This document shows positions 1 to 64,000 of a stretch of 64,000 nt of DNA, piece after piece (position 1 is the stretch's first letter; each line of letters opens with the position of its first letter). Where the stretch lies: positions 124,001 to 188,000 of the forward strand of contig CALUJY010000007.1 in the NCBI GenBank assembly GCA_944321085.1, in the 5' to 3' direction. The position numbers were made by a program, and so were the translations under genes. Source of the DNA: an uncultured Barnesiella sp. (GTDB lineage Bacteria > Bacteroidota > Bacteroidia > Bacteroidales > Barnesiellaceae_A). The notes beneath the pieces were generated by a model, which worked only from the letters and a program-made list of their open reading frames with translations, was not told the DNA's origin and searched no databases.

Positions 1-86
1 AGTTGCGCCTGCCGCTTGTCCCTACCCGCCATGTGACTTACGAGAAGATACACCGCGTATTGCAAGAGTTGCATTTCATGAGTTAG
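1..86 (+). CDS. dapA: C-terminal end of 4-hydroxy-tetrahydrodipicolinate synthase (partial)
   Basis: Only the last 27 codons are present, in the frame that starts at base 3 and stops with TAG at 84-86. The visible tail begins LRLPLVP and continues with a charged helix. This resembles the end of DapA proteins, where an RLP-hydrophobic-P segment precedes the final helix (family knowledge). DapA condenses pyruvate with aspartate semialdehyde in lysine and diaminopimelate synthesis in the cytoplasm. The fragment is too short to exclude another member of the DapA/N-acetylneuraminate lyase family. Confidence 0.5.
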   Translation, partial: LRLPLVPTRHVTYEKIHRVLQELHFMS

Positions 87-113
87 CCTGCGCGACGTCT
101 CTCGTTGCATAGA

Positions 114-1322
114 TTAGGGTGCTGTGGCAGAGTAATCGATAACGTGCAAATCTTCGGCACCCGTTATTTCGGTCGAAATTTCACCTACCCATCCGCATTG
201 TTGGTTGACACCGGTATATACGCGGATAAAATCTGCTCCGGGCAGATGTATTTGATTGCCGTCGGCATCGACTGCCCATGCTATGTCGAAACTGATTTTC
301 TCTTCCGCATCGTTGGGATGATTATCGGCATATCCCCAATCGTAGGCATTCAGTACGTAATATGAGCCTGTACCGCTTTCGTCGACGGCATTGTCGGCCA
401 AGCGGGTGCCTGTGAATGTCAGTTGCTCGTCGGTCAGCCATTGCGGAAAGTACTCTTGGCTGTGGAAGCTGTTTCGGGCTATATAACCCGTGTTGCCGTC
501 GTTGTCGTCCCAGCGAATGTATGACGAGTCGGTGATGGCCGTGCCTTTGATAGGGGTAGGCACATGGTCGGCTGCCGGGCGGAGATAGGTGATGGCATAG
601 CGGTGGCGTGTCTCGGGCTTGTGGTATTCGCTGCCGGCCAGTTCGTACCACTCATCGTCGGGGATGCCGTTGCCGTTGCTGTCGAACGATACCATGACGA
701 TGCCCGGTTCGGCACTACCGCCGGATTGTAGTCCGCTGCTGCCATAAAATGCGTTGCCGAGTATCTTGAAATCTTTTTCGCCCGGGACGTTCACTACCGT
801 GTGGTCAAACCCGAAAGTGACATATCCGCCATATCCTCCCAGCGAGATAGCCCGGTTGTTGGTTCCCGAGATATACTCTTCGGCCTTTTGCCTCATATTC
901 TCTTCTGTATCCCCTTCCTGATATTGCGGTAATTGGTTTACGAACTGTCCCGGTGCGGGACGGTATTCGTGTACCGTGGCGATGTAGCGGCTGTAAGCGA
1001 CCTCTTCTTCCCATACGGTGATGTTGACGTTGTGTTCCAAGGGGTTGGCGGCGTCGATGATATGCAGTTTCAGCCGGTATAAGCCGGTATAGGCGCTGAT
1101 AAATGTGTAATCTCTCTCGGTAGAGACTAACGAATCAGCCCCCTGCTTATCTTGTAAATACCATTCGTAGCGTTCGCCCGGAAATTCGGGATGCAGGGTG
1201 AGCGCCTTCATCCGTTCTATGGCATAGGCATCGTCGATGCCCAAACTTACCATCGGTATCTCCTCTTGGCAGGCGGTCAGCAGGCCGAGCAGACCACATA
1301 AGGGAATGAGTGCTTTTTTCAT
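114..1322 (-). CDS. PKD-like surface lipoprotein of the B12 operon
   Basis: The protein starts with a lipoprotein signal peptide (MKKALIPLCGLLGLLTACQ) with lipobox LTAC, so it should be exported and lipid-anchored. The start at 1322 is chosen because it gives this clean signal and lies 2 bases after the upstream gene's stop; an in-frame start at 1379 would lie inside that gene. The N-terminal part (about residues 25-120) looks like an Ig/PKD-type beta domain. The rest is rich in aromatics, Gly and Asp, with segments such as SFDSNGNGIPDDEWYELAGS that resemble a calcium-type DxNxNGxxD loop. It is the third gene behind a cobalamin riboswitch, so a role in capturing B12 at the cell surface is inferred. 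It may be related to the BtuH-type cobalamin-binding lipoproteins of Bacteroides, but I cannot confirm this from sequence alone. Confidence 0.8.
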   Translation of the reverse strand: MKKALIPLCGLLGLLTACQEEIPMVSLGIDDAYAIERMKALTLHPEFPGERYEWYLQDKQGADSLVSTERDYTFISAYTGLYRLKLHIIDAANPLEHNVNITVWEEEVAYSRYIATVHEYRPAPGQFVNQLPQYQEGDTEENMRQKAEEYISGTNNRAISLGGYGGYVTFGFDHTVVNVPGEKDFKILGNAFYGSSGLQSGGSAEPGIVMVSFDSNGNGIPDDEWYELAGSEYHKPETRHRYAITYLRPAADHVPTPIKGTAITDSSYIRWDDNDGNTGYIARNSFHSQEYFPQWLTDEQLTFTGTRLADNAVDESGTGSYYVLNAYDWGYADNHPNDAEEKISFDIAWAVDADGNQIHLPGADFIRVYTGVNQQCGWVGEISTEITGAEDLHVIDYSATAP

Positions 1323-1324
1323 CT

Positions 1325-2491
1325 TTATCGGTATAAGAAAGTCATGTGTGCCGGAATATCGCCGGTGCGGATGCTCCACTTCTTTTTACCCTCGCGGCTG
1401 TAACAGTGCAACATGCCGCTCGATACATAGTTTTTGGCATCGGTGATATATATATCGCCGTTCTGCGGATTGACTTGTATGCCGTAGGGCGTTTCTATCT
1501 CTTTTTCGCTTCCGTCGGTGATGAAATGGTCGGTGAGCAGTTGCCGTGTACGTACATCAATCATGCCATATGACACAATGTTTTTCCCGTTTGCATTGTC
1601 CCACGCCAAGCTGTAAAAGTAGAGCGAGTCGCCCTGAATGCACATCTCGGAGCAAGGGACGTCTATGGTGTCGGTCACGCTCATTTCATAAGAGTCAGCT
1701 TTTTGTCGTTCCATGACGAAGAGGCGCGACGGTATGGAACCTTCGTTGCCGCGTGATGTGACCCATAACTTCCCGTAGTTATCTTTGCGAATGCGGTGCA
1801 GGTTGATGGCTACCGGTATTTTTTGCACCTGTCGCATGCTGTTTATCTCTATCACAGATACCGTGTTGTCGTAATCGGGGGCGCGATATCCACCCGAGTT
1901 GGCAACGTAGATATATTCTCCCAAAACCTCCAATTCGTCGGGCTGGTAGCCTACGGTCGTTCGGGCTGTAATGGTTAGTGTGGCGGTATCTACGCGATAG
2001 ACAGCCCCCGGTTGAGCTTCGGGGTCGATGGCTACCGGCCCTACGTATGCCGATACGTATGCGTTGCCGCCTGCAAAACGTATATAGCGGCAGTTGGGTA
2101 TATCTATTTGCCCTATGCGTACCAACGAATGAGCGTCCATCACCTCTACCTTATGAGAGCAGTTGATGACGGCATATAGCTTGCTGCCGTATATCTGTAT
2201 GTCGTTGCCCACATCGCCCAGCTCTTTGACTACCGTAGGGTTGCGCTCGGCATAGAGGTTGCGGGCATAGGTGGCGTTGGCAAAATCGGCAAAGTCGATG
2301 GTAGCCTTGTTGCTGCCCATGTTTCCTTCGTTGAGCAGATACATGCCTATGGGGTTGCAGTCAGGGTCGGTTGCTATGGGCAACCGGTTGTATTCGGCAG
2401 GCATTATCATCTCGTCCTTGCGGCAGGCTGCGAGCAGGCATGCGATGGCAATAAAAGCCCCGATTGTTATATGTTTGCCATATCTTGTCAT
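1325..2491 (-). CDS. YncE-like beta-propeller lipoprotein, probable BtuG-type B12-binding protein
   Basis: A 388-residue lipoprotein with signal MTRYGKHITIGAFIAIACLL and lipobox LAAC. The mature part carries repeated blades of the YncE/DUF5074 type, each mixing short beta strands with phrases such as YVANSGG, KLWVTSRG and GDIYITDA, as expected for a seven-bladed beta-propeller. In Bacteroides the surface lipoprotein BtuG has this fold, binds cobalamin very tightly and sits on the BtuB receptor (family knowledge). Here the gene follows a BtuB-type receptor by 4 bases behind a cobalamin riboswitch, which supports the same role. It could instead bind another corrinoid form. The next gene starts 2 bases after its stop, so the three genes are one transcription unit. 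Confidence 0.85.
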   Translation of the reverse strand: MTRYGKHITIGAFIAIACLLAACRKDEMIMPAEYNRLPIATDPDCNPIGMYLLNEGNMGSNKATIDFADFANATYARNLYAERNPTVVKELGDVGNDIQIYGSKLYAVINCSHKVEVMDAHSLVRIGQIDIPNCRYIRFAGGNAYVSAYVGPVAIDPEAQPGAVYRVDTATLTITARTTVGYQPDELEVLGEYIYVANSGGYRAPDYDNTVSVIEINSMRQVQKIPVAINLHRIRKDNYGKLWVTSRGNEGSIPSRLFVMERQKADSYEMSVTDTIDVPCSEMCIQGDSLYFYSLAWDNANGKNIVSYGMIDVRTRQLLTDHFITDGSEKEIETPYGIQVNPQNGDIYITDAKNYVSSGMLHCYSREGKKKWSIRTGDIPAHMTFLYR

Positions 2492-2495
2492 AGCG

Positions 2496-4490
2496 TTATA
2501 TCTCTACGGTGAGTCCTATGCGGTAGTTGCGTTTGGGCATGGGGTAGTTGAGTATGACCTCATAATCTTGGCTCAGCAGGTTGTTTACCTCGATGGTGGC
2601 TTTGAGGCGTACGTTTTTTATCGTGAATGCTTTTACCAGCGATATGTCGTTGGTGTACCAAGGCTGCGTGTAGTTATACAAGATGTTTTCTTGTTGGTTG
2701 TAGCGTTCGCCTACGTAGATGAAACTGTAATTGAGGCTCCAATCGCGCCATCCCAACATGACGACGGCCGAGCCGCTGTGCCAAGGAATGTAGGGAATCT
2801 GGTCGCGATAGTAGCTGTCGGCGGGATTGGTAATGTCGATGGCCTCCTGATAGGTATATTGCAGTTTGGCGGTGAGTGTTATATCGTAGGGGAAGCGGAA
2901 TACGGCCATGGCTTGTGCATCTATGCCGCGAATATCGACCATCCCGAGGTTGAGCATCGTCCAACGGAACTGTTGGCCTTTGGGATAAGCCACTATTTTG
3001 TCTTTCACAAGGTTGTAATATACATCGGCTCCAATCCTGAAAAAAGAGAACAGCTTTTCGTTGCGGTCTAAGTCATACACAATACCTACGTTGTACTGGG
3101 TGGCAAGTTCGGGGCGCAGGTAAGCATTGCCTATATCGGTATAGTAGAGGTCGTTGAAGGTAGGCATACGGTAGCTTTGCTTGTAGAACGCCCGTAATAT
3201 GAGGTCGGCTTTCTTGAAGGGTTTGTAGGAGAGGAAAAGGGCGGGCGTGACTTTCTGTTTGTTGGGCGTGCTTTCTCCCTCGGGTGCTTTTTCGTTGACA
3301 AATGTTGCCAATACCGAGGCTTGAACTTTGAAACAGTCGCCCAGCGAGTAGGCCGTGGCGGCCGATAGCCAGTGAGTGTGTCGTGAGGCATCCATATACT
3401 CCGACAACTCGTTCCATTGGTAGTCGTAGGCGACCGAGACATCCCAATTTTTCAATAGGGTATATTTGTTAGCCCAAGACAAATATACCTCGCGTTGCTT
3501 GTAGATGTTATCTACGTGTATGAGTTTGTCGTCGTTGTTGACGTAGCGGGTATAGTCGAAGGCATATTTCATATTGACTTTGGTACTGAGTTTTTGTGTG
3601 ATGTCATATTCAAACATGCCTTGTGCAAAAGAGTTGCGGTCCCACAATCTTTCGCCCCGTCGCCACACGTTGTTGACGATAGCTCCCGGGATGCCCCGTT
3701 CCGAGGAGTAGTGGTAGAGATAGGCTTTCCACTTGCCACGTGGCAGGTATCCTTGTAGTCCACCCTCGAAGCGCACGGCGTCGATGTCGCCGTTCTCTCT
3801 GACGGTTGTGGTGTCGTATGCCACCTCGCCCGAGGGGGTGACACGACGGTAACGGAATTTGTATTTGCCGCTGGCATTTATCCACTCGGCATTGAAGGTG
3901 GCGCTGAGGCTTTCGCTTATCTTGTATTCGAACAAAACAGATGGATTGATGAGGCCGAAAGAGCCGGTCTTCACCCCGGCTTTGAGATGGGCGGTTTCGC
4001 CCTCGGCAAATTTAGGACGGCGTGTCGTCAGGTAAATCGACCCTGCCGAACCGAACTCGCGTGCCGACTGGAAGATGTCGCTTCTCTGTCCGTTGTAGAG
4101 CGATATTTCCTCGATATTTTCCAATGAAAACTTGCCGAGGTCTACCTGTCCGTTTTGTGCATTGCCGAGTTGTATGCCGTTGTAATATACGCCCATGTGG
4201 TTGCTGCCCATGCTGCGTATGTCTATGGTTTTTATACCGCCCACGCCGCCGTAATCTTTCAGTTGCACGCCCGAGAAGTATCGCAGGGCGTCGGCAACCG
4301 AGAGGCTGTTGAGGCTTTCGAGTTCCTTGCCGGTAAGTTTTTGCGAGGGAATCACCTCGCTGTACCTGTTGGCCGTGACAACCACTTCGTTGAGTTGTTG
4401 TATAGAGTCGAGTTGGTTTTCTCCTCGTACGATTGTCGTAGGCAAGAGGAGTAACGCAAGGATTAGAAATATTTTGGCATTGATGTTCAT
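2496..4490 (-). CDS. btuB: TonB-dependent cobalamin receptor (BtuB-type)
   Basis: An outer-membrane TonB-dependent receptor of about 664 residues. A signal peptide (MNINAKIFLILALLLLPTT) is followed by a segment LNEVVVTANR, typical of the start of the plug domain, then plug motifs such as IDIRSMG and the NGIQLG loop, and a C-terminal 22-strand-type barrel ending in NYRIGLTVEI. It has no N-terminal carboxypeptidase-like extension, as in BtuB rather than SusC. A cobalamin riboswitch lies directly upstream and two candidate B12-binding lipoprotein genes follow, so the substrate is very likely vitamin B12 or related corrinoids, moved by TonB-ExbBD energy. The start at 4490 is preferred because it gives the better signal peptide; an in-frame ATG at 4514 is possible. 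Confidence 0.9.
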   Translation of the reverse strand: MNINAKIFLILALLLLPTTIVRGENQLDSIQQLNEVVVTANRYSEVIPSQKLTGKELESLNSLSVADALRYFSGVQLKDYGGVGGIKTIDIRSMGSNHMGVYYNGIQLGNAQNGQVDLGKFSLENIEEISLYNGQRSDIFQSAREFGSAGSIYLTTRRPKFAEGETAHLKAGVKTGSFGLINPSVLFEYKISESLSATFNAEWINASGKYKFRYRRVTPSGEVAYDTTTVRENGDIDAVRFEGGLQGYLPRGKWKAYLYHYSSERGIPGAIVNNVWRRGERLWDRNSFAQGMFEYDITQKLSTKVNMKYAFDYTRYVNNDDKLIHVDNIYKQREVYLSWANKYTLLKNWDVSVAYDYQWNELSEYMDASRHTHWLSAATAYSLGDCFKVQASVLATFVNEKAPEGESTPNKQKVTPALFLSYKPFKKADLILRAFYKQSYRMPTFNDLYYTDIGNAYLRPELATQYNVGIVYDLDRNEKLFSFFRIGADVYYNLVKDKIVAYPKGQQFRWTMLNLGMVDIRGIDAQAMAVFRFPYDITLTAKLQYTYQEAIDITNPADSYYRDQIPYIPWHSGSAVVMLGWRDWSLNYSFIYVGERYNQQENILYNYTQPWYTNDISLVKAFTIKNVRLKATIEVNNLLSQDYEVILNYPMPKRNYRIGLTVEI

Positions 4491-4591
4491 CGCAAGGCTG
4501 TTTAGTCGGTTCATAGCCTCGTGACGCAGTTGGGTAGGATGTGCCGGGAATAGGCAGCCGAAGCGAGTTCGACCCGATAAGTCGGGGCATC

Positions 4592-4619
4592 CAATAGGCT
4601 CTGTCCTCGAAAGCTATTG
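4592..4619 (-). promoter_or_regulatory. Hairpin after the B12 aptamer, possible expression platform
   Basis: On the minus strand CAATAG and CTATTG can pair around a 16-base loop just downstream of the conserved aptamer end. A second small hairpin (CCCGA-TTCG-type stem, 4573-4586) follows it. In btuB leaders a hairpin in this position forms the kissing interaction with the aptamer and controls access to the start region. This assignment is an inference from position. Confidence 0.4.
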
Positions 4620-4627
4620 AAACAGTA

Positions 4628-4794
4628 TCGGCAGGTCTTCTGACTTGTTCCCGTCGTCATGCGCCTTCCCAAATCTAATTCAGTGGCTTTGCGAGCATGT
4701 GACGTAGTACGGAACTTACAGCAGCGGGACTGTTCGGGATTTGCACCTGATTCCCTTTTAATCCTGTATGGCCGTGGCCGTTGGAACCGATGCG
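4628..4794 (-). promoter_or_regulatory. Cobalamin (adenosylcobalamin) riboswitch
   Basis: The minus-strand leader contains the family hallmarks in order: GGTTCC near its 5' end, GGGAATCAGGTGCAAATCCC (the conserved G-rich element), ACAGTCCCGCTGCTGTAA, AAGCCACTG followed by a purine-rich GGGAAGG, and the B12 box AGTCAGAAGACCTGCC at 4629-4645. Together these identify the Rfam Cobalamin riboswitch. When B12 is plentiful it binds this RNA and lowers expression of the downstream genes, so the receptor and both lipoproteins are expected to be made under B12 shortage. Confidence 0.95.
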
Positions 4795-4795
4795 G

Positions 4796-4803
4796 CAAAT
4801 ATA
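4796..4803 (-). promoter_or_regulatory. -7 element of the btuB riboswitch promoter
   Basis: The minus strand reads TATATTTG, a full match to the Bacteroidota -7 consensus TAnnTTTG. It would start the RNA close to 4789, right at the 5' edge of the riboswitch. No good TTTG was found 19-21 bases upstream, so only this half is supported. Confidence 0.5.
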
Positions 4804-5043
4804 CGAAGAATAGGCGAAAAGCTCCTGTACGTGAACGAAAAATATTTTATGGTACTTTTTGCCGTATCTGCTGCCTTACGGTGAGGGCAGAAATTTATTT
4901 CGACTGGATTGTTGTTATTGCAACGATATATTTTATAACTTGCAGCAGATTTCGCATGTTGCAGTCCGGTTGGGATAGTGCTGGAAAAATAGAGTACAAC
5001 AGGAGCGATACCTGTCGGTAAATATATCAAAACAAATAGCAAT
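4804..5043. other. Divergent intergenic region without a gene
   Basis: This AT-rich stretch lies between the btuB promoter and the plus-strand membrane protein gene. It contains TATATTTT near 4926, a weak match to a -7 element for the plus strand, and no convincing -33 partner. I see no gene, tRNA or strong hairpin. Confidence 0.5.
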
Positions 5044-6021
5044 ATGGAACAGAAGAAGTATTGGGGCAAAACGTTGGCTTCGTTTTTCCTCGTGTTGTGT
5101 ACAATGCCTTTGGGGCATGCTTTGATGAAAGTGATGGAGGCTACTCTCTCTGTGACCGCGTTGCACTATGCAGCGTTTGCCATGGGGCTTGTGGGACTGG
5201 CAATCGCGATAGCCGGCGTATTTGTAAAAGGCGATACGCAGCAGACGCTTTGCGGTCTCTTTGGCGGCCTCTTGTTTTGGACGGGCTGGGTAGAGTTTCT
5301 CTTTGCCTATTACGCCTCGCGCTATGGCGTACAGTACGACCTTGTCGGTTCAGGGGTAGTTTCGTCGGTCACCGAGTATGTCGATGGTATAGCCGTGAGC
5401 CATGGCATGACTATCAACGGTGTGAATATCGCCGATATGACGACCGCTCAAATCAAGGAGCTTACAGGTTCGCGTCCCGAGTATCTTATTATGCCGGCAA
5501 CCTTCGGGATGTGGATGATGTTCATGATTATTTATTTGTTCAACACACGCACGGGCTGTCATGCCTATAATTGGTTGCAGAAGGTGTTTTTCGGTAAACG
5601 GCGCGAAGAGATAATACCGCATTCCATGTCGCACCATACAGCCATCACAACATTCCTCGAACTGAATATGATGTTGTGGACGCTTTATCTTGCCTTGATG
5701 TTCCTTTACGACCCTGTCTTCTTGGGCGACAAACATCCGGTTACCCTTATTGTCGCCATAGGGTGCCTTGTGGGCTCTATCTTTATGTTCCGTTATGAAT
5801 TGAAGTTGGGGGCGTGGGGCGCTAATATACGCATGGCTATCTCTACGGTGGTTATATTCTGGACTTTTATCGAGGTCTTTTCACGCAACCGCATCCTCAC
5901 CGAGTTTTGGGTAGATCCCATGAATCATAAGGTAGAGATGATAACCATACTGGCCTGTTTCATTGCTCTTGTAGTCTTTCTTATTGTCAAGGTAGTGCGT
6001 TCGCGCAAGCATGTTGCGTAA
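5044..6021 (+). CDS. Multi-pass membrane protein of unknown function
   Basis: A 325-residue protein with about seven to eight hydrophobic segments: near residues 10-30, 42-62, 68-90, 150-168, 205-225, 230-250, 262-280 and 300-318. Between the third and fourth segments is a soluble loop of about 60 residues. After residue 180 comes a charged patch (FFGKRREE) followed by IPHSMSHHTAIT, where the neighbouring histidines might bind a metal or be structural. It should lie in the inner membrane. I do not recognise the family. It stands alone between the B12 operon and a tRNA gene, and a strong hairpin follows it, so it is probably a single-gene unit. The context gives no clue to its job. Confidence 0.8.
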   Translation: MEQKKYWGKTLASFFLVLCTMPLGHALMKVMEATLSVTALHYAAFAMGLVGLAIAIAGVFVKGDTQQTLCGLFGGLLFWTGWVEFLFAYYASRYGVQYDLVGSGVVSSVTEYVDGIAVSHGMTINGVNIADMTTAQIKELTGSRPEYLIMPATFGMWMMFMIIYLFNTRTGCHAYNWLQKVFFGKRREEIIPHSMSHHTAITTFLELNMMLWTLYLALMFLYDPVFLGDKHPVTLIVAIGCLVGSIFMFRYELKLGAWGANIRMAISTVVIFWTFIEVFSRNRILTEFWVDPMNHKVEMITILACFIALVVFLIVKVVRSRKHVA

Positions 6022-6071
6022 GGAGGACGATGCCTCTTGAAGAGATATTGGCGGAAGGGTATGAAAACTAC

Positions 6072-6103
6072 AACGCCATAAGTCTTGCAAGACTTATGGC
6101 GTT
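6072..6103. terminator. Bidirectional terminator hairpin
   Basis: AACGCCATAAGTCTT and AAGACTTATGGCGTT form a perfect 15-bp stem with a 2-base loop. On the minus strand it follows the tRNA-Arg gene and is trailed by TAGTTTTC. On the plus strand it ends the membrane protein transcript. Confidence 0.75.
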
Positions 6104-6106
6104 GAG

Positions 6107-6180
6107 TGATCGAGGCGGGACTCGAACCCGCAACCCACAGCTTAGAAGGCTGTTGCTCTATCCAGTTGAGCTACTCGACC
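6107..6180 (-). tRNA. tRNA-Arg (anticodon TCT)
   Basis: The minus strand folds as a 74-base cloverleaf. The acceptor stem pairs GGTCGAG with CTCGATC, with discriminator A. The anticodon stem ACAGC/GCTGT encloses CTTCTAA, giving anticodon TCT for AGA codons. The T arm is GCGGG-TTCGAGT-CCCGC. No CCA is encoded. A promoter lies just upstream and a strong hairpin just downstream. Confidence 0.95.
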
Positions 6181-6192
6181 GATAAAGCGCTG

Positions 6193-6224
6193 CAAAGGTA
6201 AGGGTTATTTGCCGTTTTTACAAT
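6193..6224 (-). promoter_or_regulatory. Promoter of tRNA-Arg
   Basis: The minus strand reads ATTG, then exactly 20 bases, then TACCTTTG. This fits the Bacteroidota pattern TTTG-N20-TAnnTTTG with one change in the -33 box. It lies 12 bases before the tRNA 5' end. Confidence 0.7.
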
Positions 6225-6300
6225 ATAATGGCACGTTTTTTATTTAGATAACTCTCCTTTCGTCGGGTAGATATACCGATGAATAGGTTTATAATAAAAG

Positions 6301-6342
6301 AAAATCACCCGCCGACCACGACAAATCGGCGGGCGATTTTTT
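6301..6342. terminator. Terminator between tRNA-Arg region and the T9SS protein
   Basis: CCCGCCGA (6308-6315) pairs with TCGGCGGG (6326-6333). The stem is flanked by AAAATC on one side and GATTTT on the other, which extend it and supply T runs on both strands. It sits 25 bases after the stop of the minus-strand gene at 6367. Confidence 0.8.
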
Positions 6343-6366
6343 GTTGAGAAATTCTCTCTGATAAGA

Positions 6367-7800
6367 TTACCATACTACTTTGGCAACGGCTGTCGTACCG
6401 CCTGCGAGCTCTGCTTTTACGACATATACGCCACGCGGCAGGCGGGACAGGTCTATTGTCGAGCCGTCGGCCATATGGCGGCCGCCTAAGTCATAGAGTG
6501 TCAGTTGGCCGCTACAACTGAGGCGTGAACCGTCGCGGCGTAAAACGGCATCCGTCATGACTGAATTGACGCTGCTGAAATCTATTACATCGTGCCCTTC
6601 GGGATATACAAAATCTGTGGAGGGTTCATAATAGTAGCTCCAATATATCAAGCCTGTAGCGCCGAAACGCGAATAATACGATGTTATTATCGGGAATTTT
6701 ATACTACCAATGCCTTCTATCCATACGTCTTGCTCGATTATAGCTGATTCAGGAGATGAGGTATAATAATGTTTGCAAGTTACATAATATATGTTCCGTT
6801 CCAAATTATTGAGTGTGATAGTCCCAATACTGTCTATTAACATTACGTTAACGGATTCATAAAAGCCCTCTTCTTCGATACTGTCGCCGGGTTGCATGTT
6901 GAAATCGTATAGGAGTACATCGCGGCATGTCTCTCCACTTTCTTCACGTTTGTAAACTTTTTGACCTATTTCGTAAAGGTATATATATTTGCCAGTTGCG
7001 TCTATGGGATCTTTGTCCGACCATGGTTGGTAGTTGCCTATATCCATGCGACAGTATTCTTGGCCATCGATTGTTACGGTATCTTTTAGTGTGTACATGT
7101 AGTATCCGTCAGAGGTTGAGTATTCTACCCATTGTTTTTCCATAGTCAAATAGGGAATGTACTCGTGCCACGATACAGTTGTAGCCTCTTCGGGATATAC
7201 AAAATCTGTGGAGGGCTCTCTATAATAAGAGAAGGCGGCTGTTCCTGATTGTCCAAAGCGGCCGTTGGTGTGGAGTATGGCTATGTTTACGGCTCCTATC
7301 CCTTCGACCCAAGTATCGCAGAGTTTGTCGGCACCGGGCGTGTTGGGGAAATTGTCCGATTCGTACCATACGTAATAGAAGTTGTGCAGCTTGCCGGCAA
7401 CTTCGCGCTCCACCACACTGTCTACGTGTATGGTATATTCGCCGGCATCTCCGGTAGCGGCGACAGCATCACCGGCTTTCAGATTGAAGTCGTAGATGAG
7501 TTCTTCCTGCCCGTTGCGATAGATATATACGCACTTGTTTTCTTCCCTTACATATAGAGGTTCGCCATCGGTGTAGGCGGGAGTCTCCATGGGGGCATAG
7601 CGGCGTTCTGTCATGAGTTGATACTCTTTGCCCTCTGTTTCGGCGGTTCCGTCTATGGTATAGCGGAAGTAGGCGGGAGTACCCGCAGGCGTATATTCTA
7701 CCCACTCTTTTCCCCCGGCTACATAGGGAATGTAGTCGTGAGCTGCCATGCAGCCTATGCAACCCCCTATAACGATAGCTATCGATAGAATCCGTTTCAT
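6367..7800 (-). CDS. Secreted two-repeat protein with T9SS type A sorting domain
   Basis: A 477-residue exported protein with a signal peptide (MKRILSIAIVIGGCIGCMAA). Two related repeats follow, about residues 20-205 and 210-400. Each opens with IPY..(G/M)(G/E)K(E/Q)WVEY, contains a DFN-x-(K/M)-x-GD segment and a W(V/I)EGIG motif, and ends in Y(R/Y)EPSTDFVYPE. The last 70 residues match the C-terminal sorting domain of type IX secretion: a TLYDLGGR segment, then LSRLPRGVYVVKA and a final AKVVW. That tail takes such proteins across the outer membrane and is usually cleaved, leaving the protein attached to the surface. The function of the repeats is not recognised. It appears to be a single-gene unit with a terminator behind it. 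Confidence 0.85.
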   Translation of the reverse strand: MKRILSIAIVIGGCIGCMAAHDYIPYVAGGKEWVEYTPAGTPAYFRYTIDGTAETEGKEYQLMTERRYAPMETPAYTDGEPLYVREENKCVYIYRNGQEELIYDFNLKAGDAVAATGDAGEYTIHVDSVVEREVAGKLHNFYYVWYESDNFPNTPGADKLCDTWVEGIGAVNIAILHTNGRFGQSGTAAFSYYREPSTDFVYPEEATTVSWHEYIPYLTMEKQWVEYSTSDGYYMYTLKDTVTIDGQEYCRMDIGNYQPWSDKDPIDATGKYIYLYEIGQKVYKREESGETCRDVLLYDFNMQPGDSIEEEGFYESVNVMLIDSIGTITLNNLERNIYYVTCKHYYTSSPESAIIEQDVWIEGIGSIKFPIITSYYSRFGATGLIYWSYYYEPSTDFVYPEGHDVIDFSSVNSVMTDAVLRRDGSRLSCSGQLTLYDLGGRHMADGSTIDLSRLPRGVYVVKAELAGGTTAVAKVVW

Positions 7801-8138
7801 GATAGTATGTTTTTTGAAAGATTATCCGATATTTTTATTTCTTCCCATTTTATATGCACATATCCGTGAGAATAGGTTTTGTATTTGTCTTCTGTAAAGG
7901 TATATTGGACGTGTGTTTCTATTGGTTATTGTGTTGCGTTCATGCAACAATAGTTATTGGGCTATAATTGGAGATCTTATTAATAACCTATTGTTTATCA
8001 AATTGTTAAGCAAAATAGGGGGGGGTAATTTTTCTCATAGTACTAATGTTTAAGGGGGATAATATTTTTGCAAGTATAATATAAATAAGTTGTAAAAACA
8101 AGATGTTTTGCAACTTAATGTACACGGAAAGACAAATA
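7801..8138. other. AT-rich intergenic region without a gene
   Basis: The stretch lies between two minus-strand genes. It holds a GTTGC/GCAAC hairpin near 7930-7950, a run of eight G at 8018-8025, and the terminator listed separately at 8087. A minus-strand TACCTTTA near 7895 may be a weak -7 box for the T9SS protein gene. I see no coding region. Confidence 0.5.
8087..8116. terminator. Terminator of the AraC-type regulator gene
   Basis: AAGTTG at 8087-8092 pairs with CAACTT at 8111-8116. AAAAC and GTTTT extend the stem after one mismatch. It lies 22 bases after the regulator's stop, and the minus strand continues ATTTATATTATAC, AT-rich though not a pure T run. Confidence 0.5.
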
Positions 8139-9038
8139 TTATTTCAAAGCTCTGTATTGTCCCGGGGTCATACCGGTGAGCCGTTTGAAGTATTTCCCGA
8201 AAAACGATTGGGTGGTGAAGTTGAGGTAGTAGGCTATTTCTTGTATGTTCATGGTAGAATAGCGCAAGAGGTTCTTGGCTTCGAGGATGACATACTCGTC
8301 AATCCATTCAGCTGCGCTGCGTCCGCTTATCTGTTTGATAACGGCCGATAGGTGTTTGGGAGAGATACATATTTGGTCGGCATAAAATTTTATGCTGTGT
8401 TCGCGGCAGTGATGTTTGTTGAGTAAGAGCATGAATTGCTCGTACATGGCTCTCTGTCTGTTTCTGAGAATGCTTGTGGTGTGATGGTTGTTCTCATCTA
8501 TGAATATGTCGCATAATCTATATACGAGAGCCGCCATAATGCCTTTGATGGTTTCCAGTTTGTATTTCGTTTCGGGTTGCAAGATGAGGCGTTCGAGGGT
8601 TTCGGAGAGCTGTTCGAAAAATGTCAGCTCTTCGGCTGTCAGTTGTCGGGATGGGCTTTCGAGCATGATGGGGTGCATCGTGAGCAAGTTGGTGAGGTTG
8701 ATGCTCATCTCCTTGATGAAATCTTCCGATACCATGACAACCGTCGCTGTAAAACGGTCTATCTCGTCGACTTGCACAATATCGTTGGGTGTATTTATAA
8801 ACATCATTCCTTGCGTGATGCTATACTCCCCGAGGTTACGCTTAAAGTGTATGGTACCTCCGGTACACAACACACCTACCAATGCTTTGATTCGGCAAGG
8901 AAAACGAAACAAATCGGAGTTGAACGTGTTTCTTATCATGATGAACTCCTTGCCTATCGTCATGCGTCGGTCGTCTAAAAAACCTGCCAATTGTTCGATA
9001 GTGAAACTGGGCAGTTCTTTTTCTTGCAGAGTGTCCAT
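8139..9038 (-). CDS. AraC-family transcriptional regulator
   Basis: A 299-residue protein. The N-terminal 180 residues form a cupin-like sensor domain of beta strands. The C-terminal 100 residues hold the two helix-turn-helix units of the AraC family: the first near FYADQICISPKHLSAVIKQ, the second near MNIQEIAYYLNFTTQSFFGK, followed by the family signature YFKRLTGMTPGQYR. It is divergently transcribed from the three-gene efflux operon at 9189, so it probably controls that operon in response to a small ligand (inference). Its own -7 box TATATTTG is at 9056-9063. The closing domain is complete, so it should bind DNA. Confidence 0.93.
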   Translation of the reverse strand: MDTLQEKELPSFTIEQLAGFLDDRRMTIGKEFIMIRNTFNSDLFRFPCRIKALVGVLCTGGTIHFKRNLGEYSITQGMMFINTPNDIVQVDEIDRFTATVVMVSEDFIKEMSINLTNLLTMHPIMLESPSRQLTAEELTFFEQLSETLERLILQPETKYKLETIKGIMAALVYRLCDIFIDENNHHTTSILRNRQRAMYEQFMLLLNKHHCREHSIKFYADQICISPKHLSAVIKQISGRSAAEWIDEYVILEAKNLLRYSTMNIQEIAYYLNFTTQSFFGKYFKRLTGMTPGQYRALK

Positions 9039-9055
9039 TTAGGCTATATTTTTGT

Positions 9056-9063
9056 CAAATATA
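9056..9063 (-). promoter_or_regulatory. -7 element of the AraC-type regulator
   Basis: TATATTTG on the minus strand matches TAnnTTTG and lies 18 bases before the start codon. No clear -33 TTTG is seen at the right distance. Confidence 0.4.
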
Positions 9064-9136
9064 GATATTATATGGTGATTAAATTGTCTTAATCGGCGAT
9101 TATTCGACTTTTTGAACATTTTACATGCCGAAAGAG

Positions 9137-9153
9137 ACTTTATATAGTAAAGT
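9137..9153. promoter_or_regulatory. Palindrome upstream of the efflux operon, candidate operator
   Basis: ACTTTATATAGTAAAGT has perfect 6-bp arms around a 5-base centre. It covers the place where the -33 box of the efflux promoter would lie; a degenerate -7 box GACCTTTG is at 9162-9169. A weak promoter plus a palindrome suggests regulated transcription. Whether the neighbouring AraC protein binds it is not known. Confidence 0.35.
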
Positions 9154-9188
9154 TTCCGACAGACCTTTGTTGGGCAAAATATTTTGTT

Positions 9189-10223
9189 ATGAGGAGAAGT
9201 TGGTTTATATGTTTCTTGTTGGGGTCGATAGGTATGATGGCATCACTGAACGGTTGTTCGTCGGGCGACAAGGAGAAAAATAGTCGCTCTGTTGCAGTTG
9301 AGACCATGACTCTTGTGCCGAGCGACAATACTTATACCGATAGTTTCGTGGGCTGTGTCGAGGAGTCGTCGGCTGCCGCTCTCAGTTTTGCTGTGGGAGG
9401 GCAGGTGAAGCGTATTTTCGTGACCGAGGGCGACCGCGTGAATGCGGGCGACGAGCTGGCTTGTCTCGATGCCACCACCCTGCAACATACATACGATGCA
9501 GCGAAGGCTACATTAGACCGTGCGAGTGATGCTTACGACCGCATGAAGTTGTTGCATGATAGCAGCAGTCTGCCCGACATTAAATGGGTAGAGATACAGA
9601 GTTCGTTGCAACAAGCCGAGAGCATGGAGCGTATTGCATATAAAAATCTGACCGATGCCCGTCTCATAGCTCCATTTTCGGGTTATATAGCCCGTAGGAC
9701 AATAGAGGTGGGCGATAATGTGTTGCCTGCTGCAACGGCTTTCACGTTGATGGAGATTGCAACGGTAGATGTGAAAATCGCTGTTCCCGAAAATGAAATT
9801 TCGAGTGTGGCGCGGGGTGACAGCGTAGAAGTGAGTGTCGGTGCGCTCGACGACCGGATTTACCGCGGGGTGATTACGGTAAAAGGCGTAAGCGCCCATC
9901 CTTTGTCGCATTCATACGAGGTACGTGCGCGTATTGACAATACCGATGGGGCTTTGTTACCCGGTATGGTGTGTCGCGTAAATATATTCAGGAGTACGGT
10001 TGACAAGATATTCGTCTTGCCGCTCGATGCTGTTTTTGCCGATACCGGTAAACGGCATTTCGTGTGGATATACCGTGATGGTGTGGCCGAAAAGCGTTAT
10101 GTCACGATAGGCGATTTGGCCGCCCACGGTGTTATTGTTACCGATGGAGTTGCCGGCGGAGAGCGGCTTATTGTGGCCGGTTGTCAAAAGATAAGCGATG
10201 GAATGAATGTAAAGGAGAGATGA
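9189..10223 (+). CDS. RND efflux periplasmic adaptor (membrane fusion lipoprotein)
   Basis: A 344-residue lipoprotein with lipobox LNGC at the end of the signal peptide. It has the order of the membrane fusion family: a lipoyl-like half (SFAVGGQVKRIFVTEGDRVNAG), a short alpha hairpin (about residues 95-150), the second lipoyl half (LIAPFSGYIARRTIEVGDNV), a beta-barrel domain and a membrane-proximal domain. It should bridge the inner-membrane RND pump encoded next and the TolC-type channel encoded third. Its stop codon overlaps the pump's start (ATGA), so the two are translationally coupled. The substrate cannot be read from the sequence; drugs or bile salts would be usual. Confidence 0.93.
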   Translation: MRRSWFICFLLGSIGMMASLNGCSSGDKEKNSRSVAVETMTLVPSDNTYTDSFVGCVEESSAAALSFAVGGQVKRIFVTEGDRVNAGDELACLDATTLQHTYDAAKATLDRASDAYDRMKLLHDSSSLPDIKWVEIQSSLQQAESMERIAYKNLTDARLIAPFSGYIARRTIEVGDNVLPAATAFTLMEIATVDVKIAVPENEISSVARGDSVEVSVGALDDRIYRGVITVKGVSAHPLSHSYEVRARIDNTDGALLPGMVCRVNIFRSTVDKIFVLPLDAVFADTGKRHFVWIYRDGVAEKRYVTIGDLAAHGVIVTDGVAGGERLIVAGCQKISDGMNVKER

Positions 10224-13200
10224 AGAAGCAACGCGATATTATTTCTTGGGCCATAGACCATAGCGCCATCATTTTCCTGCTTGCCGTATCAGGAATTATT
10301 TTGGGCATATACGGGCTTGTAGTCATGCCCAAGCAGGAATTCCCGCTTATAACGATACGTCAGGGCTTGGTTATAGGAATCTTTCCGGGGCATAGCAGCG
10401 ATGAGGTCGACGACCGGCTCACCCGTCCGTTAGAGAACTTTATATTCAGCTTTGAAGAGGTTAACAAGAAGAAAACGATGTCGCAGAGCCGCGATGGCTT
10501 TTCTTTCATTACCGTCGAACTCAATGACAATATTGTCGATAAAGAGGCTTTTTGGTCGAAGTTCAAGCATCGCCTTACCATGTTCAAGTCACAATTACCG
10601 TCGGATGTGCTCGATGTAATTGTCAATGACGATTTTGGCAATACTTCGTCTATGTTGCTTGCCATAGAGTCCGACGACAAGACTTATCGCGAGATGGAGA
10701 CCTATGCCGACGATTTGGAGAAACGCTTGCGAGGCATCGTGTCGGTAGCGGGAATTCACAGTTATGGCAGCATGCAGGAGCAGATATCGGTTTACCTCGA
10801 TGCCGATAAGTTGGCAGCCTATGCCATCAACGAGAATGCTGTTGCCATGAATTTGGCTTCGCACGGATTTGCGGCAATGGGTGGTTCGGTAGATAATAGT
10901 GTTTATGTTGCACCGGTACATCTTGTACCGTTGTACGATAACGAGCGGAACATTGCCGAGCATGTCGTCTATTCCGATCCTCATGGCAATGCCGTTCGTC
11001 TGAAAGATATAGCCCGTATCGTGCGCGAATATCCGGCTCCCGGTTCGTATATCACCAACAATGGCAGGAAGTGTATTTTGCTCTCGTTGGAAATGGGGCA
11101 AGGTTACAACGTCATAGAGATGGGGCGAGAGGTTAATGCCGTATTGGAGGCGTTTCAGGCCGACTTGCCCGAAGAAGTGACGATAGAACGCATCGTAGAC
11201 CAGTCGCAAGTGGTAGGCGGTTCGGTAAAGACATTCTTGTCGGAGTTGTTGATAGCCATAGGGGCGGTTATCATTGTTATTATCCTGCTGCTTCCGTTGC
11301 GGGTGGCCTCTATTGCCGCCTCTACGATACCCATGACCATATTCCTTTCGTTGGGAATGTTTTTTGTTTGCGGCTTGGAGCTTGACACCGTTACATTGGC
11401 TGCGCTCATCGTTTCGTTAGGTATTATCGTAGATGACTCTATTGTGATTATAGACAACTATATGGAGCGCCTCGACGAAGGAATGCCTCGTCGTGAAGCC
11501 TCTATTGTGAGTGCCAAGAGCTTCTTTAAGTCGATTTTCTCGGCAACGTTGGCGATAAGCGTAACCTTTTTCCCGTTTTTGGCAACAACAACGGGTGTTA
11601 CCAACGACTTTGTCAAGCCCTTCCCTCCGGCGCTTACCATTATACTTTTTATCTCCTTGCTGGTGGCGATACTGATTATCCCTTTCATGCAGGAACATCT
11701 CATCAAGAGTGGTTACAATCGCGATGGTGCCCGCAAGAAATCTTTTATACTCAATGCGATGCAGAGCGGTTATGAACGACTGCTCGACCGCTGTTTTGCG
11801 CATCCTTATATGACTGTTGCCATAGGTGTGTTGGCGATAGGTGTGGGAGCCCTCATCTTTTTCAGCCGGCCTATGCAACTGATGCCTATTGCCGATCGCG
11901 ACCAGTTTGCCGTAGAGATATATATGCCTCACGGTACAGCCATAGAGCATACAGCAGCGGTGGCCGACAGTCTCGAACATATCTTGCGTCGCGACGAAAG
12001 GGTGAAATCGGTCACCTCTTTTATCGGGACAGGTTCACCGCGATTTCATGCTGCGTATGCTCCGCAATTACCCGGTTCGCATTACGCACAGTTTATCGTC
12101 AATACGACCGGTATAAAGGCTACCGAGGAGTTGCTCGACGAATATGCCGACGTTTACGACGATTACTTCCCCGGTGCACGAGTCCGTTTCAAACAGTTGG
12201 AGTATAACGATATAAAATATCCTATCGAGGTGCGACTTACCGGTGACGACCCCGAAGTCCTCAAACGCGATGCCGAGAAAGTGAAACAGTTGATGCTCGA
12301 CATCGAGGGCGTGAAATTGCCGCATACCAACTTCGAAGGACAACTCTCGGGCGTAAGGGTGATAATGAACGAAGACGAGATAAATCGGTTGGGTATCAGT
12401 CCGGCGGCGGTGTCGGCCAATATCACGATGCACTCTGCCGGCTTGCCGGTGGCCAAAGTGTGGGACAGAGATTACCCCTTGCAAGTGGTACTCTATTGCA
12501 GTGACGGTGATACGCGCGATTTCGCTTCGATGGAGAACGAGTATATATCGGCTTGGGGCGGCAGCGTATCAGTACCCCTCAGGCAGATAGCTACGATTCT
12601 TCCCGATTGGCACGATGGGCAGATTGTAAGGCGCAACGGCATATTGTCGCTATCGGTTTTTGCCGATATAGACCGTGGCTGTAATGCCGGGGTACTCACT
12701 CGGGAGTTGAGCAAGAAAATGAAACATGTGGAACTTTCGGACGGTGTGTCGTGGTCGTTGGGCGGTAGCAAAGCCTCTGATGCCGAGCGTATGCCGCAGG
12801 TTATAGCCGGATTGCTGTGTGCGGCGGCGATTATATTTATCATCCTGCTTTTTCATTTCGGTAGCATCAAGCCGGCGTTGCTTATTCTTTCGTCTACCCT
12901 GTTTTGTATCTTGGGAGCAGGACTTGGCTTGTGTATCATGCACATAGCGGTAAGTATTACCGCTATCTTGGGCGTGGTGACACTGATGGGTATTTTGGTG
13001 CGCAACGGTATCATCATGCTCGATTATGCCGAGGAGTTGCAAAGCGAGACGAATATAGATGTGCGCGATGCAGCCTACCATGCCGCAGTGCGTAGGATGC
13101 GTCCCATATTCCTGACATCGTCGGCTGCTGCGATGGGTGTGATACCCATGATATTGGGGCGTTCTTCTTTGTGGTCGCCTATGGGTACGGTTATCTTCTT

Positions 13201-13318
13201 CGGTACGCTTGTCTCTATGTTCTTTACCCTTACCGTGCTGCCTATTCTCTATTGGCTTTTGAGCCGTAAGAAAAAGGTGACACAAGTTGCCGCAGTTTCT
13301 GTAAAACCTAATAAATAA
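10220..13318 (+). CDS. RND efflux pump permease (AcrB/MdtB-like)
   Basis: About 1032 residues, the usual RND length. The first transmembrane helix is near residue 15, a large periplasmic loop follows, then five helices, a second loop and a final bundle ending near the C-terminus. The fourth-helix signature GIIVDDSIVIIDNYMERLDEG carries the paired aspartates of the proton relay, and VRNGIIMLDY marks the matching late helix. The pump drives export with proton influx and works with the adaptor and outer channel encoded on either side. The start at 10220 is preferred: it overlaps the adaptor stop as ATGA, has AAAGGAG just before it, and gives an N-terminus (MKKQRDIISWAIDHS) typical of the family. 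An in-frame ATG at 10181 lies inside the adaptor gene. Confidence 0.95.
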   Translation: MKKQRDIISWAIDHSAIIFLLAVSGIILGIYGLVVMPKQEFPLITIRQGLVIGIFPGHSSDEVDDRLTRPLENFIFSFEEVNKKKTMSQSRDGFSFITVELNDNIVDKEAFWSKFKHRLTMFKSQLPSDVLDVIVNDDFGNTSSMLLAIESDDKTYREMETYADDLEKRLRGIVSVAGIHSYGSMQEQISVYLDADKLAAYAINENAVAMNLASHGFAAMGGSVDNSVYVAPVHLVPLYDNERNIAEHVVYSDPHGNAVRLKDIARIVREYPAPGSYITNNGRKCILLSLEMGQGYNVIEMGREVNAVLEAFQADLPEEVTIERIVDQSQVVGGSVKTFLSELLIAIGAVIIVIILLLPLRVASIAASTIPMTIFLSLGMFFVCGLELDTVTLAALIVSLGIIVDDSIVIIDNYMERLDEGMPRREASIVSAKSFFKSIFSATLAISVTFFPFLATTTGVTNDFVKPFPPALTIILFISLLVAILIIPFMQEHLIKSGYNRDGARKKSFILNAMQSGYERLLDRCFAHPYMTVAIGVLAIGVGALIFFSRPMQLMPIADRDQFAVEIYMPHGTAIEHTAAVADSLEHILRRDERVKSVTSFIGTGSPRFHAAYAPQLPGSHYAQFIVNTTGIKATEELLDEYADVYDDYFPGARVRFKQLEYNDIKYPIEVRLTGDDPEVLKRDAEKVKQLMLDIEGVKLPHTNFEGQLSGVRVIMNEDEINRLGISPAAVSANITMHSAGLPVAKVWDRDYPLQVVLYCSDGDTRDFASMENEYISAWGGSVSVPLRQIATILPDWHDGQIVRRNGILSLSVFADIDRGCNAGVLTRELSKKMKHVELSDGVSWSLGGSKASDAERMPQVIAGLLCAAAIIFIILLFHFGSIKPALLILSSTLFCILGAGLGLCIMHIAVSITAILGVVTLMGILVRNGIIMLDYAEELQSETNIDVRDAAYHAAVRRMRPIFLTSSAAAMGVIPMILGRSSLWSPMGTVIFFGTLVSMFFTLTVLPILYWLLSRKKKVTQVAAVSVKPNK

Positions 13319-13319
13319 T

Positions 13320-14612
13320 ATGAAACGAAGTCTTGTCATATTGTTCTTGTCGCTTGTCTGTCAGTCTCTGATGGCGCAAGTCTCATATACCCTCGACGAA
13401 TGCAAGCAAATGGCGTGGGAAAACAATTATACCATGCAGAACAGTCGATTAGATATAGAGATGGCTTCTGAGACTCGTGAAGAGGCTTTTACTCACTATT
13501 TTCCTGCGGTATCGGCTTCGGGACTGATGTTTTGGACAACCAGCAATATGATACAATTCGGTATTCCGTTGCCCGCACAGATAGAATGTCTTCCGAAAGA
13601 GCTTTCCGTGGGACTGATTGACAGAGGTAAAACGGCTGGTATCATGGCCTTACAGCCTGTTTTTTTCGGGGGGCGCATTATCAACGCCAACAAATTGGCC
13701 AAGATTGGTGAGCAGGTAAGTGAAAAAAAGGCTCTTCTTACGGCTCGCGATACGGAGTTGAAGACAGAGGAGTATTTCTGGCAAATTATCTCCTTGAAAG
13801 AGAAGTTGATAACAATAGAAACCGCCGAACGACAGATTGCCGAGATAAAGAAAACCGTGGCTACGATGATAGATGCCGGTGTAGCCTCGCGCAACGATAT
13901 GCTTAGAGTAGAGTTGCAGGAGCAAGACCTTGCCGCTAACAGGTTGCAAGTAGAGAATGGTATAAGGGTCGTGAAGCTGCTCTTGAAGCATCACACAGGC
14001 ATACGCGATACCGAGTATGAGGTTGTGGCCGATTCGTTGCCGATTGTTTCACCTTTGGAATATTACATGCCTCCGCAAGAAGCGGTGCAAAATCGGGTGG
14101 AGAGTGATTTGTTAGATCAAGGGGTTGAAGCCGCCCGCATGCAATATCGCTTGGCTGTGGGTGAAAATTTGCCTACGGTATCGGTAGGCGGTGGTTACTT
14201 GTATCACGATTTTACAGGTCGCGACATAGGTAACGGTATTGTTATGGTCAATGCCACTATACCTATATCGTCGTGGTGGAGCGGATCGCATCGCATGAAG
14301 AAAGAGCGACTCAATATGAAGAAAGCCGAGAACGAACGGCAAAACAACCGCGAGATGATGATGGTGCAGATAGAGGTGAAGTGGAACGAACTGGAAGAGG
14401 CATATAGGCAGATACTCATTGCCGAGAAGTCGGTGGAGTCGTCGGCCGAAAATCTGCGACTGAACAACAACTATTATCGAGCTGGTACAACCTCGCTGCC
14501 TGAGCTCCTCGATGCACAGACGTTGGCACGCCAAAGTTGCGACAAATACAGCGATGCCGTGATGACATATCGCATGAAATTGACGGAGTATTTGTCATAT
14601 ACCGGCCGATGA
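13320..14612 (+). CDS. TolC-family outer-membrane efflux protein
   Basis: A 430-residue exported protein (signal MKRSLVILFLSLVCQSLMAQ) starting 1 base after the pump gene ends. Two long coiled-coil repeats, each ending in outer-membrane strands, make it a TolC-type factor; the segments YTLDECKQMAWENNYTMQNS and YRAGTTSLPELLDAQTLAR are typical of the first helix and of the turn before the second. Three copies form the exit duct of the tripartite pump. The gene ends only 11 bases from the convergent gene at 14624. Confidence 0.93.
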   Translation: MKRSLVILFLSLVCQSLMAQVSYTLDECKQMAWENNYTMQNSRLDIEMASETREEAFTHYFPAVSASGLMFWTTSNMIQFGIPLPAQIECLPKELSVGLIDRGKTAGIMALQPVFFGGRIINANKLAKIGEQVSEKKALLTARDTELKTEEYFWQIISLKEKLITIETAERQIAEIKKTVATMIDAGVASRNDMLRVELQEQDLAANRLQVENGIRVVKLLLKHHTGIRDTEYEVVADSLPIVSPLEYYMPPQEAVQNRVESDLLDQGVEAARMQYRLAVGENLPTVSVGGGYLYHDFTGRDIGNGIVMVNATIPISSWWSGSHRMKKERLNMKKAENERQNNREMMMVQIEVKWNELEEAYRQILIAEKSVESSAENLRLNNNYYRAGTTSLPELLDAQTLARQSCDKYSDAVMTYRMKLTEYLSYTGR

Positions 14613-14616
14613 CCGG

Positions 14617-14632
14617 CCGTTCGTCAGAACGG
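14617..14632. terminator. Small hairpin between convergent genes
   Basis: CCGTTC-GTCA-GAACGG forms a 6-bp stem with a 4-base loop. It overlaps the end of the minus-strand gene. No T run follows on either strand, so a terminator role is only possible. Confidence 0.3.
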
Positions 14633-16951
14633 ATAGCCTATGGTGATGTGGAATGCCAAGTCGCGCCCGAGGTCGGGGTCGGTAATAGCCCAGTGCAAAG
14701 CATCTTCGGCGGGATTGTATATTTTCATACCCAAGTCGCAACGTACGATTACGTAATCGAAGTTAAGGCGTAGTCCCAAACCCCAAGCCAAAGCAATCTG
14801 CTTATAGAACGAGTCGAAGCGGAATGCTCCGCCCGGTTGTGTCTCATACTCTTTGATAGTCCATATATTGCCGGCATCGAGAAACGCCGCCATTTCGAGT
14901 TTCCAAAAAAGCTTTGCGCGGTATTCCAAACTCAGGTCGAGCCGCACGTCGCCGCATTGATAGATGAAGTTCGACACGTTGTTCCGGCCGTTGTAGCTGC
15001 CCGGACCCAACGAACGTACCGACCATCCCCGCACGCTGTTGGCGCCTCCCGAATAGAATCGTTTCTCGAAAGGTATTACCGACGAGTTGCCGTAAGGAAA
15101 ACCTATGCCAAATCCTGCATGGAAAGCCCATGAGTTGCGTTCGTCAATGGTGTAGAGGTAGCTGTAATCTATATCGCCCTTGACATATTGCGAGTAGCGT
15201 ATGCCGAATATTTTGTAGCCGTTGTCGTAAGGTGCGCACGTCAGGTTTGATATGGCATACAGCAAGTTACCCGAGGTCTCTATCGAGGTGCGCAGCGTGT
15301 ATATGCGATTCAGCGTATTTTTCCTTCCCAAAGGAGTCGTCTCGGGAATGTTGCTCATGTAGTAGTTATAACCGATACGCATGATGAAGTGGTCTTCGTA
15401 ACTGTAACGCAGCAGTGGATTGGTAGGCGCAATGGTCTCCAAGAAGCCGTCCATGTATTGCGGCAGATAGACGTAGTTGATGTCCAAGAGGTCGAATTGG
15501 TGGCGGTCGCGATGCGCCGTCCAGTTGTAACGCCAAGCGGCGCCGGCTATCACACGGGTGTACTCGGGGCGTTGCTGGAAGTTGATAGAGAGGTCGAAGT
15601 CGGTCGTTGCCAACAATCTGCGGCTTATCTTGTGAGGGATGAACGGGAACATGAACTTCGGGAATTTCAGCCCCAAGCGCCCCCCTAACTCGGTGTAGTG
15701 GTCGTTGATGATACCTTCTAATGAGCCGGAGAGGCTTTCGTAAGCCCCACGGACTTCGGCGGTGAAAGTCTCCGACCCTTTGAATATGTTGCGGTGTTGG
15801 TATGTGACGGACGCCGCTACACCCAAATCGCCTTCCGAGTTGGTACCTTCCAATTCCACGCCTATATTTTGGGCTTTCCGGGGAGTGAGGAAGATATAAC
15901 AGTCGAGTGCATGATGAGCCTCAGTCTCGTCGAGCAGCAGAAATCTGATATTGACGTTTTTCAAGTACGTAAGCCTGCCGAATGCCGTGTATGTGCGGTC
16001 TACGGCACGGCTGCTATATAGTCTTCCGGGGCGAATGCGACAGTTGTCGGTGATGGCCGATGGGGTAAGATAGCGATCTTCTCCGTAGATAATATGTATG
16101 CCGTTATATTCTTCGGCTTTCGAGCAGTCAACCCTGCGTAAGTCTATATTAGAGAGCGTATAGTCGGTGATGACATACACGTTTCTTATCGTATAGGTGT
16201 AATAGTTATCATACGAAGGGGGCATATCTTGCTCCAATGAGGGCATGGGACGCAACTGCATGGTAAGCGCGGCGGCACGCGATGTGGCCGAGGTGTCGGC
16301 GTTGAAGGTGATGAGGTCTTTCCCGAAGGTATAATAACCGTTTTGTCGCAGTTGTGTGGTGATACGCTCCCGCTCCTTATCGAGTTGGGAGCGGTCGAGC
16401 AGCATACCCTTCTTCAATAGAGAAGGTTGCGACCGCAAGATACTGTCTATTGTCGCATGGGGGATGCGATAGCCAATCGTATCTATGTAGAAAGGCTCGT
16501 TTGTATTTATGCGGTAGGTTACTTTTATGCCGCGTTTCTTGATGGTGGTATCGGCCTCGACCTCGGCGTGCATGTATCCCGCATTCGATAGCGCTTTGGA
16601 GAGTTGTTGACACGAAGCCTCCGTCGCGTTGTTGTCGTATATGACAGGCGGTGTACCTATCTTGCGAAACCAGCGGTTGAGCCACTTGCTCGTGTCTTGT
16701 CCTGAGAGGTTGTATATGGCAAGTTGCAGACGCGCTACGCCGAGGATTCTGAAATTGGGTTCCTGTCGCAGGTAAGGTTTCAGCGTCTCGGGCTTCACCT
16801 CCTTGCTGTCGGTTACGATTTTTACTTTGTCGAGCAAATACTCTCCTTGCGGCACATGCTTGGTAGGGCTGCAACCTGTCAGAGACAGGAGCAGAAGAAG
16901 CGATAGCAATGCCACCGACAGGCCGAATGTATGACGGAGAGATATGCCCAT
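14624..16951 (-). CDS. BamA/TamA-family outer-membrane lipoprotein (TamL-like, orphan)
   Basis: About 775 residues. A signal peptide ends in lipobox LTGC, followed by the phrase SPTKHVPQGEYLLDKVKI that typifies Bacteroidota TamA-like lipoproteins. POTRA-like domains occupy roughly residues 40-370. The rest is a 16-strand Omp85 barrel with the hallmark (F)YSGGANSVRGW motif of strand-linking loop 6 and a C-terminus ending FHITIGYPF. It should insert or secrete outer-membrane proteins. It is a paralogue of the gene at 29781, which is paired with tamB, whereas this copy stands alone with its own promoter. The start at 16951 is chosen because the promoter at 16973-17004 would start the RNA downstream of an earlier in-frame ATG at 17050. 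Confidence 0.9.
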   Translation of the reverse strand: MGISLRHTFGLSVALLSLLLLLSLTGCSPTKHVPQGEYLLDKVKIVTDSKEVKPETLKPYLRQEPNFRILGVARLQLAIYNLSGQDTSKWLNRWFRKIGTPPVIYDNNATEASCQQLSKALSNAGYMHAEVEADTTIKKRGIKVTYRINTNEPFYIDTIGYRIPHATIDSILRSQPSLLKKGMLLDRSQLDKERERITTQLRQNGYYTFGKDLITFNADTSATSRAAALTMQLRPMPSLEQDMPPSYDNYYTYTIRNVYVITDYTLSNIDLRRVDCSKAEEYNGIHIIYGEDRYLTPSAITDNCRIRPGRLYSSRAVDRTYTAFGRLTYLKNVNIRFLLLDETEAHHALDCYIFLTPRKAQNIGVELEGTNSEGDLGVAASVTYQHRNIFKGSETFTAEVRGAYESLSGSLEGIINDHYTELGGRLGLKFPKFMFPFIPHKISRRLLATTDFDLSINFQQRPEYTRVIAGAAWRYNWTAHRDRHQFDLLDINYVYLPQYMDGFLETIAPTNPLLRYSYEDHFIMRIGYNYYMSNIPETTPLGRKNTLNRIYTLRTSIETSGNLLYAISNLTCAPYDNGYKIFGIRYSQYVKGDIDYSYLYTIDERNSWAFHAGFGIGFPYGNSSVIPFEKRFYSGGANSVRGWSVRSLGPGSYNGRNNVSNFIYQCGDVRLDLSLEYRAKLFWKLEMAAFLDAGNIWTIKEYETQPGGAFRFDSFYKQIALAWGLGLRLNFDYVIVRCDLGMKIYNPAEDALHWAITDPDLGRDLAFHITIGYPF

Positions 16952-16972
16952 GTATTGTGTTGTATGAGAATG

Positions 16973-17004
16973 CAAAGATAATGTAATTGCCGGGCAGAAG
17001 CAAA
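16973..17004 (-). promoter_or_regulatory. Promoter of the orphan TamL-like gene
   Basis: The minus strand reads TTTG, exactly 20 bases, then TATCTTTG: a perfect match to the Bacteroidota promoter TTTG-N20-TAnnTTTG. It lies 22 bases before the chosen start codon and decides that start. Confidence 0.85.
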
Positions 17005-17065
17005 CAGAATGAATATTTGTAAAATCTTCTGTTTGGTCTCTCCGAAACACGACGGGAGTATTGTA

Positions 17066-20000
17066 TTAGTCGTTTTCTAACCACATCTCGCATTGTTCCA
17101 TAATGGTGTTCAGTGCGTCTTCTTGCCCCTCGGGTGGATATTTGTATTTTTTGAGCAATCGTTTGACGAGCCGACGCATACCAGCCCGTGCGCTCTCTTT
17201 CAGATTCCAATCGATACTTTTGTTTTTTCGTAGGGCGTCGGTCAGTTCGTGGGTAATGGCCAACAGTTGGTCGTTTGTGTAGAAGTCCCGTACAGCCTCG
17301 GGCTTGGTCAGTGCATCATAGAAAGCCAGTTCCTCGGTTGTCAGATGCAGTGTTTTGCCGGCCTTTTCTCCTTCGATGATCTCACGGGCTATTTTCAACA
17401 GTTGTTCTATCACCTCTTCGTTAGTCAGCATTCCTTTCAGATAGTTGCTCATTGCTTGTGAAAGAATCTCTGAGAACTTTGTGGCTCGCGTTGTATTTGT
17501 ACGGCGGTATAGTTGCACTTGTTCGGCAATAAGTTTGCGCAGCAGTTCTACGGCTAAATTTTTCTCTTTCATCCGGCCGATTTCTGCGAGAAATTTCGGG
17601 TTGAACAGAGAAAAACCTTCCTGCACGTCAGAGAAGAGGTTGATGACTCCTTCGCTCTGAATACTTTGTTTGAGTAATTCGTTGATGCGTCTGTTGATTT
17701 CGTGAAGTGAAATTTTACCTGTGCCCTCGATACGTGTCAGCAGTGTGCGCACAGCCTCGAAATAGGCCGATTCGAGTCGTTGTTCGCTGTTCAGTAGGCT
17801 CTGACATAGCGATAACGCTTGTCTCAGCAGAAGCGATTCCTTGATGAATGATTTCTTGACTTCGGCTTTTTCGGGAGCTTGCAGAAAGTCGGCGCCGCCA
17901 CTGATAGCACGTGCCCGCTCCAAATCAGATGCACTCCGGAACTGTGCATAGTCGTAGCCGTGCAGCAGGTCTTGGCAGACTTCGAGCTTTTTCAGAAACT
18001 CTTGATAGGCTGTCGTCGCGATGTTGGGGTCTCCATAGTTGCTGTAGTCTCGTAGCGTGTAGTCTTTCATGGCCTGCTTCAATGCTGAGGCGATACCGAC
18101 GTAATCCACTACCAAACCGCCTTGTTTATCGCCGAATACGCGGTTTACCCGCGCAATGGCTTGCATCAGATTGTGCCCCGCCATCGGTTTGTATACATAC
18201 ATTGTCGCTAGCGATGGGACGTCGAATCCTGTTAGCCACATATCCACTACGATAACGATTTTCAATGGTCCGTTGTCGTCTTTGAATTGCCGCTCCAACT
18301 CTTTCTTATGGCTGTCGTTACCGATTATAGCACGCCACTCTTCGGGGTCTTTGTTGTTCGATGTCATTACTACGGCCAGCTTCTCATGCCATGCAGGACG
18401 CATCTCTAATATCTTGTGGTAAATTTTCATTGCTATCGGTCGCGAGTAGGCTACTATCATCGCCTTGCCTGTTTGTTCCCATTGGCGGAAATTTTCGTAG
18501 TGCTTTATGATGTCTTCGCACAGCGATGTCAGTGTTTCGTCAGCTCCTAATATCGAGTCAATGCGTCCCAACTCACGCTTGCTCTTCTCGATGGCATACT
18601 CTTCGGCTTCTTGTGCCATCGCATCATATTCGGCATCGATGCGACGCAAAGTCTCTTTGTCGAGTTTGAGGTTGATAACGCGGCTTTCGTAGAAGACCGG
18701 ACAAGTCGCTCCATCTTCCACGGCTTGTGTCATGTCATAGATGTCGATGTAGTCGCCGAATACCTCGCGTGTCGAGCGGTCTTTTTGAGCAATAGGGGTT
18801 CCTGTAAAGCCGATGTAGGTGGCATTGGGCAGAGCATTGCGTACCAATCGTGCAGCCCCTTTATGTACACGCCCTGTGCGTGGGTCGATTCGTTCTTTCA
18901 ATCCATATTGGCTGCGGTGAGCCTCGTCTGCTATCACAACAATATTGCGTCGCTCCGAGAGAGGTTCTTCTCCCTCTTGAAACTTCTGCATCGTCGAGAA
19001 GAAGATACCGTTGGCCTCGCGTCCGGCCAGCAATTTGTGCAGATGAGCGCGACCATTGGCTTGTACAGGTTTTTGCCGTAGAAAGTCGCTACACTGGGCA
19101 AACAGATTGTAGAGTTGTCCATCGAGGTCGTTGCGGTCGGTCAGCACGACAATCGTCGGTGAAGTCATCGTCTGCTGTATCCGTTTGGCGAAGAATACCA
19201 TCGACAGCGACTTGCCGCTACCTTGTGTGTGCCAGAAGACACCGCCGCGGCCATCTGTTGCGGCGGCTTTTGTTGCCGATTCGACAGCCTTGCGCACGGC
19301 ATAGAATTGGTGGTATGCACTCAGTATTTTCACTTGCTTACCGTCCTTTTCAGAGCAGCAGATGAAACCTCCCAACAATTCGATAAAGCGACTTTTTTCA
19401 AACATTCCACGGAAAAGGACGTCGAAATTGGCGTAGTGTGTCTCTTCTCTCGTGCCATCTACTGTTTTCCACTCCATAAAGCGATCTTTGCCCGCAGTGA
19501 TGGTTCCGGCTTTGGTCGTTGCGAGGTCGCTTATTATACAGAATGCGTTGTAGACAAATAGAGAGGGGATCTCTTGCATATAGTTGCGTAATTGGGCATA
19601 GGCTTCTGAGGCGTCGGTTTCTTCACGCGAAGGCGATTTCAGCTCTACGACTACCAGCGGCAACCCGTTTACGAAGACTATAATATCGGCTCTGCGTACC
19701 GAATGATCTTTGACGCTCCACTGGTTGGTCACGGTAAAACGGTTGTGCATCGGGAGGTCGTAATCTATCAAACGCACCAAAGCCGAGCGCTGCTCGCTAC
19801 CGTCGAAATAACTGACCGTGATGCCGTTTTGGAGCATATCGGTGAAGCGGGCATTTTTTTGCTCGAGCGAGCCACTCTCGTGGTTGCGGATGCGAGCAAC
19901 GGCCTCGTCGATAGCTTGTTGTGGAAGCGATGGATTGAGGCGAACGAGTGCCTCGGCGAGTATATCGAGGCAGAGAGGCTCGGTGTAGTCTCTCTCTACA

Positions 20001-20086
20001 TCGGGCCCGTAGAGGTACTCATACCCAAGCAAGTCGCGAAATATCTCGAGTATGGCGTTTTCAAAATTAGCTTCGGTGAAAGGCAT
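17066..20086 (-). CDS. hsdR: Type I restriction enzyme, R subunit
   Basis: A full-length 1006-residue HsdR. The N-terminal nuclease has the PD-(D/E)XK core, with D134 in RRADIIV and E148-L-K150 in VVVELKSP. The translocase follows: Walker A HTQGSGKS (286-293), DEAH at 387-390, and later helicase motifs such as IGFTGTPI and IARVNR. The last 300 residues are helical and would contact the methylase core. With HsdM and HsdS it translocates DNA and cuts it far from unmethylated sites. All catalytic residues are visible, so the enzyme looks intact. The gene is last in the operon, 2 bases behind the small unknown gene. Confidence 0.97.
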   Translation of the reverse strand: MPFTEANFENAILEIFRDLLGYEYLYGPDVERDYTEPLCLDILAEALVRLNPSLPQQAIDEAVARIRNHESGSLEQKNARFTDMLQNGITVSYFDGSEQRSALVRLIDYDLPMHNRFTVTNQWSVKDHSVRRADIIVFVNGLPLVVVELKSPSREETDASEAYAQLRNYMQEIPSLFVYNAFCIISDLATTKAGTITAGKDRFMEWKTVDGTREETHYANFDVLFRGMFEKSRFIELLGGFICCSEKDGKQVKILSAYHQFYAVRKAVESATKAAATDGRGGVFWHTQGSGKSLSMVFFAKRIQQTMTSPTIVVLTDRNDLDGQLYNLFAQCSDFLRQKPVQANGRAHLHKLLAGREANGIFFSTMQKFQEGEEPLSERRNIVVIADEAHRSQYGLKERIDPRTGRVHKGAARLVRNALPNATYIGFTGTPIAQKDRSTREVFGDYIDIYDMTQAVEDGATCPVFYESRVINLKLDKETLRRIDAEYDAMAQEAEEYAIEKSKRELGRIDSILGADETLTSLCEDIIKHYENFRQWEQTGKAMIVAYSRPIAMKIYHKILEMRPAWHEKLAVVMTSNNKDPEEWRAIIGNDSHKKELERQFKDDNGPLKIVIVVDMWLTGFDVPSLATMYVYKPMAGHNLMQAIARVNRVFGDKQGGLVVDYVGIASALKQAMKDYTLRDYSNYGDPNIATTAYQEFLKKLEVCQDLLHGYDYAQFRSASDLERARAISGGADFLQAPEKAEVKKSFIKESLLLRQALSLCQSLLNSEQRLESAYFEAVRTLLTRIEGTGKISLHEINRRINELLKQSIQSEGVINLFSDVQEGFSLFNPKFLAEIGRMKEKNLAVELLRKLIAEQVQLYRRTNTTRATKFSEILSQAMSNYLKGMLTNEEVIEQLLKIAREIIEGEKAGKTLHLTTEELAFYDALTKPEAVRDFYTNDQLLAITHELTDALRKNKSIDWNLKESARAGMRRLVKRLLKKYKYPPEGQEDALNTIMEQCEMWLEND

Positions 20087-20088
20087 GG

Positions 20089-20508
20089 TTATCTGTTTTT
20101 TATGTTTTCCAATGATTTATCATACGCATATTCTCCGACAACCTTTACACCAGCCAAGAATCCTTTTGCAAATTTTTTTAGATTCAGAGCCGTCAGTAAA
20201 GTGTTGCCCAAATTTCGCATCGTGTAAAACTGTTCGGCAAATGCTAAATTACGCCATTCCGTTTCTGTAATACGCTGAAAAGGAGTTAATTGATTGAATA
20301 AGATATAATCGTATTTCCGTGTGATGGTGCGGTTACAATATGACATAAGATCTTGATCGCAGTTTTTTAGAGCCTTGTCAATATTGACAAGATCTTTTTT
20401 GAGTTCTTTTTCGTCTTCCGAATCAGTTGTCAATAATTTTACAGCCTCTTTGGCTATATTTAGTCCAAGCTTTATTTCAGAAGTTGGAATATCTTTATGT
20501 AAGTCCAT
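20089..20508 (-). CDS. Small helical protein of unknown function inside the type I restriction operon
   Basis: A 139-residue protein with no signal peptide or membrane segment. The N-terminal 60 residues are strongly charged (KEAVKLLTTDSEDEKELKKDL) and predicted helical. The second half has a conserved-looking core with FQRITETEWRNLAFAEQFYTMRNLG and a final amphipathic helix. I do not recognise the family; it is not the common four-helix-bundle (S23-type) protein. It lies between hsdS and hsdR, 2 bases before hsdR, and a possible promoter precedes it, so it may be produced together with HsdR. It is more AT-rich than hsdM. A role in control of restriction, such as a brake or a partner of HsdR, is a guess from position. 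Confidence 0.75.
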   Translation of the reverse strand: MDLHKDIPTSEIKLGLNIAKEAVKLLTTDSEDEKELKKDLVNIDKALKNCDQDLMSYCNRTITRKYDYILFNQLTPFQRITETEWRNLAFAEQFYTMRNLGNTLLTALNLKKFAKGFLAGVKVVGEYAYDKSLENIKNR

Positions 20509-20533
20509 ATTTTAGCCTTTTTGAAATTTTCTG

Positions 20534-20541
20534 CAAAATTA
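20534..20541 (-). promoter_or_regulatory. Possible internal promoter (-7 box) for the small gene and hsdR
   Basis: TAATTTTG on the minus strand fits TAnnTTTG and would start RNA about 20 bases before the small gene's ATG. No TTTG is seen at the -33 distance, which falls in the last codons of hsdS, so support is partial. Confidence 0.35.
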
Positions 20542-20562
20542 GAAAATATTTTTATAATTTTA

Positions 20563-21750
20563 CTATTCTACATTAATTTCTCCATTCATCAACTTCGGTA
20601 GCAAGGTGTCGCGTAGGGCGGAAAGGGTTTCTTGTTCTGTTGTAAGGCTCTTAATCTCAAAGTCTATGTTTTGAGCTATTCTTTCAAACTCGTTAATCAC
20701 GGATTCTTTTGGAATAATTATAGGCAATCCTTCAATCTCCTTTCTATTGATACAACCAAAAACAGTCCCTTCGCCATTGTATTGCTCTAATAAAGGTTTT
20801 AGAGATTGCAGAAGATATAGGATAAAGGAATTATATCCTTGTTTTGATTTAATAGCTGCAAGCCCTCGACCAATACAACATTTATTTTTTGCAATGTTTA
20901 TATCTCCTACCGGTGCGCGAACGCTTAATAATACGCTATTTATTTCCGCTATGCGTGTAGGTTCTGTCGTGTATAATCTGATAGATGGGAATCTATTGCC
21001 AAATTCTGCTCGACCTTGATAAAAAATAATACCGTCCCCTTCTTCATTGTAACTGCTACCTTTGGGAGATTGTCCCATTGTAATATCGGCTACCTCTGAT
21101 AAAGTTCCTACTTTCCAGTCGTGGGGGATTTTGCCTAATTCGGAATCGACAAAGGGGCCGTCACGGAAGGGTTCGAAATCCACAAACCACGACCGGAAGA
21201 GGGCCTGCGCCTGCGCCTCCAAATTCGCATTGATCCGCCGATTCAATTCGATTTTATCATCCAACGACCATAGTATATCTCCAATATGCTTTTGTTCTTT
21301 CAAAGGAGGCAATGTAATGTCAAAATCTTTTATACGTTGAGCATTTAGATTCTGTTGGGCTCCACCATTGGCTAATGCAGCCAAAGAGGCATATTTATGG
21401 CACAAATAAAAATATACGAATCGGAAATCTGCCAAATTGGGATCTATCGTTAAGTTACAGCAGGCTTGATTGGTTGTTAAGGGAATCATATTTACTGCGA
21501 CTTTGGCAGCTGTTGCTCCGTACATGGCTACAATGACGGAATTTTTTTCTATCCATTTGGTTGATGAATTTTGAAATCCTGAATCCGTTATTGTTTTTTC
21601 TGTCTTATTAATACGGCAAAAATTAACTTCTTTTGTGTTTAGCCACGGTATATTTCCTCCATAATACGAAGGTTCAGTGCTTTTTGGTGTTCCGCCATTA
21701 CATACATTTCTGCAGATATCTCCCAGTCGGTATATTTTCCACTCGCTCAT
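20563..21750 (-). CDS. hsdS: Type I restriction-modification, specificity subunit
   Basis: A 395-residue HsdS with the two-fold layout: target recognition domain 1 (about 1-150), central conserved helices (LPPLKEQKHIGDILWSLDD through QALFRSWFVDFEPF), target recognition domain 2 (about 210-340) and a closing helix that ends LLPKLMNGEINVE. Each recognition domain reads half of a bipartite DNA site; the site cannot be read from the sequence. The recognition domains are AT-rich, while the central part is closer to hsdM, which suits the known swapping of such domains. It starts 2 bases after hsdM ends. No second hsdS, inverted-repeat partner or invertase gene lies nearby. Confidence 0.96.
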   Translation of the reverse strand: MSEWKIYRLGDICRNVCNGGTPKSTEPSYYGGNIPWLNTKEVNFCRINKTEKTITDSGFQNSSTKWIEKNSVIVAMYGATAAKVAVNMIPLTTNQACCNLTIDPNLADFRFVYFYLCHKYASLAALANGGAQQNLNAQRIKDFDITLPPLKEQKHIGDILWSLDDKIELNRRINANLEAQAQALFRSWFVDFEPFRDGPFVDSELGKIPHDWKVGTLSEVADITMGQSPKGSSYNEEGDGIIFYQGRAEFGNRFPSIRLYTTEPTRIAEINSVLLSVRAPVGDINIAKNKCCIGRGLAAIKSKQGYNSFILYLLQSLKPLLEQYNGEGTVFGCINRKEIEGLPIIIPKESVINEFERIAQNIDFEIKSLTTEQETLSALRDTLLPKLMNGEINVE

Positions 21751-21752
21751 GG

Positions 21753-23282
21753 CTAATCCTCCAACTTATAACCGATACTTTCCAACTGTCGGCGGATTTC
21801 CGCCTCTAACGCGTGCGACTCGGCGAATAGCTCCGAAAGCTCGCCCGTCAGCCGCGCCATTTTCGCGGCGAAGGGTTCCGAATCCTCCGCCTGCGCCGCG
21901 ATCCCCACATAACGTCCCGGCGTCAGGATAAAATCCTGCGCCGTAATCTCTTCTGTCGTTGCCACAGCGCAGAAGCCTTGTTCGGCTGACAGCCGCCCCT
22001 CGGCATAAGCCCGGTAGGTATCGGCGATGCGCTGGATGTCGCCCTGCCGGTCGGGTTCATCGCAGTCGGTCAGCTCGCGTAGCTTGCGCGTGACCATCGT
22101 ACCGAGGTTGCGCGCGTCGATAAAGAGTGTGTGCCCCGGTTGTGTCTTGGCCTTGTTGAAGAACCAAATCGATACGGGAATCGGTGTTGTATAGAAGAGT
22201 TGCGGAGGCATGGCTACGATACAGTCCACGAGGTCGGCCTCGATGAGTCGTCGCCGTATATCGCCCTCGCCGCTACTCTGGCTCGATAGCGAGCCGTTGG
22301 CCAGCACGACGCCCGCACGTCCCGTCGGGGCGAGGTGATGGATGATGTGCTGTATCCATGCAAAGTTGGCGTTGCCGTTGGGCGGCGTGCCAAAACGCCA
22401 CCGTACGTCGTCGGCGAGTTTGTCGGCGCCCCAGTCGCTAAGGTTGAAGGGTGGGTTGGCCATGACAAAGTCTGCTTTGAGAGTGGGGTGGCAGTCGTGG
22501 AAAAAGGTGTCGGCGTTGTATTGCCCGAGGTCGGCCTCGATACCCCGGATGGCGAGGTTCATTTGTGCCATTTTCCACGTGGTGGGGTTGCTGTCTTGCC
22601 CGTAGACAGAGATGCTGTTGATGTTTCCTTGGTGGCTTTCGATGAAGTGCGCCGATTGTACAAACATGCCGCCCGAGCCACAGCAAGGGTCGTATACGCG
22701 GCCGTTATAGGGTTGCAGTACTTCGACCAGTGTGCGAACAACGCAGGCCGGCGTGTAGAACTCACCTGCGAGCTTGCCTTCTGCTTCGGCAAATTTTGAG
22801 AGGCAATACTCGTAGGTGCGACCGAGAATGTCTTTTGAGTCGCCGTGCCGGTGCATGTGTATGTTGGTGAAGAGGTCTACGACATCGCCCAAACGGCGTT
22901 TGTCGAGCTCGGGGCGTGCGAAATTCTTGGGTAGGATATTTTTGAGACGTTTATTTTCGCGCTCGATGGCTCGCATGGCGTTATCGATGGCGATACCAAT
23001 TTCGGGGGTGTGAGCCTGTGCGGCAATCGTTGCCCAACGAGCTTCGGCAGGGACGTAGAAAATATTTTCGGCGGTGTATTCGTCTTTATCTTCCTCGAAG
23101 CCTGCGCCTTCGTCGACGAGCTGGCGATATTTGGTCTCGAACTTGTCAGATATATATTTCAGGAATATCAGTCCCAGCACGACCGACTTATATTCCGAAG
23201 CGTCGATGTTGCCACGCATTTTGTCGGCAGCTTTCCATATCTCTTTTTCAAAGCCGATATCGGCTGTATTTATGTTTGCCAT
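21753..23282 (-). CDS. hsdM: Type I restriction-modification, N6-adenine methyltransferase subunit
   Basis: A 509-residue HsdM. The helical N-terminal domain (about 1-140) is followed by the methylase fold with the SAM-binding motif DPCCGSGGMF (198-207) and the catalytic NPPF (276-279), the form used by N6-adenine methylases. HsdM modifies adenines in the host site chosen by HsdS and is needed for restriction as well. It is the first gene of the operon. Parts of its coding sequence are clearly more GC-rich than hsdS and the small gene behind it. The upstream region has only a weak -7 match (TACCTTTA near 23313-23320). Confidence 0.97.
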   Translation of the reverse strand: MANINTADIGFEKEIWKAADKMRGNIDASEYKSVVLGLIFLKYISDKFETKYRQLVDEGAGFEEDKDEYTAENIFYVPAEARWATIAAQAHTPEIGIAIDNAMRAIERENKRLKNILPKNFARPELDKRRLGDVVDLFTNIHMHRHGDSKDILGRTYEYCLSKFAEAEGKLAGEFYTPACVVRTLVEVLQPYNGRVYDPCCGSGGMFVQSAHFIESHQGNINSISVYGQDSNPTTWKMAQMNLAIRGIEADLGQYNADTFFHDCHPTLKADFVMANPPFNLSDWGADKLADDVRWRFGTPPNGNANFAWIQHIIHHLAPTGRAGVVLANGSLSSQSSGEGDIRRRLIEADLVDCIVAMPPQLFYTTPIPVSIWFFNKAKTQPGHTLFIDARNLGTMVTRKLRELTDCDEPDRQGDIQRIADTYRAYAEGRLSAEQGFCAVATTEEITAQDFILTPGRYVGIAAQAEDSEPFAAKMARLTGELSELFAESHALEAEIRRQLESIGYKLED

Positions 23283-23474
23283 ATTTGTGGTAAAGAATAG
23301 TATATTTTGAAGTAAAGGTAGTAGTTTTCTGAAAAAGGTATGTGATTTTTATATAAAAATATTTTGTTGTGTGAGAGCTTGATAAATTTTCATGTGTTTG
23401 AGGTGTTGTCGACGTTGCGTCTTTGTTTTTTTCTTTTTTGTAGGTGACCAATTTCCGTATAGCGGTTTTTGTGC

Positions 23475-23482
23475 TACTTTTG
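23475..23482 (+). promoter_or_regulatory. -7 element of the thioesterase gene
   Basis: TACTTTTG fits TAnnTTTG and lies 44 bases before the start codon. The -33 position carries no clear TTTG, so the promoter is only half supported. Confidence 0.4.
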
Positions 23483-23526
23483 CAGGCGGAAAAACACCGG
23501 GTCAAGGTGTTGGATGACTTGAAGGG

Positions 23527-24291
23527 ATGAAAGAAAAAATTTTCAGCAAAACATTTTGTCTCTCGCCGGGCGAGAGTAACGGTCAGCAAGAGATGCCGTT
23601 GTCGTTGTTGGCAGGACGTATCATAGAGGTGGCTACGTTGCATGCCGAGTCGTGGAATGTGGGTTATACCGAACTGATAAAGCATCACTTGGCATGGGTG
23701 TTGTCGCGGCTGACGATAGAGGTGAAACGCTTTCCGGCTATTAATGAGAATTATACATTGCTTACGTGGATAGAGAGTTACAACAAGCATTTCTCGGCAC
23801 GTAATTTCGAGTTGATAGATGGCGAAGGCCATACTTTCGGCTTTGCGCGTACGATATGGGTGGTGCTCGACCTTTCTACTCGCCGTTCGTCCGATATGAG
23901 CCGGTTGGAGAATCTAGGGATGCTTGTCCTCGACCGCCCTTGTCCCATAGAGCCTTTTTCGCACATAAAAGTCGAGGCCGAGCAGAAGATGTTGTCGTAT
24001 CCGGTGCGTTACAGCGATATAGACCTCAACCGCCATGTCAACAGTATGCGCTATATCGAGCATATCCTCGATTTGTATCCTTTCTCGTGGTACGACCGTT
24101 ATCGGGTGTCGCGTTTCGAGATTGCTTTTGCACACGAGGCGCGTCCGGGTATCGATATAGATGTGTATGCCCGGCAAACAACGGCTACCGACCACTGCAT
24201 AGAATTGCGTCATGAGGCGAGTTGCTTGTGCAAGAGCCGTTTGTGTTTCGAGCAGCGGAACGAGCCGGTTTTTCTCCCGTTTATGGGATAG
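23527..24291 (+). CDS. Acyl-ACP thioesterase
   Basis: A 254-residue cytoplasmic protein made of two hotdog domains in tandem, as in the FatA/FatB-like bacterial thioesterases. The second repeat has the family's catalytic-region phrase YSDIDLNRHVNSMRYIEHILD, where the N-x-H-V-N element is typical; the first repeat contains WVLSRLTIEVKRFP. The enzyme would release free fatty acids from acyl carrier protein at the end of fatty acid synthesis. Bacteroidales commonly carry one copy. It is a single gene, divergent from hsdM and closed by a strong hairpin. Confidence 0.93.
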   Translation: MKEKIFSKTFCLSPGESNGQQEMPLSLLAGRIIEVATLHAESWNVGYTELIKHHLAWVLSRLTIEVKRFPAINENYTLLTWIESYNKHFSARNFELIDGEGHTFGFARTIWVVLDLSTRRSSDMSRLENLGMLVLDRPCPIEPFSHIKVEAEQKMLSYPVRYSDIDLNRHVNSMRYIEHILDLYPFSWYDRYRVSRFEIAFAHEARPGIDIDVYARQTTATDHCIELRHEASCLCKSRLCFEQRNEPVFLPFMG

Positions 24292-24303
24292 TGAAGTCGT
24301 TAT

Positions 24304-24351
24304 AAAACAGACGAGACGCCGTGTTGCATGGAGCGGCGTCTCGTCTGTTTT
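24304..24351. terminator. Bidirectional terminator
   Basis: AAAACAGACGAGACGCCG and its exact complement form an 18-bp stem (24304-24321 with 24334-24351) around a 12-base loop. Both strands end in a T run. It separates the convergent thioesterase and PepSY-like genes. Confidence 0.9.
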
Positions 24352-24388
24352 GGTTTCTGAAAATACAAGGATGTTGGTAAGTGGCGTT

Positions 24389-24844
24389 CTACTTTAAACT
24401 TTTGTGCTTGACGTAGTTGCCTTGTGGGTCGAATCGTATTTTTACTTTTTCTCCCTCCATTTTTACGACGTATCCTTTGTCGTCGCGCTTTATCTCATAG
24501 ATGATGCCGCCGGGGAAGTGTGCCGTCATGTAACTATGTGCCGGCGCCGGGAGTAAGGCGATGACCGAAGCCGGGAGTGATTGGTGGCGGGTATTTTCTA
24601 TCTCTTCCCATCGGCCGTTCTTGTCAAATTCCACCTCTTGGTAGGTCGAGGTTTTTACCTTGAATTTGTCGTCGTCGCGATAGGCGTATAAAGTAGCTTT
24701 GCCGAAGTGCGCTTTCATAAATTGTTGCGCCCGGGTCGGCATGTCGTTCGTCTCTATCGCTTCTTTGTGCCCAGCACCGTATGCAAGATTAAAGATTGTA
24801 AGAAACATTGCGCTGCAAAGGGCGCATATCCACATTTTTTTCAT
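24389..24844 (-). CDS. Periplasmic PepSY-like (beta-lactamase-inhibitor-like) protein
   Basis: A 151-residue exported protein with a signal peptide ending near NLAYGA. The mature part has two copies of a PepSY-like unit: FMKAHFGKATLYAY....VEFDKNGRWEEIE and YMTAHFPGGIIYEI....IRFDPQGNYVKH. This is the DUF2874/PepSY-like family common in Bacteroidota; members are small periplasmic proteins of unclear role. It is divergent from tamB across a 100-base region with an inverted repeat, so shared control is possible. Confidence 0.85.
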   Translation of the reverse strand: MKKMWICALCSAMFLTIFNLAYGAGHKEAIETNDMPTRAQQFMKAHFGKATLYAYRDDDKFKVKTSTYQEVEFDKNGRWEEIENTRHQSLPASVIALLPAPAHSYMTAHFPGGIIYEIKRDDKGYVVKMEGEKVKIRFDPQGNYVKHKSLK

Positions 24845-24866
24845 ACTTTTACCTCATTAATGATTG

Positions 24867-24928
24867 ACTGTCTATGAGCTAAACAATAAACTGTGAGATA
24901 TGTTTCTGATAATGAAAGTATAGACAGT
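24867..24928. promoter_or_regulatory. Inverted repeat in the PepSY-tamB divergent region
   Basis: ACTGTCTAT (24867-24875) and ATAGACAGT (24920-24928) are perfect 9-bp arms 44 bases apart. A third partial copy, ACTGTGAGAT, starts near 24891. Repeats of this spacing in a divergent promoter region could be operator sites or could loop the RNA; no regulator is known. Confidence 0.35.
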
Positions 24929-24945
24929 TAAAGTTGCTAAATGGC

Positions 24946-27900
24946 ATGAAACGTGCGACGAAATATATATCGTATGCAATTTTGGGACTTTTGGTCTTGG
25001 TATTGCTTCTTCCCGCGACATTGTATGTTCCTGCCATACAAAATTTCCTTGTGCAGTATTCCGAACGATGGATAAGCGAGCAGACCGGCATGTCGGTGTC
25101 GGTGGGACGCTTGTCGTTGCGTTTCCCGTTAGACCTTGCCTTGGATGATGTGATGGTGGCACGCAGCGATAGCGATACGTTGGCTGCGGTGGGTAGTGCG
25201 CGGCTTCGTGTGGCTTTGCTGCCGTTGTTGCGCAAAAGAGCCGATATATCGGGTGTCTCGTTGACCGATGTGCGTTTCAATTATCTTGCCGAAGACTCTT
25301 CGATGCTCCTCGGTGTGGCGGCCGGTAAAGTGCAATTAGTAGGTGGGGCGGTAGACCTTGCAGCCGGCAAGGTGCGGGTGGAGAATTTGTCGCTGGCCGA
25401 AGTCGATGTCTCGCTCGTGTTGACGGGGCTTTCCGATACCGATAGCGTGCCGCCGGCCGTATTGCCCGATTGGGAAATCGACATCGCTTCTGTCGCACTG
25501 TCGGATATTGCCTACACCATGTATATGCCGCCGCTCATAGATACATTGCGGGTCTTCTTGCCGCAGGCCGGATTGACGGACGGCAAGGTGTCTCTGGCTC
25601 GGCAACAGGTAGATGTGGGGCAGCTCTTTATAGACCGAGGTAATTACCGTTATGTGGCTTGCCATGCGGCCGAGGCCGAAGCTGTTGACGCCGATACGTC
25701 GCAGGCTGTTGCGCCGTCCGTGCCGTGGCAAATATCGGTGGCCGGGGTGTCGCTTGCCGATAATGAGGCGGTATATATGACAACGCCCCGTCCGGCCGGT
25801 AGCGGTTTCGATGCCGCGTATATTGTAGCCGATAATATCGATGTGGCGCTTTCGTCGGTATATAATCGAGGCAGTGAGTTGCGGCTTACGATAGATTCGC
25901 TTTCGCTCAATGAACGCTCGGGAGTGGCCATCACTCGGGCGGCAGGCGGTTTCGCGATGCAGGGAACCCGTATTGGGGTGACTGACTTTGCTCTGTTTAC
26001 GCCATATAGCGACCTTCATGCTGATGTCGATGCCGATATGCGCTTTTTCGATAACGATACCGATGCGGCCATCAGTGCCTTTTTGGAGGCGAATGTCGCG
26101 CTTTCCGATATGGAGAAGTTCTATCCTGCGGTGAAGCAGCTTTATATACATCCTCAACGTTATTCGTCGCCTTTTGCTCCCGCCAACGTGTCGCTTTTGC
26201 GCGGTATGGAGCTGCTCAATGCCCGTGTCGAGGTAGAGGGTACGTGCGAAAAGTTGCAGGTGAAAAGCCTTCGTCTTTCGCAGCCCGGCATATTTGCCAT
26301 GCAGATTGAGGGAGAGGCTTCGTCGATATGGGATGAGGCTCGCCGACAGGCGCGCATGGGCTGCCGGGCAACTACGACACGAGCTGTGTCGTTGCGAAAT
26401 TTCATTACCGACTCGGTGTTCCTCGGACGGGTTGTCATGCAGCCGTTGCGTATCGACAGCCGCGTGGCATTGCGCGGTACTCGTATAGATGGCGGTCTGT
26501 TTGTAGGTTGTCTTGATGGCGGTATCGCCGTCAGGGGCGGTTACGATTTCCGTCGGGAGAATTATGAGGCTAAGATGGGTATCCGTCGTTTCCCTCTCGA
26601 TTCGATATTGCCTTACGATTCGATAGGTGCACTTACAGCCCGTGCCGAGAGCTCGGGCGTTCACTTCAATTTTACCGACTCGGCAACTTCGGCCAAGTTG
26701 CAATTTATGCTCGATACCCTATCGTTCAGGCAGGTGCCTTATGGCGGTGTGCAGCTATCAGCCTGGTTGGGTGGGCAGCGGTGGCAAATACAAGTGGGGA
26801 GCGGACATCAGGCACTTAATTTCGGTATCGAAGCCAACGGCATATATGCACCCGACCTCTTTGTTGCCGATGTGCAAGCCGATGTGCGCAAGCTCGATTT
26901 GGCGGCTCTCCGCATGGCGGCCGATTCGCTCAATGTTGGTTGCGGTGTGAAGGCGCAATTGGTAGTTTCGCGTCATGACAGTCTGTTGCAGGCTGATGTC
27001 GAGGTGAATAAGTTGGCTCTTGTAATGGGCGATTATCGCTATCGCGCCGAAAACATAAGTTGTGTGGCTGCCAGCGATATTACATACAGTTATGTCGATT
27101 TTTCGACAGGCGACATAAAAGCCACGTTGGTATCGGATGTGGGGTTGGGACGTTTAAGCCCAAGCCTCGAACGGTTGACGCAATTTGTCGATACGGTATG
27201 GCAGCGTCAGCGTCTCGATATGGACGAGTTGCATCGCGGGTTACCGCCGTTTACCATCGATATACGGGCAGGTCGCGACAATATCTTGCAACAGTATCTC
27301 AACAGCATGGGTATGAAATTCACCACGATGCAGTTCAATGCCCAAAACGATTCGTTGTTTGGCATGTCGGCCTATTTGCAGCGTCTCAGCATATCGGGTA
27401 CACAGTTAGATACCATAACATTCGAGGCAAAGGAGTCGGGAAGGAGACTCAATTATTTGTTAGAGATGAAAAACAAACCCGGAAATCTCGATGAGTTTGC
27501 CCGGGTTACCATCGAGGGGCTTCTCTCGGGCAACAGTACACGCTTGTTGTGTACGCAGGAAAACCGTGCAAAGGAAAACGGTTTTCTCTTCGGTTGTAAG
27601 GTCGATTTCCTCGATTCGTTGCTGACACTCTCTTTTGGCCCGAAACAGCCTATCATAGGCTACAAAGCATGGGAGCTCAACCGCGGCAACTATTTTACCT
27701 ACAATTATCTGACGCGCAGTATAGATGCCGATGTACGCCTTGCCTATGGCGATAGCCGTATCTATCTTTCTACCGAAGACCGTCGCAATAAAGCAGTCGA
27801 AGGGGTACATCTCGATGTGCGCAATATCAGGTTGTCCGATTGGTTGGTTGCCTCGCCGTTTATGCCACCCATTGATGGCAGTATCTCTACCGATATTTAT

Positions 27901-29784
27901 GTCGATTTACCGCCCGGCGGGATCAATGCCGAAGGAGCTATTGGTATCAAGGATTTCCGATATGCCAACCAAAGGGTGGGTTCGTTCGATATAAATGCCA
28001 CATACAAGCTCGATTCGCTGGGTCGCGGAGATATAGGTGCAAATATGCAAGTCGATAGCGTTAAGGTGCTCGATTTGTCGGCGCAATACAATGCCCGTAA
28101 AAAAACTCTTGGAGGAAGCATGCAGATAGATGCCTTCCCACTGTCAGTAGCCAATGCCTTATTCCCCTCCAAAGGCGGCGGGTTGTTGGGTACGATAGAC
28201 AGCGATCTCGCCCTCTCGGGTACGATGGATAGGCCGTGGTTTGACGGCTTTATCCGTTTCAACGATGTAAAAGCCGTGTTGTCGGGTTTGGGGGCGTCGT
28301 TGGCATTTGATACCAAAGATATTCCGATACGGAAAAATAAAATCTATTTCGATGCTTACAGCATACGCGGTGCAAACAATAGCCCGTTGAACATAGATGG
28401 TACGGTTGATTTTTCCGACGCTACGCGAATCGGTGTCAACCTCGACTTGATGGGTCGCAACTTCGAGCCGATACATGCGGCCGAAAGCCGTACGGCTATG
28501 GTATACGGTTCGGTTTTTGCCGATGTGTCGGCACGTATCCGCGGGACACTCAATAATTTGTCGCTCAACGGGCGTATTTCGTTACTTTCGGGTACGAATG
28601 CGACGTATGTGATGCAGGACAACCACATGCAGACGGGGCAGGACTACTCTGATATGGTTACTTTCGTCTCCTTTGCCGATACAGTGGATACTTATGAAAA
28701 GATTGCCAATTCGCGCGTGGCGGCAACTACTAACATCAATGCAACGGTCAATATAGATATTGACAACGGTGTGCAATTAGGTGTAAATCTCTCGACCGAC
28801 GGCAATAACCGTATCGACCTCGTAGGCGGCGGCAGTCTTCTCTATACCATGACTGCTTTGGGCGATAACCGCTTTACCGGCCGATATAACCTGACCGGCG
28901 GTTTTGTGCGTTATAACCCGCCCGTCTTGTCGCAAAAGATTTTCAATATACAAGAGGGCAGCTATGTGCTTTGGAACGGTAATATTGCCGACCCGACGTT
29001 CAACATCAAGGCGGTGCAGCGACAACGTTCTTCGGTCTCGGACGGCGATAAAGGGTCTCGTCCCGTAGAGTTTGATATTACCATATATGTGACTAATACG
29101 CTCGAAGACCTCGGCATTTCGTTCGACCTTTCTACTACAGACGACCTCGCCATTCAGAACGAGTTGCAAGGGCTTACTCCCGAGCAGCGTTCGTCGAAAG
29201 CCATCAATATGTTGCTGTATAACTCTTATTCGGGAATTACCTCTTCCTCCGATATTGCCGGAAACCCGCTCAATTCGTTCCTCGAAAGCGAACTCAATTC
29301 GTGGGCGCAGAAGACGTTGAAGGGTGTAGATCTCTCTTTCGGTATCAATAACTACGGCGATGACGGTACGGGAACGCAACGTACCGACTATTCTTATAAA
29401 TTCTCGAAGAGCCTTTTCGACAACCGTCTGAAAGTGGTGATAGGAGGCAGCTATGCTACAAACCAAGATGCTACGCAAAATCTCAAAGAAAATCTTATCG
29501 ACGATGTGTCTCTCGAATATCGCCTGACCAAACGCGAGAATATGTATCTGCGGGTATTCAGGCATACCGGTTACGAGAGTATTATCGAAGGCGAAATAAC
29601 ACAGACCGGTGTGGGTTTCTTATATAGGAAACAGTTGATGTCGTTGCTCGACTTTTTCCGCAAACGACGCAATACCGTCTTGCCTTATTCGCCCTTGCGA
29701 AGCGGTGTGAATAAGTCGGTACCGGCTGTTGCCGCACCCGACACGACAGATGTATCATCAGGAAAGGAGGAGCCGACTTTATGA
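24946..29784 (+). CDS. tamB: Translocation and assembly module protein TamB
   Basis: About 1612 residues. One N-terminal membrane anchor (YISYAILGLLVLVLLLPATLYV) is followed by a very long periplasmic region of short repeated beta strands, as in AsmA-like/TamB bridge proteins. The conserved C-terminal DUF490 domain spans about the last 400 residues and includes GGFVRYNPPVLSQKIFNIQEGSY and the YSYKFSKSLF.NRLKVVIGG end. TamB links the inner membrane to an Omp85 protein and is thought to aid outer-membrane assembly or lipid transfer. Its stop overlaps the start of the TamA-like lipoprotein gene (ATGA), so both are made together. The ATG at 24946 is preferred over an in-frame TTG at 24934. Confidence 0.93.
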   Translation: MKRATKYISYAILGLLVLVLLLPATLYVPAIQNFLVQYSERWISEQTGMSVSVGRLSLRFPLDLALDDVMVARSDSDTLAAVGSARLRVALLPLLRKRADISGVSLTDVRFNYLAEDSSMLLGVAAGKVQLVGGAVDLAAGKVRVENLSLAEVDVSLVLTGLSDTDSVPPAVLPDWEIDIASVALSDIAYTMYMPPLIDTLRVFLPQAGLTDGKVSLARQQVDVGQLFIDRGNYRYVACHAAEAEAVDADTSQAVAPSVPWQISVAGVSLADNEAVYMTTPRPAGSGFDAAYIVADNIDVALSSVYNRGSELRLTIDSLSLNERSGVAITRAAGGFAMQGTRIGVTDFALFTPYSDLHADVDADMRFFDNDTDAAISAFLEANVALSDMEKFYPAVKQLYIHPQRYSSPFAPANVSLLRGMELLNARVEVEGTCEKLQVKSLRLSQPGIFAMQIEGEASSIWDEARRQARMGCRATTTRAVSLRNFITDSVFLGRVVMQPLRIDSRVALRGTRIDGGLFVGCLDGGIAVRGGYDFRRENYEAKMGIRRFPLDSILPYDSIGALTARAESSGVHFNFTDSATSAKLQFMLDTLSFRQVPYGGVQLSAWLGGQRWQIQVGSGHQALNFGIEANGIYAPDLFVADVQADVRKLDLAALRMAADSLNVGCGVKAQLVVSRHDSLLQADVEVNKLALVMGDYRYRAENISCVAASDITYSYVDFSTGDIKATLVSDVGLGRLSPSLERLTQFVDTVWQRQRLDMDELHRGLPPFTIDIRAGRDNILQQYLNSMGMKFTTMQFNAQNDSLFGMSAYLQRLSISGTQLDTITFEAKESGRRLNYLLEMKNKPGNLDEFARVTIEGLLSGNSTRLLCTQENRAKENGFLFGCKVDFLDSLLTLSFGPKQPIIGYKAWELNRGNYFTYNYLTRSIDADVRLAYGDSRIYLSTEDRRNKAVEGVHLDVRNIRLSDWLVASPFMPPIDGSISTDIYVDLPPGGINAEGAIGIKDFRYANQRVGSFDINATYKLDSLGRGDIGANMQVDSVKVLDLSAQYNARKKTLGGSMQIDAFPLSVANALFPSKGGGLLGTIDSDLALSGTMDRPWFDGFIRFNDVKAVLSGLGASLAFDTKDIPIRKNKIYFDAYSIRGANNSPLNIDGTVDFSDATRIGVNLDLMGRNFEPIHAAESRTAMVYGSVFADVSARIRGTLNNLSLNGRISLLSGTNATYVMQDNHMQTGQDYSDMVTFVSFADTVDTYEKIANSRVAATTNINATVNIDIDNGVQLGVNLSTDGNNRIDLVGGGSLLYTMTALGDNRFTGRYNLTGGFVRYNPPVLSQKIFNIQEGSYVLWNGNIADPTFNIKAVQRQRSSVSDGDKGSRPVEFDITIYVTNTLEDLGISFDLSTTDDLAIQNELQGLTPEQRSSKAINMLLYNSYSGITSSSDIAGNPLNSFLESELNSWAQKTLKGVDLSFGINNYGDDGTGTQRTDYSYKFSKSLFDNRLKVVIGGSYATNQDATQNLKENLIDDVSLEYRLTKRENMYLRVFRHTGYESIIEGEITQTGVGFLYRKQLMSLLDFFRKRRNTVLPYSPLRSGVNKSVPAVAAPDTTDVSSGKEEPTL

Positions 29785-32096
29785 AACGAAATGTGTTGTA
29801 CCTTTTCCTTGTGGCGGTATTAGCCATATTGTCGGTTGTTGTGACAGGGTGTTCCACCACCAAACGCCTTGCCGACGGAGAGGTGTTATATACCGGGGTG
29901 AAGAAAATGGAGATAACGGCAGTTGACAGTGTGAAAATCGACGGGGATGTGAAAAGTCAGGTAAAGGCATCTTTGTCGGTTCCGCCCAACAATGCCCTGT
30001 TCTCCTCCAATTCGTTGAAATTTCTACCTATCGAATTGTGGGCGTGGAACTCTCTCTATACGACTAATACCAAAAGCGTGAAGCATTGGCTTTTCAATCT
30101 GTTTGCTCGTGAACCGGTATTGATACAGACCGTGCGTCCCGAGGTGCGTTCCCGTATGGCAAAAGATATATTGTTCAACAACGGATACTTCAATTCCACG
30201 ACGTCATATACTGTCAATTACGACGAGAAGGACGACAAGAAAGCTTCGGTCAGCTATTCGGTAGTGGCAGGAAAACCTTATAAGTTGGGCTTCATAGAGT
30301 ATCCGTCCGACTCTTCCGAGGTGGCGGCCATGATTGTCCGTCACAAAGACGCTTCGTTGTTGTATAAGGGACAACGATATTGTGCCGATACGCTGGCTGC
30401 CGAACGTGAACGCATCACGATGCTTTTGCGTGACAGCGGTTTCTTCTATTTCCGTCCCGATTATCTGCTCTATCATGCCGATACGACACGACAGAGCGGA
30501 ACTGTCGATTTGCGTATGTTTATCGCCCCTAATGTGCCGGCCGATGCCATGCGTCCCTATAAGACGGGAAACATAACGGTCGATATATTCCCTCCGCAGG
30601 GTATCAAGGAGCCCGACACGCTGAATTTCCGTCGCATGACGGTTTATGCCTACAAGGGGCTGAAATTGCGCCGGGGCGCTTTGTTGGGGAACATCAAGCT
30701 GCGGGAAGGCAATATCTTTTCGTTGTCCGACCAAAATCTGACGCAACAGAACCTGTCGTCTTTGGGTATCTTCCGTTCTATTGTTATGAATGTTACCCCA
30801 CTCGATTCTTTGAAGGGGAGAGACTCTATCGATGTCAATATCGACTTGAACTACTCGCTGCCCATAGAATTTATGGTAGAGGCGAACGTATCGTCTAAAT
30901 CTAACAGTTACATCGGTCCCGGACTGATTGTGGGTGTTACGCATAACAATCTCTTTGGCGGGGGTGAGCATCTGTCGGTACGGCTCAATGGTAGTTATGA
31001 ATGGCAAACCGGCGGTGATAAAGATGCCTCGCTGTTTAACTCTTACGAGTTCGGCGCAACCGGTTCGCTGACTTTCCCGCGGCTGCTTGCACCCAACCTC
31101 AAACGTCAGTTGAGGCGGCTTAAATCGAGCACGAGCATACAGTTGGGAGCCAATATCATGAATAGGCCGCACTATTTCAGGATGGTATCTTTCAATACCT
31201 CGTTGGCCTACGAGTTCCATACGTCGTCTACGGCATTGCACAATTTTACTCCTTTCAAACTTGTTTATACCAAGTTGCTGAACAGTACCGAGGAGTTTGA
31301 CCGCACCCTCGATGAGAACCCGGCGATAGCGTTGAGTTTCCGTAATCAGTTTATTCCCTCTATCGGATATACGTTTACGTATGACAATGGCTACGAGGGT
31401 AGTTCGCCCAACCGGTGGATTTGGGAGGTGGGAGCTTCTGAGGCCGGCAACATACTCTATGGAATATACTCTTTATGCGGAGTAAAAGGCGAAAAAGAGA
31501 TTTTCGGCAATCCATTTTCGCAATTCCTTAAATTGACTAACGAATTGAAGTATTACCACTATTTCGATTATGATATTTGTCTTGCATCTCGTTTTATGGT
31601 AGGTGCGGGTTATGCTTATGGCAATGCTTCGGAGATGCCGTATAGCGAGCAGTTCTACATAGGCGGTGCTAACAGTATCCGTGCGTTTACCATTCGTTCT
31701 ATCGGACCGGGCAGCTATCATCCTGCCGACGACGACGATAACGGATTTCTCGACCAGACGGGTAACTTTAAGTTGGAGGCCAACGTAGAGTTGCGTTTCC
31801 CTATTTTCGATGCCCTGCAAGGTGCCGTATTCCTCGATGCCGGTAATATATGGTTGCTCAAAGAAGATGAATTGCGTCCCGGCGGTACGCTGACGTGGAG
31901 AAACTTCGGTCGGGATATTGCTTTGGGAACCGGAGCCGGATTGCGTTACAATATAGCCGGATATTTAGTCGTGAGGCTCGATGTAGGCGTACCGCTACAT
32001 GCTCCTTACGATACGGGCAAGAGTGGGTATTACAATATTTCGGGTTCGTTTTGGAAAAATCTCCGGCTCCACCTTGCCATCGGTTATCCTTTCTGA
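29781..32096 (+). CDS. tamL: TamA-like Omp85 lipoprotein (TamL), partner of TamB
   Basis: A 771-residue lipoprotein with lipobox VTGC followed by STTKRLADGEVLYTGVKKMEI. POTRA-like domains fill about residues 40-370. The C-terminal Omp85 barrel has the loop-6 motif YIGGANSIRAF and ends LHLAIGYPF. In Bacteroidota the TamA partner of TamB is a lipid-anchored form, called TamL in Flavobacterium. The 4-base overlap with tamB and an AAAGGAGG 12 bases before the start show tight coupling. It has a paralogue at 14624 with a different N-terminal POTRA region. The arrangement tamB-tamL supports a working translocation and assembly module. Confidence 0.93.
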   Translation: MKRNVLYLFLVAVLAILSVVVTGCSTTKRLADGEVLYTGVKKMEITAVDSVKIDGDVKSQVKASLSVPPNNALFSSNSLKFLPIELWAWNSLYTTNTKSVKHWLFNLFAREPVLIQTVRPEVRSRMAKDILFNNGYFNSTTSYTVNYDEKDDKKASVSYSVVAGKPYKLGFIEYPSDSSEVAAMIVRHKDASLLYKGQRYCADTLAAERERITMLLRDSGFFYFRPDYLLYHADTTRQSGTVDLRMFIAPNVPADAMRPYKTGNITVDIFPPQGIKEPDTLNFRRMTVYAYKGLKLRRGALLGNIKLREGNIFSLSDQNLTQQNLSSLGIFRSIVMNVTPLDSLKGRDSIDVNIDLNYSLPIEFMVEANVSSKSNSYIGPGLIVGVTHNNLFGGGEHLSVRLNGSYEWQTGGDKDASLFNSYEFGATGSLTFPRLLAPNLKRQLRRLKSSTSIQLGANIMNRPHYFRMVSFNTSLAYEFHTSSTALHNFTPFKLVYTKLLNSTEEFDRTLDENPAIALSFRNQFIPSIGYTFTYDNGYEGSSPNRWIWEVGASEAGNILYGIYSLCGVKGEKEIFGNPFSQFLKLTNELKYYHYFDYDICLASRFMVGAGYAYGNASEMPYSEQFYIGGANSIRAFTIRSIGPGSYHPADDDDNGFLDQTGNFKLEANVELRFPIFDALQGAVFLDAGNIWLLKEDELRPGGTLTWRNFGRDIALGTGAGLRYNIAGYLVVRLDVGVPLHAPYDTGKSGYYNISGSFWKNLRLHLAIGYPF

Positions 32097-32145
32097 TGTC
32101 TTGCGGTGTGCCTGTTGGCGGCTTTTTCGTATGCGATCGTGGAAA

Positions 32146-32706
32146 TTATGCGAAAAAGAGGTGCTCTATGCAGATTTTTATGCCTATGGTTATGAGAATG
32201 ACACCTCCCACGATTTCGGCATATTTTTGCAGCCTGCTCCCTATGTAGTGGCCGATAAAGAGCCCGCCGACCGAAAAGAGCAATGTAGTGAAGGCTATAA
32301 CCGATGCCGATAGGAGCATGTCGACTCGTAAGAAAGAGAGCGATATGCCAACCGCCAAGGCGTCGATAGAGGTGGCCAGCGCAAGGCAAACTGCCGTGCG
32401 AGTGGCACATGGGTCGAAACAGCATTCTTCTTTGTGTTGTAACCCTTCGTATATCATACGTCCTCCCAAGAATAGCAGCAGACCCAAGGCTATCCAATGG
32501 TCATAGGTTTCGATATAATTTCTGAATCCTAAGCCCAGAAGCCATCCTATTACCGGCATGGCGCCTTGAAATAGAGCCATGAAAAGGGCGAATTTCCCTA
32601 TGCGTTGCCATGTAAACGGACGCATCAGCACCCCGCTCGATAGCGAGACGGCAAAACTGTCCATGCAAAGCCCGATAGCTAAAATGATGAGAGAAAGAAG
32701 CGACAT
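32146..32706 (-). CDS. mntP: Manganese efflux pump MntP
   Basis: A 186-residue inner-membrane protein with six transmembrane segments and two copies of the family's acidic motif: GLCMDSFAVSLSSG (first half) and ALATSIDALAVGISL (second half), whose aspartates bind Mn2+. This is the MntP (DUF204) family, which exports manganese and protects against its excess. The length matches the family. It sits 205 bases behind the exporter gene at 32912 and has a leader hairpin. No yybP-ykoY riboswitch features were found in that leader. Confidence 0.95.
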   Translation of the reverse strand: MSLLSLIILAIGLCMDSFAVSLSSGVLMRPFTWQRIGKFALFMALFQGAMPVIGWLLGLGFRNYIETYDHWIALGLLLFLGGRMIYEGLQHKEECCFDPCATRTAVCLALATSIDALAVGISLSFLRVDMLLSASVIAFTTLLFSVGGLFIGHYIGSRLQKYAEIVGGVILITIGIKICIEHLFFA

Positions 32707-32752
32707 GTTGTGTTATATGATTATGATTTTCTTTTATTTCTGATACAACGAA

Positions 32753-32789
32753 ACGGGAGATGCAAGCCTTTCGTGCTATTATCTCCCGT
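32753..32789 (-). promoter_or_regulatory. Hairpin in the leader of mntP
   Basis: ACGGGAGAT and ATCTCCCGT form a perfect 9-bp stem around a 19-base loop. On the minus strand it is followed by TTCGTTGT, a weak T run. It may end the upstream exporter transcript or belong to the 5' leader of mntP. A CA-rich stretch lies just before it. Confidence 0.4.
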
Positions 32790-32911
32790 CATCACACACA
32801 CATAACACACATTACTATAACCGTCGACGGGCTTATTAGTTCATTTGCCGCGGATTTTATTTTGTGTGTTTTCCGTGCAGATATGATGGCGGTGTGTCGG
32901 GTAAGAACGAT

Positions 32912-34741
32912 TTAGAACTTCTGCATATCTACAAGGTGCTTGTAATAGCCGTTGAGGGCTATCAGTTCATCGTGTTTGCCGTGTTCTACAATCTCTCCGT
33001 CACGCATTACGCAAATGAGGTCGGCACCCTTGATGGTCGACAGGCGGTGAGCGATGACCAAGGTGGTGCGGTTGTGCATCAGTTTTTCCAAGGCTTCTTG
33101 TACCAATCGTTCCGACTCGGTGTCGAGTGCCGAGGTGGCTTCGTCGAGAATGAGTATAGGCGGGTTTTTCAAAATGGCTCGTGCGATACTGATGCGTTGC
33201 CGTTGTCCGCCCGAGAGTCGGCATCCACGGTCGCCTATGTTGGTATCGTACCCTTGTTCTGTTTCCATGATGAAGTCGTGGGCATTGGCAATGCGTGCCG
33301 CCTCGATGACTTGTTCGCGGGTAGCGTCGGTAACGCCGAAAGTTATGTTGTTGTAGAAAGTGTCGTTGAAGAGTATGGCTTCTTGGTTGACGTTACCCAT
33401 GAGTGAGCGCAGGTCGTGTACGCGTAAATCCTTGATATTGGTGCCGTCGATGTAGATGCCGCCCTCTTGTACGTCGTAGAAGCGGGGCAGCAAGTCGGCA
33501 AGGGTTGTTTTGCCCGACCCCGATTGCCCTACCAAAGCTACGGTCTGTCCCTTCTTTATTTCCAAATTGACATGCTTCACTACATAGTCGGTATTGTACT
33601 TGAATGAGACGTCGCGATACTCTATGCCTTGCTTCATCTCGTCCATCTTTACGGGTTGTGCAGGGTCGGTGATGGGGTTGATGGCAGAGAGGAGCTTGTC
33701 TACACGTTCCATGGCTGCCAAACCTCGTTGCACGGCATACATTCCTTTCGATAGGTCTTTGGCCGGGTTGATAATGCTGTAAAAGATAACCAAGAAATAG
33801 ATAAATTGTGCGGCGTCGATGGGGCTGTTGCCGGCAAGGATAAGTGTGCCGCCGAACCATAAGACGACGGCGATGGTAGCCGTGCCCAAAAATTCGCTCA
33901 TGGGGTGGGCGAGAGCCTGCCGGCGGTTCATGCGGTTGCTCAGTCTGAAAAACAGGTTGTTTGTCTCTTTGAATTTTTGCGAAGATTTTTTCTCGGCATT
34001 GAATGCTTTGATGATGCGTATACCACCTAATGTCTCTTCAATCTCAGACATAATCATGCCCCAGCATTGTTGCGCCTCCAAAGAGTTTTGTTTCAAGGAG
34101 CGGCCTATGCGTCCCATCACGAGGCCTACCAAGGGCAGCAGTATCAAAACGAAGATAGAGAGCTGCCAGCTGATGGTAAACATGGCTACCAAGCAGATGA
34201 TAATCATGATGGGATTCTTGAACATCATTTCGAGTGACGACATGATGGAGTTTTCTATCTCGGCCGTATCGCCTACCATACGCGACATGACGTCGCCCTT
34301 GCGCTCGGAGGTGAAGAAGCCTACCGGTAAGGTGAGTACCTTGTCATAAACAAACCCTCGTATATCGCGTACCACACCGGCGCGGAGGGGTATCAGAAAG
34401 AATGAACCTAAATAGGAGGTCCCTGTTTTTAGCGCCGTAAGGAAGATGAGTACGATACCCAACAGAAGGATAGTGGTAGAGGCGCCGTATCGCTCTATCG
34501 TAAGGGTGGTAAGATAGTAGAAGTTGTTGATGGCGACATCTTTCAGATTGCCGCTTCCCCATTCCATGAAAGAGTAGCTGACAGAACGTTCGGGGTTGAA
34601 AAGCATCTCCAATATGGGGATAATCATCGCAAACGAAAAGAGCGTGAGTATCGAGGAGAGTATGTTGAAGAAAATGTTAAGTATAAGATAATACTTGTAT
34701 GGTGGAACAAAACGTCGCAGGATTGTTATAAATTCTTTCAT
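32912..34741 (-). CDS. ABC exporter, MsbA/LmrA-like
   Basis: A 609-residue half-transporter: six transmembrane helices in residues 15-335, then one ATPase domain with Walker A GQSGSGKT (405-412), signature LSGGQ (509-513), and Walker B plus D-loop ILDEATSALD (531-540). It would work as a homodimer that flips or exports a lipid or amphipathic substrate, as MsbA does for lipid A; the exact substrate cannot be read from sequence. All motifs are intact. It has its own perfect promoter at 34848-34879 and is a single gene. Confidence 0.93.
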   Translation of the reverse strand: MKEFITILRRFVPPYKYYLILNIFFNILSSILTLFSFAMIIPILEMLFNPERSVSYSFMEWGSGNLKDVAINNFYYLTTLTIERYGASTTILLLGIVLIFLTALKTGTSYLGSFFLIPLRAGVVRDIRGFVYDKVLTLPVGFFTSERKGDVMSRMVGDTAEIENSIMSSLEMMFKNPIMIIICLVAMFTISWQLSIFVLILLPLVGLVMGRIGRSLKQNSLEAQQCWGMIMSEIEETLGGIRIIKAFNAEKKSSQKFKETNNLFFRLSNRMNRRQALAHPMSEFLGTATIAVVLWFGGTLILAGNSPIDAAQFIYFLVIFYSIINPAKDLSKGMYAVQRGLAAMERVDKLLSAINPITDPAQPVKMDEMKQGIEYRDVSFKYNTDYVVKHVNLEIKKGQTVALVGQSGSGKTTLADLLPRFYDVQEGGIYIDGTNIKDLRVHDLRSLMGNVNQEAILFNDTFYNNITFGVTDATREQVIEAARIANAHDFIMETEQGYDTNIGDRGCRLSGGQRQRISIARAILKNPPILILDEATSALDTESERLVQEALEKLMHNRTTLVIAHRLSTIKGADLICVMRDGEIVEHGKHDELIALNGYYKHLVDMQKF

Positions 34742-34847
34742 GTTATATTTCTATTTTATGGAATATAGGATGAGGTATGATTGTATCAAATGTGAAATTT
34801 TTGTTCCCATTTGCGTCGGCATTTACCTTTCACTATATTTGGAGTGG

Positions 34848-34879
34848 CAAAGATAGTGCAAATGAGGGCAAACAGCAAA
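34848..34879 (-). promoter_or_regulatory. Promoter of the ABC exporter
   Basis: On the minus strand TTTG, then exactly 20 bases, then TATCTTTG: a perfect match to the Bacteroidota promoter. The leader to the start codon is about 100 bases. Confidence 0.85.
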
Positions 34880-34981
34880 GTTTACTTGTGCTTTTTGCCC
34901 GGTGTTGTCATATCGTGTCGTTATATTCCGTCGTTTCCGATAATTATTTAAGAGGGTATCGAACTTAAAAATCATAAAAAT

Positions 34982-35029
34982 ATCTCATTGAGATTAAACC
35001 TTTGTCGCCCGATGGTATCTCAATGACGG
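34982..35029 (+). promoter_or_regulatory. Paired palindromes upstream of the barrel-protein gene, candidate operators
   Basis: ATCTCATTGAGAT at 34982-34994 is a perfect palindrome with 6-bp arms. A second copy, ATCTCAATGACGG, starts at 35017 with a perfect left arm and a weak right arm. Their starts are 35 bases apart, and AACCTTTG (34997-35004), a degenerate -7 box, lies between them. The pair also forms a 10-bp inverted repeat with each other. This looks like a double binding site for a dimeric regulator. Confidence 0.4.
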
Positions 35030-35056
35030 TTTTCAATAAAAAAATGCGAAATCTTT

Positions 35057-37843
35057 ATGAGAAGAGCCATATATATTTTTCTGTTGGTAGGGTTGTTGAC
35101 TCCTGTTTTGGCTTTCGCCCAACAGGTAACTATTCGCGGTGTAGTGAAAGATGCTACCGACAATGGTCCGTTGCCACTGGTAAGTGCGCGCCTTCTGACG
35201 GCGCGTGATAGCTCATTTGTGACCGGTACTACGGGCGACAACAATGGAGTGTTTGTATTCAAGCCGGTAAAGACCGGTTCTTATATAGCTGTCATATCGT
35301 ACTTGGGATACCAGACCGAGTATCGTAATGTGAAAGCCGATGGCTCGCGCTCTCGCGTAAATTTAGGTGAGATTTTATTGGGCTCGGGCGATGTGATGTT
35401 GCAAGAGGCCGTTATATTGGGTAAGGCTCCTGAGGTGGTCGTGAAAGAAGATACCGTAGAATTTAATGCAGACTCTTACAAGACGCAACCTAGTGCTGTC
35501 GTGGAAGACTTATTGAAGAAATTGCCTGGTGTAGAGGTCGATGAGAACGGCAAGATTACTGCCAACGGCAAAGAGGTTACCAAAATATTGCTCGATGGCA
35601 AGGAGTTCTTTTCGGACGACCCGCTCGTAGCCTCTAAGAATCTCCCGGTGGAGATGATAGAGAAGCTGCAAGTCGTAGACCGTCAAAGCGACCTTGCCCG
35701 TATCACCGGAGTAGATGACGGCGAGGAGGAGACGGTTATTAATCTTACCATCAAGCCCGGTATGAAAAAGGGCTGGTTCGGTGAGGCTCAGGGAGGTTAT
35801 GGTTATGGAATTGACAATCCTAATCGCTATGCCGGCAGCGTGATGGCCAACTATATCTACGATGACAACCAATTTACCATTATTGCCAACAGTAACAACG
35901 TCAACAGCCTCGGTTTTACCGATATGGGCGGCAGCCGTTTCCGCCGTTTCGGAGGCAACAACGGTATCGCTACTTCACACAGTTTAGGAGCAAACTTCAA
36001 TGTGGGCAATAAGGACATTTTCCGAGTAGGCGGCGATGTGATGTATTCTTACAACAATCGCGATACTTGGCAGCGAAGCGATCGTCAGAACTTTTTCACC
36101 GACAGTGTTTCCTATCAGGAGTCTGCATCGAAAGCTAACGATATAGGGCAGCAGATAAGCGGACGTTTCCGTATAGAATGGCGACCCGACTCGTTGAACA
36201 CCTTTGAGTTCCGCCCTCGTTTCTCGGTCAATATCAATGATTCGCACAAGGTCGAAGAGTCGCTCACAAGTGCCGGCGATGCAGCCCGTTCGCAAGTCAA
36301 CCGCAATAGTAATACCTCCGACAATCACGGGGTCAATGTGGAGGCTTCGGGTGAGCTTATATACAACCACCGTTTTACGTCGAAACCCGGCCGTTCGTTC
36401 AGTATTCATGCCCGGTATAATTTTAGCAATACACGTGAGAAGGGTTCGAGTCTCGACTCTACGCTCTATTATCTTTTGCAAGATACCACCGACCTTTGGC
36501 AACAAACCGACGACCACTCATGGAGCAACGGTTATTCGGCGCGTGTCACCTATACCGAGCCTGTAGGTAAGCGCGAGCGGGGTATGTTCCTTACCTTCGG
36601 ATTGCGCAGTCAAGGTACATTCCGCGATGCCGACAAATTTACCTATACGGCCGACGAGTGGGGCATATTCCCCACGATGCCCGACCCCGAGTATAGCAAC
36701 AGCTTCCGCAACATGTCATTGACCAATAGTGCGCAAGTGGGATTCAAACAGGTACAGCGCAAGTATATGTATGATGTGGGTCTCTCTTTTGAACCTACTA
36801 CAACCTCTTCGCAAGACCTTATCAACCCCGATAATAACATAGAGACCTATACTGTTTTCAACTGGTCGCCCTATCTTATTTTTACGTACAAAGAGAGTAA
36901 ACAACGTTCGTTGCGCGTATTCTACCGCGGGCGTACCTCGCAACCGACTATTGCGCAGATGCAACCGGTGCCTGATATTACCAACCCATTGGATATTATC
37001 GTGGGTAATCCGGCATTGAAGCCGTCGTACACCAACCGTCTGAGGGTGCGCTTCAGCGATTATAATGTAGAGTCGCAACGTTCTATCATGGCGCATCTGC
37101 GGGCTAATTATACACTCAACAGTATTATATCGGCTACATCGTATAATGCAGAGACGGGTGGTCGTACGACGACCTACGAAAATGTCGATGGCGTGTGGGA
37201 TGTCAACGGTATGTTGCTGCTTACGTTCCCGTTCCGCAACAAGCGGTGGCAGCTCAATAATTTCACACGTTTAGGTTTGAGCAGCAGTGCCGGTAAGAAT
37301 AATGGTGAGCTCAATCGTAGCAACCAGTTTTCTGTCGGCGAGAACCTCGGTATAGCTTTCCGCAGCGATTATTTCGATAATACCCTCAGGGCACGCTATA
37401 ACTTGCAGTATGTAACCAATACTGTGCAGACGGGTAGTAACCGTATCATACATCGATATGGTGCAACCTATGAATTTACGGTCAATCTGCCCTTCGGCCT
37501 TTCTATCGGCAGTGACATAGGCTATACCGGCTATCAGGGTTATACCGACGGCTACAATACCGACGAGTGGGTATGGAATGCCGAGATTTCCTATTCTTTC
37601 CTTGCCGGGCGTAATGCTACCATCTCTTTGAAAGGATTCGATATGCTCAACCAGCGTAACAATATCCAGCGTGTGGTTACCGGTAACTATATGGAGGATG
37701 TGGAGTATAACACGTTGGGAAGCTATTTTATGGTTTCGTTCAGTTATCGTTTCAACACGTTCGGGAAAGACCGTCCCGAGATGCCCCGTGGAGGCTTCGG
37801 TGGCCCGCATGGCTTCGGTGGCCCGCCACCTCATCGCAGGTAA
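35057..37843 (+). CDS. Large outer-membrane beta-barrel protein with carboxypeptidase-regulatory-like domain
   Basis: A 928-residue exported protein (signal MRRAIYIFLLVGLLTPVLAFAQ). Residues 25-110 form a carboxypeptidase-regulatory-like beta domain (VTIRGVVKDATDNGPLPLVSARLL). A TonB-plug-like region follows (KLPGVEVDENGKITANGKEVTKI), then a long barrel of the outer-membrane beta-barrel family seen with TonB-dependent proteins in Bacteroidota. The last 20 residues are rich in Gly, Phe, Pro and His (GGFGGPHGFGGPPPHRR), an unusual tail after the barrel. No SusD partner is next to it, so its substrate is unknown. Palindromes before it suggest regulation. Confidence 0.88.
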   Translation: MRRAIYIFLLVGLLTPVLAFAQQVTIRGVVKDATDNGPLPLVSARLLTARDSSFVTGTTGDNNGVFVFKPVKTGSYIAVISYLGYQTEYRNVKADGSRSRVNLGEILLGSGDVMLQEAVILGKAPEVVVKEDTVEFNADSYKTQPSAVVEDLLKKLPGVEVDENGKITANGKEVTKILLDGKEFFSDDPLVASKNLPVEMIEKLQVVDRQSDLARITGVDDGEEETVINLTIKPGMKKGWFGEAQGGYGYGIDNPNRYAGSVMANYIYDDNQFTIIANSNNVNSLGFTDMGGSRFRRFGGNNGIATSHSLGANFNVGNKDIFRVGGDVMYSYNNRDTWQRSDRQNFFTDSVSYQESASKANDIGQQISGRFRIEWRPDSLNTFEFRPRFSVNINDSHKVEESLTSAGDAARSQVNRNSNTSDNHGVNVEASGELIYNHRFTSKPGRSFSIHARYNFSNTREKGSSLDSTLYYLLQDTTDLWQQTDDHSWSNGYSARVTYTEPVGKRERGMFLTFGLRSQGTFRDADKFTYTADEWGIFPTMPDPEYSNSFRNMSLTNSAQVGFKQVQRKYMYDVGLSFEPTTTSSQDLINPDNNIETYTVFNWSPYLIFTYKESKQRSLRVFYRGRTSQPTIAQMQPVPDITNPLDIIVGNPALKPSYTNRLRVRFSDYNVESQRSIMAHLRANYTLNSIISATSYNAETGGRTTTYENVDGVWDVNGMLLLTFPFRNKRWQLNNFTRLGLSSSAGKNNGELNRSNQFSVGENLGIAFRSDYFDNTLRARYNLQYVTNTVQTGSNRIIHRYGATYEFTVNLPFGLSIGSDIGYTGYQGYTDGYNTDEWVWNAEISYSFLAGRNATISLKGFDMLNQRNNIQRVVTGNYMEDVEYNTLGSYFMVSFSYRFNTFGKDRPEMPRGGFGGPHGFGGPPPHRR

Positions 37844-37868
37844 AAAAATTGCCATCTTTGTTGATAAA

Positions 37869-37906
37869 CGAGGTTGCGATGACTTGTAAGGTCTGTTGCA
37901 ACCTCG
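37869..37906 (+). terminator. Terminator of the barrel-protein gene
   Basis: CGAGGTTGC pairs with GCAACCTCG around a 20-base loop, followed by GATTTTTATC. It starts 26 bases after the stop codon. Confidence 0.75.
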
Positions 37907-38130
37907 GATTTTTATCGGGTCACCTCTGTGAGATTGTTTTATAACGTATGATTTTTATCCGGAATTTGTACCGCTGGTCTGCAATCCGTTATTACGTAAT
38001 CACTTGGGCGGCGTAAAGGAGAAGGTTTTCTCTTGTTCAGAAGGACTAAAATATATGACTGACGTCAAATCTCAGCTTCCCGCGTTGCCCGTTTTTCATA
38101 GTCCCGAGGTTTAGGTTGCAGCAGAAAACA
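37907..38130. other. Intergenic stretch without a recognisable gene
   Basis: Only a very short open frame (38055-38114, 19 codons) is present, without a promoter or a family match. I see no tRNA or repeat. It may be remnant or untranscribed sequence. Confidence 0.4.
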
Positions 38131-38159
38131 AAAACAGCCCGGAATTTCCGAGCTGTTTT
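38131..38159. terminator. Terminator of tRNA-Gln
   Basis: AAAACAGC pairs with GCTGTTTT, and the inner CGGAA/TTTCCG extends the stem with small mismatches. T runs are present on both strands. It lies 4 bases after the CCA end of tRNA-Gln on the minus strand. Confidence 0.8.
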
Positions 38160-38162
38160 TTG

Positions 38163-38236
38163 TGGTTGGCTTACCAGGATTCGAACCTAGACAAACAGAA
38201 CCAAAACCTGTTGTGCTGCCATTACACCATAAGCCA
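38163..38236 (-). tRNA. tRNA-Gln (anticodon TTG)
   Basis: The minus strand folds as a cloverleaf with acceptor TGGCTTA/TAAGCCA, discriminator A and an encoded CCA (38163-38165). The anticodon stem ACAGG/TCTGT encloses TTTTGGT, giving TTG for CAA codons. The T arm is CTAGG-TTCGAAT-CCTGG. A perfect promoter lies 33 bases upstream. Confidence 0.95.
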
Positions 38237-38269
38237 ATACCTATGTGCCGGGATTTTCCCAAAGCGTTG

Positions 38270-38301
38270 CAAAGGTAACGCCTCTTTTTGAATTGACCAA
38301 A
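38270..38301 (-). promoter_or_regulatory. Promoter of tRNA-Gln
   Basis: TTTG, 20 bases, TACCTTTG on the minus strand: a perfect Bacteroidota promoter. The -7 box is identical to that of tRNA-Arg. Confidence 0.85.
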
Positions 38302-38471
38302 TTTTACGGCATTTTTTTGCGTAAAATTTTGCAAGAGCTGTTCTGAAACATCGATAGCCGAGTATTTTGTGGTACTTGTTGTGTGGGCGTATCGTTCGAT
38401 TTGTCGAAATAGAGGTTGCCCGCCGGTCGGTGTTGCCTCCCCGATATGACGTCGGGCGATGGTTTTGTAAA
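38302..38471. other. Intergenic stretch with a small hairpin
   Basis: ATTTTACG (38301-38308) and CGTAAAAT (38320-38327) form an AT-rich hairpin at the edge of the tRNA-Gln promoter. A second short hairpin (CCCGA/TCGGG) lies near 38440-38457. No gene is seen. Confidence 0.4.
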
Positions 38472-38509
38472 AAAGCCGTTTCGGCCTTTATGGTATCCGA
38501 AACGGCTTT
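38472..38509 (-). terminator. Terminator of tyrS
   Basis: AAAGCCGTTTCGG and CCGAAACGGCTTT form a perfect 13-bp stem around a 12-base loop. On the minus strand six T residues follow. It lies 48 bases after the tyrS stop. Confidence 0.9.
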
Positions 38510-38556
38510 GTGATGTTGGTCTTAGATAGCCGCTGTGCATGCGGCTTGTAGCTCCA

Positions 38557-39849
38557 TCATTTGGCTATGACAAGGTAGTAATTTTTCTTTCCTTTTTGCA
38601 CGATGAGGTATTTGCCGGCCAGCAGATAGCTGTCGTCTATCGGTTGGTCGAATGCAGTAAGTTTCTCTTTGTTTATCATTACGCCTCCGCCTTGTGTGAG
38701 CTTCCGCATTTCGCTTTTCGAGGGGAATATGGCAGCTTTCTCGGTAGTGAGCTCTACGGCCTTTATGCCGTTGTGCAGTTCGTTGAGCGAAATTTCGTAG
38801 GTGGGTACTCCTGCAAAAACGTCGAGCAGCGTTGCTTCATCGAGGTGACGCAGGGCTTCGGCCGTAGCGTTGCCGAAGAGTATATTCGATGCTTCGACGG
38901 CTTTCTCGTATTCTGTTTCGCCATGTACGAGGACGGTAATTTCGCGGGCGAGTCTTTTTTGAAGAGGACGCAGGTGCGGAGCCTCTTGTTGTTGTGCAAT
39001 GAGCGACTCTATCTCCTCGCGGTCGAGCATGGTGAATATCTTGATATATTTTTCGGCATCGATGTCGCTTACGTTGAGCCAGAACTGATAGAATTTATAA
39101 GGCGATGTGTAGTGCGGGTCGAGCCATACGTTGCCCGACTCTGTTTTACCGAATTTTCCTCCGTCGGCTTTTGTTATCAAGGGACAGGTGAGGGCGTAAG
39201 CCTCGCCGCCATACATGCGGCGTATCAGTTCGGTGCCCGTCGTGATGTTGCCCCATTGGTCGGAGCCTCCCATCTGCAATTTGCAGTTTTTGTTTTTATA
39301 GAGGTATGCAAAGTCGTAGCCTTGTATCAGTTGGTAGCTGAATTCGGTGAATGACATGCCTTCGCCCGATGTGCCGGACAATCTTTTCTTGACCGAGTCT
39401 TTGGCCATCATATAGTTGACGGTGATGAGCTTGCCTACATTGCGTATGAAGTCGATGAATGCAAAGGGTTTCATCCAGTCGTAGTTGTTGACAAGTTCGG
39501 CGGCGTTGGGTGCGTCGGAGTCGAAATCGAGGAAGTGCGACAGTTGTTTCTTGATAGCCTCTTGGTTGTGACGCAATGTCTCTTCGTCGAGCAGCTTGCG
39601 TTCTTGCGATTTCATCGAGGGGTCGCCTATCATACCTGTTGCACCACCAATGAGAGCAATGGGTTTGTGACCGGCGCGTTGCAGATGGCGTAGCATCATT
39701 ACGCCTACCAAGTGCCCTATGTGTAGCGAATCGGCGGTGGGGTCTATGCCCAAGTAGCCGGTTGTCATTTCCTTTTGCAGTTGTTCTTCGGTCCCCGGCA
39801 TTACGTCGTGTATCATGCCGCGCCATTTCAGTTCTTCTATAAAGTTCAT
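38557..39849 (-). CDS. tyrS: Tyrosine-tRNA ligase
   Basis: A 430-residue cytoplasmic class I aminoacyl-tRNA synthetase. It shows the HIGH motif (43-46), the Tyr-binding region GYDFAYLY (177-184) with [10 protein letters not shown], the KMSKS-equivalent KFGKT (232-236), and a C-terminal S4 RNA-binding domain from about residue 360. It charges tRNA-Tyr. It lies downstream of the housekeeping cluster but has its own promoter (39883-39914) and terminator, so it can be expressed alone. Confidence 0.97.
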
Positions 39850-39882
39850 CGGTCTATAATACTATATATTATATATTATTCA

Positions 39883-39914
39883 CAAAAGTACGGTTCTTTG
39901 GTGTAATAAGCAAT
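39883..39914 (-). promoter_or_regulatory. Promoter of tyrS
   Basis: ATTG, exactly 20 bases, then TACTTTTG on the minus strand. The -7 box is a full match and the -33 box differs by one base. The -33 box touches the stop codon of the upstream TatD-family gene. Confidence 0.7.
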
Positions 39915-40549
39915 TATATTTTCGAGAAAAACACATCTTTCATGCGTTTTGCTATCGAGGCTTGTAATGTCGCCGTCGGGCAGGGATACGCTTCTGCAAT
40001 GTGTGTAAGAAGGGTATCGTCGGGGAGGGTGCTTTCGTCGCTTTCTATCCACAGCTTGTCGAGTGGGGTTGCTTGCAGAGCGGCGCATGGGTATTTTTCG
40101 CCGTATGAGAGGTCGCAACCAGCATCGATCAGTTGGCGTGCCGTCGTGGCATTGCCTCTAAATCCGTGAATAATCCATTTTTGTCGGGGACGCATTTTTT
40201 TGTGTATGCCCAAGAGCAGGTCGTAGGCTCTCACGATGTGCAGGATGAGCGGCTTTTGCAGTTTTTCCGACAGGTCGATGTGTCCGACAAGGATTTCGGC
40301 CTGATGCTCTATGACAGCTCCTTTCAGACGGTCTATCCCGCATTCGCCTATGGCAACCACTTGCGGGTGCGATGCCATTTGCTCTAACAGCTCCATGTCA
40401 TGCGGGGTCGCTTCGGCGCTTTGCCACGGGTGTATGCCTATCGAATAGTATCGGTGGGGTTCAGGGGCAAATTCGCGTGGCGTTACCGATATAATGGCGT
40501 TCGGATGCAGGTCGGGGCGATGGGTGTGTATGTCGACAGGAAGTGTCAT
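39914..40549 (-). CDS. TatD-family metal-dependent hydrolase
   Basis: A 211-residue protein of the TatD amidohydrolase fold, somewhat shorter than the usual 250-260. The metal-binding motifs are visible in order: VDIHTHRPD (HxH), [14 protein letters not shown] (Glu ligand), LHIVRA, IHGFRG and IESDES (Asp ligand). Relatives are 3'-5' exonucleases or deoxyribonucleases; the true substrate here is not known. It is the last gene of the cluster, and its ATG overlaps the yidD stop (ATGA), which settles the start at 40549 over an earlier in-frame ATG at 40594. Confidence 0.88.
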
Positions 40550-40767
40550 GGCACGGGGTCGTAACCGCTTCCTCCCCAAGGATGGCAGCGACAAATTCGT
40601 TTAATGGCGAGCCACAAACCTTTCAGTGGTCCGTATTTCTTCAAGGCTTCTACGGCATATTGCGAGCAAGTGGGTGTATAACGGCACACGGGAGGTAACA
40701 ATGGCGATATGCACCGTTGGTAGAAGTAGATGGGCAGCAATAACAGTTGGGTAAGTATCTTTTTCAT
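40546..40767 (-). CDS. yidD: Membrane protein insertion efficiency factor YidD
   Basis: A 73-residue protein with one amphipathic or membrane segment ([19 protein letters not shown]) and the family core [15 protein letters not shown] followed by [13 protein letters not shown]. YidD aids YidC in putting proteins into the inner membrane. It overlaps rnpA upstream and the TatD gene downstream, both as ATGA, so the three are translated in a chain. The start at 40767 gives the usual MKK N-terminus. Confidence 0.93.
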
Positions 40768-41165
40768 GACTGTGCCGCGTTGCATTTGTCGTGTGATTCT
40801 ATTATCTCGGCGAGCTTGGCAAGAGCCTCTTTCATGCGTTGTTCTATGACTGCAAACTCTTTTTTCTCACTGCCGATGTATAGGAATGCTATATCGGCGG
40901 CCACGGTTTGGCTTGCAGGCAGCAGGGCTTTGTTCAGACGGTATGCTTCGCGGATGCGCCGGCGCAGCCATACCCGTTTTACGGCTTTCTTAAATCTCTT
41001 TTTGGGGACGTTGATAAAGAATTGGTGGCACTCTGTCTCGCTTGTCTTGGCATGGATATGGTACACTATCCGCAGCGGATACACGACAAAGGCCTGCCCT
41101 TTGTTGAAGAGCTGGTCTATTTTGGTGCGGCTGCACAGCTTGTCGGCTTTCGATAGTTGTAGCAT
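40764..41165 (-). CDS. rnpA: Ribonuclease P protein component
   Basis: A 133-residue basic protein with the RnpA signature [20 protein letters not shown] (a long basic helix) and the preceding FINVPKKRF. It binds the RNase P RNA and helps it trim tRNA 5' leaders. The start at 41165 is chosen because an earlier in-frame ATG at 41225 lies inside a strong hairpin (41184-41226). The usual neighbour rpmH is absent here, as is normal for Bacteroidota, where rnpA follows hemD. Confidence 0.93.
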
Positions 41166-41183
41166 AAGGCAGCTTTTGTAAAA

Positions 41184-41226
41184 CTTGCAAGTAGCAACTA
41201 TGTGCGGCATAATTGCTACTTGCAAG
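41184..41226 (-). terminator. Strong hairpin between hemD and rnpA
   Basis: CTTGCAAGTAGCAA and TTGCTACTTGCAAG form a perfect 14-bp stem around a 15-base loop. On the minus strand it is followed by TTTTACAAAA. It lies 28 bases after the hemD stop and 18 bases before the rnpA start. It has the shape of a terminator, yet no room is left for a promoter of rnpA, so it may act as an attenuator or an RNA processing site. Confidence 0.6.
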
Positions 41227-41253
41227 CGTATGATGAAGACCCCCGAGCGGGGA

Positions 41254-42003
41254 TTATTTCTTTTTGTTTTGTCCTTTCAGGAAGAGGTCGAGGGCTGTTG
41301 TCATCGAGGGTGCCTCGGGTGAGGGAGCTTCAACGTCGAGACGGAAGCCGGCATCGCGTATCGCTTTGGCGGTCGTGGGGCCGAAACAACCTATCTTTAT
41401 CTCTTTTTGCTCGAAGTTGGGGAAGTTCTTCACCAACGAAGCTATACCCGAAGGACTGAAAAATACGAGCATGTCGTAATCGAAAGCCTCATCGGGGGCA
41501 AAGTCGTTGCTTACCGTGCGGTACATGATGGCTTTCGTGTAGTTGATTTTATTCTTTTCGAGCAGCGACATGTCGTCTTTATGAACATCGGAAATCGGGA
41601 ACAGGAATTTTTCCCCCGAGTGTTTGACGAGCTTGTCGATCAAATCCTCTAAATGATTCGATTTGCCGAAGAATATTTTCCGCTTTCTGTACACGATATA
41701 TTTTTGTAGGTACAGGGCTATCGACTCTGTGGTGCAAAAGTATTTCATCGTGTCGGGGACAGTGACACGCAACTCTTTGCACAGTCTGAAGAAATGGTCT
41801 ATCGCCGTTCGCGCAGTGAAAATTACGGCAGTATATTCGGGTATCGATATTTTTTGTTGCCGAAATTCTTTCGATGTCAGGCCTTCTACTTTGATAAACG
41901 GGCGGAATACTACATCCACTCCATACTTTTGGGCTATATCGAAATAAGGCGATTTTTCACTGGTAGGCTGCGGTTGAGATATTAATATCTTCTTGACTTT
42001 CAA
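41254..42003 (-). CDS. hemD: Uroporphyrinogen-III synthase
   Basis: A 249-residue two-lobed HemD. Recognisable segments are ILISQPQPTSEKSPYFDIA, VIFTARTAIDHFF, and FFSPSGIASLVKNFP followed by IGCFGPTTAKAI. It closes hydroxymethylbilane to uroporphyrinogen III, the branch point of haem and corrinoid pathways. The start is read as TTG at 42003, 2 bases after the DUF4271 gene stops, because related proteins begin with Lys-x-Lys-Lys at this point. An ATG exists only at 42090, inside the upstream gene. Confidence 0.88.
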   Translation of the reverse strand: MKVKKILISQPQPTSEKSPYFDIAQKYGVDVVFRPFIKVEGLTSKEFRQQKISIPEYTAVIFTARTAIDHFFRLCKELRVTVPDTMKYFCTTESIALYLQKYIVYRKRKIFFGKSNHLEDLIDKLVKHSGEKFLFPISDVHKDDMSLLEKNKINYTKAIMYRTVSNDFAPDEAFDYDMLVFFSPSGIASLVKNFPNFEQKEIKIGCFGPTTAKAIRDAGFRLDVEAPSPEAPSMTTALDLFLKGQNKKK

Positions 42004-42005
42004 GG

Positions 42006-42899
42006 CTATAACAGGTTTAATTCTACAAATCGGTAAATTATCGGAATAGCCTTGCCCATGACTAAAAGGGGCGCTATTTCGAGAGCACAAAGGTACAAAA
42101 TTATATAGAGTATCTCGAAGTTGCGCGGTAAAAAAATCCTAATGCCCATAATTACGATGATAATTCGCGCTGCCGCATAGAGTAAAATACAAGCCCACAA
42201 GGCATTGTAGGCGTATTCGGGGAGGAATATCATGGTGAGGACGGCGGGTGTAAAGAACAGGCCGATGATGAGGTGTACCGAGACGAAACTTTCGTTGAAC
42301 AGTGCGGCACGCGTTGTGTCGGCAAAGGTATTGCCCAACAAGGCATAAATGCCGCGTTGCAACAGGTAGTATATGCAGCATAGAAGCATGCAAGATAGTA
42401 TCAGCGGGAATACGGCAGCTTGCTCGGTTATGGCGGGTTGCAGCATTCCGTAATATAGGGCTACCCCCTCGGTGAAAAAGGTGAGCGTGAGGAGCGCTAT
42501 GCGCATCTGCGTTTCGTTGATGGTGGTGTCGTCGAAGATGCTGTTGCGGCGGTTGGTTTTGAAGAGCGACCCGAAAATGTGCGACAAATATTTTGCGCCG
42601 CGTTTATATGACAAGGCAACTGCCATGAAAACGACTATCAATAGCAAAAGCACTCCCGAGTCGGCGGCGACTGATATTGGCAGAGCGTTGCCTTCGTGGC
42701 GGGTAGCTGTCGAGCCCCATTCTCTCATTTCGGTATGATAACGGTATGTGGCAGGTATCGTGTCGGTTTTCAGTAAAAGGGGTAAATCGGCGTAAGACGT
42801 CTCCTGTGGCGAGGCAATTACTGTGTCGCTTGTCGTGGCAGGAACGGTGTCTATCTCCGGGAAGCCTGTCTCTGTGATGATAATGCTGTCGTTGCTCAT
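42006..42899 (-). CDS. DUF4271 inner-membrane protein
   Basis: A 297-residue protein. The first 75 residues are soluble and rich in Thr, Ser and Asp. Then come about seven hydrophobic segments from residue 80 to the end. This layout and its place directly before hemD match the DUF4271 family, which is confined to Bacteroidota and has no known function. The constant hemD neighbour hints at a link with tetrapyrrole metabolism or only with the shared operon. Confidence 0.85.
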   Translation of the reverse strand: MSNDSIIITETGFPEIDTVPATTSDTVIASPQETSYADLPLLLKTDTIPATYRYHTEMREWGSTATRHEGNALPISVAADSGVLLLLIVVFMAVALSYKRGAKYLSHIFGSLFKTNRRNSIFDDTTINETQMRIALLTLTFFTEGVALYYGMLQPAITEQAAVFPLILSCMLLCCIYYLLQRGIYALLGNTFADTTRAALFNESFVSVHLIIGLFFTPAVLTMIFLPEYAYNALWACILLYAAARIIIVIMGIRIFLPRNFEILYIILYLCALEIAPLLVMGKAIPIIYRFVELNLL

Positions 42900-42912
42900 G
42901 AGCCTTGGCTTT

Positions 42913-43491
42913 TTAGAATTTAGTGAGCTTGTTGTCCCATTCGGGCAGGTTTAAGACAGCCTCTATGGCTTCTTGCGGCGAGTTGGCGGTATACCACAGC
43001 TTGCTATGTATGTCGCGCATGAAGTGGTTGTCTATGGCGTTCTGCAACATCTCTATCAGCGGGTTATAGTAGCCGTTGGTATTTAGTACGACGATGGGGT
43101 GGGTATAGAGACCCAACTGTTTCCATGTGATAATTTCGAACAATTCTTCTATCGTGCCGCAACCTCCCGGCAGGGCTATGGATGCATCCCCTTTTTCTGC
43201 CATCACGGTTTTGCGTTGGTGCATTGTTTCGGTCACTATTGTCTCGGTCAATGCGGGATGGCACCAACCCCTTTCTGTCATGAAGCGAGGTATCACCCCT
43301 ATGACTTTACCGCCGTAACGCAGCATCGTGTCGGCTATACAGCCCATGAGACCCTGTGCGCCGGCTCCGTAGATACAGCTCATCTTCCGCTCGGCCATGA
43401 GGCAGGCCAATTCCTCTGCCGCGTCGAAAAAGTCGCGGCTTATGGCGGGGCTTGATGCACAATAGACGGTTATGTTTTTTCTTTTTTCCAT
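42913..43491 (-). CDS. LOG-family nucleotide phosphoribohydrolase
   Basis: A 192-residue Rossmann-fold protein of the LOG/TIGR00730 family. It has the start ITVYCASSPA, the nucleotide loop YGAGAQGLMG (41-50), MHQRK (90-94) and the active-site motif PGGCGTIEE (108-116). Such enzymes cleave nucleoside 5'-monophosphates to the free base and ribose phosphate; plant relatives activate cytokinins. The start at 43491 gives the standard N-terminus; a start at 43530 would overlap the upstream gene. Confidence 0.9.
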   Translation of the reverse strand: MEKRKNITVYCASSPAISRDFFDAAEELACLMAERKMSCIYGAGAQGLMGCIADTMLRYGGKVIGVIPRFMTERGWCHPALTETIVTETMHQRKTVMAEKGDASIALPGGCGTIEELFEIITWKQLGLYTHPIVVLNTNGYYNPLIEMLQNAIDNHFMRDIHSKLWYTANSPQEAIEAVLNLPEWDNKLTKF

Positions 43492-43520
43492 CTTCGGGGT
43501 GTTGTGGTTGGTGTCGGGGG

Positions 43521-44531
43521 TTATAACCATCGGTGGGCTTTATACCATGCAATGGTTTCCCGGATACCCTCTTCGAGTGAGTAATGCGGTGTGAAGCCTA
43601 ATTCTTGTCGTGCTTCGGATGTATCGCATCGCCAATTACGTTGGCACATGATGTGGTATTTGTCGCGGTTGAGCGTACTGCTTTTCCCCATCTTCCCGGC
43701 GACCCACTCGGCTATTGCCGAGATGACCCACAGAGCCCAGCAGGGTACTATCACTGGCAGCACAAAGCGTTTGTGCAAGGCTTGCGCCACGTAGTGCCTG
43801 AACTCTTCGGCGGTGTAGGCTCGTTCTTCCGACAGGAAATATCCTTTCCGCGAGACGGGGCTTTCTAAGGCTGCGAAAATGGCATTCACCAAATCTTTTA
43901 TATAGATAAAGGTGAGGAGCTGTTTGCGGTAGCCTACGCCGAAGTCTATACCGTATTTAATGCTCTTGAACATCAGATAGTAGTCTTTTTCTCGTGGCCC
44001 GTAAACACCGGTGGGGCGCAGGGCGATATAGGGGAAGTCTGCTACCGACTGCAAGAATTGTTCCGAATGTAATTTGCTTTGGCCGTAGCGTGTGTCGGGA
44101 TGCGGTTTGTCGGTGGGACGGATAGGGGCGTAACCCTTTTCGTCGCCTTTGCCCCATGCTCCGAGGCTGCTCATGTAGATGAATTTGTCGGGTACCATCT
44201 TGCATTCTATTAAAGCCTCGACGAAGTTGCGCAAATAACCATAGTTGATTTTGTCGAAGTCGTCGGGGTTTTTGCTTTTGGTGACACCGAGATTATGGAC
44301 GATATAGTCCCATCGCCCGATTTTCTGTTTCCACTCTTGCAACTGTTCTCTCAGTCGGTCGGGGTTGCCAAAGTCGAGATTGACAAATCGGATGCGTTCG
44401 TCTTGCAGGTATTCGCGTGAAGTACTTGTCCGCACGCCGGCCCACGTTTCGTAATTTCGCGAGAGAGCAGCCTCTACGACAAATCCGCCAATGAAGCCGC
44501 CTGCTCCGGTAACCAATATTTTATGAGACAT
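43521..44531 (-). CDS. NAD(P)-dependent epimerase/dehydratase family protein
   Basis: A 336-residue extended short-chain dehydrogenase. It opens with the NAD-binding loop TGAGGFIG (residues 7-14) and has SSLGAWG near residue 125 and the catalytic YGQSK (Tyr-x-x-x-Lys). The C-terminal half fits substrate binding in sugar-nucleotide epimerases or reductases; the substrate cannot be named. A -7 box TATCTTTG lies at 44552-44559. It appears to be the first gene of the cluster that runs down to the TatD gene. Confidence 0.9.
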   Translation of the reverse strand: MSHKILVTGAGGFIGGFVVEAALSRNYETWAGVRTSTSREYLQDERIRFVNLDFGNPDRLREQLQEWKQKIGRWDYIVHNLGVTKSKNPDDFDKINYGYLRNFVEALIECKMVPDKFIYMSSLGAWGKGDEKGYAPIRPTDKPHPDTRYGQSKLHSEQFLQSVADFPYIALRPTGVYGPREKDYYLMFKSIKYGIDFGVGYRKQLLTFIYIKDLVNAIFAALESPVSRKGYFLSEERAYTAEEFRHYVAQALHKRFVLPVIVPCWALWVISAIAEWVAGKMGKSSTLNRDKYHIMCQRNWRCDTSEARQELGFTPHYSLEEGIRETIAWYKAHRWL

Positions 44532-44659
44532 TGATAGCTTTTTTAGAGCGTCAAAGATACGCATTTTTTTGTCAAAGCGGCTTCTTTGCGAGGCAGATAA
44601 GGCGGTTTATGAAGGTAAGTGGCAAAAAGAGAAACAATAAAGAAAATTTTCCGTAATCG

Positions 44660-44691
44660 CTTGTTTGTTTAAGCTGAAAGACTTAATTTTG
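44660..44691 (+). promoter_or_regulatory. Promoter of sdhCAB
   Basis: CTTG, exactly 20 bases, then TAATTTTG: a full -7 match with one change at -33. The leader to sdhC is about 50 bases. Confidence 0.75.
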
Positions 44692-44748
44692 CCGAACGTT
44701 GAAAGTGATAACAACATACAACAATAATAACTTAAATTTCAAACTTTT

Positions 44749-45438
44749 ATGTGGTTAACAAATTCGTCCATAGGGCGTAAGGTAGTCATGAGTATATCAG
44801 GACTTTTCCTCGTCCTATTCCTGACCTTTCACATGTGCATGAATATTGCCCTTGTGTTCTCGGAAGATGCGTATAATGCTGTATGTAAATTCTTGGGAGC
44901 CAACTGGTATGCACTTGTCGGTACGCTGGTGCTCGCCGCCGGATTTCTCGTTCACATTATCTACGCATTTTGGTTGACGCTGCAAAATCTTAAAGCTCGC
45001 GGCTCAGACCGTTATGCTGTCAATGTTCGTCCCGACACCGTAGAGTGGTCGTCGCAGAACATGTTGGTGCTGGGTATCATCGTGATACTTTTCTTGGTGC
45101 TCCACATGGCACAATTCTGGTTCAAGATGCAGCTCAATGAGATTGCAGGTGTTGCCCCCGGTATCAATCCGCACGATGGCGCTACGCTGGTAATCGAGGT
45201 GTTTAGCTGTCCGTGGATGGTGCTGCTCTATTTGGTATGGTTCTTTGCATTGTGGTTCCACCTTACACACGGTTTTTGGAGTGCAATGCAGACGATAGGA
45301 ATCAACAATAAAATTTGGTTCAATCGTTGGAAAACCATAGGCAATGTTTTTGTTACAATCATTTGCCTCGGTTTTGCATTTGTAGCTATTGCTATTTATA
45401 TCAAATATGGCCTTATGGGCGCGGGTGGCGTTTGCTAA
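44749..45438 (+). CDS. sdhC: Succinate dehydrogenase/fumarate reductase cytochrome b subunit
   Basis: A 229-residue inner-membrane protein with five transmembrane helices, the single large anchor of type B complexes. Histidines in FHMCMN, VHIIYAFW, LHMAQFWF and WFHLTHGFW are placed to ligate two haems. It hands electrons between the quinone pool and SdhB. In anaerobic Bacteroidales the complex mostly works as a fumarate reductase that makes succinate. First gene of the three. Confidence 0.95.
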   Translation: MWLTNSSIGRKVVMSISGLFLVLFLTFHMCMNIALVFSEDAYNAVCKFLGANWYALVGTLVLAAGFLVHIIYAFWLTLQNLKARGSDRYAVNVRPDTVEWSSQNMLVLGIIVILFLVLHMAQFWFKMQLNEIAGVAPGINPHDGATLVIEVFSCPWMVLLYLVWFFALWFHLTHGFWSAMQTIGINNKIWFNRWKTIGNVFVTIICLGFAFVAIAIYIKYGLMGAGGVC

Positions 45439-45463
45439 TTGTTAATCTGTAAAAATCACTATT

Positions 45464-47407
45464 ATGACAAAGTTAGATTCTAAAATACCCGAAGGTCCCT
45501 TATCGGAAAAATGGACTAATTATAAAGCGCATCAAAAATTGGTAAACCCTGCCAATAAACGCCGCCTCGACATTATAGTTGTCGGTACCGGTTTGGCCGG
45601 CGGTTCGGCTGCCGCTACATTGGGTGAGCTTGGTTTCAAGGTTATCAATTTCTGTATTCAAGACTCTCCCCGTCGTGCACACTCTATCGCTGCGCAAGGA
45701 GGTATCAATGCTGCCAAAAATTATCAGAATGATGGAGACTCGGTATATCGTCTCTTCTACGATACTATCAAGGGCGGTGACTATCGCGCTCGCGAGGCCA
45801 ATGTTTATCGTTTGGCAGAGGTGTCGAACAATATCATAGACCAATGTGTAGCACAGGGCGTTCCTTTCGCTCGTGAATACGGTGGTTTGTTGGACAACCG
45901 TTCTTTCGGCGGTGCACAGGTATCGCGTACTTTCTATGCCAAAGGACAAACGGGACAACAACTTCTGTTGGGTGCATACTCCTCTCTGAGCCGTCAGGTA
46001 AAGAAAGGCAACGTAGTGCTGAAAACACGCTATGAGATGCTCGACCTTGTAATCGTTGACGGCCGTGCACGTGGCGTCATTGTGCGCAACCTTGTTACGG
46101 GTAAGTTGGAGCGTTATTCGGCTCACGCCGTTGTTGTGGCTACCGGTGGTTATGGAAACGTTTATTTCCTCTCTACCAATGCTATGGCTTCTAACGGTTC
46201 GGTAGCAGTACAATGCTATCGCAAAGGAGCTTATTTTGCCAACCCCGCTTTCGCACAGATTCACCCCACTTGTATCCCGGTTCACGGCGAATATCAATCG
46301 AAACTGACGTTGATGTCGGAGTCGTTGCGTAACGACGGTCGTATATGGGTACCCAAGAAGAAAGAAGATGCCGAGGCTATCCGTCAAGGTAAGCTCAAAC
46401 CGACACAAATCAAAGAAGAAGACCGCGACTACTATTTGGAGCGTCGCTATCCGGCATTCGGTAACCTCGTTCCCCGCGACGTTGCTTCGCGTGCTGCCAA
46501 AGAGCGTTGCGATGCAGGCTATGGCGTAGGTTCTACGGGTCTTGCCGTATATCTCGATTTCAGCGAGGCAATACAACGTTTGGGTCGCGAGGCCGTTGAG
46601 GCTCGTTATGGCAACCTCTTCCAAATGTATGAGAAGATTGTCGATGAGAATCCTTACGAGACGCCTATGATGATATTCCCCGCTTCGCACTACACGATGG
46701 GCGGTTTGTGGGTAGATTATGAGTTGATGACCACTATCCCTGGCCTCTTCGCCATAGGTGAGGCCAACTTCTCAGACCACGGCGCCAACCGCTTGGGTGC
46801 TTCGGCTTTGATGCAAGGTTTGGCCGATGGTTATTTCGTATTGCCTTATACGATACAAAACTACCTCTCAGACCAGATACAAGTACCTCGTTTCAGCACC
46901 GACCTTCCTGAATTTGAAGAGGCTGAGAAGGGCGTAAAAGCACGTATCGAGCGTCTTATGAATATCAAAGGACACCGTTCGGTTGACTCTATCCATAAAG
47001 AGCTGGGTCACATCATGTGGAACTATGTAGGTATGGGTCGCAACAAGGCCGGTCTCGAATTGGCTATCAAGAAAATCGATGAGCTCAAAGAGGTATTTTA
47101 TTCAGACCTCCGCATCCCCGGTGCGGCCGATACGCTCAACGTCGAGCTTGAAAAGGCTCTTCGTCTCGAAGATTTCTTGGTTATAGGCAAGCTCATGGCT
47201 TATGATGCCCTCAACCGTGAAGAGTCTTGCGGCGGCCACTTCCGTGAGGAGTACCAAACCCCCGATGGTGAGGCACAACGCAACGATAAAGATTATATGT
47301 ATGTTAGTTGCTGGAAATATGAAGGTAAAGGTAAAAAGCCCGAGCTCTTCAAAGAAGAGTTGAACTATGAAGCTATAAAGGTTCAGCAACGTAATTATAA
47401 ACAATAA
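45464..47407 (+). CDS. sdhA: Succinate dehydrogenase/fumarate reductase flavoprotein subunit
   Basis: A 647-residue flavoprotein. The FAD-binding loop is [19 protein letters not shown] (about 37-55). The phrase [15 protein letters not shown] carries the histidine that binds FAD covalently, and HPTCIPVHG and [13 protein letters not shown] are active-site regions. It interconverts fumarate and succinate on the cytoplasmic face. Length and motifs are normal. It sits between sdhC and sdhB in one operon. Confidence 0.97.
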
Positions 47408-47434
47408 TCCGGGAACGGTACAACAATTACAATC

Positions 47435-48190
47435 ATGGATAAAACGATAGATATAACATTAAAAATATGGCGGCAACATGACCGCAAGGCCAAAGGTGCT
47501 TTTGAAACCTACAACCTTAAAGGCATTTCGACCGACAGCTCGTTCCTTGAAATGCTCGATGTGCTCAACGAACAACTTATCAACGAAGGTAAAGAGCCCG
47601 TGGTGTTCGACCACGACTGCCGCGAAGGTATCTGCGGTATGTGCTCGCTCTATATCAACGGTCACCCTCATGGTCCCGACACGGCTGTAACGACTTGCCA
47701 ACTGCACATGCGCAAGTTCCACAATGGCGATGTCATCACTATCGAACCGTGGCGTTCTGCCGGTTTCCCGGTAATCCGCGACTTGATGGTAGACCGTACG
47801 GCTTTCGACCAAATCATACAAGCCGGCGGCTATATCTCGGTCAACTGCGGCGGCGCACAAGATGCCAATGCCGTGCGTATCCCCAAGAAAGATGCCGATG
47901 AAGCTATGGACTCGGCCTCTTGTATAGGTTGCGGTGCATGTGTGGCTGCATGTAAGAACGGTTCTGCCATGCTCTTCGTATCGGCCAAGGTGAGCCAATT
48001 TGCTCTTCTACCCCAAGGTCGCGTAGAGGCTGCCCGCCGTGCGCGTGCCATGGTCGCCAAGATGGATGAGTTGGGATTTGGTAACTGTACCAATACCGGT
48101 GCTTGTGCTGCCGAGTGCCCCAAGAGCGTTTCGCTTTCGAACATTGCCCGTCTCAATCGCGAGTTTATCAAAGCTAAGCTCAAAGATTAA
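47435..48190 (+). CDS. sdhB: Succinate dehydrogenase/fumarate reductase iron-sulfur subunit
   Basis: A 251-residue protein with three clusters of cysteines: CREGICGMC plus a later Cys in TTCQLH for the 2Fe-2S centre, [11 protein letters not shown] and [12 protein letters not shown] for the 4Fe-4S and 3Fe-4S centres. It passes electrons between SdhA and the haems of SdhC. A strong terminator follows, ending the operon. Confidence 0.97.
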
Positions 48191-48210
48191 TCGACGTATT
48201 CTGTTATAAT

Positions 48211-48252
48211 AGAGAGCGGCTAAAAAGTTTGTCAGGCTTTTTAGCCGCTCTC
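48211..48252 (+). terminator. Terminator of sdhCAB
   Basis: AGAGAGCGGCTAAAAAG and its exact complement form a 17-bp stem with an 8-base loop, followed by TTTTT. It lies 20 bases after the sdhB stop. Confidence 0.93.
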
Positions 48253-48302
48253 TTTTTGCGTGGTGTCGGTTGGAAAAATTTCCTCTTTTGTAAAGGGATG
48301 CC

Positions 48303-48360
48303 GGGACAGAAAATTGCCGGAAATCATATCCCTTGCTATTTTGCTTTCTTGTTCTGTCCC
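48303..48360. repeat. Inverted repeat downstream of the sdh terminator
   Basis: GGGACAGAA (48303-48311) and TTCTGTCCC (48352-48360) are perfect 9-bp arms around a 40-base loop, followed by CTTTTATGAG. It lies between two convergent terminators and has no clear role. Confidence 0.4.
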
Positions 48361-48376
48361 CTTTTATGAGAAAAGG

Positions 48377-48410
48377 AGAGGACGGCTAAAATTACTTTTA
48401 GTCGTCCTCT
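48377..48410 (-). terminator. Terminator of queA
   Basis: AGAGGACGGCTAAAA pairs with TTTTAGTCGTCCTCT, one mismatch, with a 4-base loop. On the minus strand CCTTTTC follows. It lies 67 bases after the queA stop. Confidence 0.7.
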
Positions 48411-48477
48411 CGGTTGTCTTTATCGGTCTTGTTATGCCATCACAAAAATGTGTGAGGGCAGCGACAACGTCACGCTA

Positions 48478-49527
48478 TTACAAAATAAGCATGGCATCGC
48501 CGTACGCTCCGAAGTGGTATTTCTCGCGAATAGCTTCTTCGTACGCTTCGAAAACAAGGTCGTAGCCGCCAAATGCCGCTACCATCATGAGCATAGTGGA
48601 GTAGGGTAAGTGGAAGTTGGATACCATGCTGGTGGCCACAGTGAAGTCGTAGGGCGGGAAGATAAATTTGTTAGTCCATCCGTCGAACGCTTTGATGTGA
48701 CCGTTGGTGCTGACGGCACTCTCCAATGCTCTCATGACCGTTGTGCCAATGGCGCATACGTTATGACCTTCGTCTTTGGTGTTGTTTAGTTGCTCGACAA
48801 ACTCGGGAGAGACAATGAGTTGTTCCGAGTCCATTTTGTGTTTGGTGAGGTCTTCTACATCGATTTCCCTGAAATTGCCCAAGCCCGAGTGCATTGTGAT
48901 GAAACCGCTCTCAATACCTTTTATTTCCATTCTCTTGAAGAGTTCGCGGCTGAAATGCAAGCCGGCAGCCGGTGTAACCACGGCTCCCTCATTACGGGCG
49001 AAAATGCACTGGTAACGTTCGGCATCGTCGGCCTCCACAGGGCGTTTGATGTAGGATGGCAGGGGCGTTTCTCCTAATTGATAGAGCGCCTCCTTGAACT
49101 CGTCGTGCGGTCCGTCGTATAAGAAGCGCAAGGTACGGCCGCGCGATGTGGTGTTGTCGATTACCTCGGCAACCATCGAGTCGTCTTTCCCGAAGTAGAG
49201 CTTGTTACCGATCCTTATTTTACGGGCGGGTTCTACAAGCACATCCCACAGACGGTTTTCTTCGTTGAGCTCACGCAACAAGAAAACCTCTATTTTCGCA
49301 CCTGTTTTTTCTTTGTTCCCGTAGAGGCGTGCGGGAAATACCTTGGTGTCGTTGAAAACAAAGAGGTCTTTGTCGTCGAAATAATTGATGATCTCTTTGA
49401 AAATGTGATGCTCGATAGTTCCGGTTTTTCGGTCTATGACCATCAGCCGGGATTCGTCCCTGTTTTTAGCCGGGTACAGGGCTATCAGTTCTTCCGGTAA
49501 TTTGAATTTGAATTGCGAAAGTTTCAT
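48478..49527 (-). CDS. queA: S-adenosylmethionine:tRNA ribosyltransferase-isomerase
   Basis: A 349-residue QueA. Typical segments are [26 protein letters not shown] at the start, [12 protein letters not shown], the [12 protein letters not shown] stretch, [23 protein letters not shown] and [19 protein letters not shown]. It adds a ribosyl-type ring from SAM to preQ1 in tRNA, giving epoxyqueuosine at the wobble base. Last gene of the ftsX cluster. Confidence 0.96.
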
Positions 49528-49550
49528 TTTCCTCCGTTTATCTTATGTTA

Positions 49551-50267
49551 TTAATTCTCTTCGATGGCGTCTTCGTCTTCGACAACAGCCTCTCTGATGA
49601 GGCGGTCGGTATCGTCGATACTTAGACAATCGTTTATTCTTATATCTCCCACGCGGGTTCTTTCGAGGGCAATCAGATGCGCTCCGCTGCCGAGAGCTTG
49701 TCCTATGTCGCGTGCCAAGGCTCTTATATAGGTGCCTTTGCTGCATACGACGCGGATGGTTGCAACAGGCGGGGTGAAGTCGAGCAATTCTATGTCGTCT
49801 ATGACAAGTTCTTTGGCTTGCAGCTCTACCTCTTTCCCCTTGCGTGCCATTTTATAAGCGCGTGTCCCGTCTACTTTGCAGGCCGAGAAGGCAGGCGGCA
49901 CTTGCTTGATAGAGCCTTTGAAGTGTGTGAGAGTCTCTTCAATCAGTTCGCGCGTGATGTGTTCGTATGGGTAGGTGGCGTCTATCTCTGTCTCCAAGTC
50001 GTACGACGGAGTGGTTGCACCCAATCGCAGGGTAGCCACATACTCTTTCATACCGGCTTGTAATTTCTCGATTTGTTTGGTAGCGCGTCCCGTACATATA
50101 ATCATGACACCTGTTGCCAAGGGGTCGAGAGTCCCGGCATGCCCTACCTTGATTTTCTTACGATGCAACCGACGAAGTATCTGTATGCGTATTCGCTTGA
50201 CAGCATCGAACGATGTCCAGTGCAGGGGTTTGTTGATATAGAATATTTCGCCTTCGGTGAAATTCAT
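49551..50267 (-). CDS. truB: tRNA pseudouridine(55) synthase
   Basis: A 238-residue TruB. The catalytic motif GHAGTLDPLATGV (42-54) contains the nucleophile D48. The later VRVVCSKGTYIRALARDIG is the second family signature. It isomerises U55 in the T loop of tRNAs. It follows uppP by 7 bases. The C-terminus ends in an acidic tail (EDEDAIEEN) rather than a long PUA domain, as in short bacterial forms. Confidence 0.96.
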   Translation of the reverse strand: MNFTEGEIFYINKPLHWTSFDAVKRIRIQILRRLHRKKIKVGHAGTLDPLATGVMIICTGRATKQIEKLQAGMKEYVATLRLGATTPSYDLETEIDATYPYEHITRELIEETLTHFKGSIKQVPPAFSACKVDGTRAYKMARKGKEVELQAKELVIDDIELLDFTPPVATIRVVCSKGTYIRALARDIGQALGSGAHLIALERTRVGDIRINDCLSIDDTDRLIREAVVEDEDAIEEN

Positions 50268-50274
50268 AATCGTA

Positions 50275-51081
50275 TTACGACAGGTAATAATATAGTATAC
50301 AGAATGCGGCTGCTACTACGCAGTAGATGGCAAAATAGATGAGTTTGCCTCTCTTTACCAAGTTAATCATCCATTTGCAGGCGAGGCAACCCGATATGAA
50401 TGCGGCAAGGAAGCCTATGATGAGCGTTATTGCCGGCAGGTCGTTGGCAACGGAGTCTCCACTGCCGCTTACCATCTTTACTACATCGAGTAAGGCTGCG
50501 CCGAGGATGGGCGGTATAACCATCAGGAAAGAGAACTGTGCCATGTTTTCTTTTTTGTTACCCAATAGCAATCCCGTGGCGATGGTTGACCCCGACCGAG
50601 ACAAACCCGGCATTACGGCGCAGGCTTGTGCCAATCCTATAATGAAAGCATCTTTGAGCGATATCTTTTCTTTCTGCCGGGGGCGTGCGTAATATGAGAA
50701 GGTGAGCAAAAGAGCTGTCAGCAGTAGCATAAGTCCTACGATGAGCAGTCCCGACCCGAAAATGGCTTCGACATAGTCTTTGAAAAACAACCCGACGATG
50801 CCCACGGGAATCATGGATACGATGATGTTAATGATGTAACGTGTCTCATCGTTCATTCTGAATTTGAATAATCCTTTGAAAAGCCAGCTTACCTCTTTCC
50901 ATAAGATGACCAATGTGCTGAATACGGTGGCAATATGTACCACGATGGTAAACGAGAGGTTTGCCTCGCTGTCGATGCCGAAAAGCGCCGAGCCTATTGC
51001 CAAATGTCCGCTGCTACTCACCGGAAGGTATTCGGTAAGACCTTGTACCAATCCCAATATCAATGCTTCATACCAAGTCAT
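50275..51081 (-). CDS. uppP: Undecaprenyl-diphosphatase
   Basis: A 268-residue inner-membrane protein with eight hydrophobic segments. The two active-site motifs are [13 protein letters not shown] (14-26, with E17 and H26) and [13 protein letters not shown]. It dephosphorylates undecaprenyl diphosphate so that the lipid carrier can be reused for peptidoglycan and surface glycans; family members give bacitracin tolerance. Placed in the conserved ftsX-DUF3098-uppP-truB-queA order. Confidence 0.96.
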
Positions 51082-51109
51082 GTCGTTCCTGTTTATTTAT
51101 GGTGTGCAA

Positions 51110-51448
51110 TTATTGGTTGGGTTTGCGCAATATGGCGAAAAGTATGCACACAAATCCTAAAAATGATAAAGTAGGAGCTATTACGATACGGCGTGTGCTG
51201 AAAATATCGGGATTATAGGCCGTTTCGGTAGTACCGCTACCCAACATCAGTACAAAGCCGGCGATAACGAGCAAGAATGATATGGCGATGAGCAGGTAGT
51301 TTTGCTTGCCTAATGCAAAGTGCATCTGTGTATCGGGTTGGGGCGTTGGGGTGTCATCCGTATTGGTCAGTTTGTTTACCTTGAAGTTTTTGTCGGACAA
51401 TCTTGAAGCCAACAGATCTGCCGATACAAAGGTTTTTTTGTTATTCAT
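51110..51448 (-). CDS. DUF3098 small membrane protein
   Basis: A 112-residue protein. An N-terminal soluble part rich in Thr and Pro is followed by two transmembrane segments (YLLIAISFLLVIAGFVLML and IVIAPTLSFLGFVCILFAIL) joined by a short loop ending PDIFSTRRI. This is the DUF3098 family of Bacteroidota, always next to ftsX, with unknown function and perhaps a role in envelope or division. A start at 51475 is also possible; it overlaps the ftsX stop by 8 bases. Confidence 0.85.
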   Translation of the reverse strand: MNNKKTFVSADLLASRLSDKNFKVNKLTNTDDTPTPQPDTQMHFALGKQNYLLIAISFLLVIAGFVLMLGSGTTETAYNPDIFSTRRIVIAPTLSFLGFVCILFAILRKPNQ

Positions 51449-51467
51449 ATTATATTCGTTTTTTTGA

Positions 51468-52346
51468 TTATACATAATATAGGTCGTCGCGTTTCATGCG
51501 GATGTAACGGTTGACGGCAAAATAAGCCGATATGGACGTGAGCAAAATGCCCAGCACCAGCACGATGGCATATACACAGAGCAGAGTGGGCAGCGTAATG
51601 AGCGAGTAGAAGCTGTCGAACTCCGAGACGATATACGAGACGCAGCCCGTGAGCAACAGGATGGCGAGGATGGCGGCAATGATGCCGCTGATGATGTTGC
51701 TGACGATAAAGGGGCGTCGTATAAATCCCGGTGTGGCACCCACCAGCTTCATGGTGTATATGATAAATCGCCGGCTGTAAGCCGTGAGACGTATGGTGTT
51801 GCTGATAAGTACGTATGATATGACCATCAGTACGGCTGCCAATATGAGCAGTATGAGCCCTATGTTGCGCATGTTTTCGTTGACCGACTGTATGAGGTCT
51901 TTTTGGAATTGTATGTTGTCGATGAATGCGTTCTGCATCAAATCCTTTTCTATAACTGCAATGCTGTCGGGGTTAGCATATTCGGCTTTGAGTCTCACTT
52001 CGATGGAGGCTTGCATGGGGTTTGTCCCCAAAACCTCTTCGGGATTTTCGCCTAATTCAATCATAACCTCTTTCAAAGCATCTTCTTTCGAGATGTATTG
52101 GGCTGCCTTGACGTAAGGAGCCTGCCCGAGGCTGTTTTGCAAGTCGGATATTTGGTTGTCGCGTGCCGATTCTTTCAAGACTATGGAGAAGCCGATGTTT
52201 TCGCGTACGTATATAGATAGGTTGTTGGCAAGAACGCCCAGCAATGCCATGATGCCGAGGATAAACAGCACCAGCGAAACGCTTAGCGTAGAGGTGATGC
52301 GGGCCTCGAGAAACGAGAAACGTTTTTTCTTTTTAGGATTGCTCAT
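51468..52346 (-). CDS. ftsX: Cell division protein FtsX
   Basis: A 292-residue permease-like protein with four transmembrane helices: near residue 25, then after the extracytoplasmic loop near 170, 215 and 260. The loop (about 45-160) contains SIVLKESARDNQ and the ISKEDALKEV segment typical of FtsX. With the ATPase FtsE, not encoded here, it controls septal peptidoglycan hydrolases. The gene overlaps the preceding methyltransferase by 4 bases (ATGA). Confidence 0.95.
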   Translation of the reverse strand: MSNPKKKKRFSFLEARITSTLSVSLVLFILGIMALLGVLANNLSIYVRENIGFSIVLKESARDNQISDLQNSLGQAPYVKAAQYISKEDALKEVMIELGENPEEVLGTNPMQASIEVRLKAEYANPDSIAVIEKDLMQNAFIDNIQFQKDLIQSVNENMRNIGLILLILAAVLMVISYVLISNTIRLTAYSRRFIIYTMKLVGATPGFIRRPFIVSNIISGIIAAILAILLLTGCVSYIVSEFDSFYSLITLPTLLCVYAIVLVLGILLTSISAYFAVNRYIRMKRDDLYYV

Positions 52347-53251
52347 TGCGGTAAAGTATTGTGTTTGAGTGTATATATAATGTAACAGCCGTTATCGGCT
52401 TTATATTGGTCTTTCGAGGCTGTTTTGAAGCCTTCGATGCAACCCTTCGAGAGAGCTGCCGCTTGTTTGCGGTATCGGGAGCGAAGCAGTTCGCAGGCTG
52501 TTGCGGCGGCTACATTCATAGCCCTGTTGTTTTGTTCTTTTACGATTCGCATGTTGTTATCGGCTGCAAGTCGCTCGAAAGCCTTGCGGCTGAAAAGGAA
52601 TGTGGTGTGAGCCATGAGACAATGCCATATCTCTTTGTGGCGTGAGGCTATGGCCGATGCCGGGTTGTATAGGGCAACGATGAGTGTGCCGTCGGAAGTC
52701 AGCAGATCGCACATGGCTTTGAAGCTCTTTTGTGGGTCGGCGGTTTTGCCAATGAAATCCCATGCTGTCACCACATTGTATGAGCAAGGGCGTATGCGGT
52801 AGAGCATCTCTCCTTTCTCGATATGGAGGTTATAGTGCGAGTTGCTGTATTCGCGGGCGTTGCTGTTGCTTTCTATTCCATGTGCAATCCACCCGCGTCG
52901 TCGCATGGCTGCGATGAAGTCGCCTCTGTGACATCCTATATCGAGCAGTACTCCGCTTACCCTACCGGCTTCGCGCTCTGTGATGCGGGTCTTTTGTCGA
53001 CTCCAAGTGTGGCGCAAGGTATTGTAGCAACGGCTTATGATACCGTTTTTGGGGGTTGCCTGCAACGCCCCGTCGACGGCATAGATGCCGGTGTCGCCAT
53101 TTGTTGTGGCTTCGGGACTTCTTCTGACAAGCCCGCAGTCGGGGCAGAGCAGTACCTCGAATGTATCTTCCTCGTTCGCGGCACACGTACATACGTGTGT
53201 CCAATGGTTTCCGTTGCACACGGGGCAGGTATTTATCGAGGCTTTTGCCAT
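52343..53251 (-). CDS. Class I SAM-dependent methyltransferase with N-terminal zinc ribbon
   Basis: A 302-residue protein. The first 45 residues hold two CxxC pairs (CPVC and CPDC, plus an inner CTC) that can bind zinc. The methyltransferase domain has the SAM loop VLLDIGCHRGDFIAAM (about 102-117) and the acidic VVTAWDFIG. The last 90 residues are helical. The combination matches bacterial methyltransferases that modify sugars or other small molecules; the substrate is unknown. It overlaps ftsX by 4 bases and seems to open this operon. Confidence 0.88.
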   Translation of the reverse strand: MAKASINTCPVCNGNHWTHVCTCAANEEDTFEVLLCPDCGLVRRSPEATTNGDTGIYAVDGALQATPKNGIISRCYNTLRHTWSRQKTRITEREAGRVSGVLLDIGCHRGDFIAAMRRRGWIAHGIESNSNAREYSNSHYNLHIEKGEMLYRIRPCSYNVVTAWDFIGKTADPQKSFKAMCDLLTSDGTLIVALYNPASAIASRHKEIWHCLMAHTTFLFSRKAFERLAADNNMRIVKEQNNRAMNVAAATACELLRSRYRKQAAALSKGCIEGFKTASKDQYKADNGCYIIYTLKHNTLPQ

Positions 53252-53469
53252 AAGACGACCGGGCGTAATTCTATTAACAGTTTGTTGCGACTATTGTTTG
53301 GCGACAGTGCATCTTGCGGCAGGTGCACATTTATTCCTAATTTGCCGCAAATTAACGACAATTTCGGGTATGTGCGCCTTTTTGTTTAATATATTTAACA
53401 AATAGATATAGCCCTCGTTGCAAGCTGTTGTAAACGGCCTGCAACGAAAGGTTTTTTGAAAAGGATAGT

Positions 53470-54639
53470 TTAGTTGCCTTCTCTGTGTTCGAAAAGATAG
53501 GTGTAGAGCCGCCTGTCGGCATCGGTAAGTGTCTTGTGACGGCGAGCCATCATGCGCTCGGCAATATCGAAGAAGCGAACGAGGGGCACCTCTTTGAACC
53601 CTTGTGCTCCACCTTCGGAGAAAGAGGGGATGTAAGTGCGCGGGAACCCCGGTCCGTATATGTTGCATCCTACACCGGTCACGGTGGCTGTATTGAACAT
53701 TGTATTGATACCGGCTTTGCTGTGGTCGCCCATGATGAGCCCGCAGAATTGCAACCCCGTTTTCCTGAATTGTCGCAAGGGGTAATTCCATAATTTTATT
53801 TCGGCATAGGTGTTTTTGAGGTTCGACGAGACGGTGTCGGCACCCAAGTTGCACCATTCGCCTACGACAGCGTTACCCAGAAATCCGTCGTGCGCTTTGT
53901 TGGAATAACCGGTCATGATGACATTGTTGAGCTCGCCGCCCACTTTACAGTATGGGCCTAAGGTAGTGGGACCATATACCTTGGCGCCCATGTTAAGTAC
54001 GGCATGGGTGCACATGGCAAACGGGCCGCGTACGGCGCAGGTTTCCATTATTTCGGCATCGGCGCCTATGTAGATAGGTCCGTGGGTGGTATTGAGTGTT
54101 GCGCATTCTACGACGGCTCCCGGTTCTATGAAGAGTTGCGAGGCGTCGCCTATGAGGGTGCATGTCGTGCTGAGGGGGGCACTCTCTCTGCCTCGGGTGA
54201 TGCGGGCAAAGTCGGCTGTTATGGCGTCTCCGTTTTTCCCGAAGAGGTCGTATGGAAATCTTATGCAATCAGCGGGTGCAGCAGGCGCGATTTTTCGTGC
54301 TGCCGCAGTGTGTTCGGCCGAAAAGGCAGCTCCGCGGTATGCCCATATTTCATCGTCGTCGGCGATGGCCTCGCCGGGTTGCAGTGCGGCAATCTGTTCA
54401 GCCCATTGCGGTGTGGCTATGAGATGCCCGGCGATGTATATGTTGTCGCCGGTGAGGTGTGCGGGATATTTTTCTGCCAGATAAGGTTCCGTGAGATAAG
54501 AGTAAGTTCCCGGTAAGAGCGCTTCCCATTTTTCACGCAGGGTGTTGATGCCCAATCGTAGGTCGGCAATCGGCCTTGTAAAGGTGAGAGGCAGCAGGTT
54601 GCCGTGCTCGCGAGCGGTATCGAAGAGAATGATGTTCAT
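53470..54639 (-). CDS. Bacteroidota-type bifunctional GlmU-like enzyme
   Basis: A 389-residue protein of the alternative GlmU family (TIGR03991) of Bacteroidota. The N-terminal part is a divergent nucleotidyltransferase that starts NIILFDTAREHGNLLPLTFTRPIADLRLG and lacks the usual LAAGxGTRM loop. The C-terminal half is a left-handed beta helix with hexapeptide repeats (for example GPIYIGADAEIM, GPTTLGPYCKVGG). It would acetylate glucosamine-1-phosphate and add UMP, giving UDP-GlcNAc for wall and lipid A. The start at 54639 is supported by the -7 box at 54718-54725, which excludes an ATG at 54720. Confidence 0.88.
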   Translation of the reverse strand: MNIILFDTAREHGNLLPLTFTRPIADLRLGINTLREKWEALLPGTYSYLTEPYLAEKYPAHLTGDNIYIAGHLIATPQWAEQIAALQPGEAIADDDEIWAYRGAAFSAEHTAAARKIAPAAPADCIRFPYDLFGKNGDAITADFARITRGRESAPLSTTCTLIGDASQLFIEPGAVVECATLNTTHGPIYIGADAEIMETCAVRGPFAMCTHAVLNMGAKVYGPTTLGPYCKVGGELNNVIMTGYSNKAHDGFLGNAVVGEWCNLGADTVSSNLKNTYAEIKLWNYPLRQFRKTGLQFCGLIMGDHSKAGINTMFNTATVTGVGCNIYGPGFPRTYIPSFSEGGAQGFKEVPLVRFFDIAERMMARRHKTLTDADRRLYTYLFEHREGN

Positions 54640-54717
54640 CATTGCAGTTTGGATTTTGGATTGATTTTGTCGGGCGGCATCCGATAAACTTTTTGTCGCA
54701 CCGTTGTGTTTGATAGG

Positions 54718-54725
54718 CAAAGATA
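54718..54725 (-). promoter_or_regulatory. -7 element of the GlmU-like gene
   Basis: TATCTTTG on the minus strand fits TAnnTTTG. It would start the RNA about 70 bases before the gene. No clear TTTG is present at -33. Confidence 0.45.
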
Positions 54726-54784
54726 ATGTTTTTGTTCGGTAATCGACGGATTATGGTTGTAATAATAAAACGAAACGGTAAATT

Positions 54785-56437
54785 ATGGGCGGAATTGCAG
54801 GAATAGTCGGGGGGATGGATGCCTTGGAACAGCGACTGCGCAGCATGTTGCACGAACAGTGTCATCGTGGTAAGATAGGTGACAGGGTGTATATTGCTCC
54901 GTTTGTTGATACTTTCATCGGGTTGGGGCATAATGCTCCGGTGCCCGCAGGAATGGCAGATAATGCGTCGCAGCCGTTTGTCGATGAGAGTGTATCGTTG
55001 GTGGTGGCGATGGATGGCGACCTGTATAACTGCCGTGAATTGCGAGGCATTTTGTCGCACTATTACAGATTTGCCACCGATGCGGCGATAGAGATAGTGG
55101 CAAAGGCATACCGGCATTGGGGACAAGAGGCTTTTTCGCGTCTCGAAGGGGTTTTTGCATTGGTTATCTATGACCTGTTGACCGATACTTTGCTGTTGGT
55201 GCGCGACCGTTTTGGCGTGAAACCGCTCTATTATGCTACGAAAGGAGGCGATTTGTTTTTTGCTTCGGAGGTCAATGCGCTTTTTGCGGCCGGACTAAGG
55301 CGGCAGCTTTCTGTTTACCGTTGGGCGGGTTATATGACATATTCGTCTTACGGTTGCCCATATGAGACGTTTTGGGACGGGGTACACCAGTTGCCTGCCG
55401 GATTTATGTTGTGTTATAATGGCTATTCTCTCTATGAGCGGGGTTGGTATGACTTGCAGGAGGAGATAGAAAAACTGCGGCAAGAAAAAGAGACGTCTTT
55501 GAAAGAGTTCTTTGTTTATGAGTTGGAGCGGTGCGCCGAGCGTAGCTTGTCGGATGTAGAGTCGTGCGGTTTCAGGATAGGCGACCGTGTAGAGTCGCAG
55601 CTCCTTTACGGGCTGGCGGTGCATGGTGTTTATGCCGATAAAGTATTGCCGTGGCGCGAGTTGCCCGGAGAAGATACTGCGTGCGAGAGCGGGTCGGGCT
55701 GGACGGTGGTTACCACGCAGCGGGCAATCGACGAATTGGAACGGATGCCCGAGTGGTTAGAAGAACCGTTCGATGGCGTAGAGAGTGTTGTGCGGTCTAT
55801 TTTATTTCGCCGGGCGGCAGCCTGTGGTGGAGCTATGTTGTGCAGCGGCGTAGGGTTGGATGTGATGTGGCAGGATGTATGGGACAAGTCGGAGGTACAG
55901 TACGACTATTTATCCGCATCGCCTTTGTTTTCGCCCGAACTGGCCGCGTTAGCGTTTCGTCCGCATTATCCGCACCCGTTTGACAATGAAGCGGCCAATA
56001 TGCGCTATCTTGACTTGTATTGCGAACGGTTGCCCCATATTTTGCGGTTTTTCGACCGTTCGGCAGCCGAGGCCGGCGTGCAGGTACGTATGCCGTTTTT
56101 GGCATCGGCGCTTGTTGTCCTGTCGTTTGTGTTGCCCGAAGTGAGTCGGCGGGCTCGTAAGGCTTTGTTTGACGATTGTACGATGTGGCGTTATGCCGTG
56201 CGATACGACCGTAGGGAGAGTCTCCCGGTGTGGCCTGTGTGGTTGGGCGGCGGGTTGAAAGAGTGGATAGCCGATTCGTTGGGAGACCTGAGAAGCAGCT
56301 CGGTGCGCGATTGGTTCGATGTCAAGGCGTTGACGCAGATGCAGGCCGATGTTGGTGCCGGTTATCCTGTCGATGCTGCTTTGTTGTGGAAATGCCTCGC
56401 TTTACACCGGATGTTGATGGCAGATGTCTCTTTGTAG
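54785..56437 (+). CDS. Asparagine-synthetase-like protein with lost catalytic motifs (probable pseudoenzyme)
   Basis: A 550-residue protein with the two-domain layout of AsnB. The glutaminase half keeps structural segments (LEGVFALVIYD, RDRFGVKPLYY at 140-150, FFASEVNALF), but the catalytic Cys2 is Gly (protein starts MGGIAGI), the Arg of the LxHRRLS segment is gone (LGHNAPVP), and the NGE motif reads DGD (77-79). The synthetase half keeps the fold (VRMPFL, LKEW), but the PP-loop SGGLDSS is replaced by RIGDRVES (264-271) and SGDGGDE by SGVGLDV (354-360). A TAA codon lies just upstream in frame, so no longer start exists. Neither glutamine hydrolysis nor ATP-dependent amidation seems possible; a binding or regulatory role is inferred. 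It is divergent from the GlmU-like gene. Confidence 0.88.
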   Translation: MGGIAGIVGGMDALEQRLRSMLHEQCHRGKIGDRVYIAPFVDTFIGLGHNAPVPAGMADNASQPFVDESVSLVVAMDGDLYNCRELRGILSHYYRFATDAAIEIVAKAYRHWGQEAFSRLEGVFALVIYDLLTDTLLLVRDRFGVKPLYYATKGGDLFFASEVNALFAAGLRRQLSVYRWAGYMTYSSYGCPYETFWDGVHQLPAGFMLCYNGYSLYERGWYDLQEEIEKLRQEKETSLKEFFVYELERCAERSLSDVESCGFRIGDRVESQLLYGLAVHGVYADKVLPWRELPGEDTACESGSGWTVVTTQRAIDELERMPEWLEEPFDGVESVVRSILFRRAAACGGAMLCSGVGLDVMWQDVWDKSEVQYDYLSASPLFSPELAALAFRPHYPHPFDNEAANMRYLDLYCERLPHILRFFDRSAAEAGVQVRMPFLASALVVLSFVLPEVSRRARKALFDDCTMWRYAVRYDRRESLPVWPVWLGGGLKEWIADSLGDLRSSSVRDWFDVKALTQMQADVGAGYPVDAALLWKCLALHRMLMADVSL

Positions 56438-56532
56438 AGCGAATGTCCGAGGCGAAGATATTGCAGCGATAGCGCGACGACTTTACGGTAAGAATGAAGT
56501 TTGTCGCGCTATCGCATTTTATTGCTAAAATA

Positions 56533-56564
56533 TTTGGTTTATAACAAATTAGTTTGTAATTTTG
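56533..56564 (+). promoter_or_regulatory. Promoter of the str-S10 ribosomal operon
   Basis: TTTG (56533-56536), exactly 20 bases, TAATTTTG (56557-56564): a perfect Bacteroidota promoter. The leader to rpsL is about 137 bases, long enough to hold a regulatory structure, though I found no strong hairpin in it. Confidence 0.85.
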
Positions 56565-56707
56565 CCTCGCTTTTTCGCGCAAAGTATACCCTTTTTGCAC
56601 TGTAATGCGCTGATATAGTGTGTGTAAGAGTGCGAGAATGGTGTGCGCGAGGCATAATGTGAAATAAAAAGATATTTATAAAAACAAAGTATTAAAACTG
56701 TTCTAAA

Positions 56708-57112
56708 ATGCCTACAATTCAGCAGTTAGTAAGAAAAGGACGGGTTGTTTTGGAAGACAAGAGTAAATCGCCGGCACTCGATTCGTGTCCTCAACGTCGC
56801 GGCGTGTGCGTGCGTGTTTACACTACAACTCCCAAAAAACCTAATTCGGCTATGCGTAAGGTGGCTCGTGTGCGCCTGACAAACGGAAAAGAAGTGAACT
56901 CTTACATTCCGGGCGAAGGTCATAACTTGCAAGAGCACTCTATCGTATTGGTTCGTGGCGGTCGTGTAAAAGACCTCCCCGGTGTACGTTATCACATTGT
57001 TCGCGGTACTCTCGATACGGCAGGAGTAAGCGGTCGCTTGCAACGTCGTTCGAAATACGGAGCCAAAAGGCCGAAAGCAGGGGCTGCACCTGCGGCAAAA
57101 GGGAAAAAATAA
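56708..57112 (+). CDS. rpsL: 30S ribosomal protein S12
   Basis: A 134-residue S12 with the conserved decoding-centre segments [13 protein letters not shown] and [14 protein letters not shown]. Both lysines at the positions where streptomycin-resistance changes usually occur are the ordinary Lys, so the gene looks streptomycin-sensitive. The basic tail ([12 protein letters not shown]) is longer than in E. coli. First gene of the operon. Confidence 0.98.
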
Positions 57113-57270
57113 CCCGTAGCCGGAAGCAAGCAAATCGAAAAAATAAAAATTAGTTTTTAACGCTGGTTTGCGTTTTTTGGATAGGCTGATTGGGTTGAGT
57201 AAATAAAAGCGGCGGCTTTTGTTGAAGATGTAATAAGCAACCAAAAACGGAACACATTTTTAAGAAGAAT

Positions 57271-57747
57271 ATGAGAAAAGCTAAGCCTAAAAAACGGGTG
57301 ATATTGCCGGATCCCGTGTTTAGTGATGTAAGGGTTTCGAAATTTGTAAACCACTTGATGTATGATGGCAAGAAGAATATTGCCTATAATATCTTTTATA
57401 GCGCATTGGAGATTGTGAAATCGAAAATGCCTAACGAAGAGAGATCAGCTCTCGAAATTTGGAAAAAGGCTCTCGAAAACGTAACACCTCAGGTAGAGGT
57501 GAAGTCGCGTCGTGTGGGCGGTGCTACGTTCCAAGTACCTACTGATATACGCCCCGATCGCAAAGAATCTATCTCGATGAAAAATTTGATAAACTACTCT
57601 CGTAAAAGAGGAGGCAAAACGATGGCAGACAAATTGGCTGCTGAGATTGTCGACGCTTTTAACGAGCAAGGTGGCGCATTCAAACGTAAAGAGGATATGC
57701 ATAAGATGGCTGAGGCCAACCGTGCATTTGCTCATTTCAGATTTTAA
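57271..57747 (+). CDS. rpsG: 30S ribosomal protein S7
   Basis: A 158-residue S7 with the typical start [19 protein letters not shown] and the conserved [17 protein letters not shown]. It nucleates assembly of the 30S head. It lies 158 bases after rpsL; that gap has no gene or terminator. Confidence 0.98.
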
Positions 57748-57768
57748 TCATTATAAGGATAATAAGCA

Positions 57769-59892
57769 ATGGCAAATTCTGATGCACAATTGAAATATAC
57801 CAGAAACATTGGTATTATGGCGCATATCGATGCAGGTAAAACCACCACGTCGGAGCGTATCCTTTTCTATACCGGTCTTACCCATAAAATCGGCGAAGTT
57901 CATGACGGAGCTGCTACGATGGACTGGATGGAACAGGAGCAAGAGCGTGGTATTACCATTACATCGGCCGCTACCACTGCTTTCTGGGAATATCTCAACG
58001 AAAAATATAAAATAAACCTTATAGACACTCCGGGGCACGTTGACTTTACCGTAGAGGTAGAGCGTTCGTTGCGTGTTCTCGACGGAGCTGTCGCTGCATT
58101 CTGCGCCGTAGGCGGTGTAGAGCCTCAGTCAGAGACCGTATGGCGCCAAGCCGATAAATATAATGTGCCCCGTATCGGTTACGTTAACAAAATGGACCGT
58201 TCGGGCGCTAACTTTTTTGAGGTAGTACGCCAAGTAAAAGAAGTGCTTGGTGCACATCCTTGTCCTATACAAATACCTATCGGTGCAGAAGAGACTTTCA
58301 AGGGAGTTATAGACCTTGTAAGAATGAAAGCCATCTATTGGCACGACGAAACGATGGGGTCTGACTATGAAGTACAAGACATCCCTGCCAATATGGCTGC
58401 CGAGGCCGAAGAGTGGCGCGACAAAATGCTCGAAGCTGTTGCCGAGTGCGACGAAGTAATCATGGAGAAATACTTCGACGCCCCCTCGACCATTACAGAA
58501 GAAGAGTTGCGCGCAGCCATCCGCAAAGGTACCCTTTCGATGCAAATCGTGCCTATGACTTGCGGTTCTTCGTTCAAGAACAAAGGTGTGCAAACCCTTT
58601 TGGATGCCGTATGTGCTTATTTGCCCAGCCCGCTCGATACTCCCGCAGTAGAAGGTCACGCCATAGACGATCCCGATAAAGTGGTTTTGCGTCATCCTTC
58701 TTCGTCGGAGCCTATGTGTGCATTGGCATTTAAGATTGCAACCGACCCCTATGTAGGCCGTCTTTGCTTCTTTCGCGTATATTCGGGTGAGGTAGTGGCC
58801 GGAACGTATGTGTTGAATTCGCGTTCGGGTAAGAAAGAGCGTATTTCGCGTCTTTTCCAAATGCACTCAAACAAACAAAATCCCCGCGAAGTAATTGGTT
58901 GCGGCGATATAGGTGCCGGTGTAGGATTTAAAGATATTCGCACAGGCGATACGCTCTGCGCCGAAGATGCTCCCCTCGTATTGGAAGCTATGGATTTCCC
59001 CGACCCCGTAATCGGTATCGCCGTAGAGCCTAAGACACAGAAAGACCTCGACAAGCTGGGTGTTGGCCTGCAAAAACTTGCTGAGGAAGACCCCACATTC
59101 CGTGTACAGACCAATGAGGAAACCGGACAAACCGTCATTAGCGGTATGGGTGAGCTCCACCTCGATATTATCATCGACCGTTTGCGTCGCGAGTTTAAGG
59201 TAGAGTGTAACCAAGGACGTCCCCAAGTAACCTATAAGGAGGCCATAACAAAAGCTGTCGAGCATCGTGAGGCCTTCAAGAAACAGAGTGGTGGTCGTGG
59301 TAAATTCGCCGTTATCGTTGTACGCGTAGAGCCCGCAGATCCCGGATTTGAAGGTGGTTTGCAATTTATCGACGAAGTAAAAGGCGGTAATATTCCTAAG
59401 GAATTTATCCCTTCGATACAAAAAGGTTTCACTACGGCTATGAAGACCGGCGTATTGGCAGGCTTCCCCATGGACAGCCTCAAAGTGACGGTTTTGGACG
59501 GACAGTTCCACCCCGTAGACTCAGACCAATTATCGTTTGAACTTTGTGCCATCCAAGCCTTCAAAGAGGCCTGCGCCAAGGCAAAACCCGTATTGCTCGA
59601 ACCTATCATGAAGGTAGAGGTGGTAACCCCCGAAGAGAGCATGGGCGATGTCATATCAGACCTTAACAAACGTCGTGGTCAGGTAGAAGGCATGGAATCG
59701 AGCCGTTCGGGCGCACGTATCGTGAAAGCCAAAGCTCCGCTTGCCGAAATGTTTGGTTATGTGACAGCGTTGCGTACCATTACATCAGGCCGCGCAACAT
59801 CAACGATGAGCTTCTCTCACTATTCAGAGGTAAGTCCCTCGATAGCACGTTCGGTACTCACCGAAGTAAACGGCCGTGTAGATTTATTGTAA
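57769..59892 (+). CDS. fusA: Elongation factor G
   Basis: A 707-residue GTPase with all G motifs: AHIDAGKTT (18-26), [16 protein letters not shown] and NKMDRSGA. Domains II to V follow, with a normal C-terminus. It drives translocation on the ribosome. The tuf gene that follows fusA in many bacteria is absent, and rpsJ comes next, as is usual in Bacteroidota. Confidence 0.98.
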
Positions 59893-59914
59893 ATAAAATT
59901 CAGCATTAACAAAT

Positions 59915-60220
59915 ATGGATCAGAAAATCAGAATTAAACTGAAATCTTACGATCACAACTTGGTTGACAAATCATCCAAGAGAATCGTAGAGGCTGTGAG
60001 AGCAACAGGAGCATCATGGAAAGGTCCCATACCTCTGCCTACGCACAAGCGCATTTTCACAGTAAACCGCTCGACGTTTGTGAATAAAAAATCGCGCGAG
60101 CAATTTGAGTTGTCGTCCTACAAGCGTCTTATCGACATCTACGGTTCTACGACCCAGACCGTCGATGCGCTGATGAAACTGGAATTGCCCAGTGGCGTAG
60201 AGGTAGAAATAAAAGTATAA
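59915..60220 (+). CDS. rpsJ: 30S ribosomal protein S10
   Basis: A 101-residue S10 with [16 protein letters not shown] at the start and [17 protein letters not shown] in the loop that reaches into the ribosome. It also takes part in transcription antitermination through NusB. Its gene directly follows fusA here, joining the str and S10 operons. Confidence 0.98.
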
Positions 60221-60246
60221 TAAATAGTTACTAACAACGTAAAGAA

Positions 60247-60861
60247 ATGCCAGGATTATTAGGAAAGAAAATCGGAATGACATCCGTTTTTAGTGAGGGT
60301 AAAAACATACCCTGCACTGTTATCGAAGTTGGTCCTTGCGTAGTTACTCAAGTAAAAACAGTTGAAACCGACGGCTACGAGGCTGTTCAAGTGGGCTTCA
60401 TGGATAAAAAAGAGAAGCACACCTCGAAACCCGAAGCAGGTCATTTCAAGAAAGCAGGAGTAACACCCAAGAGACACTTGGCCGAGTTCAACGGATTTGA
60501 TACGGCGTATAAGCCCGGTGATGAGATCGATGTGAATCTTTTCGCCGATGCAGCTTATGTAAACGTCGTAGGTACCTCGAAAGGAAAAGGCTTTCAAGGT
60601 GTTGTAAAACGTCACGGTTTCGGTGGCGTAGGACAAACAACGCATGGTCAGCACAACCGTCTGCGTGCTCCCGGTTCTATCGGTGCATGTTCATACCCTG
60701 CGCGTGTTTTCAAAGGCACCCGTATGGCAGGCCAACTGGGAAATCAACGTGTGACAGTGCAAAATCTGCAAGTGTTAAAAGTGATGCCGGAGCATAACCT
60801 TCTCGTTATCAAAGGTTCGGTTCCCGGATGTAAAGGTTCAATCGTAATAATTGAAAAGTAA
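60247..60861 (+). CDS. rplC: 50S ribosomal protein L3
   Basis: A 204-residue L3 with [21 protein letters not shown] at the start, the internal loop [25 protein letters not shown], and [16 protein letters not shown], which contains the glutamine that is often methylated. It is placed near the peptidyl transferase centre. Its stop overlaps the rplD start by one base. Confidence 0.98.
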
Positions 60862-61484
60862 TGGAACTGAGCGTATATAACATAAAAGGCGAAGACACCG
60901 GCAGAAAGGTGACTTTGAACGATGCCGTTTTCGGTATCGAACCTAACGACCATGCCATTTACTTGGACGTAAAGCAATTTTTGGCAAACCAACGTCAAGG
61001 CACGCACAAATCGAAAGAGAGAAGCGAGGTGTCGGGAAGTACCCGTAAGTTGCACAAACAAAAAGGTACTGGTGGCGCCCGTATCGGTGATATCAACTCG
61101 CCGGTATTGGTAGGTGGTGGCCGCGTATTCGGTCCCAAACCCCGCGATTATCGTTTCAAACTCAACAAAAAACTCAAAAGCCTTGCACGTAAATCGGCTC
61201 TTACCTATAAAGCGCAAGAGAACGCCATCGTGGTAGTAGAAGATTTCACTTTCGATGCCCCGAAGACGAAAGATTTCGTAGCCATGTCGCAAAAATTGCA
61301 AGTAGCTGATAAAAAGCTCGTTTTGGTTTTGCCGGAACAAAATAAAAACGTATCTTTGTCGGCTCGTAACCTGACAAATGCCACGGTGATAACATTATCG
61401 GACCTTAACACATACAGAGTACTCAACAACAAGGCTCTTGTGCTTACCGAGAACGCTTTGGCAGCTATCAACGAACTTAAATAA
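60861..61484 (+). CDS. rplD: 50S ribosomal protein L4
   Basis: A 207-residue L4 with the tunnel-lining loop [39 protein letters not shown]. It forms part of the exit tunnel and, in some bacteria, represses its own operon. No matching leader structure was recognised here. Confidence 0.98.
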
Positions 61485-61497
61485 GGAGGCTAAAACG

Positions 61498-61788
61498 ATG
61501 GGAATCATTATAAAACCTATAGTAACTGAAAAGATGACGCGCCTGGGCGAGAAACACAATCGCTTCGGGTTTCGCGTCGATCTGAACGCTACCAAGCCGC
61601 AAATAAAGAAAGCCGTTGAAGACCTCTATGGCGTAAGTGTTTTGTCGGTAAATACGATGATATGCAGCGGCAAGAGCAAAAACCGTTATACAAAATCGGG
61701 CATTATCAAAGGTAGTACCTCTACCTACAAGAAAGCCATAGTTACGGTGAAAGAAGGAGAAACAATAGACTTTTTCAGCAATATTTGA
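61498..61788 (+). CDS. rplW: 50S ribosomal protein L23
   Basis: A 96-residue L23, beginning IIIKPIVTEKMT, with the ribosome exit-site loop region around KSKNRYTKSG. It docks trigger factor and signal recognition particle. The start at 61498 is fixed by a Shine-Dalgarno AAGGAGG 9 bases upstream, which is rare in this lineage. Confidence 0.97.
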   Translation: MGIIIKPIVTEKMTRLGEKHNRFGFRVDLNATKPQIKKAVEDLYGVSVLSVNTMICSGKSKNRYTKSGIIKGSTSTYKKAIVTVKEGETIDFFSNI

Positions 61789-61795
61789 TTGAATA

Positions 61796-62620
61796 ATGGC
61801 AGTACGTAAATTTAAGCCCGTTACACCGGGGCAGAGACACAAGATTATTGGCGCGTTTGAAGAAATCACTGCTACCGCGCCAGAAAAATCTCTTATAGTC
61901 GGTAAGAGAAAATCAGGCGGACGTAACAACGAAGGCCACTTGACGATGCGTTACATCGGCGGCGGTCACAAAAGACGTTACAGATTTATAGACTTTAAGA
62001 GAGATAAAGACGGTGTACCGGCAGTTGTAAAGACCATCGAATACGATCCTAACCGTTCGGCTCGTATCGCGTTGCTCTTTTACGTTGACGGTGAAAAAAG
62101 GTACATTATTGCACCCAACGGTTTGGAAGTTGGCATGCGCGTTGTAAGTGGTTCGGAAGCAGCTCCTGAAATAGGCAATGCTCTTCCCTTGAAAGATATA
62201 CCCGTAGGTACTATCATCCACAACATCGAGCTTCGCCCCGGACAAGGCGCATCTATGGTGCGTTCGGCCGGAACTTTTGCCCAACTTACTTCGAAGGAAG
62301 GCAATTACGCAATCATCAAATTGCCTTCGGGCGAGACCCGCAAAGTATTGGCAACTTGCAAGGCTACTGTCGGTAGCGTAGGTAACTCAGACCATGCCCT
62401 TGAACAATCGGGTAAAGCCGGTCGTTCGCGTTGGTTGGGACGTCGTCCTCGCAACCGTGGCGTTGTTATGAACCCTGTCGATCACCCCATGGGTGGTGGC
62501 GAAGGACGTGCTTCGGGTGGACATCCTCGTTCACGCAAGGGTCTTTATGCTAAGGGCTTGAAGACAAGAGCTCCCAAGAAGCAGTCTTCGAAGTATATAA
62601 TAGAAAGAAGGAAAAAGTAA
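61796..62620 (+). CDS. rplB: 50S ribosomal protein L2
   Basis: A 274-residue L2 with [14 protein letters not shown] and the C-terminal [21 protein letters not shown], which holds the conserved histidine near the peptidyl transferase centre. It begins 7 bases after rplW. Confidence 0.98.
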
Positions 62621-62640
62621 TCTGAAAAACTGAAAAGAAC

Positions 62641-62910
62641 ATGAGTCGTTCATTGAAAAAAGGCCCGTTTATCAGCGTGAAGCTCGAAAAGAAAATCGCT
62701 GCCATGGAGGCTACCGGCAAAAAGTCGGTGATAAAAACATGGTCGCGTGCTTCTATGATTTCTCCCGACTTCGTAGGACATACTTTCGCAGTACACAACG
62801 GTAACAAATTTATTCCTGTATATGTTACGGAAAACATGGTAGGTCACAAGCTGGGCGAATTTGCTCCCACTCGCATCTTCCGTGGTCACAGCGGTAACAA
62901 GAAGAAATAA
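62641..62910 (+). CDS. rpsS: 30S ribosomal protein S19
   Basis: An 89-residue S19 with [11 protein letters not shown] at the start and [16 protein letters not shown] near the end. It sits in the 30S head beside S13. Confidence 0.98.
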
Positions 62911-62954
62911 GGCCTGGGAATAGAAAATTTTTTAATACACAAAAGAATTAAGAA

Positions 62955-63362
62955 ATGGGTGCAAGAAAAAGAATATCAGCCGAAAAAAGAAAAGAAGCCC
63001 AGAAAACACAGTACTTCGCTAAGCTGAACAATGTGCCTTCTTCGCCTCGCAAAATGCGCTTGGTGATAGACTTGGTAAGAGGCATGGAAGTGTTCAAAGC
63101 TTTGGGTGTACTCAAGTTTTCGAATAAAGAAGCTGCTCGCGGGGTTGAAAAGTTACTCCGCTCGGCTATTGCCAACTGGGAGCAGAAAAATGAACGTAAG
63201 GCAGAGAGCGGTGAACTCTATGTATCGCGCATTTTCGTCGATGCAGGTCCGATGCTCAAACGTTTACGTCCTGCTCCGCGAGGAAGAGGTTACAGAATAC
63301 GCAAGCGTTCCAACCATGTAACCTTGTTTGTAGATACAATTACTAAAAACGATCAAAACTAA
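62955..63362 (+). CDS. rplV: 50S ribosomal protein L22
   Basis: A 135-residue L22. It has the segment [17 protein letters not shown], the [33 protein letters not shown] hairpin that lines the exit tunnel, and a normal C-terminus. An N-terminal basic extension is present, as in other Bacteroidota. Confidence 0.97.
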
Positions 63363-63369
63363 TTGCTCG

Positions 63370-64000
63370 ATGGGACAGAAAATTAATCCGATAAGTAACC
63401 GTTTAGGTATCATACGTGGATGGGACTCCAATTGGTATGGTCACTATAGCGATAGACTGCTGGAAGACAGCAAAATACGTAAGTATCTCAATGCCCGTCT
63501 TGCCAAAGCCAGTGTTTCGCGCATCGTCATCGAGCGTACACTCAAGCTCACTACTATTACAGTATGCACAGCTCGCCCCGGCATTATCATTGGCAAAGGC
63601 GGTCAGGAAGTAGATAAGCTTAAAGAGGAATTGAAGAAGATAACCGACAAAGAGGTACAGATAAACATCTACGAGGTAAAACGCCCCGAACTCGATGCCG
63701 TTATCGTAGCCAACAACATCGCACGTCAAATCGAAGGCCGTATCGCCTATCGTCGTGCTGTGAAGATGGCGATAGCTTCTACCATGAGAATGGGTGCCGA
63801 AGGTATCAAGGTGCAAATCTCCGGTCGTCTCAACGGCGCTGAAATGGCTCGTTCCGAGATGTACAAAGAAGGACGTACGCCCCTGCATACACTCCGTGCT
63901 GACATCGACTACGCCTTGGTAGAAGCTCTTACCAAAGTGGGTATTATAGGAGTAAAAGTATGGATTTGCCGCGGAGAGGTATATGGCAAGAAAGACCTTG
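63370..64000 (+). CDS. rpsC: 30S ribosomal protein S3 (cut by the window end)
   Basis: The first 210 codons of S3, starting [22 protein letters not shown] and including the KH-domain loop [14 protein letters not shown] and [13 protein letters not shown]. The gene continues beyond the window. Only 7 bases separate it from rplV. Confidence 0.97.

Follow-up and report, generated by a model that had tools for sequence, protein, structure and literature searches.

A gene in a 64,000-nucleotide stretch of DNA from an uncultured Barnesiella sp. (hereafter the window) raises the question of what a protein is kept for when it has the two-domain architecture of an AsnB-type asparagine synthetase and the catalytic motifs of neither active site. 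A preliminary description, made from the letters of the sequence alone, had claimed that this architecture is preserved in a frame intact over 550 codons; the frame indeed runs from ATG to TAG (Table 1), and the architecture is borne out by Pfam, by structure prediction and by the best structural match (Z 33). The Pfam search matched the window protein to GATase_7 (PF13537; 3.8e-30, 104.9 bits against a gathering threshold of 25), to GATase_6 (1.4e-23) and, weakly, to Asn_synthase (PF00733; 36.9 bits against a gathering threshold of 21), the last match beginning at profile position 78, beyond the PP-loop. The score for TIGR01536, the Asn synthase equivalog, was 144.1 bits, below the curated cut-off of 267.1. 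AlphaFold, supplied with 32 aligned sequences, predicted a structure with pLDDT 85.8 and pTM 0.89, a model biased towards the canonical fold because its alignment included catalytic AsnB sequences of viral origin (pLDDT was 45.7 with 9 close sequences and 85.8 once 23 viral relatives were added).

Structural matches of this model span nearly the full length of the protein (7ylz, 1ct9, 6gq3), with Z scores of 23-33 to AsnB, ASNS, TsnB9 and the beta-lactam and carbapenam synthetases, as expected of the AsnB-type fold that joins an Ntn glutaminase to a PP-loop ATPase domain. The closest is TsnB9 (7ylz; Z 33.4 over 513 aligned residues at 20% identity), which its PDB title describes as an AsnB-type hydroxyamidotransferase, whereas the window protein is without the catalytic motifs of that family. 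E. coli AsnB (1ct9, Z 30.7) and human ASNS (6gq3, Z 28.5) share the two-domain fold and possess the catalytic motifs, all of which, as far as tested, are lost in the window protein. The beta-lactam and carbapenam synthetases (1jgt and 1q15, Z 23-26) are known members of the fold without glutaminase chemistry that retain the ATP-pyrophosphatase PP-loop; the window protein differs from this Cys-less type in that its PP-loop is gone.

The losses reported for Cys2, the glutamine-binding Arg, NGE, the PP-loop and SGDGGDE all proved real in the motif comparison, although the PP-loop replacement, given earlier as RIGDRVES, had been started two residues early (GDRVESQ being residues 266-272). In human ASNS, Arg48, Val52, Asn74, Gly75, Glu76 and Asp96 bind glutamine and stabilise the thioester (PMC6748925). 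Their counterparts in the window protein are mostly lost, the glycine being retained: HNRLSI of the catalytic relatives reads HNAPVP, and the Asp preceding EV in the glutamine pocket is missing. With this pocket gone, the proposed sensing of nitrogen or glutamine finds no footing. On the synthetase side Glu327 and Asp359 are retained and new Arg and Cys residues have been fixed in the old cleft; Arg268 and Glu270 of the PP-loop region are invariant across the genus, and Glu327, Pro328, Asp330 and Gly331 persist in 16 of 16 aligned members. Since the same motifs are absent and the frames intact in all nine species of the genus, neither chance nor sequencing error explains the losses. Predicted structure, structural matches and motif losses together point to an intact architecture from which both classical catalytic centres are absent.

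Table 1. Features of the window gene, its product and its flanks (positions are those of the window).
Feature	Position	Strand	Basis
Divergent glmU-type gene (UDP-GlcNAc diphosphorylase / GlcN-1-P acetyltransferase)	53470..54642	-	TIGR03991, 403 bits vs cut-off 225
TATCTTTG, Bacteroidetes -7-like element (TAnnTTTG) towards glmU	54718..54725	-	consensus match only
ORF of the window protein (putative AsnB-fold pseudo-amidotransferase)	54785..56437	+	CDS, ATG to TAG, 550 aa
N-terminal Ntn glutaminase-like domain, ~residues 1-220; C-terminal synthetase-like domain, ~235-550	window protein		Pfam, AlphaFold, structural match
Codon 2: Gly replaces catalytic Cys (MCG -> MGG); Ser in the other 8 genus species	54788..54790	+	
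Codon 51: Ala where human ASNS has the glutamine-binding Arg48	54935..54937	+	motif table, PMC6748925
Codons 77-79: DGD for NGE (glutamine pocket / thioester stabilisation)	55013..55021	+	motif table, PMC6748925
Codons 266-272: GDRVESQ for PP-loop SGGxDSS	55580..55600	+	motif comparison
Codons 326-331: EEPFDG	55760..55777	+	alignment of 16 members
Codons 354-360: SGVGLDV for SGDGGDE-type motif	55844..55864	+	alignment, motif comparison
rpsL, first gene of ribosomal-protein cluster, downstream anchor	56708..57112	+	

The same losses extend well beyond the window. Nine genomes of f1, the GTDB family of the window organism, were examined, all of one genus and including the window genome itself (G000); each holds a single intact orthologue, which shares 44-54% identity with the window protein, and all nine are without Cys2 (Ser in eight, Gly in the window species), the Arg and the PP-loop. 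In named records eight members of the genus are 'Bacteroidaceae' MAGs from ruminant rectum or colon. Across 393 Bacteroidales genomes, a profile search retrieved seven more full-length relatives, from families f109, f60 and f88, separated by a wide step in score (429 bits for the relatives vs 171 bits for the next match). An orthologue, partly decayed, occupies the same locus in nine of nine f109 genomes, and the 18 species of f1 and f109 show no frameshift or stop. A contig search using the window protein alone as query gave no match; with the alignment it returned the eight genus members, one unrelated amidotransferase and nothing else.

Selection was assessed with custom-written pairwise codon models, omega being taken from the closest pairs only because distant f1 pairs were saturated (median dS of the gene 23.9). 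The three closest f1 pairs gave omega 0.083-0.094 at dS 1.55-2.2 (LRT against omega=1 of 299-308) and f109 pairs gave 0.08-0.12 at dS 0.3-1.3; over the closest pairs of both families the LRT ranged from 157 to 354 and neutrality was rejected, in agreement with the earlier proposal that selection maintains the gene. Median dN was 0.30, compared with 0.13 in glmU and 0.04 in queA (about 2 and 7 times as high). On this codon record the window protein is one that evolves rapidly under clear constraint. Homologues keeping Cys and PP-loop beside a lone, frameshifted or relaxed window copy had been named as evidence against a maintained function; such relatives do exist (f60, f88), but the window copy is neither lone nor frameshifted nor relaxed. 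A lone pseudogene was rejected by the 18 intact orthologues and an omega of about 0.1.

How the two centres were lost can be followed in the tree, where f1 and f109 group with support of 100/99 and, with f60 and f88, form a 21-row clade (100/100); this clade and a canonical one from nonulosonic-acid (NulO) operons together make up one side of a 100/100 branch. Descent from a canonical asparagine synthetase was rejected, the tree placing the window protein on the NulO-operon side. The NulO-operon proteins (L173-L179), from other Bacteroidia, are about 570 residues long, align co-linearly with the window protein and are canonical at the motifs tested; they sit beside NeuB-, NeuC- and NeuA-type genes of nonulosonic-acid synthesis, whereas the window gene has glmU and rpsL as neighbours. 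The f60 and f88 relatives retain Cys2 and the PP-loop LSGGxDSS; the Asn of NGE is already Asp in them, and two of the three are also without the glutamine-pocket Asp. In f109 the PP-loops are of the types LDGGVESA (DGGVESA) and LNGNLESA (NGNLESA), the SGDGGDE motif is emptied and residue 2 is Cys in four and Ser in five of nine species; in f1 all tested motifs are gone, Cys2 and the PP-loop included, with Ser2 in 8/9.

The PP-loop Asp has become Glu in 18/18 f1 and f109 sequences and in 0/10 catalytic-type relatives, and since this change is fixed in both families, ATP chemistry would most simply have been lost before they split. Cys2, as read from the alignment, is lost at least twice, in f1 and separately within f109, and the whole is a series in which a putative glycan-cluster amidotransferase grades into a twice-inactivated protein. 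Eighty columns are invariant in ten catalytic-type relatives, 55 of them still in f109 and 45 in f1, while 21 residues are newly fixed in f1, many of them within 254-270 and 318-367, stretches close to where the synthetase motifs used to be. At columns 299 and 477 all f1 sequences have gaps, synthetase-domain blocks of the catalytic relatives being missing there.

The amino-sugar link suggested from the divergent neighbour is weak. At every f1 and f109 locus checked the gene is indeed flanked by glmU, whose conservation the preliminary description had thought worth checking, and by rpsL; in family f25 (G032), however, glmU and rpsL are adjacent with no homologue of the window gene between them, so that the linkage may reflect a vertically inherited insertion site only, and no glmU was found at the f60 and f88 loci examined. 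An amino-sugar or glycan origin is suggested from elsewhere, namely by the NulO operons of the sister clade and the neighbours in other families: rmlC (dTDP-4-dehydrorhamnose 3,5-epimerase) directly downstream in nine of nine f109 genomes (TIGR01221 for one member) and, in a different neighbourhood, in f60 genome G067, and a short family-2 glycosyltransferase directly upstream in G264 (f60) and G095 (f88). At the f1 locus rmlC is absent. From these neighbours the ancestor was most likely a glycan-cluster amidotransferase; the link of f1 itself to glycans is circumstantial, drawn from that ancestry and from what flanks the gene in the other families. In Tannerella forsythia an asnB belonging to the O-glycan cluster has a proposed role in making an acetamidino group (PMC6120980) and can be likened to the NulO-operon proteins by description only.

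With the catalytic residues lost while the predicted fold and the gene are kept under purifying selection, the window protein has the sequence hallmarks of a pseudoenzyme. We therefore consider it probable, at roughly 0.6, that it is a conserved pseudoenzyme with a likely non-catalytic binding or regulatory role in envelope-glycan metabolism, the loss of both activities, the glycan pathway in f1 and the role itself being what we infer from the data above. An AsnB-type amidotransferase belonging to a set of surface-glycan genes probably became placed between glmU and rpsL in a common ancestor of the two Bacteroidales families. ATP-PPi chemistry would have gone first, with the PP-loop Asp changing to Glu and then the entire loop being replaced, with glutaminase chemistry following later, on more than one occasion, while strong purifying selection preserved the fold. 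Most probably the interface retained between the domains, together with the synthetase cleft in its remodelled form, would now bind a protein or a small ligand of envelope-glycan metabolism, and the window protein would thereby regulate or scaffold another enzyme.

Could the protein still make asparagine? AsnRS is present in 9/9 f1 genomes, and searches with positive controls found no AsnA, GatB or other AsnB in any of them, so that a cryptic synthetase would fill a gap in a genus without AsnA, AsnB or GatCAB that seems, by every route tested, to be an asparagine auxotroph. Nevertheless, the PP-loop and glutaminase residues are missing, the tree places the protein outside canonical AsnB, and uptake of asparagine in the gut is a simpler account. 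Moreover, AsnA and/or canonical AsnB occur alongside the members in f109, f60 and f88 (canonical AsnB was found in neither of two f109 genomes, G215 and G360), which argues against an asparagine enzyme there and indicates that the window protein is not a relic of asparagine synthesis; we give the idea almost no credence. For f1, with no second AsnB, a dead partner in a heterodimer with an active AsnB was rejected. Scarcely better placed is a functionless former amidotransferase on its way to loss, very improbable in our judgement: a dN high for the neighbourhood and a shortened, motif-free synthetase domain would suit it, against which stand 18 species of two families without stop or frameshift, the low omega of the closest pairs with its LRT, and a fold predicted intact in its entirety.

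A regulator tied specifically to GlmU and UDP-GlcNAc supply would be a special case of the pseudoenzyme reading. The head-to-head arrangement at all checked f1 and f109 loci speaks for it, as does the UDP-GlcNAc 2-epimerase (NeuC) in the sister clade's NulO pathway, but the glmU-rpsL adjacency exists independently of the gene in f25 and glmU is missing from the f60 and f88 loci examined, which leaves this version improbable. More deserves to be said for an enzyme with its old sites rebuilt, either as an Ntn hydrolase with a Ser nucleophile, in most species, or with a new chemistry in the cleft (Arg264, Arg268, Glu270, Glu327, Cys261). Ser2, found in 8/9 f1 and 5/9 f109 species, could be the Ntn nucleophile for a different substrate, and an omega of about 0.09, the 21 newly fixed residues, the retention of Glu327 and Asp359 and the new Arg and Cys residues all agree with such a course. 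Gly2 in the window species speaks against Ser2 as a general explanation, however, and the glutamine-pocket Arg, Asn and Asp are lost in f1, several PP-loop positions differ between species and synthetase-domain blocks have gone in all f1; we regard a new enzyme as rather unlikely.

Among kinases, proteases and some metabolic enzymes, pseudoenzymes are a familiar phenomenon. Our searches for an AsnB pseudoenzyme or a catalytically inactive AsnB returned nothing relevant in the literature covered, most subscription journals lying outside that scope; pseudoenzymes as a kind are already known, but no doubly dead AsnB whose intermediates survive came up in the literature searched. That a doubly inactivated AsnB serves two families as a dedicated UDP-GlcNAc or envelope-glycan regulator or ligand binder, with the intermediates alive in its relatives, we put forward as a tentative possibility. 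The order of the two-site loss can be read from living relatives, from intact through PP-loop gone with Cys2 kept to Cys2 gone, and these intermediates are ready material for studying an amidotransferase turning into a non-enzyme. The gene also carries a warning for annotation, as it passes the Pfam thresholds for a class II glutamine amidotransferase and an asparagine synthase in a genus that seems unable to make asparagine by the routes tested.

Some further features of the locus were recorded. The element TATCTTTG occurs in 6/8 f1 intergenic regions, and no clear promoter was found in the intergenic region on the window gene's own strand. GCTCCTC, the reverse of a Shine-Dalgarno sequence, lies no more than about 25 bases ahead of the start codon in five f1 intergenic regions (54643-54784 in the window and its equivalents), and AAACCATTT is conserved farther upstream in 6/8. 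The window gene had no PADLOC match as a defence gene. In G215 (f109; L115, 10400-14220) two extra genes of 693 and 577 aa separate rmlC from rpsL, the first TonB-receptor-like by its start; neither is present there in the remaining f109 loci that were read through. AsnB-type amidotransferases are common on predicted viral contigs (L180-L213), with the SGG motif in all ORFs extracted. Finally, at 52343-53251 on the minus strand, adjoining ftsX, a zinc-ribbon and methyltransferase-like gene has an omega of about 0.10 and is about 30% identical within the genus, against some 75-79% for the nearby ftsX and glmU.
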